A program made the translations under genes and the position numbers. Positions 1 to 64,000 of a DNA stretch of 64,000 nt are shown here, in pieces (positions within the stretch are counted from its first letter, which is position 1; every line of letters begins with the position of its first letter). Source of the DNA: Hexactinellida sp. DTS-2022 (lineage: Eukaryota; Porifera; Hexactinellida); contig JAPNXP010000002.1 of the NCBI GenBank assembly GCA_028753945.1, positions 310,001-374,000 on the forward strand. Reading direction: 5' to 3'. The notes below the pieces were generated by a model, which saw only the letters and a program-made list of their open reading frames with translations, had not been told where the DNA came from and did no database searches.

Positions 1-829
1 TCCAGTAAATGAATTTCAGCTGAATTTATAGCTACATGTTTATATATAAACAAGATTCATTCCCAATATGCACAACTTATATTTGGACTTGGGAAGCCAC
101 TGTGCCACGTTTCGTATCAATGCGAGTTCCGTTTAAGAAGGAAATGTATTTGAAAGGGTTTTTTACAATTGACAATATACCCTATGTCTCAATCTATTTT
201 TATATATCCCTAAAATATTCAGATTTATTCAATAAGACAAAGGACGTACACTTAAGTACGCTTTTATTAACTTTCATCTACGTACTAAATAGATAATTTT
301 AATTTTAATACAGTATTAATATATTTAGCAAGTTAATCAATTTCTTTTATTATGAATATTCAGGGAACCAAAATTGTGTTCATATTAAAGAGTCTTGATA
401 ATAAGCGAATTCAACTTAATACAAACCTTACGTAAGTTGTTAAATTGGGACCATAGGGCTTGTTCTTAATAAAGTTTTCCATATAAATGATTTAATCAGA
501 CCAAAGATTGTTCACAATAAGTAGACCTGACTGTAATAGAAAAGTAGCAAGCTAGATCAGAGACTTTTGTCTGCATTTATTATTTAATGAAATGTTAGTA
601 GCTTCAGAACTTCTTAGAGAAAAATCATAATTTATCAATCTAAGGTTTGTCATCATTAGCTCAACTCACCAAAGGAAATTAAAGTTAAATCCTTCTCGAT
701 TAAAGTTAGCATAAGGGTCATTAAAATCCGAACTCAAATTATTACAGCATGATTAGTCAACATACAAAATCTACCAATTTTTTATCAAAATCCAAGCAAT
801 AATCTAATATCACACAATTCAAATGATTT
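1..829. other. Intergenic, no gene seen
   Basis: AT-rich stretch downstream of the OGFR-like gene. The only recognisable content is a degraded MITE at about 336-535. An open frame of 86 codons at 36-296 has no recognisable domain and looks fortuitous. Confidence 0.6.
336..535. mobile_element. MITE family A (pogo-like), 5' end decayed
   Basis: Matches the intact copies at 11581-11777 and 18092-18288. The end GCAGACCTGACTGTA-type terminus is kept (as GTAGACCTGACTGTA at 521-535) while the opposite terminus has lost its TACAGT. Non-coding. Confidence 0.75.
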
Positions 830-2455
830 CTAATAGGAGTATTTATAAAGTTCCCGACTTACAATACCGCTATGACCATTTCGTGCCAAATCCGTCAGAA
901 CAAAGTCATCTGCAAGCCTATAGAAATCCTTCCTGTGTTCAACATTTTTTATAACTTTCCCCCAGTAAGACAAGCAGCTTTTAAGCGTATTTTTTAATTC
1001 TCCATTTTCGAAAATTTCGGAAAGAACGAATTTACAAAACGGGGCCTGATAATGTTGTAGGTCGAATTCTCCGAGACATTTCAATATCCTAGTGATGCGA
1101 AGGTAGTTATGGAATGAGGAATTCAAGAGCCTATATTGCTGCTTTTGGTATTCATCTGAGCGCGCAATATTCCCTGAATCTCGATTGGCCAATTTCATTC
1201 CGAAAAAGTCGAGCATTAATTCATAGCTCTTTATAAGCCTACCTTTCACTTCAATGTTTGATTTTAGTTTTTCGATTTCGTGTTTTTGTAGCGGTTGTGC
1301 ACGATTGTTTAGGCCTTGTTCTTGTATAGGAAATAACCACTGTATGTATCCATGGTGTTGTTCCAACATATCGTATTGCTTCATCCAGTCTTCGTGAATA
1401 ATGTCGATAAAATTTCCGTTGGGAGATGATGGCAGTTGATTTAAGTAGAATTCTAAATTTAGATTCCATTCAAGGTGTTGTTTGGTGTTTGGATAACCAT
1501 CTAAGTACCTATTTGAGAAAATTCAATTTAGTACAGAATTTAACAGGAAAATATACAAAATTTAGATAAACCCAATTATGATTACATACCTTTCTGTGTC
1601 TTCTGTTGCCCAGTAACCACCCATTAACTTTTGTAAATCCTTCGAAAGAGAATTTACGAAATTTTCCCACTCTTTTTGCAATTTTTTCTTTGTGCTACGT
1701 AGCTCGCGATTTGGAGAATTATCAGTGGCACTTTCCTTACCTGCACCTTTTGAAGCGCCACTTTCATTTTTGCCACTTTTTGCAACTTTTTTGTTTGAAT
1801 TTTTAACTTGTATCCATTCACCTTCATCATCATCATCATCGGGATTTTTCTCTGTGGACACAATCTCTTTCTCATCTGGAACTAATAAGGGTTCAGTTTC
1901 AGTTCCAGTTGTAGAATCAATTGGCTTGGATATAACTTTCGAGTTTTCATCCTCAATCACATGATCGGATTTATTTATATCCTGGGTGGTTATGTTTTGT
2001 AATTCCATATCAACTAAATTGTCCTTATTTTCCTGATTTTGTGGTAACTCGGTTTCAGTTTCAATTTCTTTTTGTTGTTCTGTTGTTTCCGGAGGAACTT
2101 TGGCGCCTGGTGAAGGAGCGTCACATTCCATTTCTCCATCTTTGGTATCTATGGCACTGGCAATTGGTGACATTTCAGAAGTATCCTTGTCGCTTTGTGG
2201 TGGTTCACAGGTGTCAACTTTCCCTGTTGTCGCCTCAGGTGGATTTCCCGTACTTTCATTGGATGCCATCAGATAGTGCCAAACAGATATCCTATAATTC
2301 CGTGTTCTATAATTAGACTTTACGTAGAAACCAAAAATGAGAATAGTTATGATAAATCCTATTAGTATAGCTGAAAGCATTTTATGACATCCAATCAAAC
2401 AGTTTCTATATGCATATATGATATACCTTAGTACAATGGAATTGAGATTATTCAA
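830..2455 (-). CDS. OGFR: OGFR-like protein with N-terminal membrane segment
   Basis: Opioid growth factor receptor family; in vertebrates this conserved domain belongs to a growth-inhibitory receptor at the nuclear envelope. Two exons on the minus strand, 2455-1590 and 1508-830, joined over an 81-bp GT-AG intron (1509-1589), give 514 residues. The second exon carries the diagnostic domain: RYLDGYPN, then HGYIQWLFP, AQPL, SYELMLDFFG and LRITRILKCLGEFDLQHYQ-type blocks in the same order as in OGFR. The first exon is unlike vertebrate OGFR. A hydrophobic segment (about residues 26-45) is followed by a long acidic, low-complexity linker. The start could be residue 26 (codon at 2380), which would place the hydrophobic segment at the very N terminus as a signal anchor. 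Family assignment is firm; receptor function is inferred only by family. Confidence 0.88.
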
Positions 2456-3059
2456 AGGAATTATGCGCCAATTCTTTTGTTCTCAAATCCACAATTATTA
2501 TAGGCTTTAGTGAACTGGTTCTGTCTTGAATAATTGGAGTTGAACTTGCCTAAAAGTTTTAGCGCCTAATTTTATAGGCCTAAAATGGTTATGTATAATG
2601 TCAAGTGGGCGTGTTTCCAAATGTCGCGCTCCATGAATCACAAAAAATACTGAAAAATAGATTTATTTCACGCGCCAGTGTAAAAGCATGGCTCGACTTT
2701 TCATTATATGGTAATTTGTTCATAATACAACCATAAATTAATTTTATAAATTAATTTTATAAATTCATCCTGATCACTTCGCCATCTGCATGACTGATAG
2801 TTTGAAAATGACCTTTATAAGATTAATTAATTGGATTTATTAACTTGATATGAGGAGACAGACAACTATGATATAATTGATTGTTATATTTATCTGATTA
2901 TAAAGTAATTATTTAGTCGTGTTCATTGAGTGAAGCCTCGTGGTATAATATACTGATTTATAGGTTTGAGTCCATTCACCACCGAAATGTTTGCATAAGT
3001 AATAAAATTATAATTTATTATATATATAAGTGGCAAGTATCATTTCCTAAATTTCCAAA
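2456..3059. other. Divergent intergenic region between OGFR-like and LRRC58
   Basis: About 600 bp between two divergently transcribed genes, so probably holding both promoters. A TATA-like stretch (TTATATATATAA) lies about 35-40 bp upstream of the LRRC58 ATG. No repeat or ORF recognised. Confidence 0.55.
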
Positions 3060-4168
3060 ATGGCATCGAAATTGACCGATCAAGAAAATCAAGTTGCAAA
3101 AGAAAAGTTGTTTTTCAGTGACAGACAATTGACGCAATGGCCATTCAATGAAATACCGCATAATGTCACCTCACTAAATCTGAGTTCAAATTCTCTTTCT
3201 ACAATTCCTGACGAAATTATACAGTTATCTTTCCTGAAAGAATTGGATGTTTCCAATAATCTAATCGATAAAATATCGGAAAATCTTGGCGGGTTGGAAT
3301 TCCTTGAAATTTTCATCGCTAAAAATAATAAAATCTTGAAATTGCCCGAAAATTTAGCGAAACTCGAGAATTTAAAATTATTAAATTTGGCGGGTAATTT
3401 TTTGAAATCAATTCCAATCGAGATTTGTGATCTTACGCGCCTAAATTCTCTTCATTTGGGAGGCAACTTGATAAAGGAAATTCCTTTGGAAATCAAACAC
3501 ATCGAAAAGTTAGTTATTTCAAGTAAGTTTATTTTATTCAAAATAATTTTATTTCAATTTCTATTTATAGTTTGGAATACCTATATTTGGGCGGGAATCA
3601 AATCGAGGTTGTGCCCTTTGAAGTCGGAGAGTTACACAATCTTCTTTCCCTCAACTTATCATCCAATAAAATCACAGTATTGCCTCGCGAATTGGACCAA
3701 TTAAAATCACTAGAATCTCTCCTATTACACCACAACAAACTTCATTTTCTCCCAAAAAGCATTATCCACTTAGAAAACCTATTGGAACTATCTTTACGGA
3801 ATAATCCTTTGATCCACAAATTCACACTTAACATGGAACACGATGTCCCTACTTTAGTGGAACTGAGTTGTTACGTCATCAAAAAGAACCACATTCCATA
3901 TAAATTCATAGTTCCAAATTACCTAACCAATTTCCTCGATAGTTCCAAAAAATGTGATAATCCAAACTGTGATGGAGTATATTTTGAAACGAAAGTTAAA
4001 AAATTAAAATTTGTTGATTTCTGCGGTCGTTATCGTGTTCCTCTGTTGGAATATTTGTGTGCGCATTGTGAATATCCCTACGTGAATGATCGGCTCTCTT
4101 CCAGTGGCTCCGAAGACGACGAACCGACCAAAGCGTCCCTGAAAAAAGTGATAATGGAATACCAATAA
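3060..4168 (+). CDS. LRRC58: Leucine-rich repeat protein 58
   Basis: Leucine-rich repeat protein of the LRRC58 type, in vertebrates reported as a CUL2-class substrate adaptor. Exons 3060-3508 and 3571-4168 flank a 62-bp intron with a GTTAGT donor. Only that donor keeps both the frame and the LRR register (HIEN-LEYLYLGGNQ). The 348-residue product has about nine tandem LRRs of the LxxLxLSxNxL type (residues about 25-235). These are followed by the family's Cys-rich tail: NPNCDGVYFE, then KFVDFCGRYRVPLLEYLC, then a Ser/acidic end. This tail separates LRRC58 from other LRR proteins. The gene lies divergently from the OGFR-like gene and about 150 bp upstream of RPS25 on the same strand. Confidence 0.9.
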
Positions 4169-4322
4169 AATGATTCCATTTCATCGTGACATTAAAAAAA
4201 AAAAAATTGTTTGTCTGTGTCTCGTATTTTGCTTATTTCTCTTTTTTTGTTTGTTTGTGTTTTTGAGTTATAAAGTATTATAGCTATTAATATTATTCTT
4301 TCAAAGTGTTTATTAGTTGAAA

Positions 4323-4691
4323 ATGCCGCCTAAAAAGGATCCCAAAAAGGACCTAAAAGGGAAACAGCCTCAGAAAAAGGCGCCAACTGCTGCCAAATCG
4401 GGCGGGAAAGCAAAAAAGAAAAAGTGGTCGCGAGTCAAACAAAGAGACCACCTGAACAACATGCCATACTTCGACAAAGTCACTTATGCGAAAATGAAAA
4501 AAGATGTCCCCTATAAATGTGTCACCCCTTCGGACCTAAGTAGTCGCTATAAAATTAGAGTTTCGTTAGCCCGTTCGGCCTTGAAAGAGTTGGAAGTGGA
4601 AGGTAGAATAAGAGCCATAACCAAACACAACGGACAACTCACCTATACTAGGACAACTGCTGAAAAACAACCTGTCAAACAACAACAGTAA
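4323..4691 (+). CDS. RPS25: 40S ribosomal protein S25
   Basis: Small-subunit ribosomal protein eS25, a cytosolic translation component also needed for some IRES-driven initiation. The 122-residue single-exon product has the lysine-rich N-terminal extension (MPPKKDPKK), the SGGKAKKKKWS block and the winged-helix core ending SLARSALKELEVEGRI, as in animal eS25. An in-frame ATG lies two codons upstream at 4317, but the MPPK start is the family norm and is chosen here. Length is typical. No intron is visible in the coding part; the 5' leader may be spliced, but I cannot show that. Confidence 0.95.
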   Translation: MPPKKDPKKDLKGKQPQKKAPTAAKSGGKAKKKKWSRVKQRDHLNNMPYFDKVTYAKMKKDVPYKCVTPSDLSSRYKIRVSLARSALKELEVEGRIRAITKHNGQLTYTRTTAEKQPVKQQQ

Positions 4692-5442
4692 TTCGATTGG
4701 CTGAGATTGATACTAATTATAGATATTAGATAGTGTATTAGTGAAATTAGATAATGTGTCGTAAATTGTGTCCTTATAAGTGACTCCTAATCGGGAATAA
4801 TGGTGACACAAAAATGTAACATAGAAATACATTTTGAATCCTAACCGATTATCATTGTGTCTTTGTATAATATATACGTTTGTAACGTAACCGACTATTG
4901 AAATATTTTCTATAAATCTACAATTTATAGGTATAAGTATATTCAACTCCCGTGCTTATAATTACATTGCAAACTACAATAATTGTATCCAGGTTGTTCC
5001 TATTGTGAAAAGCCAGCTTAATTCATGGCGGGCTTGTAATGAATGAATAATAATATCCAGTCATGTTTGATATATTTGCATGAGAATTATTTTGAAACCA
5101 TTTGGCATAACAAGTTGCTACAATGGTATCTAGGTTGCATCGAAGTATTTCATCAAAGAAAAAGCCCGCCAAATTCAAGACGGGTTTCTAGTATCCAATC
5201 AGATTTCTGTGTACTTTTGGAATTATTTAAGAGTTATTTAATTATATTTTTTACATAGCAAACTCTCACAATGGTATCCAGGTTATTACTAGGGAATAAA
5301 ACTGCTAAATTGATTACATTTTTTGAAGGTATTTTATGAAAATTTTCATCATTGATTTTTATATTTTTATATCATTAATTTTTTTGAAAAAATTTATCTT
5401 TTATTTTTTTCATTTTTTTCTATTATTTTTCACTAAGCGAGC
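4692..5442. other. Intergenic, no gene seen
   Basis: AT-rich DNA between RPS25 and CLASP. It contains short GGCGGGCTTG / AAGCCCGCC inverted motifs near 5026 and 5162 and the repeated phrase ATGGTATC(C/T)AGGTT near 5122 and 5272. These could be remains of a short repeat, but no intact element is seen. Confidence 0.5.
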
Positions 5443-8400
5443 ATGGTAGATTTAGCCAGTTTACAGCACAAAGATTCTTTGACTCGACAATCCAATTTGG
5501 GAGAATTTCTATCTTCTTTACAGAAAAATACAATTCAGTTAGCAGATTTGAATTCTGAAGATAAATACGAACTAATCTCAATTTTTGTTGAAAATATAAA
5601 ATGTTCAAACCCGAGACTTGCCCTTCCTTCTCTGGAATGTTTACAAGCTTTGTCCGACACCTGTTTAGACGGAGAAATCAACATCCTAAACAAAAACATT
5701 ATTGGTATGTTATTATTGTTATTGTTTACCTTATTGTTTGCCTAATAGTAACCTCATTGTATACAACACTAATTTTACTCTTTCAGGCCTTCATTTTATA
5801 GTACCATGGATATGAATACTAACTATACTAATGTTACTGTCAATTCTTAATACAGTAGTTATGGCTTGTCAATTCTTAATACAGTAGTTATGGCTTGTTA
5901 ATTCTTAATACAGTAGTTATGGCTTGTTAATAAACTATTATAGGAACTTAACTAACATATTAGGTTCAATTTGCACGTCAAATGAGCCACTAAACTATTA
6001 TTTTCCGATTTTTTAGATTTTTTTGAGATTTTGTATTTTTTGAAGTATTTATTGTTAATGTTAGGTGTTGAATACAGTATCTATGGCTTGTTAATAGAAC
6101 TGTTATTATAGGTACTGATTAACACTATAGTTTCACTGACACCTAAATACATGTATTAGTAGAGCCATAAAAAAAATTTGATTAAAAAAAAAATTGAATT
6201 TTGAAATTGTGTATTTTGGAATATTTACGGTTAACCATAGGTGCTTGCCGCGAAAAGCTATCAGACACACACGACAATGTCCGCCAATCGGCTTGCAACC
6301 TTCTGCTAACAATGATGTCGCCATCTCTCGGCATAGGCCCTCAAGAGGTGCTGCAACAATTGATAGAACCGACACTCAAACACAAGAGCCCTAAAGTTAG
6401 GGAGGAAGGCTTGAAACTTATAAAAACATCTCTAAATATGTATCCGAATGACTTAAAGATTTCCAGGTAACCTAATATACAGTAGAACCTTGTTAGTAGG
6501 AACACGGTTAATACGAACACTATTTCAGTCCCTTCAAAGCCTTTTCAATACAAATGATATTGGTTAATACGAATTCTGGATAAGGCTAACTCATTTTACG
6601 GTCCCCTGGTGTTCGTACTAACGAGGTTCTACTGTATATTGTTCTATTAATAGTATCAATAATTAGTTTACAATTAGTCTCGTAATCAGGGGACCGTCTA
6701 AATGTTCCCTTAACCGAAATTTGAAAATGCAGTTTTAATAATTGGGTCACTTTTGACCGGGAGTAGTTTAACCCAATTGCTTTATTAATTGGAATATATT
6801 GTAATCCTTATTCCATTATGTATACTAGCATATTACAGTTTATACCGTTTTTTTCTAACTATTTCTTTTCAGATAAAAATAGTAAGAAAAAACCGATGAA
6901 AAATACTAGTAAAAGTTGGAATTTCTTATAAAAGATTGTATTACTAATTGTATTACTAAACCGATATGTTTGAATAACCCGAGTATAATAAACCGGTTTC
7001 TACTGTATTTCAATAATATTCCATTCAGTCCGTTATTTATACTAGCCTATTATATCCTGTCCAATGGAATCTGTAGGTTTATCCAGATGATATTCTCTAT
7101 GCTTAGCGACCCGACGGCCCCGGTTAGAACCGCGGCAAATGAGCTCATCGTTACCAGCTACATAAAGTTTGGGGACAGAATTAAATCTGATCTTATCAAG
7201 TCACAGGCACCGGAGGATAAGATAAAGAAATTGTTAAAAGTAAGGTGACAACCTGACAACCAGGGTGGCATTTGGAATTATAAGTTTGTATATGATTTAT
7301 AAGCGATTTATCCACAAAAAATTGGAAATTAAAAAAAAAAAAATTCGGCTACTAATTTGGAAAAACTATGTTTCGCAAAGGTAATTTTATGTTAAAACTG
7401 TTTGCCTTTAAATTACATTAGAAAAGGTGTTGACCAGTTTATACATTATTCCTTACATATTTCAATTTATTATAATCAATCCATAATTTGTCCTGTATCA
7501 TTATTTAATTGGCACACTACCATTTTAGGATTTCCAAAATATGGACGGTCAAAAGTCATCATCCGTCCCGAATAACAAGTTTACGGAGGACTACTCAGCG
7601 CTTAAGCCTATGATCTCTATCGAGGGACAACCGCTGGCTTTCAGTGAGGATATTTCCAACAGTTCTGTCGACTCAGAGGAGGGCTCGGCTAAGAGTATGC
7701 CTATTCTCTCCAAGCTGCCCACCAATCAGAAGAGAGCTGGAGGGGGTATGTACTTTGTACAGGGATTATACAGACATTTGTCCCTTGAACAAAATAACTT
7801 AAATATACATATTTTCATACCTATACAGCACTTAAAACATTTAAAACACAGTGTATTATACAGCCATTTGTAAATACGCTCCTAATCCTGGTCTGATCCA
7901 ATTTTCATACGCCTAAATTACAAATTAATGTTACGGTATAGGAGAAGATTCCAAATTTTTGCGCTCCTAATTAAAATTTTCCAAAAAATCATACTCCAAA
8001 GGAGCCAAAAGGATTATGAACACTATATTTGGTCCCTTGATTAAAATAACATATTTTCACACCTATATACAGCACTTAAAAACACTTATAAATTCGTATA
8101 AAAATACAGTCAGGTCTGCTTATTGTGGACATCTTTCGTTTGCTTAATATGAAAATTATGAACAAGCCCTATGGACTATGGTCCCAATTTAACAACTTAA
8201 TAGGGTTTGTATTAAGTTGAGTTCGCTTATTATGAAGGCTCTCAATTAGGAACACAATATTTGATTAATTGAATGTTCATAATAAAAGAACCAGACTGTA
8301 TTATGAACACAATATTGGTCCCTTTAAAAAAGAAAATAAATGTATATATTTTCACACCTCTGCTAGGCGGATTAAGTGTCGAGGATTTCGAGCGGGCTTT

Positions 8401-11400
8401 CGCAGAGATTGAAGAGGTGTATATAAACACAGAATCCGATATGGAGAAACAGATCGTTAGGTTGATATCCGGTCTCGCGGTTGATGCTGAGGAGTGGGAA
8501 ATGAGAGTAAGCACTCTGAAAGAATTCCAGGGAACCGTCAAGACCTGTACCAACAAATTCACAACTTTCCCACACCAATTACGGAAATTAGACGGTCCCA
8601 TAAACGACTGTTTAAGGGATTTAAGGTCCCAAGTAGCGAGAGAGGCTTGTATTACTCTGGCTTACATTTCTAAGCTAAATGGGAAGGCTATGGATAAAAG
8701 CTTTGAGTATTTAATCACTCCACTGTTGACTGTTATACAGAATTCTACTAAGGTAATAACTGTTTAGTTGTTTGATCGTTTGATCGTTTGGTTGTTTGAC
8801 TGTTTAGTTGTTTAGATGTTTGATAGTTTTAGTGTTTAGTTGTTTGATGACTTAGGTGTTTAATCGTTTAAACGTTTAACTATTTAGATGTTTGATAGTT
8901 TGACTGTTTAGGTGTTTTATAGTTTCATTGCATGTTGTTTAAACATCTAACTGTTTGATGTTTATTTTAATGGTTTAGTAACTTTAGTTATATACAAGTT
9001 TAATCGTTTGAATGTTTGATCCTTTAATTATATAGCGTTTGATCGTTTAATACTTTGCTCGTTTAGTTGTTTGATAATTTGATCGTTTTATCGTTTATTT
9101 TTTATGGTTTAGTTATATACAAGTTTCATTGTTTGGCTGTTTGACGTTTCATTTTTCAAACGTTTTATTGTGTAACTGTTTAGATAATCAACTCATCGGC
9201 TGACATCTGTATGCAATACTGTCTGCTGAACACTCAGACGCCTAAAGTGGTTCCGTTAATCTGTCGACAGATGGAATCAAAAGCCGCGATTGTTAAGAAA
9301 AGATGCTCCGAGTATCTGCTTGTTATCCTGCAAAACTGGCCCGTGAGTAAACAACAACAACAACAAATAGACAGACAAACAAACAGACAGACAGCAGACA
9401 AACAAACTTACTTACAAACTTACAAACGAACAAACTTATAAACATACAAACAAACAAACTTACAAACAAACTTACAAACAAACTTACAAACAAACTTACA
9501 AACAAACTTACAAACAAACATACAAACTTACAAACAAACTACAAACTACAAACTTACTTACAAACAAACAAACAAACAAACTTACAAACAAACTTACAAA
9601 CTTACTTACAAACAAACAAACAAACAAACTTACAAACAAACTTACAAACTTACTTACAAACAAACAAACAAACTAACTTACAAACAAACTAACTTACTTA
9701 CTTACTTACAAACAAGCAAACAAACAAACAACTAACAACAAACAACAAACTACTAACTAACAAGTCTATTAACATACCATATCTATACTCCTATGGTTGT
9801 TTACACTCCTGTCTGCAGATGTCCCAGATAAAGCAGCACGAATCTGCCATATGTGAGTCCCTCAAGAAGGGACTCATAGACGGAGACCCCGGCTGTAGGG
9901 AGTTCTGCAGAGCTTGCTTTCCCTACTACAACAGGTGTGCTATGATACCTTATAACATATAGTGTGACATATGGGAACAAATAGGGAATAAGTACAGTGA
10001 TGATACCTTATATGCTACCTTATATATAGTGTGACATATGGGAACAAATGGGAACAAATAGGGAATACAGTGAACTCCCGTTATAACCAAGTATATAACG
10101 AAATAACTGCTTTACACGAAAAAAATATATATAGTGAGAACTTATAAACAAATAGGGAATACATGAACCGCTGTTATTACGAAGTATATAACGAAAAAAT
10201 GTTTTTAATGAAATGATATTTCCCCCCAGAGCATTAAATGTATTAATTATTATCCGCTTATAACGAATATCCGGATATAACGAAGGGATTTACAGGTCCC
10301 AAGCACTTCGTTATATAACGAAGTGCTTGGGACCTGTAAATTCCTTTGTTATATCCGGATATTCGTTATAAGCGGATAGTAATGAATGCATTTAGTGCTC
10401 TGGGGGAAATATCAATTTCGTTATATCCGACTTAGTTATAGCAGGAGTTCTCTGTACAGTTAACATCCGTTAATTCGAATACTCAAGGGGAAAATAAATT
10501 TGGTCAAATTAGTGAATTTTGGAATTTTCGAACGCATATTGTATGGGAGGGGCTTCCAAGCGAAAAAAATTTTGTTCGAATTAGTCAAAGTTCGAATTAA
10601 CGAGGTTCTACTCTATTCCCTATCTGCTTATTCTGCCTATTCTACCTATTCTACCTATTACCACTATTATTACATACTCTTAACAGACACTTTCCTCCCT
10701 CCGGCAACAAGCTGCTGGCCTCGCTAACCCCCGCGCTGCAGAAGACTCTCAGGGAACTGACGCCCGAATCGGAACTAACTCGGAACGTTGGTTCCATATC
10801 GAAGGGCCGGAGCGCTATTCCCCGTCCGGGCAGTCGCCCCAACTCCAGACAGGGCCCCTCCGGCCTCGGGCTCAGGTAGGAGTTGTGCCACCCCTGCCAC
10901 TTATGTCACTTGTGCCACTTATGTCCATTGGGCAACCGTGCCACTTGTACGACCTGTGTCTAGTGCCACTTGTGCCACTTATGTCACAGCCAGGAATTAT
11001 CTAGGATTTATTGACCGGCACCCTAAAGGTGTTAGCTGTAGGAATTATTTGAAATGACAAAAATTTTACATAACCCTAACAGGGGTCTACCCAGGAATCT
11101 TTGGGCCATAAAATCTAGCCATACACCCGGCATCTAAATGGAATCACACTGCAAGCACTTTGCACCTAAAGTGTCGTCTATGCACCTATATACCCCTGTA
11201 TCACCCCCAATATAACCCCATATAATACAGGTCCACTGTATCGGAGACTAACCTGCGAGAGCCGGAGCCCAGACCTCAGTCCCGCGAGGAGAGCAAGCCT
11301 CCCAAACACACCCTGGACGTCCCCACCCGCTCCAACACCCTCTCGGGCCCCAAACCCAAGATACGCACCAGTTTAGGCGGACTCAGGTGCTCCTCCGCCA

Positions 11401-13108
11401 TGAGTGTGGATACTGAGGGGACCGAGGCCAATCGGGGCAGACCGATCAGCGGCGGGAGCGTGCGCATTAAGAAACCCAGTGAGCTAACTTAGTAACTGAA
11501 TAGCTGATTAAATAACTACCTAGCTAACTTACTAACTATCAAACTAACTAACGAACTTAGTAACTGACTGACAAACTAACTACAGTCAGGTTCTTTTATT
11601 ATGAACATTCAATTGACCAAAAATTGTGTTCATAATAGAGATACTTCATAATAAGCGAACTCAACTTAATACAAACCCTATGTAAGTTGTTAATTGAGAC
11701 CATAGAGCTTGTTCGTAATAAAAAATCTTCATATTAAACAGACGAAATCTTGTTCACAATAAGCAGACCTGACTGTAGCTAACTTGCTAGATAACTAACT
11801 AACTACCCAATTAATAAGCTGCTATCTAATTAGGTAACAACGCTATGCCCCCTTCTGAGGGCACGCCGGTTAACCAGAGGAAGATCCAGTCTCTGGTTAA
11901 GCAGAAGACCCGCACGAAGGACTCCAGTCCCGAGACCGGACACGCAGACAGAAAGACAGCTGTCGAGAGAGAGAGCAGACGCAGCCAATCAGCTGACTTC
12001 CTCAGTAGGACCAAGAACAGCCAGAATACAAGGTTAGTTGTAGTGTAGTATAGTGTATATATAGTGTTGTTGTTGTTGTTGTTGTTGTTTCTTTTGTGTT
12101 TTTTTGTGTTTTGTTTAGGTATGTTTGTGTTTGTGTTTTTTTTTGTTTATATTTGTTTATGTTTATGTTTTTGTATTTGTTTATTTTTTGTTTTTGTTGT
12201 TGTTTATGTTAATGTCTATGCATGTCTATGTGTATAAGTTTTTGTTGTTTATGTTTGTTTGTGTTTATGTTGTTGTTTACGTTGTTGTTTATATTTGTTG
12301 TTGTTTACTCTTCAGCCCAGAGCCTATACCGCTGGATAAACTGAATCTCCCGGATTTGGTTAAGCAAATAAAGAAGCAGCAATTTGCGGACAAGAAGGCC
12401 GGTATAGAGGGTCTCCGCCAATTGGTCAATTCCGTAGAATACACACTCTCTCAGGACGAAGTGCAGCTGTTTAAGGATTCCCTCAGATGGCTGTTTCCGG
12501 AGTCGCACGCGAAGTTATTTGTTATGTTCCTAGAGCTGTTGATAAGCTTCATACAGGTGCGAAAATATACATATAAAGCCCGTTATAACGTTACGTAACC
12601 AATGTGTGATATACCATACTTTTTGTTACAAAATGATCAAAATAGAGTGACATTAGGAGGAGGGTATAATTTGGGAATTTTGCGTTACATAACGTTTGAA
12701 TGGTTCCACTAACAAAACCTATGGTTACAATTAACAGTTCCATATTAAAGTCAGTTTAATTATTATCAACATTCAAGGGACCAAAATTGTGTTCATAATA
12801 AGCGAACTCAACTTAATACAAACCCTATGTAAGTTGTTAAATTGGGACCATCATGAGGCGTTCATGACATGTTCAAAAAAATCCAAAATTGCAGCCTGTG
12901 CAGAAAGTATTCCCTTTGGAGGCACTACTATTTACCCAACCACAAAATGTAGTGCCTCCAAAGGGAAATGCACAGGCTGAAATTTGGGTTTTTTTCTAAT
13001 TGTGTGGGTAAAGGCTTTGAAAGGGCGTGTTTATACTAAAAATATCTTCATATTAAGCAGACGAAAAATTGTTCACAATAAGCAGACCTGACTGTATCTA
13101 ACAATTGT

Positions 13109-13148
<40 letters not shown>

Positions 13149-16100
13149 GGTGTACCGGAGCTACGCGGAGCAGTGGGCTCACTTTATTCTAATGAAACTC
13201 CTCCACAGACTCGGAACCGAGACTATGTCAACAGTCAGAGACAAAATAGTAAAAGTGTTAGATGTAATAATGGTAAGATAGTTGTTATTGTTTGTTTGTT
13301 TGTTTGTTTGTTTGTTTCTCTTTTTGTTTGTTTGGTTCTTTGTTAGTTAGTTAGTTTACTTTTTCATTTGTTTTATTCTTGGTATATTTGCTTGCACCTA
13401 TTTGTTTACCCGTTTGTTGTTGTTTACTTTAGCTCAACTTCCAGAAGGACCGAATATTCGCCTGTCTATGGCGCATATTAACAGACACAACTCAACCATT
13501 AAACTTAAAAGGAAAACAAGCGTATTGCGATTTCCTAAAAACAATAACAAACCATGCTGACGGCCCAGACTTCAACGTCACACAGGAATCAACAAAAGCG
13601 TTTGAATCCATGGTCCGAATGGCCCAGGACCCCAAGCCTGACCTCTCTCGTCAAAGTAGGGTCACTCTACAGGCGCTGTTCCAGCTTAACCCTGCCACCT
13701 TCTCGAGTCTATCGGACGCCATGCCCCGGGGGGACAGAGAGCTGCTGACGTCACTCATGCGCGACGCGACCGAGAGCCCCGAGGAGCAGGAGGAGTTCTC
13801 TCCAAACGCAAACCTGGCCCTGGACCAGCTGTTGAGAGGTGTGAATAGTGACACTAACACCTCTGTTAGGGGCACTAGCTAGTAGCTGTGCCACTTGGCT
13901 GCTTCCTCTTGCTCTTATAGCTACAGTAGACTCGTTAATAGGAACACCAGGGGACCGTAGTAATATGTTCGTATTATCCGTGTTCCTATTAACAAGAGTC
14001 TACTGTAATTAGTTAGTTAGCTAGTTAGTTAGTTAGTCAATTAGTCAGTTAGCTAGTTAGCTAGTTAGATAATTAGATAATTAGCTAGTTAGCTAGTTAG
14101 TTAGCTAACTAGTCAGCTAGATAGCTAAACAGTAGTTAGTCAGCTAGTCAGTTAGTTATTTACCTATTTATTCTATTTATTCTATTTGTTCTATTTATTC
14201 TATTTGTTCTATTTGTTCTATTAGGCTACGCGTCTGACGACAGACGGATAAGCGAGCCGTTCCTGGCACCCAAACTTAAGTCCTCGGAATTGGAACTCCA
14301 GAGGGACACCAGGAGAGTCTGCTTAACTCCCGTTTTGGGCGGGAAGAAGTATGACCCAATCAAAACCGTTAGAGGAATTTCTAAGTTTAATCGCGGCGCT
14401 ATTTCCCCGCTCGATTCAAGGTATGAGACATTCCATATTAGTTGCTAGGTAACCATCAGGGAATTATCCAGGAGCGAGACATGATTTTAGGAAAATTTGA
14501 ATTTAGGAGCGCGAAAAATTGGAATCCTCTCCTATACCGTAACATTAATTTGTGATTTAGGCGTATGATAATTGGATCAGACCAGGATTAGGAGCGTGTA
14601 TATAAACGGCTGTATAATACACTGGTAACCATTAGTATCCAAGGTAGAAATATATTGGCGCTTATACTATATAGTTTGTATTATATATGGTAAGTTTCAG
14701 TATAGCGAGAATATTATTTGTTTAATTAAATCCTTGGTTCAAATTGGAACTACAGTAGACTCCGCTTAATAGAGCCACCGGTTAATATAATTCTCCACTT
14801 AATTGGGTCAAAATTTATAGGACGGAATGACTGTCTGGCTTAAAATATGTTCGGTTATAAGATTTGTCCGCTTAATCAAAGCAACCTGGTCCCGAGGTGA
14901 CTCTATTAAGCGGATACTTGATTATAACGGGAGTTCGCTGTATAATTCTGTTGTTTGTTTGCAGACAGAAGTTTGGCAGCGGAATTAGGTCGGAGCCTGC
15001 TAGTCCGACAGACGACACTTTGTTGCCGAGTTTCTCTCTGCCTCCCGCCAGCCAGCTGCGACACCTCATGCTAAAGGGTAAACAACAACAGAGTAACAAA
15101 GTAACAAATCTCTGTAAACAACAACAGATAAACAAACAAACAAACTAACAAACAAACTTTAAACAAATGGGCAAACAAACATACTAACAAACAAACAAAC
15201 AACAAATACATCACAAACAAACAAATAACTAAATAAACAAACATAAGTTTGCAAGGAAAGATGTAAACAAACAAACCTACAAACTAACATACAGCAAACA
15301 AACAAACTAACAAAACAACTTAAGTAACAAACGAACATACAAATTATTGAACAAATGGGCAAATAAACAAACAAACAAACAAACAAACAAACAACAAACA
15401 AACAAACAACAAACAAACAAACAACAAATACATCACAAACAAACAAATAACTAAATAAACAAACATAAGTTTGCAAGGAAAGATGTAAACAAACAAACCT
15501 ACAAACTAACATACAGCAAACGAACAAACTAACAAAACAACTTAAGTAACAAACGAACATACGAACTATTGAACAATGGCCTAACAAACTAACAAACAAC
15601 AAATAAACAAACCTACAAACAAATAAACAAACAAACAAACTAGCTAGCTAACTAACAAACAAACTAAAAACAAACAAACAAACAATAAACAAACAAACAA
15701 CAAGTATTATTATACCATGCCACCTAACTAGATCCTACAATAGACCCTAATTACGACCCTTATGACCTAGAAGAATCTCCCTTACGAAACCCGATACAAT
15801 CTGCCATTAAGGAATACAACCTTTGTGAGGCTATCGAAGATAAGGTGTCAAACCTTATTCTGATACTAACAATAATACAAACAGCACAAGATGACACTTG
15901 GGTGGACCAAATGGATATTATACTCGAGTTGGCCATGCGAGCCATGCGGCAGTACGAATTCCCGACGATTACAATAACTTCACTTCGGATAATTAGAGAG
16001 TTTCTAAAGAGAAGACTTGACAAGATAAAGGAACATACCAAGGTGTTACTTTGGTTATATTGTAGATTCTGTTAATAGGAACACCAGGGGACCGTCTTAA

Positions 16101-17033
16101 TATGTTCGTATTAACCGGAGTCACTTGCATACATTTGTATAGGCTAGGGGAATTAAACCTTGTACTCCTTAACCGATATTCCCTTATCCGTGTTCCTATT
16201 AACGAGAGTCTATTGTATATTATTAGCAGGGTATTATTAATTGGTATATTTAAGACATATTTAATTATATATCAGCCAACACTATTTCAGCAAAAATCTC
16301 GGTTTCACAAAAGTGAATTTTGATGTTTTAAAATTACCTTACCAATGCCTGTAATTTCCATTAGAAAGGTGTTGGATAGATACAGTAGATGTCGGATATA
16401 AGCACACCGGTTATAAGAACATATCGGATATAAGAACACTATGTTGGAAAAGGGTTGCCATATACATACCCTATATACTTTATGTCGGTTATAAGAACAT
16501 TATATGCAGTTCCCGACGATGTGCTTATAACCGGCATCCACTGTATTAGTACTTCCTAGTATTATTCACATTCTAACACCTCTGCTTTATCTATTATGTA
16601 GGAGTTAGTCCAGTTTCTGGTTGACACTTATCCAAACCCCAAGAGTGACATAGCTCGCAGCTGTGAAGAAATAATGAATCACATTGCAGGGAATATCGAC
16701 CCCGATGTCACATTCGAAATGTTGGCCCCAACTATCGCTATTGAACAGAACGAAACGTTATTATGTGCGATCGGAAAGCACAAAATACTCCACAAAATAG
16801 TGCCCGACACATCTCATGCTATTCTTAACGCCCATTTAGCCACCTTTTGTCCAACTTTAATTATGAATTACAAACACGCGGACCCAGCTGTAAGGAAAGC
16901 CAGTTGCTTCGTTCTAGTAGTGCTATACCGTAAATTAGGCATGAGCGTTTACGAATATTTTCGAGAACTAACTTCCGCTCAAATGAAATTACTAACTCTC
17001 TATATGTCACGTAGCACTGATGAAATGAAGTGA
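5443..17033 (+). CDS. CLASP: CLASP, microtubule plus-end protein (17 exons)
   Basis: CLIP-associating protein, which binds microtubule plus ends and promotes rescue and spindle/cortical anchoring. Exons: 5443-5704, 6241-6466, 7077-7239, 7529-7745, 8367-8752, 9184-9342, 9819-9934, 10687-10875, 11231-11478, 11834-12032, 12316-12556, 13150-13272, 13433-13838, 14225-14420, 14965-15077, 15732-16042, 16602-17033. All junctions are GT-AG and the sum (3987 nt) keeps one frame, giving 1328 residues. TOG/HEAT domains are visible at residues about 1-225, about 291-509 (with the block LDGPINDCLRDLRSQVAREA, very close to CLASP TOG2) and about 723-975. An EB1-binding SxIP motif (SAIP, about residue 552) sits in a Ser/Arg/Pro linker. 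The CLIP-interacting C-terminal domain spans about 1082-1328. Most of the gene length is introns packed with MITEs and AAAC/GTT repeats. Confidence 0.93.
6478..6636. mobile_element. MITE family C (pogo-like) in CLASP intron 2
   Basis: 159 bp with near-perfect inverted ends TACAGTAGAACCTTGTTAGT / ACTAACGAGGTTCTACTGTA and TA edges. It has the family C core phrase TTCAGTCCCTTCAAAGCC. Non-coding. Confidence 0.85.
7850..8003. mobile_element. Repeat family H in CLASP intron 4
   Basis: Shares GTGTATTATACAGCCATTTG, then CGCTCCTAATCCTGGTCTGA and a GGAGCC end, with copies near 14469 (inverted), 25677 and 36388. It is a short non-autonomous interspersed repeat of unknown class. Confidence 0.7.
8105..8300. 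mobile_element. MITE family A in CLASP intron 4
   Basis: 196 bp with ends TACAGTCAGGTCTGCTTATT and AAAGAACCAGACTGTA and the internal phrase CCCAATTTAACAACTTA. Same family as the copies at 11581, 12747, 18092 and 54833. Confidence 0.85.
8756..9180. repeat. Degenerate GTTTGATN/GTTTAGTT simple repeat, CLASP intron 5
   Basis: The intron is almost wholly built from variants of TGTTTGATCGTTTAGT-like words, an eroded minisatellite. It ends at the acceptor before exon 6 (9184). Confidence 0.6.
9343..9775. repeat. AAAC / CTTACAAA microsatellite, CLASP intron 6
   Basis: Begins just after the GTGAGT donor at 9343 and consists of interrupted (CAAA)n and (CTTACAAA)n tracts. This simple-sequence intron produces long spurious open frames. 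Confidence 0.85.
10066..10456. mobile_element. MITE family D, palindromic dimer in CLASP intron 7
   Basis: Ends TACAGTGAACTCCCGTTATA and GCAGGAGTTCTCTGTA. It holds two inverted copies of the family D body: CCCAAGCACTTCGTTATA meets TATAACGAAGTGCTTGGG near 10299-10330. Single-body copies lie at 20945 and 34465. Confidence 0.8.
10455..10616. mobile_element. MITE family F in CLASP intron 7
   Basis: Directly abuts the family D element, sharing its terminal TA. It starts TACAGTTAACATCCGTTAAT, contains GTTCGAATTA words and has a decayed far end (GGTTCTACTCTA). A second copy is at 29803-29903. Confidence 0.7.
11581..11777. mobile_element. MITE family A in CLASP intron 9
   Basis: 197 bp with intact ends TACAGTCAGGTTCTTTTATT and AAGCAGACCTGACTGTA; a reference copy for the family. 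It is flanked by degenerate ACTAACTA repeats. Confidence 0.87.
12747..13096. mobile_element. MITE family A split by a second insertion, CLASP intron 11
   Basis: Family A sequence occupies about 12747-12850 and 13040-13096 (ending AAGCAGACCTGACTGTA). The middle is replaced by about 190 bp of unrelated DNA that folds back on itself. Confidence 0.75.
12850..13040. mobile_element. Foldback insert inside the family A MITE
   Basis: Contains a strong inverted repeat. The left arm, from CAGCCTGTGCA at about 12892 through CCCTTTGGAGGCACTAC, pairs with GTAGTGCCTCCAAAGGG through TGCACAGGCTG ending about 12979. The loop is about 20 nt. Confidence 0.65.
13104..13149. repeat. (GTT)n microsatellite before CLASP exon 12
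   Basis: Continuous GTT triplets run directly into the acceptor TTTAG, where they serve as the polypyrimidine-like tract. Confidence 0.8.
13922..14007. mobile_element. Short MITE family C copy, CLASP intron 13
   Basis: 86 bp internally deleted copy. Ends TACAGTAGACTCGTTAATAG and AACAAGAGTCTACTGTA; internal CACCAGGGGACCGT. Confidence 0.8.
14009..14222. repeat. AGTTAGTT / TTCTATTT simple repeats, CLASP intron 13
   Basis: Tracts of GTTAGCTAGTTAGT variants followed by TTTATTCTATTTGTTC variants up to the exon 14 acceptor. Confidence 0.75.
14469..14626. mobile_element. Repeat family H, inverted copy, CLASP intron 14
   Basis: Reverse-oriented match to the copies at 7850, 25677 and 36388: AGGAGCG at one side, TCAGACCAGGATTAGGAGCG and CGGCTGTATAATACAC at the other. 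Confidence 0.7.
14751..14942. mobile_element. MITE family B, CLASP intron 14
   Basis: 192 bp. Left end TACAGTAGACTCCGCTTAAT; core GGGTCAAAATTTATAGGACG; right end includes CTCTATTAAGCGGA and closes GTTCGCTGTA. Confidence 0.82.
15079..15705. repeat. AAAC-rich satellite with an internal duplication, CLASP intron 15
   Basis: Long (CAAA)n tract. A segment of about 150-170 bp (containing ATAAGTTTGCAAGGAAAGATG) occurs twice, at about 15200-15350 and 15425-15570, so part of the intron is a direct tandem duplication. Confidence 0.75.
16060..16217. mobile_element. Decayed MITE family C, CLASP intron 16
   Basis: Ends TGTAGATTCTGTTAATAGGA and AACGAGAGTCTATTGTA; carries the sub-type core GGAGTCACTTGCAT also seen at 20323, 38468 and 41290. 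Confidence 0.7.
16381..16545. mobile_element. MITE family E, CLASP intron 16
   Basis: 165 bp. Ends TACAGTAGATGTCGGATATA and AACCGGCATCCACTGTA, with GTTATAAGAAC words and CAGTTCCCGACGATG inside. Same family as 23346, 36133 and the expanded copy at 46504. Confidence 0.82.
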
Positions 17034-18091
17034 TGTAATATATCAACTTTCCTTCAATTATTTAACCCACCCGGATTCTATTAGCGTATTTAGTGACTAA
17101 TTGGTGTATTTTGTTGAGTAAAAGTAGTTGTCCGTTAATATTGATTGAAGGATTTTATACAAATTATGAACACTTGTTGACTATGCCTTTGGGTGAATGG
17201 GACATAAATATATTTAACACCTTTAAAAGTGGTATTTGGGATATACTATGGTATCATTTTTACATTTTTTACAAATTACTATGTAATTAGTAATTACATT
17301 TTTTACAAATTACAAATAACATTTTGGATAAATTACAAATTCACCAATGGATGGAGAAATTTATCAAAATTTTAAATCTCTATAAATTTGTACAAATTAA
17401 TTTTATGTAATTTCAAGTTTTTATTTTGTAAGCATTTCATTTGTATGCCAGTAAATATCCCCATTTATGGAATTTTTGTGATGAAATAATGAAATAATTT
17501 CATATCATGCATGTTTGGTTTATATTTATTGGATACAAATACATTCATTATGATATTAAAAAGAATTTACTTTTAATTGCTTTGCTTACTTTCATTATAC
17601 AACACTTGAACTTATTTGTATTTATGAAATTAGAATTTTCGCCACATTGAAAATTAACAGCTGAAATTTGGGAATATAATTTGTCTACTTTTATAAAATA
17701 TTTCTGTTACTATTTGGTTGGTTTTGGTTCAATATGTAATTTACGATTTCCTGCCAGTTTTAAGAAAAACGTCATTAATTGTACCTGTAGTGTGTCTACT
17801 GCTAAAGTTAATTTTTCTATCAGAAACTACTAATCAGGGTTTTTGAACAATATTCAACGCTCCTAAAAATTTTCTATTACTCGCCTAATATTTTTGAAAC
17901 TATTTCGCGCTAAGTTATCTAAATATTCAGGAATTATGCCAATCGATAAATTGCTATTTAAAATCTCGTAATTTGAATTTATATTTCAAATTCAGTGTTG
18001 AAACATTAATTAATAATAATTTGGCTATGTTTATTTATTTAATTTTCCCTGCCAATTATAGATTTTCAACTGTTCTGCCTTTTTCAAAAAA

Positions 18092-18288
18092 TACAGTCAG
18101 GTCTGCTTATTATGAACAAGATTTCGTCTGCTTAATATGAAGATTTTTTATTATGAACAAGCCCTATGGTCCCAATTTAACAACTTACATAGGGTTTGTA
18201 TTAAGTTGAGTTCGCTTATTCTGAAGTCTCCCTATTACGAACACAATTTTAGGTCAATTGAATGTTCATAATAAAGTACCTGACTGTA
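18092..18288. mobile_element. MITE family A
   Basis: 197 bp with ends TACAGTCAGGTCTGCTTATT and AAAGTACCTGACTGTA, complete at both ends. Confidence 0.87.
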
Positions 18289-18304
18289 CTTTCAAATATG
18301 TATA

Positions 18305-18492
18305 TACAGTCGACTCCGCTTAATAGAGCCACCGGTTAATCGGTTTCTCCGCTTAATTGGGTCAAAATTTCACAGGATTTATAGGACAGAATTACAGTTT
18401 GGCTTACAATATTTTCGGTTAATCGGTTTCTCCGCTTAATCGGGCCAAAACAACCTGGTCCGAGGTGGCTCTATTAAGCGGAGTCAACTGTA
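18305..18492. mobile_element. MITE family B
   Basis: 188 bp, intact: TACAGTCGACTCCGCTTAAT at one end and TTAAGCGGAGTCAACTGTA at the other, with TA at both edges. Reference copy for family B. Confidence 0.88.
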
Positions 18493-18638
18493 TTGGTTGT
18501 TAATTAAGCTATCACATATTAGTATTACGTAATTTTCAATGAAATTGCTAGCTTCCAACAACTTAGCAATTATAACAAATTGAAAGTAATTTATAATTTA
18601 TGCCTAATTATTCTAATTTATAGAAAAATTTCATAGAA

Positions 18639-19394
18639 ATGGCCGGCCCACAAAGCGACATAGCTGATTGGTTGAGAGAAATACCAGTCATCACTCGTTA
18701 CTGGTTTCTGGCTTCAATCGCAGTTCCCATTCTCGGGAAATTAGGCTTAATTCCTGCTACGTACCTAATACTAAGTTGGGACGCAATCACCAAACTACAA
18801 ATCTGGAGATTCATAACATGTTTTCTGTATTACCCCATAACGCCCATGACTGGATTCCATTATTTGATAAATCTATTTTTCTTATACTCTTACTCTCTGC
18901 GTTTGGAAACTGGTACTTTTGAGCCGCGTCCTTCCGATTATCTTTTCATGTTGTGTGTGTTCGTTATTTGTCTGATTATAATCGGTCTTTTGGTCCCAAT
19001 CGCACTTTTAATGGACCCACTAATACTCGGTACCATATATGTATTCTGCCAGCTTAATCCTGAAATGATTGTAACGTTTTTCTTTGGGATACAGTTTAAA
19101 GCAATTTACCTTCCTTGGGTGTTTGTTATTTTTAACTTCGTGTTAAGCGGTCAGTTTATAATGGAGTTATTGGGTATTGTTGTTGGTCACATTTACTTCT
19201 TTTTAAAGTTCAAATATCCGGTCGAATTTGGGGGCAGGGATTTTCTGCAGACACCTCAGTTTATACAGAATTTAATGCCAAATAACCGACTTTTGCGAGG
19301 CGGGTTCGGAAGAGCGCCAGCCAGACAGCAAGAGGCCAGGGGAAATTGGAATCCGTTTCAGGGCGAAGGGGCAAGGCTTGGTGATAACAATTAG
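18639..19394 (+). CDS. DERL1: Derlin-1, ER-associated degradation
   Basis: Rhomboid-like pseudoprotease of the ER membrane that takes part in retrotranslocation of misfolded proteins with the p97/VCP ATPase. The single-exon product has 251 residues, the usual length for Derlin-1. Visible hallmarks: the N-terminal start SDIADWLREIPVITRYWF, the QIWR (WR) motif, the RLETGTF block, several hydrophobic transmembrane segments, a GxxxG (GIVVG) in the last one, and the phrase GGRDFLQTPQF after it. The cytosolic tail ends GARLGDNN, which fits the SHP box that binds p97. No catalytic rhomboid Ser-His dyad is expected or seen. A (GTT)n tract follows the stop codon. Confidence 0.95.
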   Translation: MAGPQSDIADWLREIPVITRYWFLASIAVPILGKLGLIPATYLILSWDAITKLQIWRFITCFLYYPITPMTGFHYLINLFFLYSYSLRLETGTFEPRPSDYLFMLCVFVICLIIIGLLVPIALLMDPLILGTIYVFCQLNPEMIVTFFFGIQFKAIYLPWVFVIFNFVLSGQFIMELLGIVVGHIYFFLKFKYPVEFGGRDFLQTPQFIQNLMPNNRLLRGGFGRAPARQQEARGNWNPFQGEGARLGDNN

Positions 19395-19672
19395 TTGTTG
19401 TTGTTGTTGTTTATTTTACCTAACTTGTTTATTTAACTGACATTTGTTTACCTAAGATTATTAGCTGGTATTAAGTTTGTTTGTAGATTAAATATATTTT
19501 CTGTTTTAATACAATTTATTGGGATTAGTTTTGTATAATTCTATTGGTGGATATTTCTATAAATAAAACAGAAATTTTTTCTTATTTTATGCGCCAAAAA
19601 GATTGTAATATTAACTTTAGGCGCCAATGATTATATTACAGATTATTACTAATTTTAGAACACTTTTCCTTT

Positions 19673-19761
19673 TACAGTATACACCGGTTTATAGATTTCT
19701 CCGCTTAATCGGGTCAAACTACCCTGGAACAAAGTGACACTATTAAACTGAGTAAACTGTA
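19673..19761. mobile_element. Internally deleted MITE family B
   Basis: Keeps TACAGTATACACCGG, TTTCTCCGCTTAATCGGGTC and a closing AGTAAACTGTA; the middle is missing. Confidence 0.65.
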
Positions 19762-20322
19762 TTTGGTTTTGAACTGAATTAATTTAGGCACTTTTAGTTT
19801 AGTTGACTAATTTATAAAAAGGGAAAATTCGGGTTACCAAATCGATACAATAATAATAATAATTTAATTAATTACTATTTCCTTTAGTTTAGTAAGTAAT
19901 TTCTAATTCTGCTAATAACGGGTTTTGAATTCAATAAAAAATTCTTCTTTTTAAAATATATTTTGTAGTTTTACTTTCTATCTATAGTATTTTCCAAATA
20001 TACGTATTATATTTGATTAAAGGTAGGGCTTAATTACATAGAATCTAAACGAAGTTCTATAATTATTAATTAGTTTATTCTAGATTTTAGTTATAAAATA
20101 CACAAATTATACATAGCCCAAGATATGACTGTCAATAATTCTAAAATCAGTCAGCAATTTTTGAGAAATAATTTCCTTCTTTCCAAAGTTTGCTATAACA
20201 TTAATTGCCATTATACCACGTAATGTCTACATAGGGTCTGTATAATCGCGACAAATTAAGTGACATACTCAAGTGAGTTTATGAATACTTAAGTGATTCC
20301 ATTTCCAAATACAACGATAACA

Positions 20323-20655
20323 TACAGTATACTCTGTTAATAGGAACACGGATATGGGAAATATCGGATAAGGAGTACAAGGTTTAATTCCCCTAGCCTA
20401 TACAAATGCATGCAAGTGACTCCGGTTAATACGAATTCCGGATAAATTTGTCCGTATTATAATAGAACCTCGTTAGTACGAACACCAGGGGACCATCAAA
20501 ATGTGTTCACCTTATCCGGAATTCGTATTAACAAATATCATTTCTATTGAAAAGGCTTTGAAGGGTACTGAAATAGTGTTCGTACTAACGAGGTTCTACT
20601 GTATCCGGAATTCGTATTAACCGGAGTCACTTGCATGCATTTGTATAGGCATACA
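20323..20655. mobile_element. Nested MITE family C
   Basis: An outer copy (starts TACAGTATACTCTGTTAATA; core GCATGCAAGTGACTCCGG) is interrupted by an inner copy at about 20457-20603 with its own GAACCTCGTTAGTACG / CGAGGTTCTACTGTA ends. The outer sequence resumes afterwards and its far end is decayed. Confidence 0.75.
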
Positions 20656-20944
20656 ATGTAGAATTTAACGCCCAAATGGTATACTAACAATTTGTTTACG
20701 TCAACAGTTTATGGTTGTTATTTTCATTGGAGAATTACCATTGAGCCAATTGATAACGAAAGTATTATGTAGATGCCATAATTATCACATTAAGTGTTAC
20801 TTAATTAATGGACCAAAATTCATGACTTGAATTGACCTGATTTATATCTAGATAACTGGCCTATGCTATGTTATATTAATAATATCTATTGTGTAGCATA
20901 ATAATATGTAGTATCAAAATATCTGGCTTTTTGAATAAAAATTC

Positions 20945-21101
20945 CCGTTAACTCCCGTTATAACGAAGTCGGATATAACGAAATGGATATTCCCCCCAGA
21001 GCACTAAATGCATTAATTATTATCCGCTTATAACGAATATCCGGATATAACGAAGGGATTTACAGGTCCCAAGCACTTCGTTATAACGAGAGTTGACTGT
21101 A
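20945..21101. mobile_element. MITE family D
   Basis: Single-body copy. CTCCCGTTATAACGAAGTCG at the left, ending AACGAGAGTTGACTGTA, with the core CCCCCAGAGCACTAAATGCA. Confidence 0.8.
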
Positions 21102-21508
21102 TTTAATTCCAAATATATTTCTCCTAATTATAATTGTTATGAAAGGAACTGAACAAACAAAATAAGTTCACTTTGCACCTAAAGAGCAACCTTAGTTATT
21201 GGATATTCCATCGAGGGTCCGTTTTGCCCCAATTGGGCCCATTTTCCAGAACCACTTAACACCTATAAATATGGGTGGAATAAGTGAATCAACCACTAAC
21301 TAAATTCAAAATATGTATATTCGATTACTAATAGAGAGACAGCATTTAATTTGCATATTAATTAAGTATTCTCCAAATAAGGCATAGGATGAATTGATAA
21401 TATATTAGAATTTAAAATATGTAATTCATAGAAACAAATAGCTGCATTGATGCCACAACATAGACAAGCTAGCAACGGTATAATGCAATTGGAATGTATC
21501 AATAGCGT

Positions 21509-21862
21509 TCACAGAAGGGTTGGGAACCTGTTTGGGGTCTCGTATTGACCGGTTGAGTTCAGGAACATTTTAATCCTGTACAACTCAACTTCCTTCTTGA
21601 GCTGTGTCTGTTCTTCTATTAGCTCTCTTTTCTCGTTTGAGAGAGAAGTGACTTTGTTTTCCTGCTCTTGGCTCTCTCTCTCATCGATAGCCTTGGCCCT
21701 GTCTCGCTTTCTGATCCGCTTAACCCGCTGCACCTCCCTGAGGGTCAGGTTTGTCTCCATTAGTCGCTTCCGTAAATCTATGCAGGACAGGAAAACCACT
21801 TCTTCCTTCTTCAGCCCGGAACATTCTAGAAAATTATGATCGTTTGTCGGTTTGTTCTCCAT
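21509..21862 (-). CDS. Small Maf-like bZIP protein, palindrome 1 left copy
   Basis: 117-residue intronless protein. Residues about 22-42 resemble the Maf extended homology region (LSCIDLRKRL then TLREVQRVKRIRKR). A basic segment and then a leucine zipper follow (SLSNEKREL, EEQTQL). In register with Maf proteins the first zipper Leu sits 18 residues after the basic-region Asn position. Here that Asn is Ala and the signature Arg eight residues later is Ser, so the canonical N-x7-R contact pair is missing. Role inferred: dimerisation partner or divergent DNA binder in the nucleus. It differs from the right copy (22197) at three residues. No ATG-proximal intron; TATA-like sequence lies about 40 bp upstream. 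Confidence 0.75.
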   Translation of the reverse strand: MENKPTNDHNFLECSGLKKEEVVFLSCIDLRKRLMETNLTLREVQRVKRIRKRDRAKAIDERESQEQENKVTSLSNEKRELIEEQTQLKKEVELYRIKMFLNSTGQYETPNRFPTLL

Positions 21863-21897
21863 TCCTTGTTTGTGTTTGTGTTTATTTGTGACTAAGG

Positions 21898-21914
21898 CTC
21901 TTATTTATATAAAT
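21898..21914 (-). promoter_or_regulatory. TATA-like box of the left palindrome 1 gene
   Basis: Minus-strand TATATAAATAAG, about 40-50 bp before the ATG at 21862, mirrored exactly at 22145-22160 for the right gene. Confidence 0.5.
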
Positions 21915-22144
21915 TAGCTCCAAAATAAACAGCACCTTTTTACTTTCAGCATTTGTTTGTCTATTTAGTAAGGGAAACTTTTGGAACTTTTGGTTGTAAG
22001 ATCAACTGACTGGTGTACCAAAAAATCGAACATGAAATGAATAAAGGGTTTATTTTCCTAACCCTTTTGCATTTCCAAAAGTTTCCCTTACTAAATAGAC
22101 AAACAAATGCTGAAAGTAAAAAGGTGCTGTTTATTTTGGAGCTA

Positions 22145-22160
22145 ATTTATATAAATAAGA
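22145..22160 (+). promoter_or_regulatory. TATA-like box of the right palindrome 1 gene
   Basis: TTTATATAAATAAGA about 45 bp before the ATG at 22197. With its mirror image it frames a central region of about 230 bp acting as a bidirectional promoter. Confidence 0.5.
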
Positions 22161-22196
22161 GCCTTAGTTACAAATAAACACAAACACAAACAAAGA

Positions 22197-22550
22197 ATGG
22201 AGAACAAAACTACAAACGATCATAACTTTCTAGAATGTTCCGGGCTGAAGAAGGAAGAAGTGGTTTTCCTGTCCTGCATAGATTTACGGAAGCGACTAAT
22301 GGAGACAAACCTGACCCTCAGGGAGGTGCAGCGGGTTAAGCGGATCAGAAAGCGAGACAGGGCCAAGGCTATCGACGAGAGAGAGAGCCAAGAGCTGGAA
22401 AACAAAGTCGTTTCTCTCTCAAACGAGAAAAGAGAGCTAATAGAAGAACAGACACAGCTCAAGAAGGAAGTTGAGTTGTACAGGATTAAAATGTTCCTGA
22501 ACTCAACCGGTCAATACGAGACTCCAAACAGGTTCCCAACCCTTCTGTGA
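22197..22550 (+). CDS. Small Maf-like bZIP protein, palindrome 1 right copy
   Basis: Inverted paralogue of the gene at 21509-21862. The 117 residues match except Pro5 to Thr, and Gln/Thr to Leu/Val in the segment between basic region and zipper (ESQELENKVVSL). Same Maf-like extended region and zipper, and the same loss of the basic-region Asn (Ala) and Arg (Ser). The open frame and the identical promoter-proximal sequence argue that both copies are functional. Divergent orientation means both are transcribed outward from the 88-bp centre. Confidence 0.75.
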   Translation: MENKTTNDHNFLECSGLKKEEVVFLSCIDLRKRLMETNLTLREVQRVKRIRKRDRAKAIDERESQELENKVVSLSNEKRELIEEQTQLKKEVELYRIKMFLNSTGQYETPNRFPTLL

Positions 22551-22858
22551 ACGCTATTGATACATTCCAATTGCCTTATACCGTTGCTAGCTTGTCTATG
22601 TTGTTGCATCAATGCAGCTATTTGCTTCTATGAATTACATATTTTAAATTCTAATATATTATCAATTCATCCTATGCCTTATTTGGAGAATACTTAATTA
22701 ATATGCAAATTAAATGCTGTCTGTTTAATCAAATATACATATTTTGAATCAAGTTAGTGGTAACCATGGTGACATTATATATGTATTCAATCTTAAACAT
22801 TGCGCGCCTAAATTATTCAGAAGTTGAAAATAATCCCAAAGATTACTTGTGTTTTTAT

Positions 22859-23257
22859 CAAGGTTGCAACCGAATAGTTGACCAAATTGTTGCTCTCCGA
22901 TTAGCTAAGAATCGGTCGCTTACCGAAATCCAGTATTATTTGTCATTTTGGACCGCAAATATATCCATGTCTACAAATACAAGTATTTGCTTCACCTGAT
23001 AATGATATTTTGTTGAATATATGGTAGTATTCGGTTGACAAATTGTACTATTCGGTCAACCGAATATTACTATTTGTTCAACCGAATACTAATATCAGAT
23101 CAGCAAAGTATTATCATCAGGTAAGCCAAATGCTTTTATTTGATGAGCTAAATACACCAGGGTTCATAAAAAACCAATAAACCTGAATTTGGGTAAGCGA
23201 CCGATTCTGAGATAATCGGCAAGCAACTATTCGGTCAACTATTCGGTTTCAACCTTG
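22859..23257. mobile_element. hAT-like MITE with perfect 8-bp target duplication
   Basis: Terminal inverted repeats CAAGGTTGCAACCGAATAGT (left) and the complement of CTATTCGGTTTCAACCTTG (right). They are bounded by the identical 8-mer GTTTTTAT at 22851-22858 and 23258-23265, the duplication length of hAT elements. Non-coding, although it opens an 80-codon frame at its left side. Confidence 0.85.
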
Positions 23258-23320
23258 GTTTTTATCCACCCATTTTAATTACTGACTTGATTATACATTG
23301 TAAACTTGTGCAGAATTTAC

Positions 23321-24124
23321 TAGGGCTGAAAAGAATATACCGAAATACAGTGGATGCCGGTTATAAGCACATCGTCGGGAACTGCACTTAATGTTCTTTA
23401 ACCGGCATAAATTGTATATTGTATATGGCAACCGTTTTCCAACACAGTGTGCTTATAACCGGTGTGCTTATTATAACCGACATCTACTGTATTCGAATAT
23501 TCGTTCGAAATGATTGAAAGAATTTCGTTTGAACGAATTTTTGATTGAAACAGATATTTGTTTACTACTTTTAGACAACTGAACAACATGACTTTTGTTT
23601 AGATTGGTGAGATCGTAAATCTAAATTCCTACCAAAACTAGCTGATTAATAACTAACTTGTGTATAATACACTTTGTAACTATGATTAAATCATTGTAGC
23701 ATTTACAATAAAATATTTTCCACTATTTTTTTAGTCTTGAATTTGATTTAGTGCATAGTCATCAAACTAGGGCTGAAACAAATATTAAACGAACGAATAT
23801 TCGAATATTCGTTCGTTTGGGTGTTACAATGGCTTAATAATAATTACAAAGTGTATTATACACAAGTTAGCCAATAATCACCTAGATTAGGTAAGAATTT
23901 ATATTACGATCTCTCCAAGCTAAACAAAAGTAATGTTGTTGTCCAAAAGTAGTAAACAAATAACCGTTTCAATCTAATTTTTGTCCAAATGAATATTCGT
24001 TCAATCATTTCGAACGAAATTCGGTATATTCGTTTCAGCCCTAATCAAAACGAACGAATATTCGAATATTCGTTCATTTAGAAAAAGGTTCGTTCGTTAC
24101 ATTCTAATATTCGTTTCAGCCCTA
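23321..24124. mobile_element. Composite hAT-like MITE with nested insertion
   Basis: Outer ends TAGGGCTGAAA and TTTCAGCCCTA, flanked by near-identical 8-mers GAATTTAC / GTATTTAC. Long runs of CGAATATTCG words. A second pair of GGGCTGAAAC / GTTTCAGCCC termini inside (about 23766-24045) indicates two copies, one in the other. Confidence 0.78.
23346..23491. mobile_element. MITE family E inserted in the hAT-like element
   Basis: TACAGTGGATGCCGGTTATA to CATCTACTGTA, 146 bp, cutting the left end of the hAT-like element and so younger than it. Confidence 0.83.
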
Positions 24125-24475
24125 GTATTTACTTATGTAAATTCAAATAATAATTGCATTTATTTAACCTAGTCCTCCCCAACAGATGATGCATGCATAC
24201 TTTCAGATTGATGGAACATTAATTAACATTTGGTATAACTTTACTTTCATTATTACTAATGTGAAATGCCATATATAGTATCTGCTTAATTTTAAAGAGT
24301 AGGTAAATTATACATGTAGCATTATTACAGTAAGTGATTAATTTAGTGGTATCATCAAAATGCATTGAAAATATTATCTGACAATAAAATTATTTTAGAG
24401 CTAACATCTGGAATTTCAATTATAATTTGAAACTGAATGTGCTTTAAACTGGAACTAACTAACCCAACTTTACAT

Positions 24476-25098
24476 CACAATAATAAGTGTCTCAATAGAG
24501 GAACTTATTCCTGTTAGAATCTCTATGTACAGACACAATAATAGGTGTCTCTATAGAGGAACTGATTCTTGTTAGAATCTCTATGTACAGACACAATAAT
24601 AGGTGTCTCTATAGAGGAACTGATTCCTGTTAGAATCTCTATGTACAGACACAATAATAGGTGTCTCTATAGAGGAACTGATTCCTGTTAGAATCTCTAT
24701 GTACAGACACATTAATAGGTGTCTCTATAGAGGAATTGATTCCTGTTAGAATCTCTATGTACGGACACAATAATAGGTGTCTCTATAGAGGAACTGATTC
24801 CTGTTAGAATCTATATGTACAGACACAATAATAGGTGTCTCTATAGAGGAACTGATTCCTGTTAGAATCTCTATGTACAGACACAATAATAGGTGTCTCT
24901 ATAGAGGAACTGATTCCTGTTAGAATCTCTATGTACAGACACAATAATAGGTGTCTCTATAGAGGAACTTATTCCTGTTAGAATCTCTATGTACAGACAC
25001 AATAATAGGTGTCTCTATAGAGGAACTGATTCCTGTTAGAATCTCTATGTACAGACACAATAATAAGTGTCTCTATAGAGGAACTGATTCTTTTAAGA
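24476..25098. repeat. 58-bp tandem repeat array, about 10.5 copies
   Basis: Unit contains ACAGACACAATAATAGGTGT, then CTCTATAGAGGAACTGATTC, then CTGTTAGAATCTCTATGT. Copies differ by only one or two bases, so the array is young or homogenised. Confidence 0.93.
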
Positions 25099-26393
25099 AT
25101 CTTTCATTAAAAAAAGCTTTTCTGGAACATTCCACAAAACAACAGCAGATGAATAAGAATCCGTCTGTATTGTTTCTATTGCTTCTAAACTTTCCAATCT
25201 TCTCTCAGCTGACTTCTTACTAACCCAATTATTGGCTTCGATTTGTGTTAGAATCCAAATCAGTATAGTTACGTATTTAACAGGTTTTATCTGCTGTTGT
25301 TCCTGTGAATAACATGGATACCATTCTGTAATAAGGAATCCAATGTTTGTATGCAAATGATTCTTGGGACATTTTTATTTTTCCCCCCATCAGATTCTAA
25401 TTCGTTTATCGAAGATTTAATGAAATTATAACCTTTTCATTTATCAGAGATACGGTACCAAACGTTTATACTTCCATTTAGGATCCTTGTTTGATCTCGC
25501 CAGTCCTGGAATAATATTGTTGTGTTGTTGTTATTGTTGTGTTGTGTTGTTGTTGTTGTCAGTGATGGATTCAGCATCCAAAGCCGTTAGATTATACCCT
25601 CAAATTGGTTTAGTTCTTATTGTGTAGGTGTGTAGTATAATATTGTAATTCTGCAAAGTGGACCCTAGTTAATCTGCCATTATACAGCCATTTGTAAATA
25701 CGCTCCTAATCCTGGTCTGATCCAATTTCAATACGCCTAAATCACAAATTAATGTTACGGTATAAGTATTACTATAGGAGAGGATTCCTAATTTTGCGCT
25801 CCTAAGTTCAAATTTCCAAAGAATCATACTCCAAAAGGAGCGACTCGCACTCCTGGATAATTCCCTGATTGTAACTCTTGTCCCATTTGGGTGCCATTCA
25901 AACGTAATGTAACGCTTCCAAAGGGTATCAATAAGTGACAGACCATCCTTTTTATATCACAAAATGGTCCAAAAAGCGTGACATAGGGAGGGGGTGTATA
26001 ATTTTCCTGAAATATGAGTAACATCACTTTTGAACAACCCCTTATAATTATGTTAAATCACAAAAATACCTTTGATTTGTTACATAAGGTAACATAAATA
26101 GTTTTGGATTAATAAAATTTAGAATAATATGTGTGTCATTGGAAAATACAACCACATTCGCAATCTTAGTTCCAGTTCCAATTGGAACTAATGAGACATT
26201 TGAAATAAACCATTTTGATTTGTTTTCCCAGAAAGTTTATTTTAGAATTGTAAACAAGTTCTAACACAACGATTTATTTATTTAATATTCATTAATAATA
26301 ATACACAAATAATAATTAGTAATTTTATAATTGAAGGGATAATTCCATATTGAGACACCACACAAACTAATTCAACATTTAATCACAGATAAA
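25099..26393. other. Intergenic, no supported gene
   Basis: Begins with an 87-codon minus-strand frame (25093-25356) without a recognisable domain, then GTT-rich sequence near 25515 and a family H repeat at 25677. Nothing else recognised. Confidence 0.5.
25677..25870. mobile_element. Repeat family H
   Basis: ATTATACAGCCATTTGTAAA start, CGCTCCTAATCCTGGTCTGA and AGGAGCG words, as in the other three copies; slightly longer through a short internal insertion. Confidence 0.7.
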
Positions 26394-28306
26394 TTATTTC
26401 TTGAAAGAATCAAGAAATTTCTGTACAATTTTCTGGGCTTGTCTCACTTCCAAACTTGGTTCCATATTGATGGATCGAATGGCACTATCACTGCACACAT
26501 TTAGGGCTTCGCAAACTGTAGTTGGGTCGAGAATAGTTGACAGTTTAGCTTGTACGTTGTAAATCATTTGTTGGACCTTATAACAATAGTCGTAACCAAA
26601 CATGTCACATAGCTGTGAAATGACGTAGTTTCCGGTTGAAAGTGTCAGGTTAATAACTTTAATTTGCATCTCTGCGACTGAAATCGCGATTTTGCAGACG
26701 GAACATGCGTTTATGTTGTTGTTATTGTCGTTGTTGTTGCCCTGGATTTCCCCATTTGAATTCACTTGAATGCTTTCTGACATAATTTCCCTCATTTGCT
26801 CCTTGAAATTTTCCAGAGATACAAAGTCGTTATTGCAGAAATGGAAATCAGTGCAAATTTCTGATCCATCTAGTGTCGAAATAAATGTTTTCACTTCACT
26901 GACATATTCGCTTGCCATGGTGCTACATTCTTCTTCGTTGCTACTTGAATCGAGAGTTTCACAAGCTTGCACGATCAATTTCTGAAGTTGTTCTTCATCC
27001 ATCTGTAAACAAAAACAACAACATAAACAATCTATCACCTCTGTATTAAATATTAAATCAAACAAGTTATCCCTTATTATTCTAAAGAATTTATTTATTA
27101 TTTATTAATATCAGAATTATGAGAAGTAAACAACAACAAGTTAGTTCAATATTATATGTATCCATAACTGTTTCCTCCAAGTAAGCTCGATCCCTCGCTC
27201 GCTCCCATACACGCGAAACATGGTGGACACAAACAACCGAGTAAACACAAACAAGGTAAAGCCAACAACAAAAGGCAAAGTAAACAAAGACCAACTAAAA
27301 TCCCAATTATCGATGATGGATTGAAATTTAGAAAATCGAAAATATTTATATCGTTCATATCATCTGGCCATTCGTCATTGTCCCATTCGTCCCAATTGTA
27401 TTCGTCATCTCTGTCGTTGTCGTCTCTGTTGTTGTTGTCGTCATCGTCTTTTGTTGACACAGTCGGGATTGTGATTAGTATTGCAACTAGTAGCGTAACT
27501 ATAATCAGGTGTTTTCTCATTTTGCAATAGTTGCTAGTATAAAGTTATTGGAAAAGTTAGATATACTTTGTTATTATCAATAACTTACCAACAAATACCT
27601 GTTTACTTTCGATAAGTAAACAATGGATAAACAACTTACCAGACCTGAAACCTATTTAAATAACTATCATACGGCTTGTTTACCTTTTGAGAACAAAATT
27701 TCCCAAAAGCAAACAAAAAAACACCCCCACACCAACACAGTTGTGTTGAGTTAACACCTAAACTATAAACCTTGATAAACCATTTACCTTTCCAATTGTC
27801 GAAACGAGTTCACTCAAAAAGAATTGACAACCAGTGCACTGGAATCCTGTCACCAACTTTGTATACTCCCCGACTTCAATGTACATTTTGCTTGAAGAGC
27901 AAAATTGTCTAAGTTCACATGCAGTTTGTGCATCCTCTGAATTTATGAAATCTTCAAAGTTTTGGTAAATAGATTCAACACCTACTTGACAGTCATTATT
28001 TCCATCTTCGCACAAAAGTGTTTCTAGCATTGCGAGTATATTCATGTCGCCACCGGCGTCATAAATCTCATGCAGTTGGTTGTACACTTTGTAGCAAAGA
28101 GAGCATTTGTTATTTTCAAATTCATTTCCAGCAATTGGCTCCACTTTATTCACCCACACTTTAGTGGCACAGTAACTGGTCATGCCGCATTTAGCTGCGT
28201 TGTCCTCATTTTCACACCAAAAGGAGGGTCCGTGGAGGCAAGAAGTTGTGCCACAATTGACCGAGACAAACCCGACACATAATAATGCCACTGCGAATAT
28301 ATACAT
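26394..28306 (-). CDS. Prosaposin-like secreted precursor (two exons)
   Basis: Saposin precursor: secreted/lysosomal small helical domains that lift or present lipids to hydrolases. Exons 28306-27788 and 27002-26394 join across a 785-bp GT-AG intron in phase 0, giving 375 residues. A signal peptide (MYIFAVALLCVGFVSVNC) is followed by a saposin A-type domain (residues about 20-50). Three saposin B-type domains follow, each with the six-Cys pattern CxxC...C...C...C...C. The middle domain is split exactly by the intron (VSTIGK joined to MDEEQ), which proves the exon pairing. A poly-Asn linker precedes the last domain. The intron contains another gene on the same strand (27152-27520). Confidence 0.88.
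27152..27520 (-). CDS. Small acidic type I membrane protein nested in the prosaposin intron
   Basis: 122-residue uninterrupted frame lying wholly within the prosaposin intron and on the same strand. It has a signal peptide (about residues 1-23, ending VSTK), a strikingly acidic Asp/Asn/Trp-rich luminal segment (24-66), one transmembrane helix (about 69-91), then a Cys-rich juxtamembrane stretch (PCLCLLGCLCPPCFACMG), probably palmitoylated, and a Gly/Ser tail. No family recognised. No splice acceptor precedes its ATG, so it is better read as an independent gene than as an alternative prosaposin exon. A TATTTAAATAG motif about 130 bp upstream could serve as promoter. Expression is unproven. Confidence 0.6.
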   Translation of the reverse strand: MRKHLIIVTLLVAILITIPTVSTKDDDDNNNRDDNDRDDEYNWDEWDNDEWPDDMNDINIFDFLNFNPSSIIGILVGLCLLCLLLLALPCLCLLGCLCPPCFACMGASEGSSLLGGNSYGYI

Positions 28307-28935
28307 AGCAAATTGTAGTTGTTTATGAATGGAATATGTGAATGCATTGTATTCTCTGTATAAATACTGCTACAATTTGTTCAGCATATTCTTTAGAAAC
28401 CGTATGCATCGTTTCCAGATGTTCCGCTATACTGTCAAAAGGTTTGAAGCCACTTTTGTGCCACTAAATGGATGCATCACTGGCTTTACACCACCTGACC
28501 TTGCCATGACTTGTTTATTAATAAAACATTAAAATAAGCAATCCAAGTGTTAGAAACCTTTTGGAAGTAAATTGTATAAAATTATTGCAGAAACCATTTT
28601 TATTCTATTTATGGGGTTGCCATATGTGAACAAAGTAGAAATAGATTTAGATAAAAAGGTGTTTTGCAGATAATATGTTTTAAAATGGGTTCACTTCAAA
28701 GTGAAGTCTAAAGGCCCTAATTACTAAAGAAGTCAACTCAATTCTGTTCACAAATAAACAGATCCAAATGGACACAATAACAATAACAATTTGTGAATAT
28801 TTAAATGCTGGAATTAATGTGTTGCTTATGAATCAGTAAAATATAACAAATAAACAAACAAATAAACAACAAAGTAAGTAGTTAAGGCAACTCAAAAAGT
28901 AGCGATAGAAAACTCAAAAATAAGCAGGCGTAAAC
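28307..28935. other. Intergenic upstream of the prosaposin-like gene
   Basis: No gene recognised. A 67-codon frame on the plus strand overlaps the promoter and lacks features. AAAC-like repeats appear near 28850. Confidence 0.5.
28359..28366 (-). promoter_or_regulatory. TATA-like box of the prosaposin-like gene
   Basis: Minus-strand TATTTATA about 55 bp upstream of the ATG at 28306. Confidence 0.45.
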
Positions 28936-29010
28936 AGCAACAACAACAACAACAAGAGGATAGCAAGAAGCGAGTATATGGCATACAAATATGTGAGTTG
29001 GTGTCAGTTG

Positions 29011-29439
29011 CTATTTGTCAACAGCTGACTTCATAGCAGTGCCTAGACTACGAATGACGTCATCAATCTCTGCGGGAGATTCCTGCCTCAGGCCTCCCAG
29101 CAAGTTGTCGTCTTCTAGAAAGTTCTTTATTAGGAACATCTCCTTTTCCTTCTCCAAGCTATAGATTTCCATCTGTAGGCTAGTTTTAACTCTTCTTAAT
29201 TTTATAATATTGCATTCCAAAGCTGCCAATTCTTTGTTCTGACAAGCCTTCGAGCGCTCCCTTTTCCGGAATTTTAGAATGCATTGTTTGTCGCTTTCAT
29301 TAATGTGTTTGGAGTTTAGTATATTTTGTAGTTCTCTGCTGTTTAAATACAGCACATCGTTTTCCTCCAATTTGTATCTACTCAATAGTTTCAAATCGCG
29401 ACACTTTACATCTTTTACGTGCCATCTTTTTGTCGCCAT
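29011..29439 (-). CDS. Maf-like bZIP protein, palindrome 2 left copy
   Basis: 142-residue intronless protein starting MATKRWHV; an in-frame ATG eight codons upstream lies outside the duplicated arm, so the inner ATG is preferred. Maf-like organisation: YLNSRELQNILNS (extended-region-like), FRKRERSK (basic), then a zipper with Leu every seven residues (IIKLRRVKTSLQMEIYSLEK). In Maf register the basic-region Asn is Ser and the hallmark Arg is Leu. A C-terminal acidic tail (residues about 115-142) is specific to this pair. Differs from the right copy at one residue (Ile to Lys in LQNILNS). Confidence 0.75.
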   Translation of the reverse strand: MATKRWHVKDVKCRDLKLLSRYKLEENDVLYLNSRELQNILNSKHINESDKQCILKFRKRERSKACQNKELAALECNIIKLRRVKTSLQMEIYSLEKEKEMFLIKNFLEDDNLLGGLRQESPAEIDDVIRSLGTAMKSAVDK

Positions 29440-29802
29440 TGAATCGATATATTTTCGTTTCATGAAGATGTATATATATGATTGTTTAGTATATATTTCT
29501 TACATATTGTGTAGTTACGACTTACGAGGTCCAACTAAACAACCCCGTATTTTAAGTCATGAATTGTGTCTTTACACTTACTGATGATTGTTATTTGGCC
29601 ACAATAAAACATTCCACTTGTTCAAACTGGTTGCTATGGGAAGTACGTCTGCCTATATAATGCTTAAACCCAAAATTTTATAAATATTACATAATTTCTT
29701 ACCGTTTGCAAATATATAAGTTGTAAGAAATTTTCTAAAGTTAGACATGTTAAACTGATTTGGTAGTTTAATTACACTCGATTAGTACTTTGTATGACGA
29801 TT

Positions 29803-29903
29803 TACAGTCAACATCCGTTAATTCGATTACTTAAAAGATAAATTTGGTCGAATTGTTCAAAGTTCGAATTAACGGGTAATCGAATTTACCGTTGTCGACT
29901 GTA
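29803..29903. mobile_element. MITE family F
   Basis: 101 bp from TACAGTCAACATCCGTTAAT to GTTGTCGACTGTA. Confidence 0.75.
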
Positions 29904-31097
29904 TTACTATAGCCATAATTAACCAGGGATAATTTATATCTCTGACGGTTTACTTACCGTCTTTGCTATGGCTTATATGGATTCACATCTCAAATTTAAT
30001 TTTGCTGTCATATTTTGTTACAATTTTCATTTAACATGGATGTTTTGGAGCATAATGACATTTTCCAATCTGAAACGAAAATCCCGAATATTCTAATATT
30101 CGTTCATTTCCAAATGAATATTTGTTTGAAACGAATGTATATATTTGAACGAATATTAAATTAGAACGAATATTCGTTTACAACTTTTGCACAACATGAT
30201 TTTGTATAGTTGGAAAGATTGTAAATATAAATTCCTCCTTTTTTGTCTCTATTTTGTGTATAATACACTATGTAAGTTGTAACTATGATTAAATTATTGT
30301 AAGATTTACAAAATCTATTTTCCACTGTATTTTGAGTCTTGAATTTGATTTAATGCTTAATCATCATCATCGAATATTCGTTTCAGCGCCTCAAAAATGC
30401 CTTATTCCTTCTACAAGAACATGATTATGCAAATTAACTCAAAATATTTATTAGACAATAGTGCAGTAGAGCAAATGTCAGATTTAAATTTGCAGAAATA
30501 ATTGTTTGCTAAGCATTAATATGGTTTCAAGCCAAAATAATAATCTGTCATTAAATCACCTTCTGGATTTAAATATATATAAAGGTGTTAAAATGTAATT
30601 AATCAGTGTTCCTAAGTTTAAACCAACCAATAAATTGCATGTCTCTTAATACAGTATACTACCCTAACAACAGAAATACATAGTTATTATAAACTAATTG
30701 GAAATACTACTCTTCACTTGAATAGACTTGTAATCTGAGATTTGTTTAGTCAGCTGTTATCATTTTAGCAAACCCATGAATCCTTGAAAGTTATTCTTGT
30801 CACAGATATATATATTTGAAAATGGAACTAAGTATGTGTGAGCCATGGTTTGGTTCCATTTGAGACGAAAACAAATGGTTGTTTTGAAGTTGAAAGAATT
30901 TGTTTTTACTTTTCCGTGGATAATAATTCATAGCTATTTTTATTTTTACAAAGCATACATTAATGCAATCGCTAGCAGTACTGCAATAAGCCAAACCAAC
31001 CACAAGGTTACTCACACTTTTTGGTTTTATTTATAAGAACTACATTATTATCGGACCACACTACAATATTGTTTAATTTAATTATGGGTCCCTTTTT

Positions 31098-31512
31098 ATG
31101 GCCACGTTTTATAACCAACTACGCATTTACTCTAAATGTGTAAGAAATTCCAATTTTGTTTTATTTTCAATCGGTTTATTGTATTCTAACTATCGGATTT
31201 TTCTTGCATTGCTTCCATGCAAAGAATTGGTTTGGAAAACCCCGGTTTCGACTGTACATGACTGTACATTTTTATCGGACCACACTACAATATTGTTTCA
31301 TTTTATTATGGGTCCATTTTATCGCCATTGTATATCATATACAGTCGAAACCGGGTTTTTCCAAACCAATTCTTTGCATGGAAGTAATGCTAAAAAAATC
31401 CGATAGTTATAATAAACCGATTGAAAATAAAACAGAATTGGAATTTCTTAAACATTTAGAGTAAATAGTTATTTAGAAAACACCGTGTTATAAAAAACCG
31501 GTTTCAACTGTA
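31098..31512. mobile_element. Two family G MITEs in inverted orientation
   Basis: An intact copy spans 31340-31512 (TACAGTCGAAACCGGGTTTT to GGTTTCAACTGTA). An inverted copy ends ...GGTTTCGACTGTA at 31255 and is decayed at its left. The phrase ATCGGACCACACTACAATAT recurs at about 31051 and 31273 and is partly repeated near 31521, so flanking host sequence was duplicated as well. Confidence 0.75.
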
Positions 31513-32059
31513 CATTTTTATCGGACCACACTCCTACTAACGAGGTTCTACTGTATAAATATATAAATGTACCTTGATGTCACTTACCTATCCAAATGGT
31601 TAAAAAATCATATTTTGGTCTATGGGTCCTTTAGAAATTCTATGCCTTGTTTATAAAATGAGAATATTTATATAGTAAATAACTTATCTTTATTAACCAA
31701 TTACTTAGAAATAAAATAAAAATCCAACTGTGTATAGTAGCATTTTATTTACAATTATAATAATAACAACAATGATTATACTTTAAATATTAACGCTTAT
31801 ATTTAATTATATTAATTTCTGTTAGAATTATTGCCAACTGCATTTATTTATTTTGTCTTACACACAATGATATAAACTTGGGTCTTATAGTCTAGTAGAA
31901 AGTTGGTATTTTCTAGTGCCACTTAAATTGAATATTATAGAATTAATTAAGTTGGAAGTTTGCAATTAATAAATGCATATTTTCGGGTTGTAAGAAAAAG
32001 AAACAATTTTGTATATATACATATGGAATTGTAATAATTTTAATAAATATATCGATTCA

Positions 32060-32488
32060 ATGGCGACAAAAAGATGGCACGTAAAAGATGTAAAGTGCCG
32101 CGATTTGAAACTATTGAGTAGATACAAATTGGAGGAAAATGATGTGCTGTATTTAAACAGCAGAGAACTACAAAATAAACTAAACTCCAAACACATTAAT
32201 GAAAGCGACAAACAATGCATTCTAAAATTCCGGAAAAGGGAGCGCTCAAAGGCTTGTCAGAACAAAGAATTGGCAGCTTTGGAATGCAATATTATAAAAT
32301 TAAGAAGAGTTAAAACTAGCCTACAGATGGAAATCTATAGCTTGGAGAAGGAAAAGGAGATGTTCCTAATAAAGAACTTTCTAGAAGACGACAACTTGCT
32401 GGGAGGCCTGAGGCAGGAATCTCCCGCAGAGATTGATGACGTCATTCGTAGTCTAGGCACTGCTATGAAGTCAGCTGTTGACAAATAG
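32060..32488 (+). CDS. Maf-like bZIP protein, palindrome 2 right copy
   Basis: Inverted paralogue of 29011-29439, 142 residues, 99% identical. The frame is open further upstream to 32009, but similarity to the left copy begins around the MATKRW codon, so that ATG (32060) is chosen. Same bZIP layout with the altered basic region. A TATATATACAT stretch about 45 bp upstream may act as TATA box. Immediately downstream lies a 76-bp tandem array. Confidence 0.75.
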   Translation: MATKRWHVKDVKCRDLKLLSRYKLEENDVLYLNSRELQNKLNSKHINESDKQCILKFRKRERSKACQNKELAALECNIIKLRRVKTSLQMEIYSLEKEKEMFLIKNFLEDDNLLGGLRQESPAEIDDVIRSLGTAMKSAVDK

Positions 32489-32599
32489 CAACTGACACCA
32501 ACTCACATATTTGTATGCCATATACTCGCTTCTTGCTATCCTCTTGTTGTTGTTGTTGTTGCTGTTGAATTTTCGCTATTTGTATGCTATTCCTTGCAA

Positions 32600-33409
32600 T
32601 TAAATTTTATGTGAATTACCAATTTTATTTTATTTGTAGAGGATTTAGTTCCTTGTAATTACACACACTTGAGATTTAAATTTTATGTGAATTACCAATT
32701 TATTTACTTTGTAGAGGAATAAGTTCTAAATTTTATGTGAATTACCAATTTATTTACTTTGTAGAGGAATAAGTTCCTTGTATTTATACACACTTAAGAT
32801 TTAAATTTTATGTGAATTACCAATTTTATTTACTTTGTAGAGGAATAAGTTCCTTGTATTTATACACACTTGAGATTTAAATTTTATGTGAATTACCAAT
32901 TTATTTACTTTGTAGAGGAATAAGTTCCTTGTATTTATACACACTTGAGATTTAAATTTTATGTGAATTACCAATTTTATTTACTTTGTAGAGGAATAAG
33001 TTCCTTGTATTTATACACACTTGAGATTTAAATTTTATGTGAATTACCAATTTATTTACTTTGTAGAGGAATAAGTTCCTTGTATTTATACACACTTAAG
33101 ATTTAAATTTTATGTGAATTACCAATTTTATTTACTTTGTAGAGGAATAAGTTCCTTGTATTTATACACACTTGAGATTTAAATTTTATGTGAATTACCA
33201 ATTTATTTACTTTGTAGAGGAATAAGTTCCTTGTATTTATACACACTTGAGATTTAAATTTTATGTGAATTACCAATTTTATTTACTTTGTAGAGGAATA
33301 AGTTCCTTGTATTTATACACACTTAAGATTTAAATTTTATGTGAATTACCAATTTTATTTACTTTGTAGAGGAATAAGTTTCTTGTATTTATACACACTT
33401 GAGATTTAA
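32600..33409. repeat. 75/76-bp tandem repeat array, about 10.5 copies
   Basis: Unit: TTGTAGAGGAATAAGTTCCT, TGTATTTATACACACTTGAG, ATTTAAATTTTATGTGAATT, ACCAATTTTATTTAC. Alternating 75- and 76-bp units (one T more or less) show a higher-order pattern. It lies between the palindrome 2 and palindrome 3 genes. Confidence 0.92.
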
Positions 33410-33585
33410 GAGCGTGAGATCTGGTTACTTGTTTATACACGTCAGTTATACTTAATTAAATAGCATATATCACAATTGAACTATTTGCATATATTCTGTC
33501 TGAAATTAAAGTTTATTGCATATTTAGCACATAATTGCATTGCATAATTAATATATTAATAAATTGGAGGTTAAATCGTGATTTG

Positions 33586-33987
33586 TTAGCAGCTCGTGAA
33601 TTGAAATTGATCTGTAATTGCGAATTGGAAAGTGATTGATTGTTTACACATTTCGCGCCAATAATAGCATTCCTGTTTTATAATTTCCCGCGCTTTTAAG
33701 AGTTCTTCTTTTTCCCGTGTGAGATTCTGTATATCATCATCCAAGGTGTCAAACTGGCCCCTGGCGAAAAGCTTGTTCTTTTCGCGTTTTCGGATGTGTT
33801 TAATCCTCTGTACTTCCTTCGCAGTAAGTTTGTGCTTCGCTATGATGTCCCACACAAGTTTGTAGTCTGAGAAAACCAACTCGTAGTACGTTATCCCTAA
33901 CAACCGTAAGAGCACATTGTCATGTGCCGGAAGAGGTCTAGGGCTCCAATGCGAAATGTTAGGAATGTATTCATAAGTTGTCGCCAT
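33586..33987 (-). CDS. Maf-like bZIP protein, palindrome 3 left copy
   Basis: 133-residue intronless protein. N-terminal MATTYEYIPN, then a Maf extended-region-like block (ITYYELVFSDYKLVWDII, LTAKEVQRIKHIRKREKNK), then a zipper (QNLTREKEELLKAREII) and an aromatic tail (CYYWREMC). The basic-region Asn is kept (EKNK), but the hallmark Arg eight residues later is Phe; the first zipper Leu is at the expected +18. The C terminus reads through to DQFQFTSC, while the right copy stops earlier. TATA-like TATTTATA lies at 34048-34055. Confidence 0.75.
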   Translation of the reverse strand: MATTYEYIPNISHWSPRPLPAHDNVLLRLLGITYYELVFSDYKLVWDIIAKHKLTAKEVQRIKHIRKREKNKLFARGQFDTLDDDIQNLTREKEELLKAREIIKQECYYWREMCKQSITFQFAITDQFQFTSC

Positions 33988-34047
33988 GTTTATTATTGTT
34001 GTTGTTTATTTCCTGTTGTTTGTGTACCTTATTTACTCTCAGTTCTC

Positions 34048-34055
34048 TATTTATA
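34048..34055 (-). promoter_or_regulatory. TATA-like box, palindrome 3 left gene
   Basis: TATAAATA on the minus strand about 60 bp before the ATG at 33987. Confidence 0.45.
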
Positions 34056-34464
34056 CATAATCTTAACTTTCATTATTTAATTTATTTATTGTCCATTTGA
34101 AATTTTCTTAGCTATGCTTTTGGAAGTGAAAGTATTTTCAATATCTTATAGGATTTCAACTATTAGATTCAGTACTGTTTCAAAATATTTATTAATTAAA
34201 CAACCATAATATTCGATTGGCTCAAAATATTGTACAATGGTCAAGTAGGATTTTATTCAACAACAAATTGATGATTGTGGGTTATCAACATATGTATGAA
34301 TAAACAATCACATTCAGTTCCAGTAATTAGTTCCAAATTGAATACAATTATAAACAATCGCTTTTGCAATCACTAAACAGCAGCAACCGTGCCAAGCTAG
34401 CTAGCGAATTAAACCGGAAATAAAAGGTGTTGCCATTATATATGTAGACGCGATATTACACACA

Positions 34465-34610
34465 TACAGTCAACTCTCGTTATAACGAAGTGCTTGGGAC
34501 CTGTAAATTCCTTCGTTATATCCGGATATTCGTGATAAGCGGATAATAATTAATGCATTTAGTGCTCTGGGGGAAAATATCCGACTTCGTTTTAACAGGA
34601 GTTTGCTGTA
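34465..34610. mobile_element. MITE family D in the palindrome 3 spacer
   Basis: TACAGTCAACTCTCGTTATA to CAGGAGTTTGCTGTA, 146 bp, single-body copy. The rest of the spacer (34029-35236) is AT-rich without recognised genes. Confidence 0.82.
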
Positions 34611-35216
34611 TTTAATTTTTGAGATGAGCGCTCCTGGTTACGTCACTACTCACTAGTTTAAATGTTACACAATTTTGAGGAAAATTTGAGTCAAATTTGA
34701 ACTGAAAGTAAAAATCTGGATTGATGTCATTAATAGAGTTACAAAGCAAATGCGTCCAAAGACTAATACAAACTATTTTTAGACGTACAGAATTCAGGCA
34801 CAATTATTTATTCAATTTAACATTGGTTAGACATTGATCATCTGTCCACATCAAGAATGTTGTGTTAATATTATATTGGAACTTTTCTAACCCAATTAAC
34901 ACTTAAAAATTCAAATTCATACTGTTACTAATTGTTAAATCATGTAGTTAATTTTACTATATTTTTACTGTGCCGACTATACTATAGTATAGTGGCCCAG
35001 TTCTAATCTTAGTACTTTCAGTATACATTTTTTTGAAATTTCCCTATTGCGACATAGTATGAGTGTCAAATCTTCTTTATTTAAAAATGGCGACTTTTAT
35101 AAAATTAGAAATAGTTTCTATAGACACTGAAATATAGATATATCGCCACTATGCAATTATCTATTTATGCAAAATGAAACTAAAGAGATTTAGCATATTG
35201 GACATAAGTAGTTGAT

Positions 35217-35224
35217 TATAAATA
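35217..35224 (+). promoter_or_regulatory. TATA-like box, palindrome 3 right gene
   Basis: TATAAATA about 60 bp before the ATG at 35284, at the same offset as in the left gene although outside the well-matched arm. Confidence 0.45.
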
Positions 35225-35283
35225 CCAGACATCAATGTACACGAACAAGAACTGAACAACAACAACCACAACAACAATAAAAC

Positions 35284-35667
35284 ATGGCGACAACTTATGA
35301 ATACATTCCTAACATTTCGCATTGGAGCCCTAGACCTCTTCCGACACATGACAATGTGCTCTTACGGTTGTTAGGGATAACGTACTACGAGTTGGTTTTC
35401 TCAGACTACAAACTTGTGTGGGACATCATAGCGAAGCACAAACTTACTGCGAAGGAAGTACAGAGGATTAAACATATCCGAAAACGCGAAAAGAACAAGC
35501 TTTTCGCCAGGGGCCAGTTTAACACCTTGGATGATGATATACAGAATCTCACACGTGAAAAAGAAGAACTCTTAAAAGCGCGGGAAATTGTAAAACAGGA
35601 ATGCTATTATTGGCGGGAAATGTGTGAACAATCAATCACTTTCCAATTCGGAATTACAGATTATTAA
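35284..35667 (+). CDS. Maf-like bZIP protein, palindrome 3 right copy
   Basis: Inverted paralogue of 33586-33987. 127 residues, differing by five substitutions in the shared part (Ala/Thr, Asp/Asn, Ile/Val, Lys/Glu, Ala/Gly) and a shorter C terminus (ITDY then stop). Same extended-region-like block, basic segment with retained Asn but Phe at the Arg position, and zipper. Divergently oriented to its partner. Confidence 0.75.
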   Translation: MATTYEYIPNISHWSPRPLPTHDNVLLRLLGITYYELVFSDYKLVWDIIAKHKLTAKEVQRIKHIRKREKNKLFARGQFNTLDDDIQNLTREKEELLKAREIVKQECYYWREMCEQSITFQFGITDY

Positions 35668-36132
35668 TTCCAATTTAAGGAATGTTGTAAATTTAATTGC
35701 GTTGCAAAGTCTAAGCGCGCTAATTGCTATTAAATGAAAGCTGAAAATATATCAATTATTTAACAATCAGGTGGATTCTATGAATTCCAATTCCCTGGTA
35801 TTATCTATAGAAAGTAATATATACAAATCTTTAATTATTTAATACTTCAGTATGTTACAAGCTTTCACTTCTGATTGTATATCTAGTTAGTTGAATTTAA
35901 ATTGGGTTAAATTGAAAGAGAAAATACATAAGTAATTATAAGACTATGATGAAATATACTACGTTAATATCATATCATCTGATCGTAGTAAAGATTAATT
36001 ACTATTAGTTAGTTACCGAATCGTACAATGGAATTTGAGAAATGTGTATATCTAGACATACGGAATAAAAATGGTTGAATTGTGAATTTAGTCTGGCCAA
36101 TTAAATTATAGCCTCAGATAGGCACTATATAG

Positions 36133-36219
36133 TACAGTGGATGCCGGTTATAAGAACATCGTCGGCAACTGCATATAATGTTCTTATAACCGGTGTTCTT
36201 ATATCCGGCATCTACTGTA
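36133..36219. mobile_element. Short MITE family E
   Basis: 87 bp, the minimal copy: TACAGTGGATGCCGGTTATA to CCGGCATCTACTGTA. Confidence 0.85.
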
Positions 36220-36387
36220 GACTTAATAATTTTAATACTAATTGAATGCTAGCTGCTAATCTATTACCGTTCGTTTTTTTGTTTAATAACTTTTCTTGAT
36301 TTCATAGCCGCAAAGTTATTGATTATTTTATCAAAATTCGTAACCTTGGTTCTATAGATAGGAATGCCTTTTATTTTGTATTTATGT

Positions 36388-36562
36388 AGTGTATTATACA
36401 GCCATTTGTAAATACGCTCCTAATCCTGGTCTGATCCAATTATCATACGCCTAAATCACAAATTAATGTCACGGTATTGAAGAAGATTCCATTTTTTCCC
36501 GCTCCTAAATTCAAATTTTCCAAAAATCATGCTCCAAAAGGAGCGTCTCGCGAATTCCTTGT
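36388..36562. mobile_element. Repeat family H
   Basis: Starts GTAGTGTATTATACAGCCAT and ends around AAAGGAGCGTCTCGCG; fourth copy in the window. Confidence 0.7.
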
Positions 36563-37982
36563 TTATGTGTGTAAAAAAACATATTAAAAGTAATTATCTA
36601 CATTGTATGTTTTATAAATTAGTTAATCTACATATTAAAAACACAATTGTTCATTGTTTGTTTGTTCGCCGAACAGTCGCAAAGCGACCGAGACCGAAGG
36701 GCTCGTGGTTTTACAATGTAGATTATTGGCTTTTATCATAATCTAATTGTAAACATAGTTAGTAAGCAAATTTTAATCTTATAACAAAGTTGTAAGCAAC
36801 ATCATGTTTAAAATCAGGTGACTTATTTTTCAGATGGTTATTCAAACCTCAACTAGATCTTAAGTAGATTTTATTAATTTGGCTCAAGTAATACTTACTA
36901 TGAAATTATACCATAAATTCTAATAGTGTTCTACGTAATTATCGATATATTGTAAATTTGTGATTTGTTTTTGTTAAAATTCGTTAAAATACACAATACA
37001 TAAATTTATATGAGTCAAACACATTTTGGATCATAAGGGGAAGTTTTTAAGTAATTAGTATCAATTTAGAGATACAATTTTAATCTACATTAAACCATAA
37101 ATCAATTTAAAACGAATCAATTGCTCCAATTTTAAATAGATTTCCTTGTTACAACATTTTATAATTAAATTATAGCTTACTCAACATTCGAAATAAATTT
37201 TATTTGAAGAATGATTCAAATTAATATTCATATATAAAACCGAATTATTCAACGTTAATTTTCTGCTCCTTTCTATATAGTTTATTTTAAAACATTTTGT
37301 AGGCAAATATAATTATCTCTAATAAATACAAATAATACAAATTCTAATTAAATATAATTATTTTGGTTTATCACTAGTTTGTTTAATTATAAATTCTTAT
37401 TGTTATGTGTGACCACAAATAATGTTAACGCTAATGGTTTAATCATTTTTATCGTTTTAACGCCCACTTAAATGCTTTGAAAATTTTGAATGCATAATTT
37501 TGGAAAATCTTTTGGCGCATTTTTTAATCTATATTTTGAGTGCAGAAATTGGGCAAGTAATTTTATTATTTCTAAATTAATACGAAAACTATTCAGTCCC
37601 CTTCAAAGCCCTTTCAATACTGTTTAATTAAATGTAGTTGTATATTTTTAACATCTTTGTACAATTGTGCTTCAATTAACTGACTAGTCTGGATTTCTAA
37701 TCATAAAAATTAGACATGTTTTGAATATTTAATGTTATCAGCCCAAGTAAATTACAATACAGTGAAGTAAGTAAGCAAGGATTAATAAGTTCTCTTTTAA
37801 AATGTCTAATTGTAGGTAAAATCGGATGATTAAATAAAGTTTTGTTCAGAATTTATTGATTCAGTAATACAGGTCATTAATTGTAGTAACCATCATTCAA
37901 GCATGAATCTTTCTATACAGAGTTTTATATATAAATAAACGTATAACAAGTATGATAAACCATTTTACTCTATAACATTATT

Positions 37983-38321
37983 ATGGCTAAGAAATTTGAT
38001 GTTAAGAAAAATATTCCTGAAAAAGACCGATTTTTGATTGAAAAAATTAAAATTACGTTTCATGAATTGGTAAATTGTGATTATAGAGAAATTTGGGATA
38101 AATTTCCAAAAAGCAACTTATCTCCAGTTGAAATTAAAAGGCTCAAACACATCCGGAAAAGAGAGAAAAATAAAAAATTTGAAAAGGACAGACATTTGAA
38201 GAGCAAAGATACGATGGAAAAATTACGCTTCGAAAAGGAAAAATTAATTTTTGAAAGGAATCGACTGACAGAAGAAATCGAGACAATAAAAAGGGATTTT
38301 AAAGTTTTAAAGTACAAATAA
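37983..38321 (+). CDS. Maf-like bZIP protein, unpaired
   Basis: 112-residue intronless protein related to the palindrome 3 genes (shared pattern ITFHELV, then EIKRLKHIRKREKNK, against ITYYELV and EVQRIKHIRKREKNK). The basic-region Asn is kept; the Arg position is His. The zipper has five clean heptads (KLRFEKEKLIFERNRL, then EEIETIKRDFKVL). Lys/Glu-rich throughout. TATATATAAATAAAC about 50 bp upstream may be a TATA box. No inverted partner is found on either side, so this is either the unduplicated form or a pair that lost one copy. Confidence 0.7.
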   Translation: MAKKFDVKKNIPEKDRFLIEKIKITFHELVNCDYREIWDKFPKSNLSPVEIKRLKHIRKREKNKKFEKDRHLKSKDTMEKLRFEKEKLIFERNRLTEEIETIKRDFKVLKYK

Positions 38322-39502
38322 TGTCAACAACAACAACAAATTAGATATTATTGAACATCAATGAGTTATACTTTTGCTAAAATAAATAGTTTTTCGTTTG
38401 TCTTTTACATCAATTTGTTATCATTTGTTTGTTTGTTGTTATTCAATAAATTCGTCGTGTTTATAATTACAATACTCTCGTTAGTAGGAACACAGATAAG
38501 GGAAATATCGGTAAAGAGTACAAGGTTAATTCCCCTAGCCTATACAAATGCATGCAAGTGACTCCGGTTAATACGAATTCCGGATTATACGAACATATTT
38601 CGATGGGGTATTCCCATTAGTGATAATTTGTATCCTTGGAATTTAGAAATTTATTCTAACTAAAATATGGAAATTTAAATATAGGACATTCTCATTAGTA
38701 GCACACGGTTAATTTGAAATCCCTGTACGGTTAATTTTCCCCTTCAAAGCTTTAATATCAGATCTGTTAATACGAATGTCGCATAAAGGGAAGAAATACA
38801 AAACTGTACTAACGAGTCTACTGAGTTTGTCTTTGATTAAATTAGTAAATTCTTGAAATAGCCACCTGATTTTATTATATGCCTAATTATACTAAAGTAT
38901 TAATTAATTTAGAGTAGATAATAAATTATAATAAATTACTATTCTGACTTTGTAATTTGGCCAATTCTAAAATATCAATTGTTTAGAATTCCTTTTCAAA
39001 ATACAGTCAAGGAACACCAGGGGACCGCTAAAATTTGTTTCCATAATCCGACATTCGTATTAACATGTGTCATTGTTCGTCTAATTATAATAGCAATATT
39101 GCTATATTAGCAAGTTATTTTCAGTCCCAAGCGAGCATTTAGTGTTAATTCTGTTCCTCTAATAGCAAGTTCGCCTATTAACAAGCAAATTTCGTGCAAA
39201 ATGCGACTTGCTATTACGCGAACACCACTGTACTTAAATATAATCTTTTCTTATGAAGACTTTTACCATTTTTAAACTTGTGTTCGTCCATTTAACTTTT
39301 AAATTGGAAAGTTAGCATACTCTAAAAAACTAGTTCAATTTTTGTCATAATTTGGGTTATTTATAAATATAATATTGTCCTCGAAAGAATTATTTTAGTA
39401 TTTATTCGGAATGTTTGTGGCAAAACATTAATTTGTCCTTCTGCAAATCAAAATATAATACAAATATCGAAACTGCTTATTCAGTAACCTTGTAGTTCCA
39501 TA

Positions 39503-39666
39503 TACAGTCGAACCTCGTTAATACGAACACCAACGCATGGTAAAAATTTGTTCGAATTAACCGGAGTAATTAATACCCATTGAAGGGACATGATTTTGTG
39601 GAACTGTTTGTTCGTCTTATCGGAAATTCGTATTAACCGTGTCCGTACTAACGAGGTTCTACTGTA
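39503..39666. mobile_element. MITE family C
   Basis: 164 bp, TACAGTCGAACCTCGTTAAT to CGAGGTTCTACTGTA. Confidence 0.85.
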
Positions 39667-39777
39667 GTATCAAGTTAATAAGAAATTTTTATATTAACTT
39701 GTAGAAATAATTGGGATTTCATAGTTGAAGTATATAAAAGTGCTTATCTAGTGCTTATCTAGTTTTATAAGATACAC

Positions 39778-40054
39778 CAGTGGTTCCCAACCTGGGAGGA
39801 ATTTGGCCATTCTTGGGGAGGAATTACAAATAGGTATGCTTTTATATTTTAATGAAATTTTCTGGATTACTTTCTCTCGCTGAATGATTTAATCACTGAG
39901 TATTTAAAATACCTAGTAATGATAATATTGACAGTTCTGATTGACAGTATAATTTATATTAAACTTAGTTTTTCAGTTATTTCAATACAAAATAGGAAAA
40001 ATATAGGTTAGGGGGTAATATCCTGACTTTTTTGGAAAAGGTTGGGAACCACTG
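39778..40054. mobile_element. hAT-like MITE with CAGTGGTTCCCAACC ends
   Basis: Starts CAGTGGTTCCCAACCTGGGA and ends GGTTGGGAACCACTG, the widespread hAT (Charlie-type) terminus; 277 bp. The flanking 8-mers (AGATACAC / CATTATAC) match only partly, so the insertion is old. Confidence 0.8.
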
Positions 40055-40593
40055 CATTATACTATCAAGTTAATAAGAAATTTCTATATTTACTTGTAGA
40101 AAAATAATTGGGATTTCATAGTTGAAATGGATAAAAGTTCTTTCATTATTTTCAGCAATTTTCCCTAAAATTTAGGATAATTTGACAATAGTAAGTATAC
40201 TATTAAATTTTTGTTCCAAATTATCATAATTTTATTGGAATTTTATGGTGTCCTATATATGGCTTAATTAATAACTTACTTAATTTAAATAGGAATTCAC
40301 TGCAAACGCATCAATTTTATATTGTGGTTTAATTATTACACATTTTAATTTAACTTTTAATGATGGATTCTCACATAAATTCCATTATCATATTGAAATT
40401 TATGCAAAATTAGCTATTTGAAATACGCCCATATTATTACCAGTGACCCAAAGAAATAGTACAGGCATCTCTGAACACATAGCATACAACAAAAATGTAA
40501 CATGAAACATATATGCTAATAACATATTAAATTCCTTCAATTAATTCATTTCAAAATCATTTAGAATTTAATTGAAAAGTTGTACAAAATCAA

Positions 40594-41013
40594 CAGGGGC
40601 GGATCCAGGATTGTGTAGGGAGGAAACCCCCCAATTTTTTTTTGAAAATAGACACACTCAAATAACATATTTTGACAAGCTTTTTTAATTGTAATTATTT
40701 TTCAGAAAGACTAAATTGTAACCTTCTTGGATGTGGCATACTGTTCCACTAGTTCCACTACTCGGTAATTTGATTTGCTAGATATATCAAGTAATTATTT
40801 TATATTTATGGGTGAGTATAAACTCGCTATTTGACATTTCAAAGTTCGTATAATGGATAGTCTTACGTAGTAGTTTTTGTTGTTTGGAGTAAAGACAAAT
40901 CTCAAAGAGTTCGTTAAACACTGATTATATAATAATTCGTTAATTTTGCACCTATTTTATTGGCAATTTTTTCAAAGGGGGGGGCACATGCCCCCCCCCT
41001 AAATCCGCCACTG
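40594..41013. mobile_element. DNA-transposon relic with CAGGGGCGGATCCAG ends
   Basis: Left CAGGGGCGGATCCAGG, right CTAAATCCGCCACTG, with a C-run/G-run next to the right end. The termini resemble hAT-type MITEs; no clear target duplication. Confidence 0.65.
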
Positions 41014-41040
41014 ATCAAGGTACCATTATAGGGAGTATAG

Positions 41041-41221
41041 TGCAGTCGACTCCGCTTAATAGAGTCACCTCGGGACCAGGTTACTTTGACCCGATTAAGC
41101 GGAGATATCTATTAACCGAAAATGTAATTCTGTCCTATAAATCCTGTGAAATTTTGACCCCAATTAAGCGGAGAAATCAATTAACCGGTGACTCTATTAA
41201 TTAAGCGGAGTATACTTTATA
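41041..41221. mobile_element. MITE family B
   Basis: TGCAGTCGACTCCGCTTAAT start; internal GACCCGATTAAGCGGAG; decayed right end TATACTTTATA. Confidence 0.75.
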
Positions 41222-41735
41222 AGGAATTGTCCGGATTCGATACTTATAGCAAACTTGGTTGGGAATTAATCAAATAAATTAACCCAGGTACTTATTATCC
41301 GGAATTCGTATTAACCGGAGTCATTTACATGCATTGGTATAGGCTAGGTGAACTAAACCATTGTACTCCTTAACAGATATTATACTTCACTCCAATTTGT
41401 AAGCAAACATGGTTTATCACCACATTAATGGCATACATCAAACACTATCAATACTAGTACAATAGTACAATAGTACAATAGTTTAAACCACAATTTATTC
41501 TGTTTTCATGTAACATAATTCGTATAATAGAAAACTCAATTAATTAAAGCGCCATATGTTTGATTTAATAACTTTGGCGCTTAAACTTATCAGCTAAGTC
41601 ACATTAGATTTAAGCGGGAAAATATTCATCAATTCATATTTTAATCATTGAATTAAATATATGGAAAGGCAATGCAAATATTTTAGATTTAGATTGGTTG
41701 TTTGTATATGGAAAGGTAATTGTTAGTTAAGTCAA

Positions 41736-41893
41736 TACAGTAGAACCTAATACGAATTCCGGTTAATACGAACATTATTTCAGTCCCCTTCAAAGCCTTT
41801 TCAATACAAATGATATTGATTAATACGAATTCCGGATAAGGCGAACGTATTTTGACGGTCCCCTGGTGTTCCTACTAACGAGGTTCTACTGTA
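41736..41893. mobile_element. MITE family C
   Basis: TACAGTAGAACCTAATACGA to CGAGGTTCTACTGTA with the core TTCAGTCCCCTTCAAAGCC. Confidence 0.85.
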
Positions 41894-42124
41894 CTTAATT
41901 CACTCGATTACTGTTTGTATTTAAAATGGATTGTGACTGAGTTGAGGTGTTAATATTTATTCAATTTTGAAAACAAACAATAATATACACAAAATCAAAA
42001 GTATATATATATATATATACACATATATCAAAATTCAAATAATTACAGGCAATAAACATTCAACACTCATTTAATCGTGCTCCCATTCTGAAATGTCCAA
42101 ATCTAAAAACAATAAATTCACAGA

Positions 42125-42352
42125 ATGAAAATTGGTTTGTCTGTTTGTTTATTGTTTGTTGATTTGTTTGTTTTTCTGTTTGTTGTCTGTTTGTTTATTT
42201 GTTTGTTTGTTTGTTTGTTTGTTTGTTTGTTTGTTTGCTTGTTTGTTTGCTTGCTTGTTTGTTTGTTTGTTTGTTTGTTTGTTTGTTTGTTTGTTTGTTT
42301 GTTTGTTTGTTTATTTGTCTGTTTGTTTGTTTGTTTGTTTGTTTGTTTAATG
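42125..42352. repeat. (TTTG)n microsatellite
   Basis: Long, little-interrupted TTTG tract just 3' of the kinase gene. It creates open frames on both strands that are not genes. Confidence 0.92.
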
Positions 42353-42364
42353 TCCAAACCTATA

Positions 42365-45300
42365 TTATGGCCTCATAGCGTTTAGTGAAGTAATTTGAGT
42401 CGTAAATTCGGGCAATTTGTAAAACGGTCTTTCAATCTCTTCATTAATATCATTTTTAATAACTTCATCTTCTGTTGGTATTTCTAAACAAACAAATATT
42501 GTAAACAAACAAATATTGTAAACAAACAAATATTGTAAACAAACAAATATTGTAAACACAAACAAATAAAATATCGTAAACAAATCATTTTCATTTTTTA
42601 CCTTCAATTTCATTTTCATCATCTGTATCTGCGCCAATTAATGAAAACACTAAAATAATATAATCTATAAACTAAATATCAAATAGGAACTATAAAATGG
42701 AACTGAAACTAACAGGTGTTTAACGCTTCCGACTCCAACAACTCATCAGCCGATGCTCGTAATCTGAATTCCAAATTAAAACACATGTCAAATATTTCTA
42801 ATACTTTTGAATGTGCATCGCAATTAAACTGATATTCTTCATGAAAATCTGTTGAAAGTTCCTCTAAAAACGATCTTTCTGGTCTCGTGCGTGCGAAAAT
42901 ATGATCAACTTTTTCTTTTCCGACCTATTTAGATCCAAATTAACAACAATAATTGAGTAAATAATTATTTATATTTCGGCCAACACCTTTCAATATACAA
43001 CCCGGCTTCGTAAAAGGTGATTTTTGATGTTTAAAATTACCTTTTCAAGGTCTTAAAATTAATCAGAAAAGTCTTTGACCAATAATTTAAATAAATAATT
43101 GGTGATTAGCAAGAATCCAAATTAATCTATGTATTTAAATATTCAATTTTATGTAGTAAATATTAACCGAAACATATATTTGGTACCAAAATCAAAATCA
43201 GACGTTTTGTACTTATGTCCCGTATTATAAACAATATATTTTGAGTTTTAGACAATAAATAAATTACATGTCTACATATACACAAATACAGACAATTCAT
43301 TAAATGCAGTTTAAACCTTTCGATATCAACAAAAGTAAATGCAAATCAACAATAAATTATCCTGACTTATAAGCAAATAATTTAAAAAGTTGCATTAGAC
43401 AAAATCTAATGGATAGCTATATTATTGTCCATTCAGCTGTTTTGACACAATTTGGTGACAACAAACATAAATAATAAAAATACAAATCACTTGCATTCAG
43501 GTTTGTGTGGCCCATTCTTGAATTGAAAGTAAATCCCTTCGGAATTAAATCCCGATTGTATTTATTTATTTTATAATTGTACAAAAGTTTTGACTTTTAA
43601 CGGACTTCAATTCCAAATTTCTAACAAACAAATAAAGGAATTTCTTAAATATATTTCGGCCAATACTTTCAAATATTTTCATGACTGACAAGATTATTTT
43701 TAAGCATAGAATATTCACCTTTACAAAGCCGGGTATTATATAAGAGTTTACTTATACAGCGATCATCGGCGTTTGTATTAAATAACCTGGCTAGTTTCTA
43801 CCGATGGTGTTTTTATAAACATAAAAACACCATCGGTAGAAACTAGCCAGGTTATTTAATACAAACGCCGATGATCGCTGTATAAGTAAATTTTTATATA
43901 AGGTGTATGCAATATAAATAAGCCCTAAATTACTATTTCTATAAATAGACTGTCTTACAGTGAACAATATTGTTCCTACGTCTATTCCTGTCCACGGAGC
44001 TTTGCGAGTAATTAACTCGTATAAAACCCCACCCACAGCCCAAACGTCCGACTTAGTAGATATAAGCTCGTTTCGTATAACCTAGGAAGTAAATTAACAG
44101 GTAAACAAGTAGGTAAACAAACAAACAAACAAACAAACAGGTAAACAAACAGGTAAACAAGTAGGTAAACAAACAGATAAACAAGTAAAAAAACAGATAA
44201 ACAAATAGATAAACAAACCAACCAACAAACACACTAACAGACAAACAAACAAACAAACAAATGAATGAACAAACATACAAACAAACAAATAGATAAACAA
44301 ACCAACCAACCAACCAACAAACACATTAACAAACAAACAAATGAATGAACAATTTCAGAACAAACATACAAACAAACAAATAGATAAACAAATAGATAAA
44401 CAAACCAACCAACCAACAAACACATTAACAAACAAACAAACAAACAAACAAACAAACAAACAACAAGCAAACAACAAGCAAACAACAAACTTCTGGTGCC
44501 ATGAAATGGGGGGTACCAAAGTACCCATCATAAACTGCATCTTTCATTTCAGGAATTTCTCTGGCCAATCCGAAGTCCGCTATTTTCATAAAGTCTTCGT
44601 TCTTTATGAGAATATTGTCAGCTGTAACAGAGGGAATTTAATTATAAATTAGTTCCAATAGGAACTGAATATGGAACTATAATATCAAATTCATAGAAAA
44701 AGGTGACAAAATAATTTGATAATAAATACAAACAATACAAATGGGATACAAATACACTTGTACCAATAATTTCAAAAGGAAATGGAACTGGAACTAACTA
44801 CCGTAGTTCCGATTACGTGGTTCTACCAACGAGATTACCTTTGATGTCCAGGTGTATAATTCTCCGAGAATGTATGAAGGAGAGTCCCTCCAGAATTTGG
44901 TGGAAATACCAAACAATGTACCCCAGACTCATAGTGCCCTGTGCGTTCCGAAGCATGTCGCCCAAACTCCCATCTACAGATTAGTCGGAATAGAGGTGTT
45001 AAGTGGTCATAAAGTGGCTCAATAAAGTGGCAGTATGGTATAGGTGACTCCGCTTAATAGAGCCACCGGTTAATAGATTTCTCCGCTTAATCGGGTGAAT
45101 ATTTCATAGGATATATAGGACATAATTACATTTGGCTTAAAATATTTTCGGTTATTAGATTTCTCTGCTTAATCGGGTCAAAGCGACATGGTCCCGAGGT
45201 GACTCTATTAAGCGGAGTCGACTGTAATTATAAAGTGGCTCAATAAAGTGGTCATATGGCTCACTATTATAAATACCAATTATCCATGTTTATTATGGAA

Positions 45301-46487
45301 CTATAACCGGAACCTACCTTCCATAATCTCCATGAACAGATACACCATATCGTTCTGTTTAATAGCACCTAATGCCAACACAACACAACAACATATTTCC
45401 CCAGAATCTTGCATCATAAATCTAACATCTCTCGTGAGCTTAGCTTGTATGGCCAACTCTTCGGCTTTATATTTGGCATTATGGATTAGTTTCTGTGCAA
45501 ATACTTTTCCAGTTGAATTGTCTTCGCATTGCAGAACGCACCCAAACGCCCCCTCCCCAAGTTTGTAGCTGGTTATGTAGTCGCGACCACATCGGTATTC
45601 CAAGTCGGTCTTGTTAGGCCTACAAACCAACTGCACACACAATTATACTAGGATATATATCGGGAATACATTATTTCCATGCCAAGAATTGGTTACAATA
45701 ACCCGTTTTCGACTGTACTGAATTATATCGGAAATAAACTTACGGTAGTTCCTTATACAGTAGAACCTCGTTAATAAATACACGGTTATAATATGAACAC
45801 GGATAATGCGAACACGGTTAATGCGAACACTATTTCAGTCCCCTTCAAAGCATTTTCAATGCAAATGATATTGGTTAATACGAATTCCGGATAAGGCGAA
45901 CACATTTGACGGTCCCCTGGTGTTCCTACTAACGAGGTTCTACTGTATTTTAAATTTTACTCACCTTTGTTTATTTTAGTTTATAACAGTTTTTAACACT
46001 TATAATTTATATATAAACTCGCCATTTATTGTGTAAATACATTTGTTTAAATTAACAGTTCTAATAGGAACTGATACCAACAACTTACTTCTACTAACTG
46101 CATTAATATTTCTTGTTTATCATTGTTTGTATCCAAAGATTTAGAAGATGTTATTGTTTGTTTGAGTGTTGTTGTTGTTGTTGTTGTGTTTGTATTCGTC
46201 ACTGTAGTTGTTTTTGTTCTTGTTATCACTTCTTCTTTCCCCCCTCTTTTAACACTTGTATTATTAAATTTCCTCAATGCCCTAAATATGGTCTCCCTTT
46301 CATTGCTATTATAAACCTGTGTGTCTAATCCTTGCATTATATCGTCTATGGAATTTGCGGTTAATCGAACTGGCAAACTTGCCCTTAGGGAATCAGTGCT
46401 GTGTGTATTGATGCGCGTTGGTAAGCTTTCTCCCAAATCCCCCATCGGGAATAGGATAGGGCCAAACTCTTGTGGCGTTCGTGTCAT
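42365..46487 (-). CDS. MAP3K-like protein kinase (NIK/Tpl2 type), 8 exons
   Basis: Ser/Thr kinase resembling MAP3K8 (Tpl2) and MAP3K14 (NIK), which act upstream of MAPK and NF-kB in the cytosol. Minus-strand exons 46487-46089, 45630-45318, 44973-44839, 44621-44491, 44081-43959, 42924-42714, 42649-42602 and 42483-42365 keep frame and give 492 residues. Visible: glycine loop GEGAFG (about 158-163), Lys180, catalytic loop HLDIKADN (278-285, Asp280), DFG at 298-300 and FMAPE ending at 326. The usual HRD is HLD; NIK has HGD and Tpl2 HHD, which supports this subgroup. The lobe end ADELLESEALN resembles Tpl2. An N-terminal 130-residue region has a poly-Thr stretch. A TTTAG just upstream of the ATG could be a splice acceptor, so an earlier exon is possible. 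Confidence 0.85.
43747..43890. repeat. Perfect 70-bp inverted repeat with 4-nt loop, kinase intron 5
   Basis: 43747-43816 and 43821-43890 are exact reverse complements around the loop AAAC. The arm reads TTTACTTATACAGCGATCAT at its base and CCGATGGTGTTTTTAT next to the loop. Transcribed with the kinase it would form a long perfect RNA hairpin. Confidence 0.95.
44096..44490. repeat. AAAC/AACC microsatellite, kinase intron 4
   Basis: Interrupted (CAAA)n, CCAACCAACC and AGATAAAC tracts, with a duplicated block containing AACAAATGAATGAACAA. It fills the intron up to the exon 4 donor. Confidence 0.85.
45041..45226. mobile_element. MITE family B, kinase intron 2
   Basis: GTGACTCCGCTTAATAGAGC at one end, TTAAGCGGAGTCGACTGTA at the other; the left terminal TACAG is mutated. 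Confidence 0.8.
45756..45947. mobile_element. MITE family C, kinase intron 1
   Basis: TACAGTAGAACCTCGTTAAT to CGAGGTTCTACTGTA, with a short internal repeat of the CGAACACGGTTAATG word. Confidence 0.85.
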
Positions 46488-46503
46488 GCTATAGCTAAAT
46501 ATA

Positions 46504-47078
46504 TACAGTAGCCGTCTGTTATAAGAACATGCCGGTTATAAGAACATGCCGGTTATAAGAACACAGGTTATAAGAACACCGGTTATAAGAACACCGGTTA
46601 TAAGAACACGGTTATAAGAACATGCCGGTTATAAGAACATACCGGTTATAAGAACACCGGTTATAAGAACACGGTTATAAGAACACCGGTTATAAGAACA
46701 TGTCGGTTATAAGAACAAGGTTATAAGAACATGTCGGTTATAAGAACAAGGATATAAGAACATGCCGGTTATAAGAACATGTCGGTTATAAGAACACCGG
46801 TTATAAGAACATGCCGGTTATAAGAACAAGGATATAAGAACATGTCGGTTATAAGAACATGTCGGTTATAAGAACACCGGTTATAAGAACATGCCGGTTA
46901 TAAGAACACCGGTTATAAGAACAAGGATATAAGAACATGCCGGTTATAAGAACATGTCGGTTATAAGAACACCGGTTATAAGAACATGCCGGTTATAAGA
47001 ACACCGGTTATAAGAACACAGGTTATAAGAATATTATATGCAGTTCCCGACGATGTTCTTATAACCGGCATCACTGTA
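46504..47078. mobile_element. MITE family E with internally amplified termini
   Basis: Bounded by TACAGTAGCCGTCTGTTATA and AACCGGCATCACTGTA like a normal family E copy, but 575 bp long. The interior is about 33 tandem variants of a 14-17 bp word, (C)CGGTTATAAGAACA(TG), derived from the terminal repeat. It begins 17 bp upstream of the kinase ATG. Confidence 0.9.
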
Positions 47079-47129
47079 TTATACATACGTATGACAACTA
47101 ATATAAGCTAATAACAGGTAAGAAATATG

Positions 47130-47285
47130 TATTCATTGTTCGTTTGTTTGTTTGTTTGTTTGATTGATTGTTTGTTTATTGATTGTTTGTTTGTTTGTTT
47201 GTTTGTTTGTTTGTTCGTTTGTTTGTTTGTTCGTTTGCTTGCTTGCTTGTTTGTTTATTGATTGTTTGTTTGTTTGTTTGTTAAT
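47130..47285. repeat. (TTTG)n microsatellite
   Basis: Interrupted TTTG tract with TTCG and TTGA variants. Confidence 0.85.
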
Positions 47286-47820
47286 AAGTTATATTATTGT
47301 CTTAATTAACTTGTAAAATGAATAAATACTATCTTACCGTATAAAATGAATAAATAATTCAAATTAATATTTTTGGTAATTATATAACTAATAGTATACT
47401 AATTATAGACACAATATTAAATTGCAATATTTGGCCCAATAATGGCAATAAAATTTTAACTGGAATTTAATTAATAGATTGACATCATTTTCACACATAT
47501 ATATGAGCAAATTAAATTGGAAGTAAGGCATTATTTAGTTGCAAATTTATACTTAACAAATTATAACAAAATGTAATTGTCTGTAGACAATTTTAACAAA
47601 TCTTAAGTTCCAAGTTTATAATATTCAGTAGACAAATTTGCAAATTTATAAACTTTGAATATATACTCTCATTTCTCCATGCAGCAATTATAATAAACAA
47701 CAACAACAACAACAACAATAATAAACCCCATAGTCAATGCACACAACAAACAGTTATTTCATTAATAAATGCATAAATACTAATATAATATGAAATATTT
47801 ACAAAATTTCCTACAAACCA

Positions 47821-50800
47821 TTATGACGCAATATTATTTTGAATTTTCTGCAAAATATCATAACCCTTTGTCCTGAAATTCAACAGTGAATCATCGATTA
47901 CTTTAATTATTAAATGCGTTGCCTGTTTATCGCTTAAACCGGGTGAAAATCTAGTTTTTAACGGCTCAATTGTATTTCCCCGAAAACATGGCAATTTCGT
48001 ATCGAGCATTAAACTAACCATTCGCACAACTTCGTCACAATAAGGCCGCAAAGCCAAATAGCCTCTGACACACAATTCGCGAAACCAAGCGTAAGGAGCA
48101 GCGTTTATATCCCCACCCATAATTAACAACATTTCTTCTGTCAACTTTAAATCGGGCTCAAAACCTAAATTTCCTCCTGGCGATGACTCAAACATAAATC
48201 CGAAATCGATGTGTATAATATGTCCTTCGTTAGTGATCAGTATGTTGCCGTTATGTCGATCCTTAATTTGTATCAGAAATGAAAATATCGAATAGGCAGC
48301 TAAACTTTTTATAAAGTTAAGACGAGCTACTTTAAATTCTTCAGAAAGGACATCACCAAAAGTTGCGATGAAATAATTGAATAAATTTGTATCGGTTTTT
48401 CTACCGAGTTGATCGCGTGAAATTGCGTTTGGGACACACTCGATTATGCCACATCCTGGTTCCGTGCAAACCACTTTATACGGTTTTAAGAACAACTCAA
48501 GTCCAGCAGTTTCTAACACCTCTTTGAAAAGTGACATAATTTGTAAAGCGAGCATATCCTGTCTTACATCATCGCCAACTTTGAAAATGCAGGCTTGCCA
48601 ATAAACGCTATTTTCCTGTTCACAGCAATCGCGGCTAATTTGCCGCAGAAGAGATTCTGATTGGTTTATACTCTCTAAATCTTCTAAATTAAACTTCTTG
48701 ACTTTGAATTTTGCTCGAAATGGCGCCTTTTCCGCAGATTGCATTGGTTTGGCGGATTCGTGGTCAATGCCAATTACCGCACATTCCGGGTTTGAAGGCA
48801 AATAAACACCGATTTCCGGTTCTATTTGGGAGAATCGCTGCAAGCACGCTTGGTCACGGGCAGGGCCAATAGGAATTTCGCGAATTTCGCCCGAAATTCC
48901 TGTTATTTTTTTGAAAAACGCGATTTCACGCTCGTAGAATTCGAGGGATTTTCCGGATAAATTGTTGAGAATCGCTTTAATCAGCTGTGAGAGAATATCA
49001 TGTAGTTGTTCGTCCGGGTGTTCAGAATGCTCGTCTGTAAACATATTTGTTTTCATATTCCAAACAATTTGGTGCGTAAACAACTGTGATTTCCTCGCTG
49101 CGCCTATTATAGAATGCCAAACGAATCCCAGCTGGTCCGTCCGTAGTGACTGTACTATCTGTGGAATGTAGAAAATGAGATCTGAGGTGTTTGCGGTTAT
49201 AAGTACGGAATGTGACAATTGTGCTGTGAGGGGGTGTTGGGGGAATTGTTTCGTGAAAAGTGTGAGCGCGAAAATAATGCTCGGTTTCTCCCAATATAGA
49301 ATATGACTCAATTCACTCAAATCCGATTCAATTTTATTTCTAGTCACGAATAGTTCCAAAGCCGAACTACTGTCCATTACTAAAGTTGGGTTTTTTGATA
49401 CCAAACTTGTTAGTTCCACTTGTAAACTGGAACCAATTGGGACGCGTAATCGCTTTAAGCTTTGCAGCGCTAAATAAGGCGATAACTGCCACATATGGTG
49501 TAAGTATATAATCCATATTTTCTTATGAAAATGTGGGAAATTAAAACTCTCGATTTCCTCAAAATGCTTTAAGTCGCCTTCGTATAAATTCAATGGATCG
49601 AGCCACGAAACGAGCTTTAATAATTCCGAATGTAAAAGAATAACTAAAATACTTTTTTCAGACAATAAAGTGTTCCTATAATGTTCATCATTTGTGAATG
49701 ACAGAGGGGGCGAATATTTTTGCGATGATACTTTCGATTTTCCAGATTTTCCTGATTTTGTGGATAAAAATGATTTTCGTGACCAGTTTGTTGATTTTGT
49801 TTTCTTCGCTTTCTTTGCGGGAAATTCTACGTTTAAATTACTGAAGGATTGAGATCTTTGGGCGGGGAAATCGAGTGGCAAATCTGGCGAAACACAAGCC
49901 GAACTCGTTTCACGGAAAATTATAATTTCTTCCAAATCTGTGATTTCCTGTGAAACCACCGTGTTAAATTCAGAAATTACATCTTTGTCGTTATTTATGC
50001 GAGACCAGAATGAGAGCAGAATTCCAACGTCGTTGCGTAGCAACTCGAAGGAATGTGTGGCCCATTCAAACTCGAAACTGAAATAATGCAAAGCGGTTGT
50101 ATAAATTCTTTTTCGAAATAAATAAGTGTCGAAATTGTCTGGAATTGATTTACAAGCGAGAATATCCAAACATATGTTCAGAATTCGAAATATGACACCA
50201 AGAGTTGATGAAACTGGAACTATAGGTTGACAACTAACACCTTTTGGGCCCAAAAATAGACCTAAAATATTGTTCATTAAGTTTAATAATATTTCCGTTT
50301 CGAAGCTATTTTTATCTTTTAAGATTTTGTATCTTTTTTGTAAAAACATTATTAATTCCCTGTGCGCTAAAACTTCAGTGTCAACAATTGTTCCGTTTAT
50401 GAATGAAACTTTGTCGTTTTTGAATTTGTATTCCGCGAAAATTCCTTGTCTTCGGTCTTTGGTTGCTAGGAGAAGTTGACAGGAATGTGCGAAAATGCAA
50501 CTTTCGCATTCTGGAGAGATCGCAATGAGCCAATTTAGATTACTTAGCACACAAGTGACAGTTATAACCTCAAAATTCCGGAGTAAATTTAGAAAGACTT
50601 TCTCTAGAATTCCATTGGTCACATTTCGCGTTAAAGCCAGATAGCAAACAGCTGATTCTGAATGGACAACCAAATCTGATTGGTCGAGAGAGCGCATTAA
50701 ATCTGGCAAAAAGTCTTTTGAAAGCATTTCGGCTTTAATTCTTCCGATATTTTGCAATTTTTGTGAATTTTCAAACGGAAAATTTAGAACCAAAAAGTTG

Positions 50801-53800
50801 TCTTTTGGCGCGGATAATGGGTCTAGCACTGATTCCATGTATTCCGATTGGTTGAATATATTCATAGCAATCAATAAACCAGGGACACGAACAGAAGAGT
50901 TTTCAAAATCAATAATTAATCCTTGAAGCAAATCTAGCATATTTAAAGAAGAATACTCAAAAGCAGACTTGAAAAACCGCTTCATTTCTCCCTCAAAATA
51001 AGCGAAAATCTTTCGTTTTTTATCCAAAGTATCCGGTAAATTTAAAACGAAATCTGTATCAGGAACTGAAATGGGAATTTGGTGCGAAATTGGTTTCCCT
51101 CTCGCACTATGGATACTCACATAAAGTAAGGAATGTATACTAAATATCGTACAGACAAGTTCTTTATTTAGCAACAAATGCGGGAACTGGTTAACCAATG
51201 AGTTTAGAGTCTGACACGCGATATCTCTAACAGAATGGTCGAGTGTGCATAAGCGTGGAACGAGCATTTTAGCGAATAGTTTCAGTTCCAAATTCCGCGA
51301 ATTAGTTGGTGGCACTTGTGCGGCCTTAATAGCGACACCTTTCCCTAAGATTTGATTGGCCATGACACATAAGACTTTATGGAAATCGGCCGACAAATGT
51401 TGAATAACTCGATCTTCGCAGTAAAATAAGATTGTTGGGAGTTTTGGTTTATAATTTTGCAAACGCATTATTTCAATTGAATGCAATGCAATTAGGAAAA
51501 TAATCAAAATCGGATCAAGTTTGTTGATACGAGACATGATTTCCAAAGGGTTGTCTAATAATTGCCCTAAAAAGTGTCTTAAATGTGTCACAAGTGGTTT
51601 TGGCAAGTGGTTTTTGTCTGACAACGAGCTTCCCTTCAGGAATGCAAAGAAATTCGTGTTATTTCTATTCAGGAAGATAGGAGTACAAGATGCAATGTTT
51701 TGTAAATAAACCAAATATGAGTTTACTGAAATTAAATCTAGCACAACACAAGTTAGCCAAAAATCCCTGAAAAGTGTGACCACATGTAAATCCTTAGAAT
51801 CGCCGATAAAACCACTTACAGCGACACATTGCGACACAATTGCAAGCCAACTGGAAATCAGTTCCATTTCTTTAGTTTTCGCATTTCGGTCTAACTCGAC
51901 ACACTCTGTTATAAGCGAAACTAATTTCTCGAAAGATTTCAAAGCAAATCGAGAGGTGACACCGATTAACTTAAATTCATTTATTTTTAATAAATCCATA
52001 AATCCTTTTTTTGCTATTTCCCTGAAAGATTCATTCTTTGTAGTCGCAATTGTATCCAATAGGAATTCCCCTGCTTGCATAACAACGTTTTGGGGCGGTT
52101 GGAATTCGAATATTTTCGCTATTTCGCTCAGTATAAGCGCACCAAGGATATTAGAATAAGTAACATAAGTTTTCAGCGTTTGTAGAATTGAAACTAAGTT
52201 TAGTTGCAAACAGATTCTTAGAAGCAAATCGATAATAATCTGAGATTGGAGAATGTGAACCTCGTTGTCAAGTCTGGAAATAGAAATGCGTAAATAATAA
52301 TAGTTGTTGTTATTGTTGTTGTTGTTGTTGTAGTTGTTGTCATTATTATTATTGCCGTTATTGTTGTCATTATTATTGTCGTTGTTGTTATTGTTATTGT
52401 TGTCATTATTGTTATTGTTATTATTGTTGTTGTCACATACGAGTTATCATATTGGAACTATAATATGGAACTTACTTCATAGATACGAGACGGCTCGTAA
52501 GAATGCCAATAAAACTCTCGAATATTTCCCCGCCCTGACAGGCCACACAGACTCCCAACAAACCCTCTACGTAGGCAACGTAAGAGGGCTGATGGAATGT
52601 TGTGTCTCTTATTGGGGCCAAGTCGGTTGATATCTGGTCTAATTCCGGGAGTTTTAAAAGCGACCATTTATTTTGAAGACAACGCGAAACACGGGAAGTA
52701 AAGCTAGATTCCAATTGGTCCATTAAAGCATCGAATATTGAAACCCTAAACAACAAAAATATAGTTTAAAATACAACCATTTTATAAAAAATAAAAATAA
52801 AAAAGTCCAACCATTTTCTAAAAATCGAATAATTTAAAATCCGACCATTTATTTCGAAATCTAAATTAAAAGTAATTCGATTGAATTATTATTCGATTTC
52901 GCCAGCCATTTAAAATGTGTTCTATTATTGATAGAATTCTGAAAATAGCTGGTAAACAAGCTAGAAAGTTTGGCGCATTTTTTTATAAAAATGTTGTTTT
53001 ATACCTCAGCAATATTTGTAAACAACAACAAAAACAAATTACTTACCTGCAAGTAGGATTTTTGCTAACAAATTTTGCCATCGCTGACAAAGTTTCAAGT
53101 TTGACACCAAACTGAAAACTGTCCAAAGAGTATTTCAATTTGGTCTCATAAATATCCACTAAAATATCGCATAATTCAACCCAGTTTTCCCCGCTTTGCC
53201 AAAGTGTCACAGAGAGCCGTAATAAGGCGCCAATTCTTGCTTGAAACGAGGTGTAATATTTCAGTTCCTGTCCGGATTTAATTTCTTTGTAAGCGCCTAT
53301 TAACTGAGTTAATTCCGGTTTAATGTATGAATTTAATTTCGAAATGTGTGGAGTTGTATTGGGAAGTGGTGAGGTGGATAAAAGATTTGAAAGCGATAAA
53401 TAAACAGTCGGTTGTAAATAGTAAGTTGAATAATCATTCTGGAAACCACTTGGCATCACCTATAAAATAGTTCCAATTATAAAAAATGTCCTATTTCAAA
53501 TTGGAACTTAAAATTAAAAATGTACAAAAAGTTCCAAAATCAAAAAATATAAACTGGACACTTTTCAAAAGCGAATTTAAGGAAATTAGAATTAGTTCCA
53601 ATAGGAACCACTTACATTTTCGCGACAATTATCTACTATAGCCAAACTGCAATCAACCAATCGTTGTATCTCTTCAATATTTTCACAGCTATGCCATTGT
53701 AACTGTGCTTCATTAGGTGTCAGTTCCATATTTAAAACTATCCCTCCCATAATTTCAATTTCCTTCCTAACTTGCTCTTTTGGAACTGAAATTCCTTCAA

Positions 53801-54341
53801 ACATTCCAATTAGCATTGCTATCGTTGCCATAGTAACATCCTCTTCTCTATTTGAAACCAACTTTTCATAAATTTGCGAAATAAGTTTTGAAAAAATTTC
53901 AAAAAAATCATCGGTATTTCCCGCCAAAATATCACATTCCTCTGCTATCCATCGTAACCTGGCAACCGTTTGCTTAAAAAAGTATGCAATGAAAGAAGGC
54001 TCTGAATTAGAAAATTCTGCATTTGGCGCGTTTTGTAAAATAGAAACGAGATTTTGAAAAAGATGATTTGAAAACTTATAATTTGAGAGAGTTAGAAATA
54101 AAGAAATTGTTTCAAAAGATTCTAAAATCTGATTTGTGATTTTTAAAGAAGGAAATTTAGGCTCCAATATTTCCAGAGAGTTTGTTGGTGTTGTCGGCGA
54201 GGCGACAAGTGGCAGAGGTGGCACAAAGTGGCACAGTAGCTGAACTTGTTCCCAAGTTGGTTCTTGAATGTGAGACAAAGAAATCGCTAAATCTGTAAGC
54301 GTCACTCTTATCAAATCCTCATTCGTACAATAAGTGTCCAT
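47821..54341 (-). CDS. PI4KA: Phosphatidylinositol 4-kinase alpha
   Basis: PI4KIII-alpha, which makes PI4P from phosphatidylinositol at the plasma membrane. Four minus-strand exons, 54341-53616, 53459-53047, 52745-52476 and 52273-47821, keep frame and give 1953 residues, close to the family's usual 2100. The last exon alone is 4453 bp. The long helical-repeat region is followed by the PIK accessory helices and the lipid-kinase domain: IGIDHESAKPMQSAEKAPF, FKVGDDVRQDMLALQI, the catalytic KDRHNGN (about residue 1808) and HIDFGFMFESSPGGN (DFG about 1826), then MLDTKLPCFRGNT and RFSPG near the C terminus. The start MDTYCTNED aligns with the family's N-terminal helix (TLTDLAISL before the VQLL block). 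LRRC23 ends 169 bp upstream on the same strand. Confidence 0.95.
52300..52436. repeat. TTG/TTA triplet microsatellite, PI4KA intron 3
   Basis: GTTGTTATT-type triplet tract filling most of the 202-bp intron (52274-52475). Confidence 0.85.
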
Positions 54342-54510
54342 AATCAACCAATCAATTCTAACTATATAACAAATGTGTAAATTAAATATTATAATCTCAT
54401 TTCTATTTTAAGTAGAAATTAAATATTATTTGATATAAATAATAATATAAGTGATTATATGGCTTTTTAGTTCAAATCTAAATGACACTATTTTTAGCAG
54501 AAAAGGTGTT

Positions 54511-55820
54511 TTAATCTTCCCCACTCTGTTCCACTTTAGATTCTGACAATTCCTGTGCTTCCAAACGTTCGTCATCTGTGAATTTCTCTTTATCCAATTT
54601 GTCCAATAATCTCAAAATAATCAAAGTTTCGATTCTATAATTCTCGGTTTCGGTTACAGGTGTTTCCAGAAATGAAAGCGATTTCAAACTACTCGATACC
54701 ACCTACAAATAACAATATTGAATGAGATCTAAATAATAGTAGTAAATATGTATTTAAGTTTTAAACTGATTTTTCCAAGGGGGGTCAACCAACAGACAAT
54801 ACTTGTTGTATTACAAAATGGTCCAATAAATATACAGTCAGGTCTGCTTATTGTGAACAATAGTTCGTCTGTTTAACTGTTTAATATGAAACTTTTTATT
54901 ATGAACAAGCCCTATGGTCCCAATTTAACAACTTACATAGGGTTTGTTTAATTAAGTTGAATTTTTAAATGTTCATAATAAAAGAACCTGACTGTCTACC
55001 ATAGATTTTAAAAAACTCTGACAAATTTTCGAATATTAAAGATCCTCTAAAAATAGTAGCAAAAGTGTCATACCTGTAATTTAGATATTTCGTTCATATT
55101 TTCTACTTGTGTCTGTCTCATGTTCAAGTGGCTCAAGTGGCACATTTTATCAGAAAACCCATCCAATCCCTGAATCGGGTTTTCCCTCAAATGTAACACC
55201 TGTAATGACACCATCATTTCAATACCCTCTATAGCCGTTATTTGATTGGCTGCCAAATAGAGTTGTTCTAATTTTGGAAGCGAAATATTTGCGGTTGTTG
55301 AAAGTTGGTTTCCTCTCAATTCCAAAATTCGTAACTCGTCCAATTTAAAAGTGTCAAAGCCTGTAACTGATTCTATCTGATTGAAATTCAAATTCAAATT
55401 TCGCAAGTGTGGGTAAACAAACTCGTTTGTTGACACTATATTATTACGCGCCAAATTCAGGATTTGTAAATAAGGACAAACACCTATGTTTGCTTCGATC
55501 AGCTGATTTCTTTCGGCGTCCAGTCGCAATAAATTCGGTAAATTTTGAAGACAAGAAATGTCTGTAAGAGAATTTCCAGATAAATCTATGTAACGTACGT
55601 ATTTATATTTAGATAATAGGCTTATATCCGTTAAGTCCTTATCCACACATTGGAATCTAGTAAGAGCAAATTGTAATCCATGGTTAATCTTAGCCAATAA
55701 ACTGAGAGAATCCTTCATATGCGAAAGTGACAAAATATTTTCTTCTTGTGGTTCCGTTTCCGGTATTTCTTCTCGCTCCTCGTCAGGGTCGATGTCAGAA
55801 AACTGAGCGTCATCGTCCAT
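54511..55820 (-). CDS. LRRC23: LRRC23-like radial-spoke leucine-rich repeat protein
   Basis: Leucine-rich repeat protein of the LRRC23 type, a component of ciliary/flagellar radial spokes. Two minus-strand exons, 55820-55074 and 54702-54511, join in phase 0 (EISKLQ to VVSSSL) for 312 residues. An acidic N terminus precedes the conserved LSLLAKINHGL and VDKDLTDISLL blocks, then about eight SDS22-like LRRs (DLSGNSLTDISCL, LRGNQL, LHLRENPIQGL). The C-terminal cap has ETPVTETENYRIETLIIL and the LDKEKFTDDERLEA helix, as in LRRC23. The frame stays open three codons above the chosen ATG to a possible acceptor (CTATAG), so a 5' exon cannot be excluded. A family A MITE sits in the intron. Confidence 0.88.
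54833..54995. mobile_element. MITE family A in the LRRC23 intron
   Basis: TACAGTCAGGTCTGCTTATT to AAAGAACCTGACTGT, with about 35 bp deleted internally compared with 18092-18288. Confidence 0.82.
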
Positions 55821-55829
55821 TTGTAACAC

Positions 55830-56263
55830 CTATAGTTCCAGTTTGGTAGAATGTTCATAAATTAAATATTTAGTAATATTACGGAAATAGGGGGGGCTTA
55901 GCAAAATTTGAAATAGTTCACAATAATTTATATATTGTTGGACCACGGATTTAATCTGGTGTTTTCTCATATACATGGTGTATAATATCACTAAGAGTGG
56001 TATACTACAATATTTCCTATTTTGGTTAGTCGAACTACAATCGGGACTATACTTTTAATGTAATAGCCTCTATTTGCACTACACCTAAATTTTTTGATTT
56101 TTTATATAAAAAATAAATAAAAACCAAGCTATAATTAAATCCTGGCCCACTAGTATACAATATTTTTATATTTTATGAATAAACTGCAATTGAATAGATA
56201 TTAAACATAAAATAAACAAATTATTAAAATCAAATATTCCATCCTTAACCTCAAAATCTCCAA
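55830..56263. other. Intergenic between LRRC23 and the tetraspanin
   Basis: AT-rich; contains probable promoter of LRRC23 and 3' end of the tetraspanin gene. Nothing specific recognised. Confidence 0.5.
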
Positions 56264-57016
56264 TTAATTAAGAGAAAGGTTAATATTAACCAAACAGAAT
56301 GTGACCACTATAAGTATTCCTGGTATTAATAGGCCTATTAATCCAATATAGCCTACAGAATAAGTCTGACTAATCACTGAGCGTGCTATTGCAACGGCAC
56401 AAGGAATTTCATTGACGAATAAAATAGTTTTATTGCTCATGGTTGGTAGGTTACTGCTGGAATTTTGTGGTAAAGTACACATAATGTTTTCATTGTCATC
56501 TTGACAACAGGATATTGGATAGGAATTATTGCTAATATACGGATTCCAATCTGTGAAATTAACACCTCCACAACACTCCAAATTGATTTGTGTCGAGTCA
56601 ATCGAATTTCTCGTCAAATTGCTATCGTTATATTTCAATATGGAATTTTGGAAATTTTGTCCAATAAGATTGCGAAGCGTGTTATAATTCAGGAAACCGA
56701 GACAACTGCCCGTCATTAGACCAATGAAAAGTAGGCATAGCACTGCTAAATACACCGTGGATAATACAGCGGGGATTTTATGGCGAATTGAAACCAAAAC
56801 GCCGAAAAGAGTTACTGGGATTATGAGTATGCTTACTGGCACAATAATATAGGCAGAAAAGAAGTAAGTATGTCGTGAAATAATCTGTTCATACGGGGTA
56901 TCAATCCCGAATAAAGTTAGTGTTATTACTAACAAGAGTAAACCCGGGGCCAAAAGGAATAATTGAAGGATGGAAAATATTGTTCGAAATCTCTTTACGT
57001 GACGTGACTCTACCAT
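56264..57016 (-). CDS. Tetraspanin
   Basis: Four-helix membrane scaffold protein organising tetraspanin-enriched membrane domains. 250-residue single-exon product with hydrophobic segments at about 14-37, 50-76, 84-108 and 220-245. The large extracellular loop carries the diagnostic CCG motif (LECCGG, about 147-152), a second SCC pair and a further IPC cysteine, so disulfide-forming cysteines are present. Several NxS/T sequons lie in the loop. The small N-terminal tail is basic (RHVKRFR). Which tetraspanin subfamily cannot be told by eye. Confidence 0.88.
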   Translation of the reverse strand: MVESRHVKRFRTIFSILQLFLLAPGLLLLVITLTLFGIDTPYEQIISRHTYFFSAYIIVPVSILIIPVTLFGVLVSIRHKIPAVLSTVYLAVLCLLFIGLMTGSCLGFLNYNTLRNLIGQNFQNSILKYNDSNLTRNSIDSTQINLECCGGVNFTDWNPYISNNSYPISCCQDDNENIMCTLPQNSSSNLPTMSNKTILFVNEIPCAVAIARSVISQTYSVGYIGLIGLLIPGILIVVTFCLVNINLSLN

Positions 57017-57288
57017 TGGTGGAATTTGTCAGTTTCAGAATAGCTAATAACAACAAAAAGGTAAACAATACGAAAATAATTGTAAAGCGGGTGGGGTGTA
57101 ATTAAACTCCTTTCTAACTTAAGGAATAAATATGTTTTTTAGTCTTTGTGGAATATTCTAAATACAATACAATCAACTGTATTATTTGCTATGCCTATAA
57201 AATTTGCTAACAGGAACTATATATTCTTAGTTCCAAAATCCTAAAGGCAATTAATTTTTATATATTTTTGAAAAATATGCAAAAAGAA

Positions 57289-57360
57289 AGGTTCCACCGA
57301 GATTTGAACTCGGATTGTGGGATTCAGAGTCCCAAGTGCTAACCGTTACACCATGGAACC
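57289..57360 (-). tRNA. tRNA-Gln (CTG)
   Basis: 72-nt cloverleaf on the minus strand. Acceptor GGTTCCA pairs with TGGAACC plus discriminator T. The anticodon arm TGGGA-CTCTGAA-TCCCA reads anticodon CTG. The T arm has the B box GGTTCAAATC. No intron and no encoded CCA. A run of five T follows about 5 nt downstream (CTTTCTTTTTG), a pol III terminator. Confidence 0.97.
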
Positions 57361-57514
57361 ATAAAGCAATACATTGTTAATTACCCATAAAATAAAAATA
57401 ATAAATATATCTGTTATCTATTCAAGCAAAAATTACTAGTCACAACTCAATAAACAATAATATAAACAAAGTAAATATCAAATGATGGAAAATAAACACT
57501 AATATACGATATTT

Positions 57515-57976
57515 TTACTGTAATTTCACTTTTATTTTTATACAAACAACATTTTTATTTGAGTTGGCATCATACAATACGGAAACTACTGTAAGACTCC
57601 ATGATGGGTAATTTGACATAATTTCAACTTGCATTTTGAATATTTGTAATTCATTCGCTTTTACCGGACATTCCATATTGTATTTTCCGTTGCACACATT
57701 TGCCTTTAGAAATGGAATTTTTATGTAACTTTTCTTTCCAAAAACGTTTAATTTTAGATCATCAACATCAATATTTGATTTAAACCAAACTGTGATATTT
57801 GCTGTTGTGTTTTTATATAGAGCACATGGGGTAGAAGTACAATTGTCCAATTTAACTTTCAAAACATTCCCTGTACAATTAGTGGGGCAATTCGTGAATA
57901 TTCCACTTTCAATAAGTGGCGTAGGGTGACACAATCCAGCCACAATTAATATAATAAATACACTTGTTATAATCAT
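57515..57976 (-). CDS. NPC2: NPC2-like ML-domain lipid-binding protein
   Basis: Secreted or lysosomal sterol carrier of the NPC2/MD-2-related lipid-recognition family. 153 residues, single exon: signal peptide of about 18 residues, then an ML beta-sandwich. Family features are CTSTPCALYKNTTANITVWF (NPC2: SPCPTQPCQL followed by a beta strand), the VCNGKYNMECPVK hairpin and a final CIKIKVKL strand. The disulfide cysteines fall at the expected spacings. Two or more N-glycosylation sequons. With the prosaposin-like gene about 30 kb away it forms part of the lysosomal lipid set, though nothing shows co-regulation. Confidence 0.85.
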   Translation of the reverse strand: MIITSVFIILIVAGLCHPTPLIESGIFTNCPTNCTGNVLKVKLDNCTSTPCALYKNTTANITVWFKSNIDVDDLKLNVFGKKSYIKIPFLKANVCNGKYNMECPVKANELQIFKMQVEIMSNYPSWSLTVVSVLYDANSNKNVVCIKIKVKLQ

Positions 57977-59177
57977 TTTATTATTTCTTAACTCTTAATT
58001 TAAAACTTTATAAATATAGTGTAGTTAGCCTATACTATAGCAAGCAATATGTTATGGCACAAATGACGAATCCCACGGTATTGTTAACAGGCTTCAATTC
58101 GCGATATAAAGCCTATACTGTTAGTGTTATAAGTTGTTGTTTATGGGGAAATAATTGTTGTTATCAACAGCTGGATTTGTATATATTATAGGAAATAATT
58201 TATGTTAGTAATTGCTTAGTAAACAAATTATTTGTTGATTTTATTATACGAATATTTCTATGATTTATTGCAATTATTAACAGCTGATCTATAGACAAAT
58301 ATCGAATGTCTTAACGACGTCTTAGGCTAAATTGGAAGTGTTATTTTATGTTACATTCAAGATAAAACTGTCTGTAATGGAAATAACGCTATAACGGTAT
58401 TAAATGTCCGCTAAAAGTAAATGAAGAAAACACTGCAAGTTATGATCCGTAGATATTATCCTTCTGTCATTGGAAAATTGGTCCCGAAAAAATTGATCCG
58501 GGGGATCAATATTCAATGGAAAACTGGTCCTAGGACCATTTTTCCATTGAATATTGGTCTTGGTGTAAACGCGTTTTGGGACGCCCAGAGTTTAGGGGCC
58601 ACGTCCCTAAATTGCTAGCGTTTTGGGGCCCCTGGGCTTTAAACCACTAGCGATATAGGGACGTGGCCCCTAAACGCTGGGCGTCCCAAAAGCGCGGTTA
58701 CACCGGATCAATTTTTCGGGCACAATTCTTCAGTGACGGGCTTATTCATAAAATTTTTGGTCCCAATATGGCGAAGACTATTCTACTTTTCTAGTAAATA
58801 CGGTAACTAAATAAACACAAACCTCAGAGGGACCAATTTTCCACAGAAGGACCAATTTTCCAAGGGGACCAAAATTTCCGTGACACTTCTATGAAATTCG
58901 AAGTGGAAATACTACACTTAAGAAATGGAAATGGGTCAAACGAAGTGTTTTGTATCTCAGTTGGTTTGGAAATAGAATAATTTATGTATTTAGTATTTAT
59001 AAATATTGTCCCGAGCTTATTCACATTTCCCAAATTATTCTTTATTATTTGTTACAACATAATTCTATAAATTACCCAAATTATAATGAATTATTATTGT
59101 ATTAATAGACCATGGATGTAATTGTAAAAGATAAGTTTAAAACATGAAAAGTAAGTTTTGTATTATTAATTTGATAA
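57977..59177. other. Intergenic with a foldback element
   Basis: No gene recognised. The centre holds the GC-richer nested palindrome at 58463-58740; the remainder is AT-rich flank of palindrome 4. Confidence 0.6.
58463..58740. mobile_element. Foldback element with a palindrome inserted in one arm
   Basis: Outer ends CTGTCATTGGAAAATTGGTC and the complement of CACAATTCTTCAGTGACGG, then inner arms GGGACGCCCAGAGTTTAGGG / CCCTAAACGCTGGGCGTCCC. The left arm is interrupted at about 58503-58561 by a separate palindrome centred on GGTCCTAGGACC. Much richer in G and C than its surroundings. Confidence 0.75.
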
Positions 59178-59188
59178 CAAAACAATAA

Positions 59189-60424
59189 TTATTGACAAGA
59201 AAATATTTGTAGTCTGTAGTTAATATTCCTAGACACAATAATTAATTTCATGTTTTCAGTTAGAACTATTCCTCTAGGGTAATGAAACATTCCTACTTCA
59301 TGTCCTGGTTCCCCTATAGTGTGGAGGTGTGTCCCTTCTTTCGAGAATATTCTAACTTGTGCATTCCTCCAATCACTGATCAACAAATTCTGTTTTCTGT
59401 CCAAACAGAAGAATTCAGCTATTCCTATCTGCATTTCTATACCCCGTGTGATTAGGGAGCGTATCTTCTCTCCTGCGTGAGAGAACACGAGTATGCAGGG
59501 AGAGTATTCACAGAGCACGTACACCTCATCTGGTGTCAGTTTAACTTCACGCGGTTGTTTCATTGTTTGGTGCGTTATGGATCTTTGGAAGTGTAGGGAG
59601 TCATCTAGGACTTGGATTCTGTGGTTGTCAGAATCCGCTACGAACACATCTCCGTTGGTAGAGACGGAGAGTCCCATAGGGTCATTGAACTGTCCCACAC
59701 CAGATCCCTCACTCCCTAGTCTAGCGACGAGACGCATGTCAGCCTCTATTTTGAATCGGAACACAGCGTGTACTCCTTTGTCCGTCACGTACAGGTTGTC
59801 TCGATGGATCGCTATACCGTATGGCGCTATCATGTCTTGGTTTGTGAAAGTGTTTAGGAATTCGCCTGTCTCCGAGAAGATTGAGACTCTAAAGGAACAT
59901 GACCCTTCTGCGACATAAATTAGATTTGTGTTCTCATCGATAGCGACACCAAGAGGATACCAGAGCTCTCCAGGAGCAAATCCTTCCTTCCCGACAGCTA
60001 CAATCGGTCTCATTTCTTGGTATCGGGGTACAACGGACACCTCCTCCTCGACTACCTCTCCCACACCTGCGATCACCTGCTCCAGGTGTCCACAGGTGCC
60101 TCGGAACACCACGCGTGTCTCGGGCTGGGGTACCCTCACCTCTGCTAGCGCTTGTTCTAGTTCCGCTAGGATTCGCTCCTGGGTCTCTCTCAGTTCGTTC
60201 ATTTGGAAGAGACGCTCGGTTTCGGTTTTGAGTGCGATCAGTTCTTCTTCTTTTCGCGCGCGGGTTATGGGCCTATCGGCTATTTGGTCGCGTGTGTCGC
60301 GGTATGTGGTTAGGAGTGCCACTCGTCGCTGCTGGACACACATAATTATGCGGTCGAACAGTTGGTGTATTTCCAACTCGACAGGGTCTACGGGGTGTAT
60401 CGGGTCAGGGAATCGAACTGCCAT
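59189..60424 (-). CDS. NHL-repeat (TRIM-like) protein, left copy
   Basis: 411-residue intronless protein. The N-terminal part (about 1-105) is helical with a coiled coil (ARKEEELIALKTETERL, ELRETQERILAELEQAL). No RING, B-box or zinc ligands are visible, so it is not a ubiquitin ligase by itself. Residues about 138-411 form about six NHL blades, for example PYGIAIHRDNLYVTD and NDPMGLSVSTNGDVFVADSDNHRIQVL, making a beta-propeller of the TRIM2/3/71 type that binds protein or RNA. It differs from the right copy at about 50 residues plus two single-residue indels, concentrated in propeller loops, while silent differences number fewer than ten. Function unknown; recognition protein inferred. Confidence 0.82.
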   Translation of the reverse strand: MAVRFPDPIHPVDPVELEIHQLFDRIIMCVQQRRVALLTTYRDTRDQIADRPITRARKEEELIALKTETERLFQMNELRETQERILAELEQALAEVRVPQPETRVVFRGTCGHLEQVIAGVGEVVEEEVSVVPRYQEMRPIVAVGKEGFAPGELWYPLGVAIDENTNLIYVAEGSCSFRVSIFSETGEFLNTFTNQDMIAPYGIAIHRDNLYVTDKGVHAVFRFKIEADMRLVARLGSEGSGVGQFNDPMGLSVSTNGDVFVADSDNHRIQVLDDSLHFQRSITHQTMKQPREVKLTPDEVYVLCEYSPCILVFSHAGEKIRSLITRGIEMQIGIAEFFCLDRKQNLLISDWRNAQVRIFSKEGTHLHTIGEPGHEVGMFHYPRGIVLTENMKLIIVSRNINYRLQIFSCQ

Positions 60425-60512
60425 TTTGTTATTATTTGCTAGTTAGCTAGTTAGTGCTATCGAAAGGAAAGTAGTTTGTTAGTAGAATGCTATAGAGAAT
60501 GTGTCTCGTATC

Positions 60513-60522
60513 TTATAGCAGA
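60513..60522 (-). promoter_or_regulatory. TATA-like motif of the left NHL gene
   Basis: Minus-strand CTATAAGATA about 90 bp before the ATG, identical in the right arm. Confidence 0.4.
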
Positions 60523-61324
60523 GCTAGGTGGTGGAACTGAGTGGAATGTGGCATCTGTTTGTGTGCCGCCTCTTCTGATGCACATGGTGACTCCATCCAG
60601 TCAGGAATGTAGTGAAAGGAAATACTTTCATTTGTGAGTAATCTCACACCTCTCCTGGTTCCTGGAGAGACAGCTCTGCTAGGATATCAGATAGCTCAAA
60701 TGGAATGTGGCACAACCCAGTGCAAAGTACAAAATTACTTTCTTAGCTTAGAATCAAATTTCTTGCAATTCTTACAGAAAATGGATAGTTCCAATAATAA
60801 TAATCTTATGAATAATTGATTGTTCTATTCCTTCTAGAATATAGTTTTCAGGGGCCACAGTTAAACACTTTTAATTAACACTCAAATATGCCACTAATTC
60901 ATACTGTTAGAAATGTATCGTGTAGAGCCACAAAATGTGACACACAGCATATAAACACAAGTCTGTTTGTATTATTATTTGACTATTCTAAAAGAAGTTT
61001 AATTATTAGAAGAAATCGGATATTTTTAGAAAAATGATATCCTCTGATACTATTTCACCTTTGTTACGCTTCTAGGTCAATGGAATTTCAATGGAATTTA
61101 GAACAATGAGAAGATTAACAATGAATTGTCTATAGACCAGCTGTTAATAACAGCAATAAATCAGATAAATACTCTAATTAGAGTATAATAAACAAATATA
61201 ATTTGTTTACAAAGCAATTACTATCATATATTATTTCCTGTAATATTAACAAATTCAGCTTTTGTTAACAACTTTTAATAAAAACAATATTTGACTTTAT
61301 ATCCCGAATCTTCTTATTCTAAAC

Positions 61325-61809
61325 CAGGGTTGCCAATCCAATCCAATCGAGAAGATTTTCGATTGCCGATTGCTGCATTTTTCATCGATTGGATTATCGG
61401 TTGGATTGCTGCATTTTTCATCGATTGGATTGTCGATTGGATTGGTTCGATTTTTATCGATTGGATTGCAATCGATGAATTTCCATCGATTTTTTTCGAT
61501 TGTTTGTTTTTTCAATTTCTAAATAATGCCAAAATTAAAAATGATCAATTGCTCGTCAATTAAACCCAATAATATATGTTTTAAGTTTGAACATATGATG
61601 AAACATAACTCTTTTTGATATAATACTGAGGAGTAAACGATCGAAAAAAATCGGAGAAACAATCCAAAAAATCGATCATATTTTGGATTGTCGATTGCGA
61701 TTGGATTGTCATCCGAATAATCGATTGTCGAAATTTGGATTGCCGATTGTCCAAATTTGGCTCGATTGGATTGGATTGTCGATTGGATTGGATTGGATTG
61801 GCAACCCTG
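61325..61809. mobile_element. hAT-like MITE with perfect target duplication in the palindrome 4 spacer
   Basis: 485 bp bounded by CAGGGTTGCCAATCC and GGATTGGCAACCCTG and flanked by the identical 8-mer TTCTAAAC (61317-61324 and 61810-61817). The interior is made of GATTGGATT-type subrepeats on both sides. Confidence 0.92.
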
Positions 61810-62393
61810 TTCTAAACTCCATTTAAATTCCATTGACCTAGAAGCGTAACTAAGGTGAAATAGTATCAGAGGATATCACTTTTCTAAAAATATCCGATTT
61901 CTTCTAATAATTAAACTTCTTTAGAAGAGTCAAATAATAATACAAACAGACTTGTGTTTATATGTTGTGTGTCACATTTTGATGGCTCTATACGACACAT
62001 TTCTAACAGTGTAAATTAGTGGCATATTTGTAAGTGTTAAAGTGTTTAACTGTGGCCCCTGAAAACTATATTCTAGAAGAAATAGAACTATCAATTATTC
62101 ATAAGAATATTATAATTATTGGAACTATCCAATTTATGTAAGAATTGCAAGAAATTTGATTCTAAGCTAAGAAAGTATTTTAGTACTTTGCACTGGGTTG
62201 TGCCACATTCCATTTGGGCTATCTGGTATCCTAGCAGAGCTGTCTCTGCAGGAACCAGGAGAGGTGTGAGATTACTCACAAATGAAAGTATTTCCTTTCA
62301 CTACATTCCTGACTGGATGGAGTCACCATGTGCATCAGAAGAGGCGGCACACAAACAGATGCCACATTCCACTCAGTTCCACCACCTAGCTCT

Positions 62394-62403
62394 GCTATAA
62401 GAT
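62394..62403 (+). promoter_or_regulatory. TATA-like motif of the right NHL gene
   Basis: CTATAAGATA about 90 bp before the ATG at 62489; mirror of the motif at 60513-60522. Confidence 0.4.
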
Positions 62404-62488
62404 ACGAGACACATTCTCTACAGCATTCTACTAACAAATTACTTTCCTTTCCATAGCACTAACTAGCTAACTAGCAAATAATAACAAA

Positions 62489-63724
62489 ATGGCAGTTCGA
62501 TTCCCTGACCCGATACACCCCGTAGACCCTGTCGAGTTGGAAATAAACCAACTGTTCGACCGAATAATTATGTGTGTCCAGCAGCGACGAGTGGCACTCC
62601 TAACCACATACCGCGACACACGCGACCAAATAGCCGCTAGGCCCATAGAGCGCGCGCGAAAAGAAGAAGAACTGATCGGACTGAAAACCGAAACCGAGGC
62701 TCGTCTCCAAATGAACGAACTGAGAGAGACCCAGGAGCGAATCCTAGCGGAACTAGAACAAGCGCTAACAGAGGTGAGGGTACCCCAGCCCGAGACACGC
62801 GTGGTGTTCCGAGGCACCTGTGGACACCTGGAGCAGGTGATCGCAGGTGTGGGAGAGGTAGTCGAGGAGGAGGTGCCCGTTGTACCCCGATATGAACAAA
62901 TGAGACCGATTGTAGCTGTCGGGAAGAAAGGAAAAGCTCCTGGAGAGCTCTTGAGTCCTTTTGGTGTCGCTATCGATGAAAACACGAATCTAATTTATGT
63001 CGCAGAATTCGGTTCTTGTAGAGTCTCAATCTTCTCGGAGACAGGCGAATTCCTAGATACTTTCACAAACCAAGCCATGAGAGGGCCATTCGGTATAGCG
63101 ATCCATCGAGACAACCTGTACGTGACGGACACAGGAGTACACGCTGTGTTCCGATTCAAAATAGAGGCTGACATGCGTCTCGTCGCTAGCCTAGGGAGTG
63201 AGGGATCTGGTGTGGGACAGTTCAATGACCCTATGGGACTCTCCGTCTCTACCAACGGAGATGTGTTCGTAGCGGATTATAATAACCACAGAATCCAAGT
63301 CCTAGATGACTCCCTACACTTCCAAAGATCCATAACGCACCAAACAATGAAATCCCCGCGTGACGTTAAACTGACACCAGATGAGGTGTACGTGCTCTGT
63401 GAATACTCTCCCTGCATACTCGTGTTCTCTCACGCAGGAGAGAAGATACGCTCCCTAATCACACGGGGTACAGGAATGCAGATAGGAAGAGCTCACTTCT
63501 TCTGTTTGGACAGAAAACAGAATTTGCTGATCAGTGATTGGGGGAATGATCGAGTTAGAATATTCTCGAAAGAAGGGACACACCTCCACTTTATAGGGGC
63601 TCGAGGACAAAAAGTAAGAACGCTTCATAACCCTGAGGGAATAGTTCTAACTGAAAACATGAAATTAATTATGGTGTCCCAGAATAATAACTGGGCCAGA
63701 CTACAATTATTTTCTTGTCAATAA
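62489..63724 (+). CDS. NHL-repeat (TRIM-like) protein, right copy
   Basis: Inverted paralogue of 59189-60424: same 411-residue length, intronless, coiled coil then about six NHL blades (residues about 138-411), no RING or B-box. Identical scaffold strands alternate with changed loops. Examples, right against left: KSPRDV/KQPREV, ADYNNH/ADSDNH, GRAHFF/GIAEFF, WGNDRV/WRNAQV and GARGQKVRTLHNPEG/GEPGHEVGMFHYPRG. Transcribed away from its partner. The open frame with so many replacement changes argues against a pseudogene. Homology with the partner ends about 10 bp after the stop codon. Confidence 0.82.
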   Translation: MAVRFPDPIHPVDPVELEINQLFDRIIMCVQQRRVALLTTYRDTRDQIAARPIERARKEEELIGLKTETEARLQMNELRETQERILAELEQALTEVRVPQPETRVVFRGTCGHLEQVIAGVGEVVEEEVPVVPRYEQMRPIVAVGKKGKAPGELLSPFGVAIDENTNLIYVAEFGSCRVSIFSETGEFLDTFTNQAMRGPFGIAIHRDNLYVTDTGVHAVFRFKIEADMRLVASLGSEGSGVGQFNDPMGLSVSTNGDVFVADYNNHRIQVLDDSLHFQRSITHQTMKSPRDVKLTPDEVYVLCEYSPCILVFSHAGEKIRSLITRGTGMQIGRAHFFCLDRKQNLLISDWGNDRVRIFSKEGTHLHFIGARGQKVRTLHNPEGIVLTENMKLIMVSQNNNWARLQLFSCQ

Positions 63725-63733
63725 TTATTGTTA

Positions 63734-64000
63734 CTGTCCACTGAACAGAGTTTAATTAACTAAGAACCCAAAATTTCAGGACAGGTGTCTCATGGGTTAC
63801 AGATGTGCACCTGGGGTCACGATTTTTTACTACATTTTTTTGGACACATTTTTGCACCTGTTTAATATTAGAAAAAGAACAATAAATAGTGCACAAATAT
63901 TTAATTTATATGCATTCGATAGAGAATTAAATTCTACACCTTTTCACAGTGCACGAATTTTTAAATTGAGTTTCGTTTGTGCCACAATTGAGTTGCAAGT
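63734..64000. other. 3' flank, nothing recognised
   Basis: Sequence beyond the right arm of palindrome 4; contains short repeated words (GGACACATTTTTGCACCTG) but no gene or element. Confidence 0.5.

What the first reader, a model, noticed from the sequence alone, without database searches (positions are those of the whole stretch)
59189..63724. Palindromic NHL gene pair with diversified propeller loops
Aligned by eye, the two 411-residue proteins differ at about 50 positions plus two one-residue indels. Silent codon differences number fewer than ten. The adjoining 230 bp of non-coding arm differ at only about 2%. Changes cluster in NHL loop segments while strands are identical. Replacement divergence above non-coding divergence is the signature of diversifying selection on a binding surface, as in immune or self-recognition repertoires. 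An alternative is import of variable blocks by gene conversion from other family members.
Basis: partly seen in the sequence, partly recalled or inferred. Interest (0 to 1): 0.9.

Follow-up and report, generated by a model that had tools for sequence, protein, structure and literature searches.

The report
Hypervariable propeller-protein recognition gene family
Two mirror-image genes belong to a family of over a hundred very similar animal proteins that differ mostly at the contact points of one binding face, as expected of a built-in recognition repertoire.

Summary
Two uninterrupted 411-aa NHL genes lie head to head in an inverted repeat and differ by 49 replacements; only 8 same-residue codons differ silently. 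They are a small sample of a large family: 61 loci of their own subfamily and 57 of a sister subfamily are listed, many near contig ends. Hypervariable (HV) sites were defined on database proteins from elsewhere. The pair differs at 28 of 49 HV sites but at 25 of 361 others. At HV codons, bases 1 and 2 differ in about 40% of paralogue pairs, while the silent C/T wobble differs no more than elsewhere (5.2% vs 4.8%). The sister subfamily repeats this. On the AlphaFold model 40 of 44 propeller HV sites lie in top-face elements; they fill 28 of 30 motif slots (x1x2Px3 and Dy1y2N in six blades), and those slot types hold 14 of 14 published RNA contacts of LIN41/TRIM71. Best explanation: strong diversifying selection on the ligand face of a germline recognition repertoire. 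Block gene conversion does not explain the variable codons. It works like the fungal HNWD propellers; my five searches listed no report of this for NHL.

The parts
59189..60424 (-). Gene A: uninterrupted 411-aa ORF, N-terminal helix plus six-bladed NHL propeller (propeller codons about 59192-60004)
   Evidence: ORF; NHL 86.5 bits; comparison; architecture taken from the model of gene B
62489..63724 (+). Gene B: uninterrupted 411-aa partner, same architecture (propeller codons 62909-63721)
   Evidence: ORF; NHL 81 bits; AlphaFold model mean pLDDT 83, propeller blocks mostly 86-98 with lower ones at 321-330 (79), 371-380 (63), 401-410 (81)
62528..62773 (+). Gene B codons 14-95: long helix, a likely coiled coil (multimerisation inferred)
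   Evidence: secondary structure of the model; residues 1-140 have dN 0.057, dS 0.105 in 28 paralogues
62951..63013 (+). Blade 1 variable slots of gene B: residues 155,156,158 and 174,175
63080..63136 (+). Blade 2 slots: residues 198,199,201 and 215,216 (198 is not in the HV set)
63224..63283 (+). Blade 3 slots: residues 246,247,249 and 264,265
63350..63406 (+). Blade 4 slots: residues 288,289,291 and 305,306
63485..63544 (+). Blade 5 slots: residues 333,334,336 and 351,352
63626..63685 (+). Blade 6 slots: residues 380,381,383 and 398,399 (399 is not in the HV set)
60425..61105 (.). Left non-coding arm (upstream of gene A), inverted copy of the right arm
   Evidence: 30 mismatches in 680 aligned positions; I1, I3, I5, I6, I9
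61808..62488 (.). Right non-coding arm (upstream of gene B)
   Evidence: A and B share 681 bp upstream, 19 other copies examined share 102-532 bp with B
61106..61324 (.). Insertion in the left arm only, partly similar (76-82%) to a repeat at 58152-58298
   Evidence: I4 and I7; alignment
61325..61812 (.). Short dispersed element with terminal inverted repeats (MITE-like) at the centre of the palindrome
   Evidence: 40 copies scored of 302 candidates, this one included; the others 93-98% identical over most of the length; inverted ends I11
63725..63732 (+). 3' end of the unit shared by A and B, just past the stop (left counterpart 59181-59188); in other copies the match to B also ends 2-13 bp past the stop
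   Evidence: I10

Best explanation
The two genes are members of a germline-encoded recognition repertoire: over a hundred genes in this genome with uninterrupted frames, each coding for an N-terminal helix (probably a coiled coil) and a six-bladed NHL propeller. The scaffold is held nearly constant. About 30 residues, five per blade, at the loops of the propeller's top face are replaced again and again, so each gene presents a different contact surface. SHOWN: family size, mostly intact frames, site pattern, location in the elements of one face, excess of replacements over silent changes, replication in a second subfamily. INFERRED: the protein multimerises through its helix, binds variable ligands through the top face, works inside the cell (no signal peptide or membrane segment seen by eye; no predictor run), and is selected for recognising many or changing foreign or self molecules. 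The palindrome itself is a segmental inverted duplication of one upstream-plus-coding unit that now has a MITE-like element at its centre; I found no evidence that gives it a role of its own.
For: Pair and family: HV sites were defined on 78 database proteins (entropy over 1.5 bits); none of the 120 database proteins listed is identical to any of the 41 members compared. A and B differ at 28/49 HV sites vs 25/361 others. Selection: mean pairwise dN at propeller HV sites 0.551 vs backbone dS 0.087 in 28 other paralogues; the sister subfamily with transferred sites gives 0.421 vs 0.144. Parsimony counts at HV sites: 688 replacement vs 57 silent changes over 44 sites in 28 genes, and 472 vs 27 over 43 sites in 27 genes; the rest of the propeller gives 273 vs 191 and 274 vs 241. 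Wobble control: C/T third-base difference 5.2% at HV codons vs 4.8% elsewhere in the propeller, while bases 1 and 2 differ at 41% and 40%; sister subfamily 6.2% vs 6.0%. Structure: 40/44 HV sites in top-face elements, which hold 103 of 259 residues, p = 1.3e-14; in all six A strands the HV residue is the second one. Slots: 28/30 slots HV vs 16/241 other propeller positions; 14/14 LIN41 RNA contacts (PMC5908797, abstract and passages) fall in the same slot types. Trp is 5.3% at HV sites and 0.0% in the propeller backbone. All 108 proteins compared have distinct 30-slot combinations. Constraint elsewhere: propeller backbone dN/dS 0.43, N-terminus 0.54. Of the 61 best-scoring subfamily hits, 2 have in-frame stops.
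Against: No expression, binding, population or infection data. The pair's overall ratio is only 1.2-1.3. NG86 dS computed at the HV sites themselves is raised in the pair's subfamily (0.187 vs 0.087 elsewhere; 0.237 vs 0.039 for the pair), though not in the sister subfamily (0.149 vs 0.144), so ratios taken within the HV class are only 2.9, 2.0 and 2.8; I ascribe the rise to silent steps on multi-base paths because the pure wobble test shows none. Site-by-site binomial tests are weak: 12 sites in one subfamily and 6 in the other reach p<0.05 with at least 5 changes (10 and 5 of them in the HV set), uncorrected for multiple tests and on trees that recombination makes unreliable. The rate multiple is poorly bounded: about 3-6 from pairwise distances, about 8 in the sister subfamily by curve fit (5% bound 5.6), and formally 25 or more in the pair's subfamily where the curve is flat. 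Slot charge is near neutral (mean +1.4 here, +0.7 in the other set), so RNA is not a clear ligand. The fold match is to TRIM-NHL proteins, which also have non-immune roles. The face was assigned from the order of strands and loops, since no model coordinates were available to the scripts, and some variable loops are modelled with low confidence.
Confidence: 0.72

Rival explanations
1. The variable codons are imported as blocks by gene conversion from other family members; diversity is shuffled, not newly selected.
For: The family recombines or is star-like: in the pair's subfamily no linkage is seen in the propeller at any distance for any class of site. The N-terminal stretch 64-74 occurs in a few recurring cassettes. 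Gene A's lowest silent distances are to other members (L047 0.051), not to B (0.058). The unit shared with B stops 2-13 bp past the stop codon in the 19 other copies aligned.
Against: In the sister subfamily ordinary neighbours are linked (z 4.8 within 3 codons) but HV codons hardly to each other (0.95) or to neighbours (0.76). Adjacent HV codons are nearly independent across 108 proteins (median sharing ratio 1.09 for 12 pairs one codon apart). Conversion can move variants but does not by itself create replacements that leave the wobble base undisturbed.
Confidence: 0.1
2. A dedicated mutator aimed at these codons (diversity-generating-retroelement-like or deaminase-like) creates the variation.
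For: Bases 1 and 2 vary while base 3 mostly stays, which loosely recalls AAY-type templates (recalled, no call). The HV difference is flat at about 0.65 from 1% to 12% four-fold divergence in the pair's subfamily.
Against: Third bases at HV sites include all four letters and, read by eye, change mainly where the residue requires it. The silent wobble rate is at background. Changes are mixed, 7142 transitions vs 8366 transversions among pairwise differences, not a deaminase pattern. One close pair (L002/L003) has 2/42 HV changes with 4 silent codon differences and 10/363 other replacements, no burst at HV sites. No search for a reverse transcriptase or template was made.
Confidence: 0.05
3. The proteins are RNA regulators (TRIM71/Brat-like) whose specificity diverged for developmental or transposon control, not immunity.
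For: The closest solved structures are NHL domains of TRIM71, Thin, TRIM2, TRIM3 and Brat. All 14 RNA contacts listed for LIN41 lie in the variable slot types.
Against: Near-neutral slot charge varying from -4 to +6 here and -5 to +6 in the other set; copies that cluster by source with an all-distinct slot repertoire are unusual for developmental regulators (judgement).
Confidence: 0.15
4. It is an antigenic-variation type family of a parasite or commensal animal: copies near contig ends that display variants to a host.
For: 45 of the 61 best-scoring subfamily loci lie within 500 kb of a contig end where about 14% is expected; loci are clustered, so they are not independent.
Against: No signal peptide or membrane anchor is apparent (by eye; no predictor was run). 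The sister subfamily has a large cluster at C1 13.67-13.80 Mb of a 17.6-Mb contig. The genome has at least 153 SRCR matches, which I read as more like a free-living invertebrate.
Confidence: 0.05
5. Relaxed constraint or pseudogenes.
For: Some copies are truncated or carry stops, and L059 ends in unrelated sequence.
Against: 2 of the 61 best-scoring subfamily hits carry in-frame stops; backbone dN/dS 0.43 and N-terminus 0.54; replacements largely avoid strands.
Confidence: 0.02

Closest known systems
HNWD family of Podospora anserina (NLR-type proteins with WD40 propellers); PMC2873952, passages read
   Same: A propeller in a recognition gene family; a fixed small set of codons per repeat (7, 9, 25, 27) under positive selection, modelled at the top of the propeller; exchange among family members.
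   Different: Fungal, WD40 not NHL, other partner domains (HET; NACHT recalled), highly conserved repeat units inside each gene that are shuffled. Here the blades of one gene differ, no NACHT or HET domain is found, and variable codons do not travel in blocks where that could be tested.
TRIM-NHL proteins (TRIM71/LIN41, TRIM2, TRIM3, Thin, Brat)
   Same: NHL propeller with sequence match E about 1e-35 and Foldseek E down to 1e-21; the same top-face slot types hold the RNA contacts of LIN41; a helix before the propeller.
   Different: No RING or B-box found; over a hundred copies with uninterrupted frames in one genome; hypervariable slots.
TRIM-B30.2 families (TRIM5alpha, fish finTRIMs) (recalled; PMC3137616 seen in a search listing only)
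   Same: Expanded coiled-coil plus recognition-domain genes with diversifying selection in loops of the recognition domain (recalled).
   Different: B30.2/SPRY domain instead of a propeller, RING-bearing, vertebrate (recalled).
Expanded animal receptor families: zebrafish NLRs (PMC4852459, listing), sponge SRCR/NLR repertoires (PMC8242945, passages)
   Same: Very many germline receptor genes in one genome.
   Different: Different domains; in the PMC8242945 passages shown, the screened classes are TIR receptors, NLR, CTLD, SRCR and GPCR; its single NHL mention was not among the passages shown.

Membership tests
TRIM-NHL (TRIM subfamily C; name from PMC3503706, passages) | NHL six-bladed propeller | tested here: met
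   Pfam NHL 81 and 86.5 bits; strands of six blades in the model; top Foldseek hits TRIM71/Lin41
TRIM-NHL (TRIM subfamily C; name from PMC3503706, passages) | RING finger and B-box | tested here: not met
   no such Pfam match at E up to 1 in either protein
TRIM-NHL (TRIM subfamily C; name from PMC3503706, passages) | coiled coil before the propeller | tested here: inconclusive
   one helix, residues 14-95, in the model; multimerisation not modelled
Germline repertoire under diversifying selection (HNWD-like in operation) | replacement excess at a defined set of surface codons | tested here: met
   (pooled; single-site tests weak)
Germline repertoire under diversifying selection (HNWD-like in operation) | selected sites on one face of the propeller | tested here: met
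   40 of 44 in top-face elements; 28 of 30 slots
HNWD / NLR proteins | NACHT and HET or LRR domains | tested here: not met
   no Pfam match at E up to 1
Immune or self-recognition receptors | binding to foreign or self ligands, induced expression, allelic polymorphism | not testable with these tools
   no expression, population or binding data
Diversity-generating retroelement | adenine-specific change from a template repeat plus a reverse transcriptase | not tested
   no RT or template search was made; codon tables do not show an adenine-only pattern
Palindromic gene pair (inverted duplication) | two arms in inverted orientation, similar beyond the coding part | tested here: met

The most novel reading that the evidence does not exclude
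The animal carries an anticipatory, germline RNA-sensing repertoire: many TRIM-NHL-derived proteins whose LIN41-type RNA-contact slots have been randomised by selection, so that each copy reads a different RNA shape or sequence (viral or transposon), multimerising through the helix to act on it.
Probability: 0.1. Interest if true: 0.95.

Novelty: new variant of a known kind. Interest (0 to 1): 0.8.

Why it matters
It would add a new scaffold, the NHL propeller, to the short list of protein folds that organisms have turned into large variable recognition repertoires. The variable sites form a simple code, five slots per blade in six blades, and those slot types are the ones LIN41/TRIM71 uses to grip RNA. 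That makes ligand discovery directly testable: sequence determines the face, the backbone is nearly constant, and many natural variants exist in one genome. If the host is a sponge, as is guessed but not shown, it would bear on how animals without antibodies distinguish microbes or self.

Tried and rejected
(1) Extreme rate ratios of 25-45. In one search I compared HV differences with an 'independence expectation' of 0.649; that number equals the mean pairwise difference by construction and proves nothing about saturation. The curve fit is unbounded for the pair's subfamily, so I rely on about 3-8. (2) Linkage contrast in the pair's subfamily: the non-HV linkage (z 4.15) vanishes when restricted to the propeller, so it came from the N-terminus, and only the sister subfamily supports that argument. 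(3) Identical-backbone-run test: ordinary polymorphic codons behaved almost like HV codons, so the test has little power. (4) let-7 search to place the organism: nothing rang, including the controls, so it is uninformative. (5) Organism by text search: 3 of the 11 sponge genome notes listed have 18 chromosomes (141-191 Mb), the other 8 have 14-25, and many non-sponges also have 18; no 112-Mb match was found. (6) Ancient balanced variation plus homogenised backbone: rejected because the wobble base one position away from the variable bases is no more diverged than elsewhere. (7) Papers on an NHL repertoire: five searches of one open-licence library listed no paper whose title or listed abstract describes one.

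Rows dropped. Of 769 homologues 120 were listed; 110 passed the length filter (395-425 aa) and 78 were used as same-C-terminus type. Of 41 distinct subfamily genes, L059 (unrelated tail) and 10 with a different C-terminus were left out of the 30 used for rates. L038 (no ATG at the expected start) and fragment loci were not used. For the contig-end count only the 61 best-scoring rows of 107 were used; later rows, many of them partial, were left out. Sister subfamily: 27 of the 57 rows at 81% identity or more were analysed.


Full report
What is there. The window is bases 310001-374000 of contig C11 of an unnamed 112.4-Mb genome in 18 contigs. Two uninterrupted ORFs of 411 codons lie head to head at 59189-60424 (-) and 62489-63724 (+). 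The arms are inverted copies of one unit: about 680 bp upstream, the coding sequence, and about 8 bp after the stop. The centre holds a 488-bp dispersed element with terminal inverted repeats, of which 40 copies were scored out of 302 candidates, the others 93-98% identical to this one, and the left arm has a further insertion. The pair differs by 49 residues and 4 gap columns; 8 of 346 same-residue codons differ silently. NG86 gives dN 0.068-0.075 and dS 0.057-0.058 for the whole pair, a ratio of 1.2-1.3, so the pair taken whole is a modest case. The striking part is where the changes sit.

The family. With gene B as query the genome gave 107 matches (101 of 1203 candidates scored, so a lower bound), of which the 61 best-scoring are at 66-100% identity. 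A sister subfamily beginning MATNM gave 57 rows at 81-100% and a further group at 54-58%. The NHL profile itself gave 150 matches, the number scored out of 2268 candidates. 45 of the 61 loci lie within 500 kb of a contig end, where about 14% is expected (loci are clustered, so not independent). All eight contig ends that I read are tandem repeats of a 211-212-bp unit, 83-100% self-matching, with no tandem TTAGGG-type motif in those 600 bases. 2 of the 61 loci carry in-frame stops. The 19 other copies whose flanks were aligned share 102-532 bp of upstream sequence with gene B and end 2-13 bp past the stop, whereas A and B share 681 bp, so A and B are a real inverted duplicate.

Hypervariable sites, defined without the pair. 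A protein search returned 769 relatives (120 listed, best 84% identity). None of the 120 is identical to any of the 41 members compared, so they come from other repertoire(s); which species is not stated. Entropy over 1.5 bits in 78 of them marks 49 sites, 44 in the propeller. A and B differ at 28 of the 49 and at 25 of 361 others (odds ratio 17.9, p = 4.7e-16). Site entropies in the two sets correlate (Spearman 0.61). Backbones cluster by source (29 of 30 own genes nearest to own, 78 of 78 others nearest to others), yet the same sites vary in both.

Selection, not local mutation. In 28 other paralogues the HV sites have mean dN 0.551, while the rest of the propeller has dN 0.037 and dS 0.087 and the N-terminus 0.057 and 0.105. 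At HV codons bases 1, 2 and 3 differ in 41%, 40% and 22% of pairs; read by eye, third-base changes track the residue. The always-silent C/T wobble differs in 5.2% of eligible pairs at HV codons and 4.8% in the rest of the propeller. That base sits one position from the selected ones and shares their history, so HV alleles are neither unusually old nor produced by a process that hits all three bases. Against this, NG86 dS at HV sites is itself 0.187 (0.237 in the pair), so a ratio taken within the class is 2.9 (2.0 in the pair); I think silent steps on multi-base paths inflate it. The sister subfamily, with sites transferred by alignment, agrees: dN 0.421 and dS 0.149 at HV, 0.048 and 0.144 elsewhere, wobble 6.2% vs 6.0%. 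Parsimony on trees gives 688 replacement and 57 silent changes at 44 HV sites against 273 and 191 at 226 backbone sites, and 472 and 27 against 274 and 241 in the sister subfamily. Single sites rarely reach significance alone: 12 and 6 sites at p<0.05, of which 10 and 5 are in the HV set. I put the HV replacement rate at roughly 3-8 times the silent rate. The flat curve in the pair's subfamily would allow much more, but noise and recombination make that unsafe.

Gene conversion. Recombination seems common, but the HV codons are not carried in blocks in the subfamily where this can be tested. Across 108 proteins adjacent HV positions are almost independent. Recent copies do exist: L002/L003 have 4 silent and 2 of 42 HV differences; L009/L026 have 11 silent and 12 of 42.

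Structure. AlphaFold2 gives a helix at 14-95, a low-confidence linker and a mostly confident six-bladed propeller, with weaker stretches at 321-330 and 371-380. Which face is 'top' (BC and DA loops) is recalled convention, and the face was read from the order of strands and loops, not from coordinates. 40 of 44 HV sites are in DA loops, BC loops or the first three residues of A strands; AB loops hold 0 of 26 residues and CD loops 1 of 24; in every A strand the HV residue is the second one. In motif terms the sites are x1x2Px3 and Dy1y2N in each blade: 28 of 30 such slots are HV against 16 of 241 other positions. I defined the slots after seeing both patterns, so that p-value describes rather than tests. 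The independent fact is that all 14 RNA-contacting residues listed for zebrafish LIN41 (PMC5908797, abstract and passages) fall in these slot types when placed on the TRIM71 sequence printed; one numbering offset of 543 fits all five blades. Slot composition is rich in Arg, Tyr, Gly, Asn and Trp with net charge near zero, to my reading more like a mixed protein-binding surface than a pure RNA-binding one. Foldseek and sequence both place the domain with TRIM71, Thin, TRIM2/3 and Brat; no RING, B-box, NACHT or HET domain is found by Pfam.

Comparison. The closest system in operation is the fungal HNWD family, where four codons of each WD40 repeat, modelled at the top of the propeller, are under positive selection (PMC2873952, passages). 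The present family is not a member: different propeller, no NACHT or HET domain. It is TRIM-NHL by domain but not a TRIM by definition. Five literature searches of one open-licence library listed nothing that describes an NHL repertoire of this kind.

Organism. Window ORFs look, by eye, like a PI4-kinase, a derlin, saposins, a tetraspanin and an NPC2-like protein (names recalled, not searched), and the genome has at least 153 SRCR matches. Three of 11 sponges have 18 chromosomes, as do many other animals. A sponge is a guess, not a result.

Noticed in passing
window 61325-61812: MITE-like element with terminal inverted repeats (GGTTGCCAATCCAATCC...); 40 copies scored of 302 candidates, the others 93-98% identical.
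   Followed up: yes
window 58504-58559 and 58574-58691: Two short inverted repeats with 0-2 nt between the arms (28 nt at 93%, 58 nt at 86%), possible fold-back elements beside gene A.
   Followed up: no
window 58152-58298 and 61126-61277: A repeat in inverted copies (76-82%); the second copy lies in the left arm of the palindrome only.
   Followed up: no
G000 C1:13.67-13.80 Mb: Dense cluster of 20 full-length sister-subfamily NHL rows, including one pair with no silent differences (L008/L009); one copy is in the opposite orientation.
   Followed up: partly
residues 64-74 of the family proteins (window 62678-62710 in gene B): Short stretch in the N-terminal helix occurring in a few recurring cassettes (LKTETERLFQ, LKTETEARLQ, LKAQTEQSLQ), the one place that looks like block exchange.
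   Followed up: partly
3' ends of family genes: In 18 of 21 copies printed the stop codon is part of a CAATAA sequence, mostly followed by a T- or GT-rich run, as if the polyadenylation signal began inside the coding end.
   Followed up: partly
G000 contig ends (L067-L074): Eight ends of contigs C5, C7, C11 (both), C12, C13, C14 and C15 are tandem repeats of one 211-212-bp unit, with no classical telomere repeat in the 600 bases read.
   Followed up: yes
G000 C13:1.25-1.29 Mb: SRCR matches repeated as near-identical units about 7.66 kb apart.
   Followed up: no
L059 (C5:5280651-5281901): A family member whose match to gene B stops at residue 366 and whose C-terminus is unrelated sequence, perhaps an insertion.
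   Followed up: no
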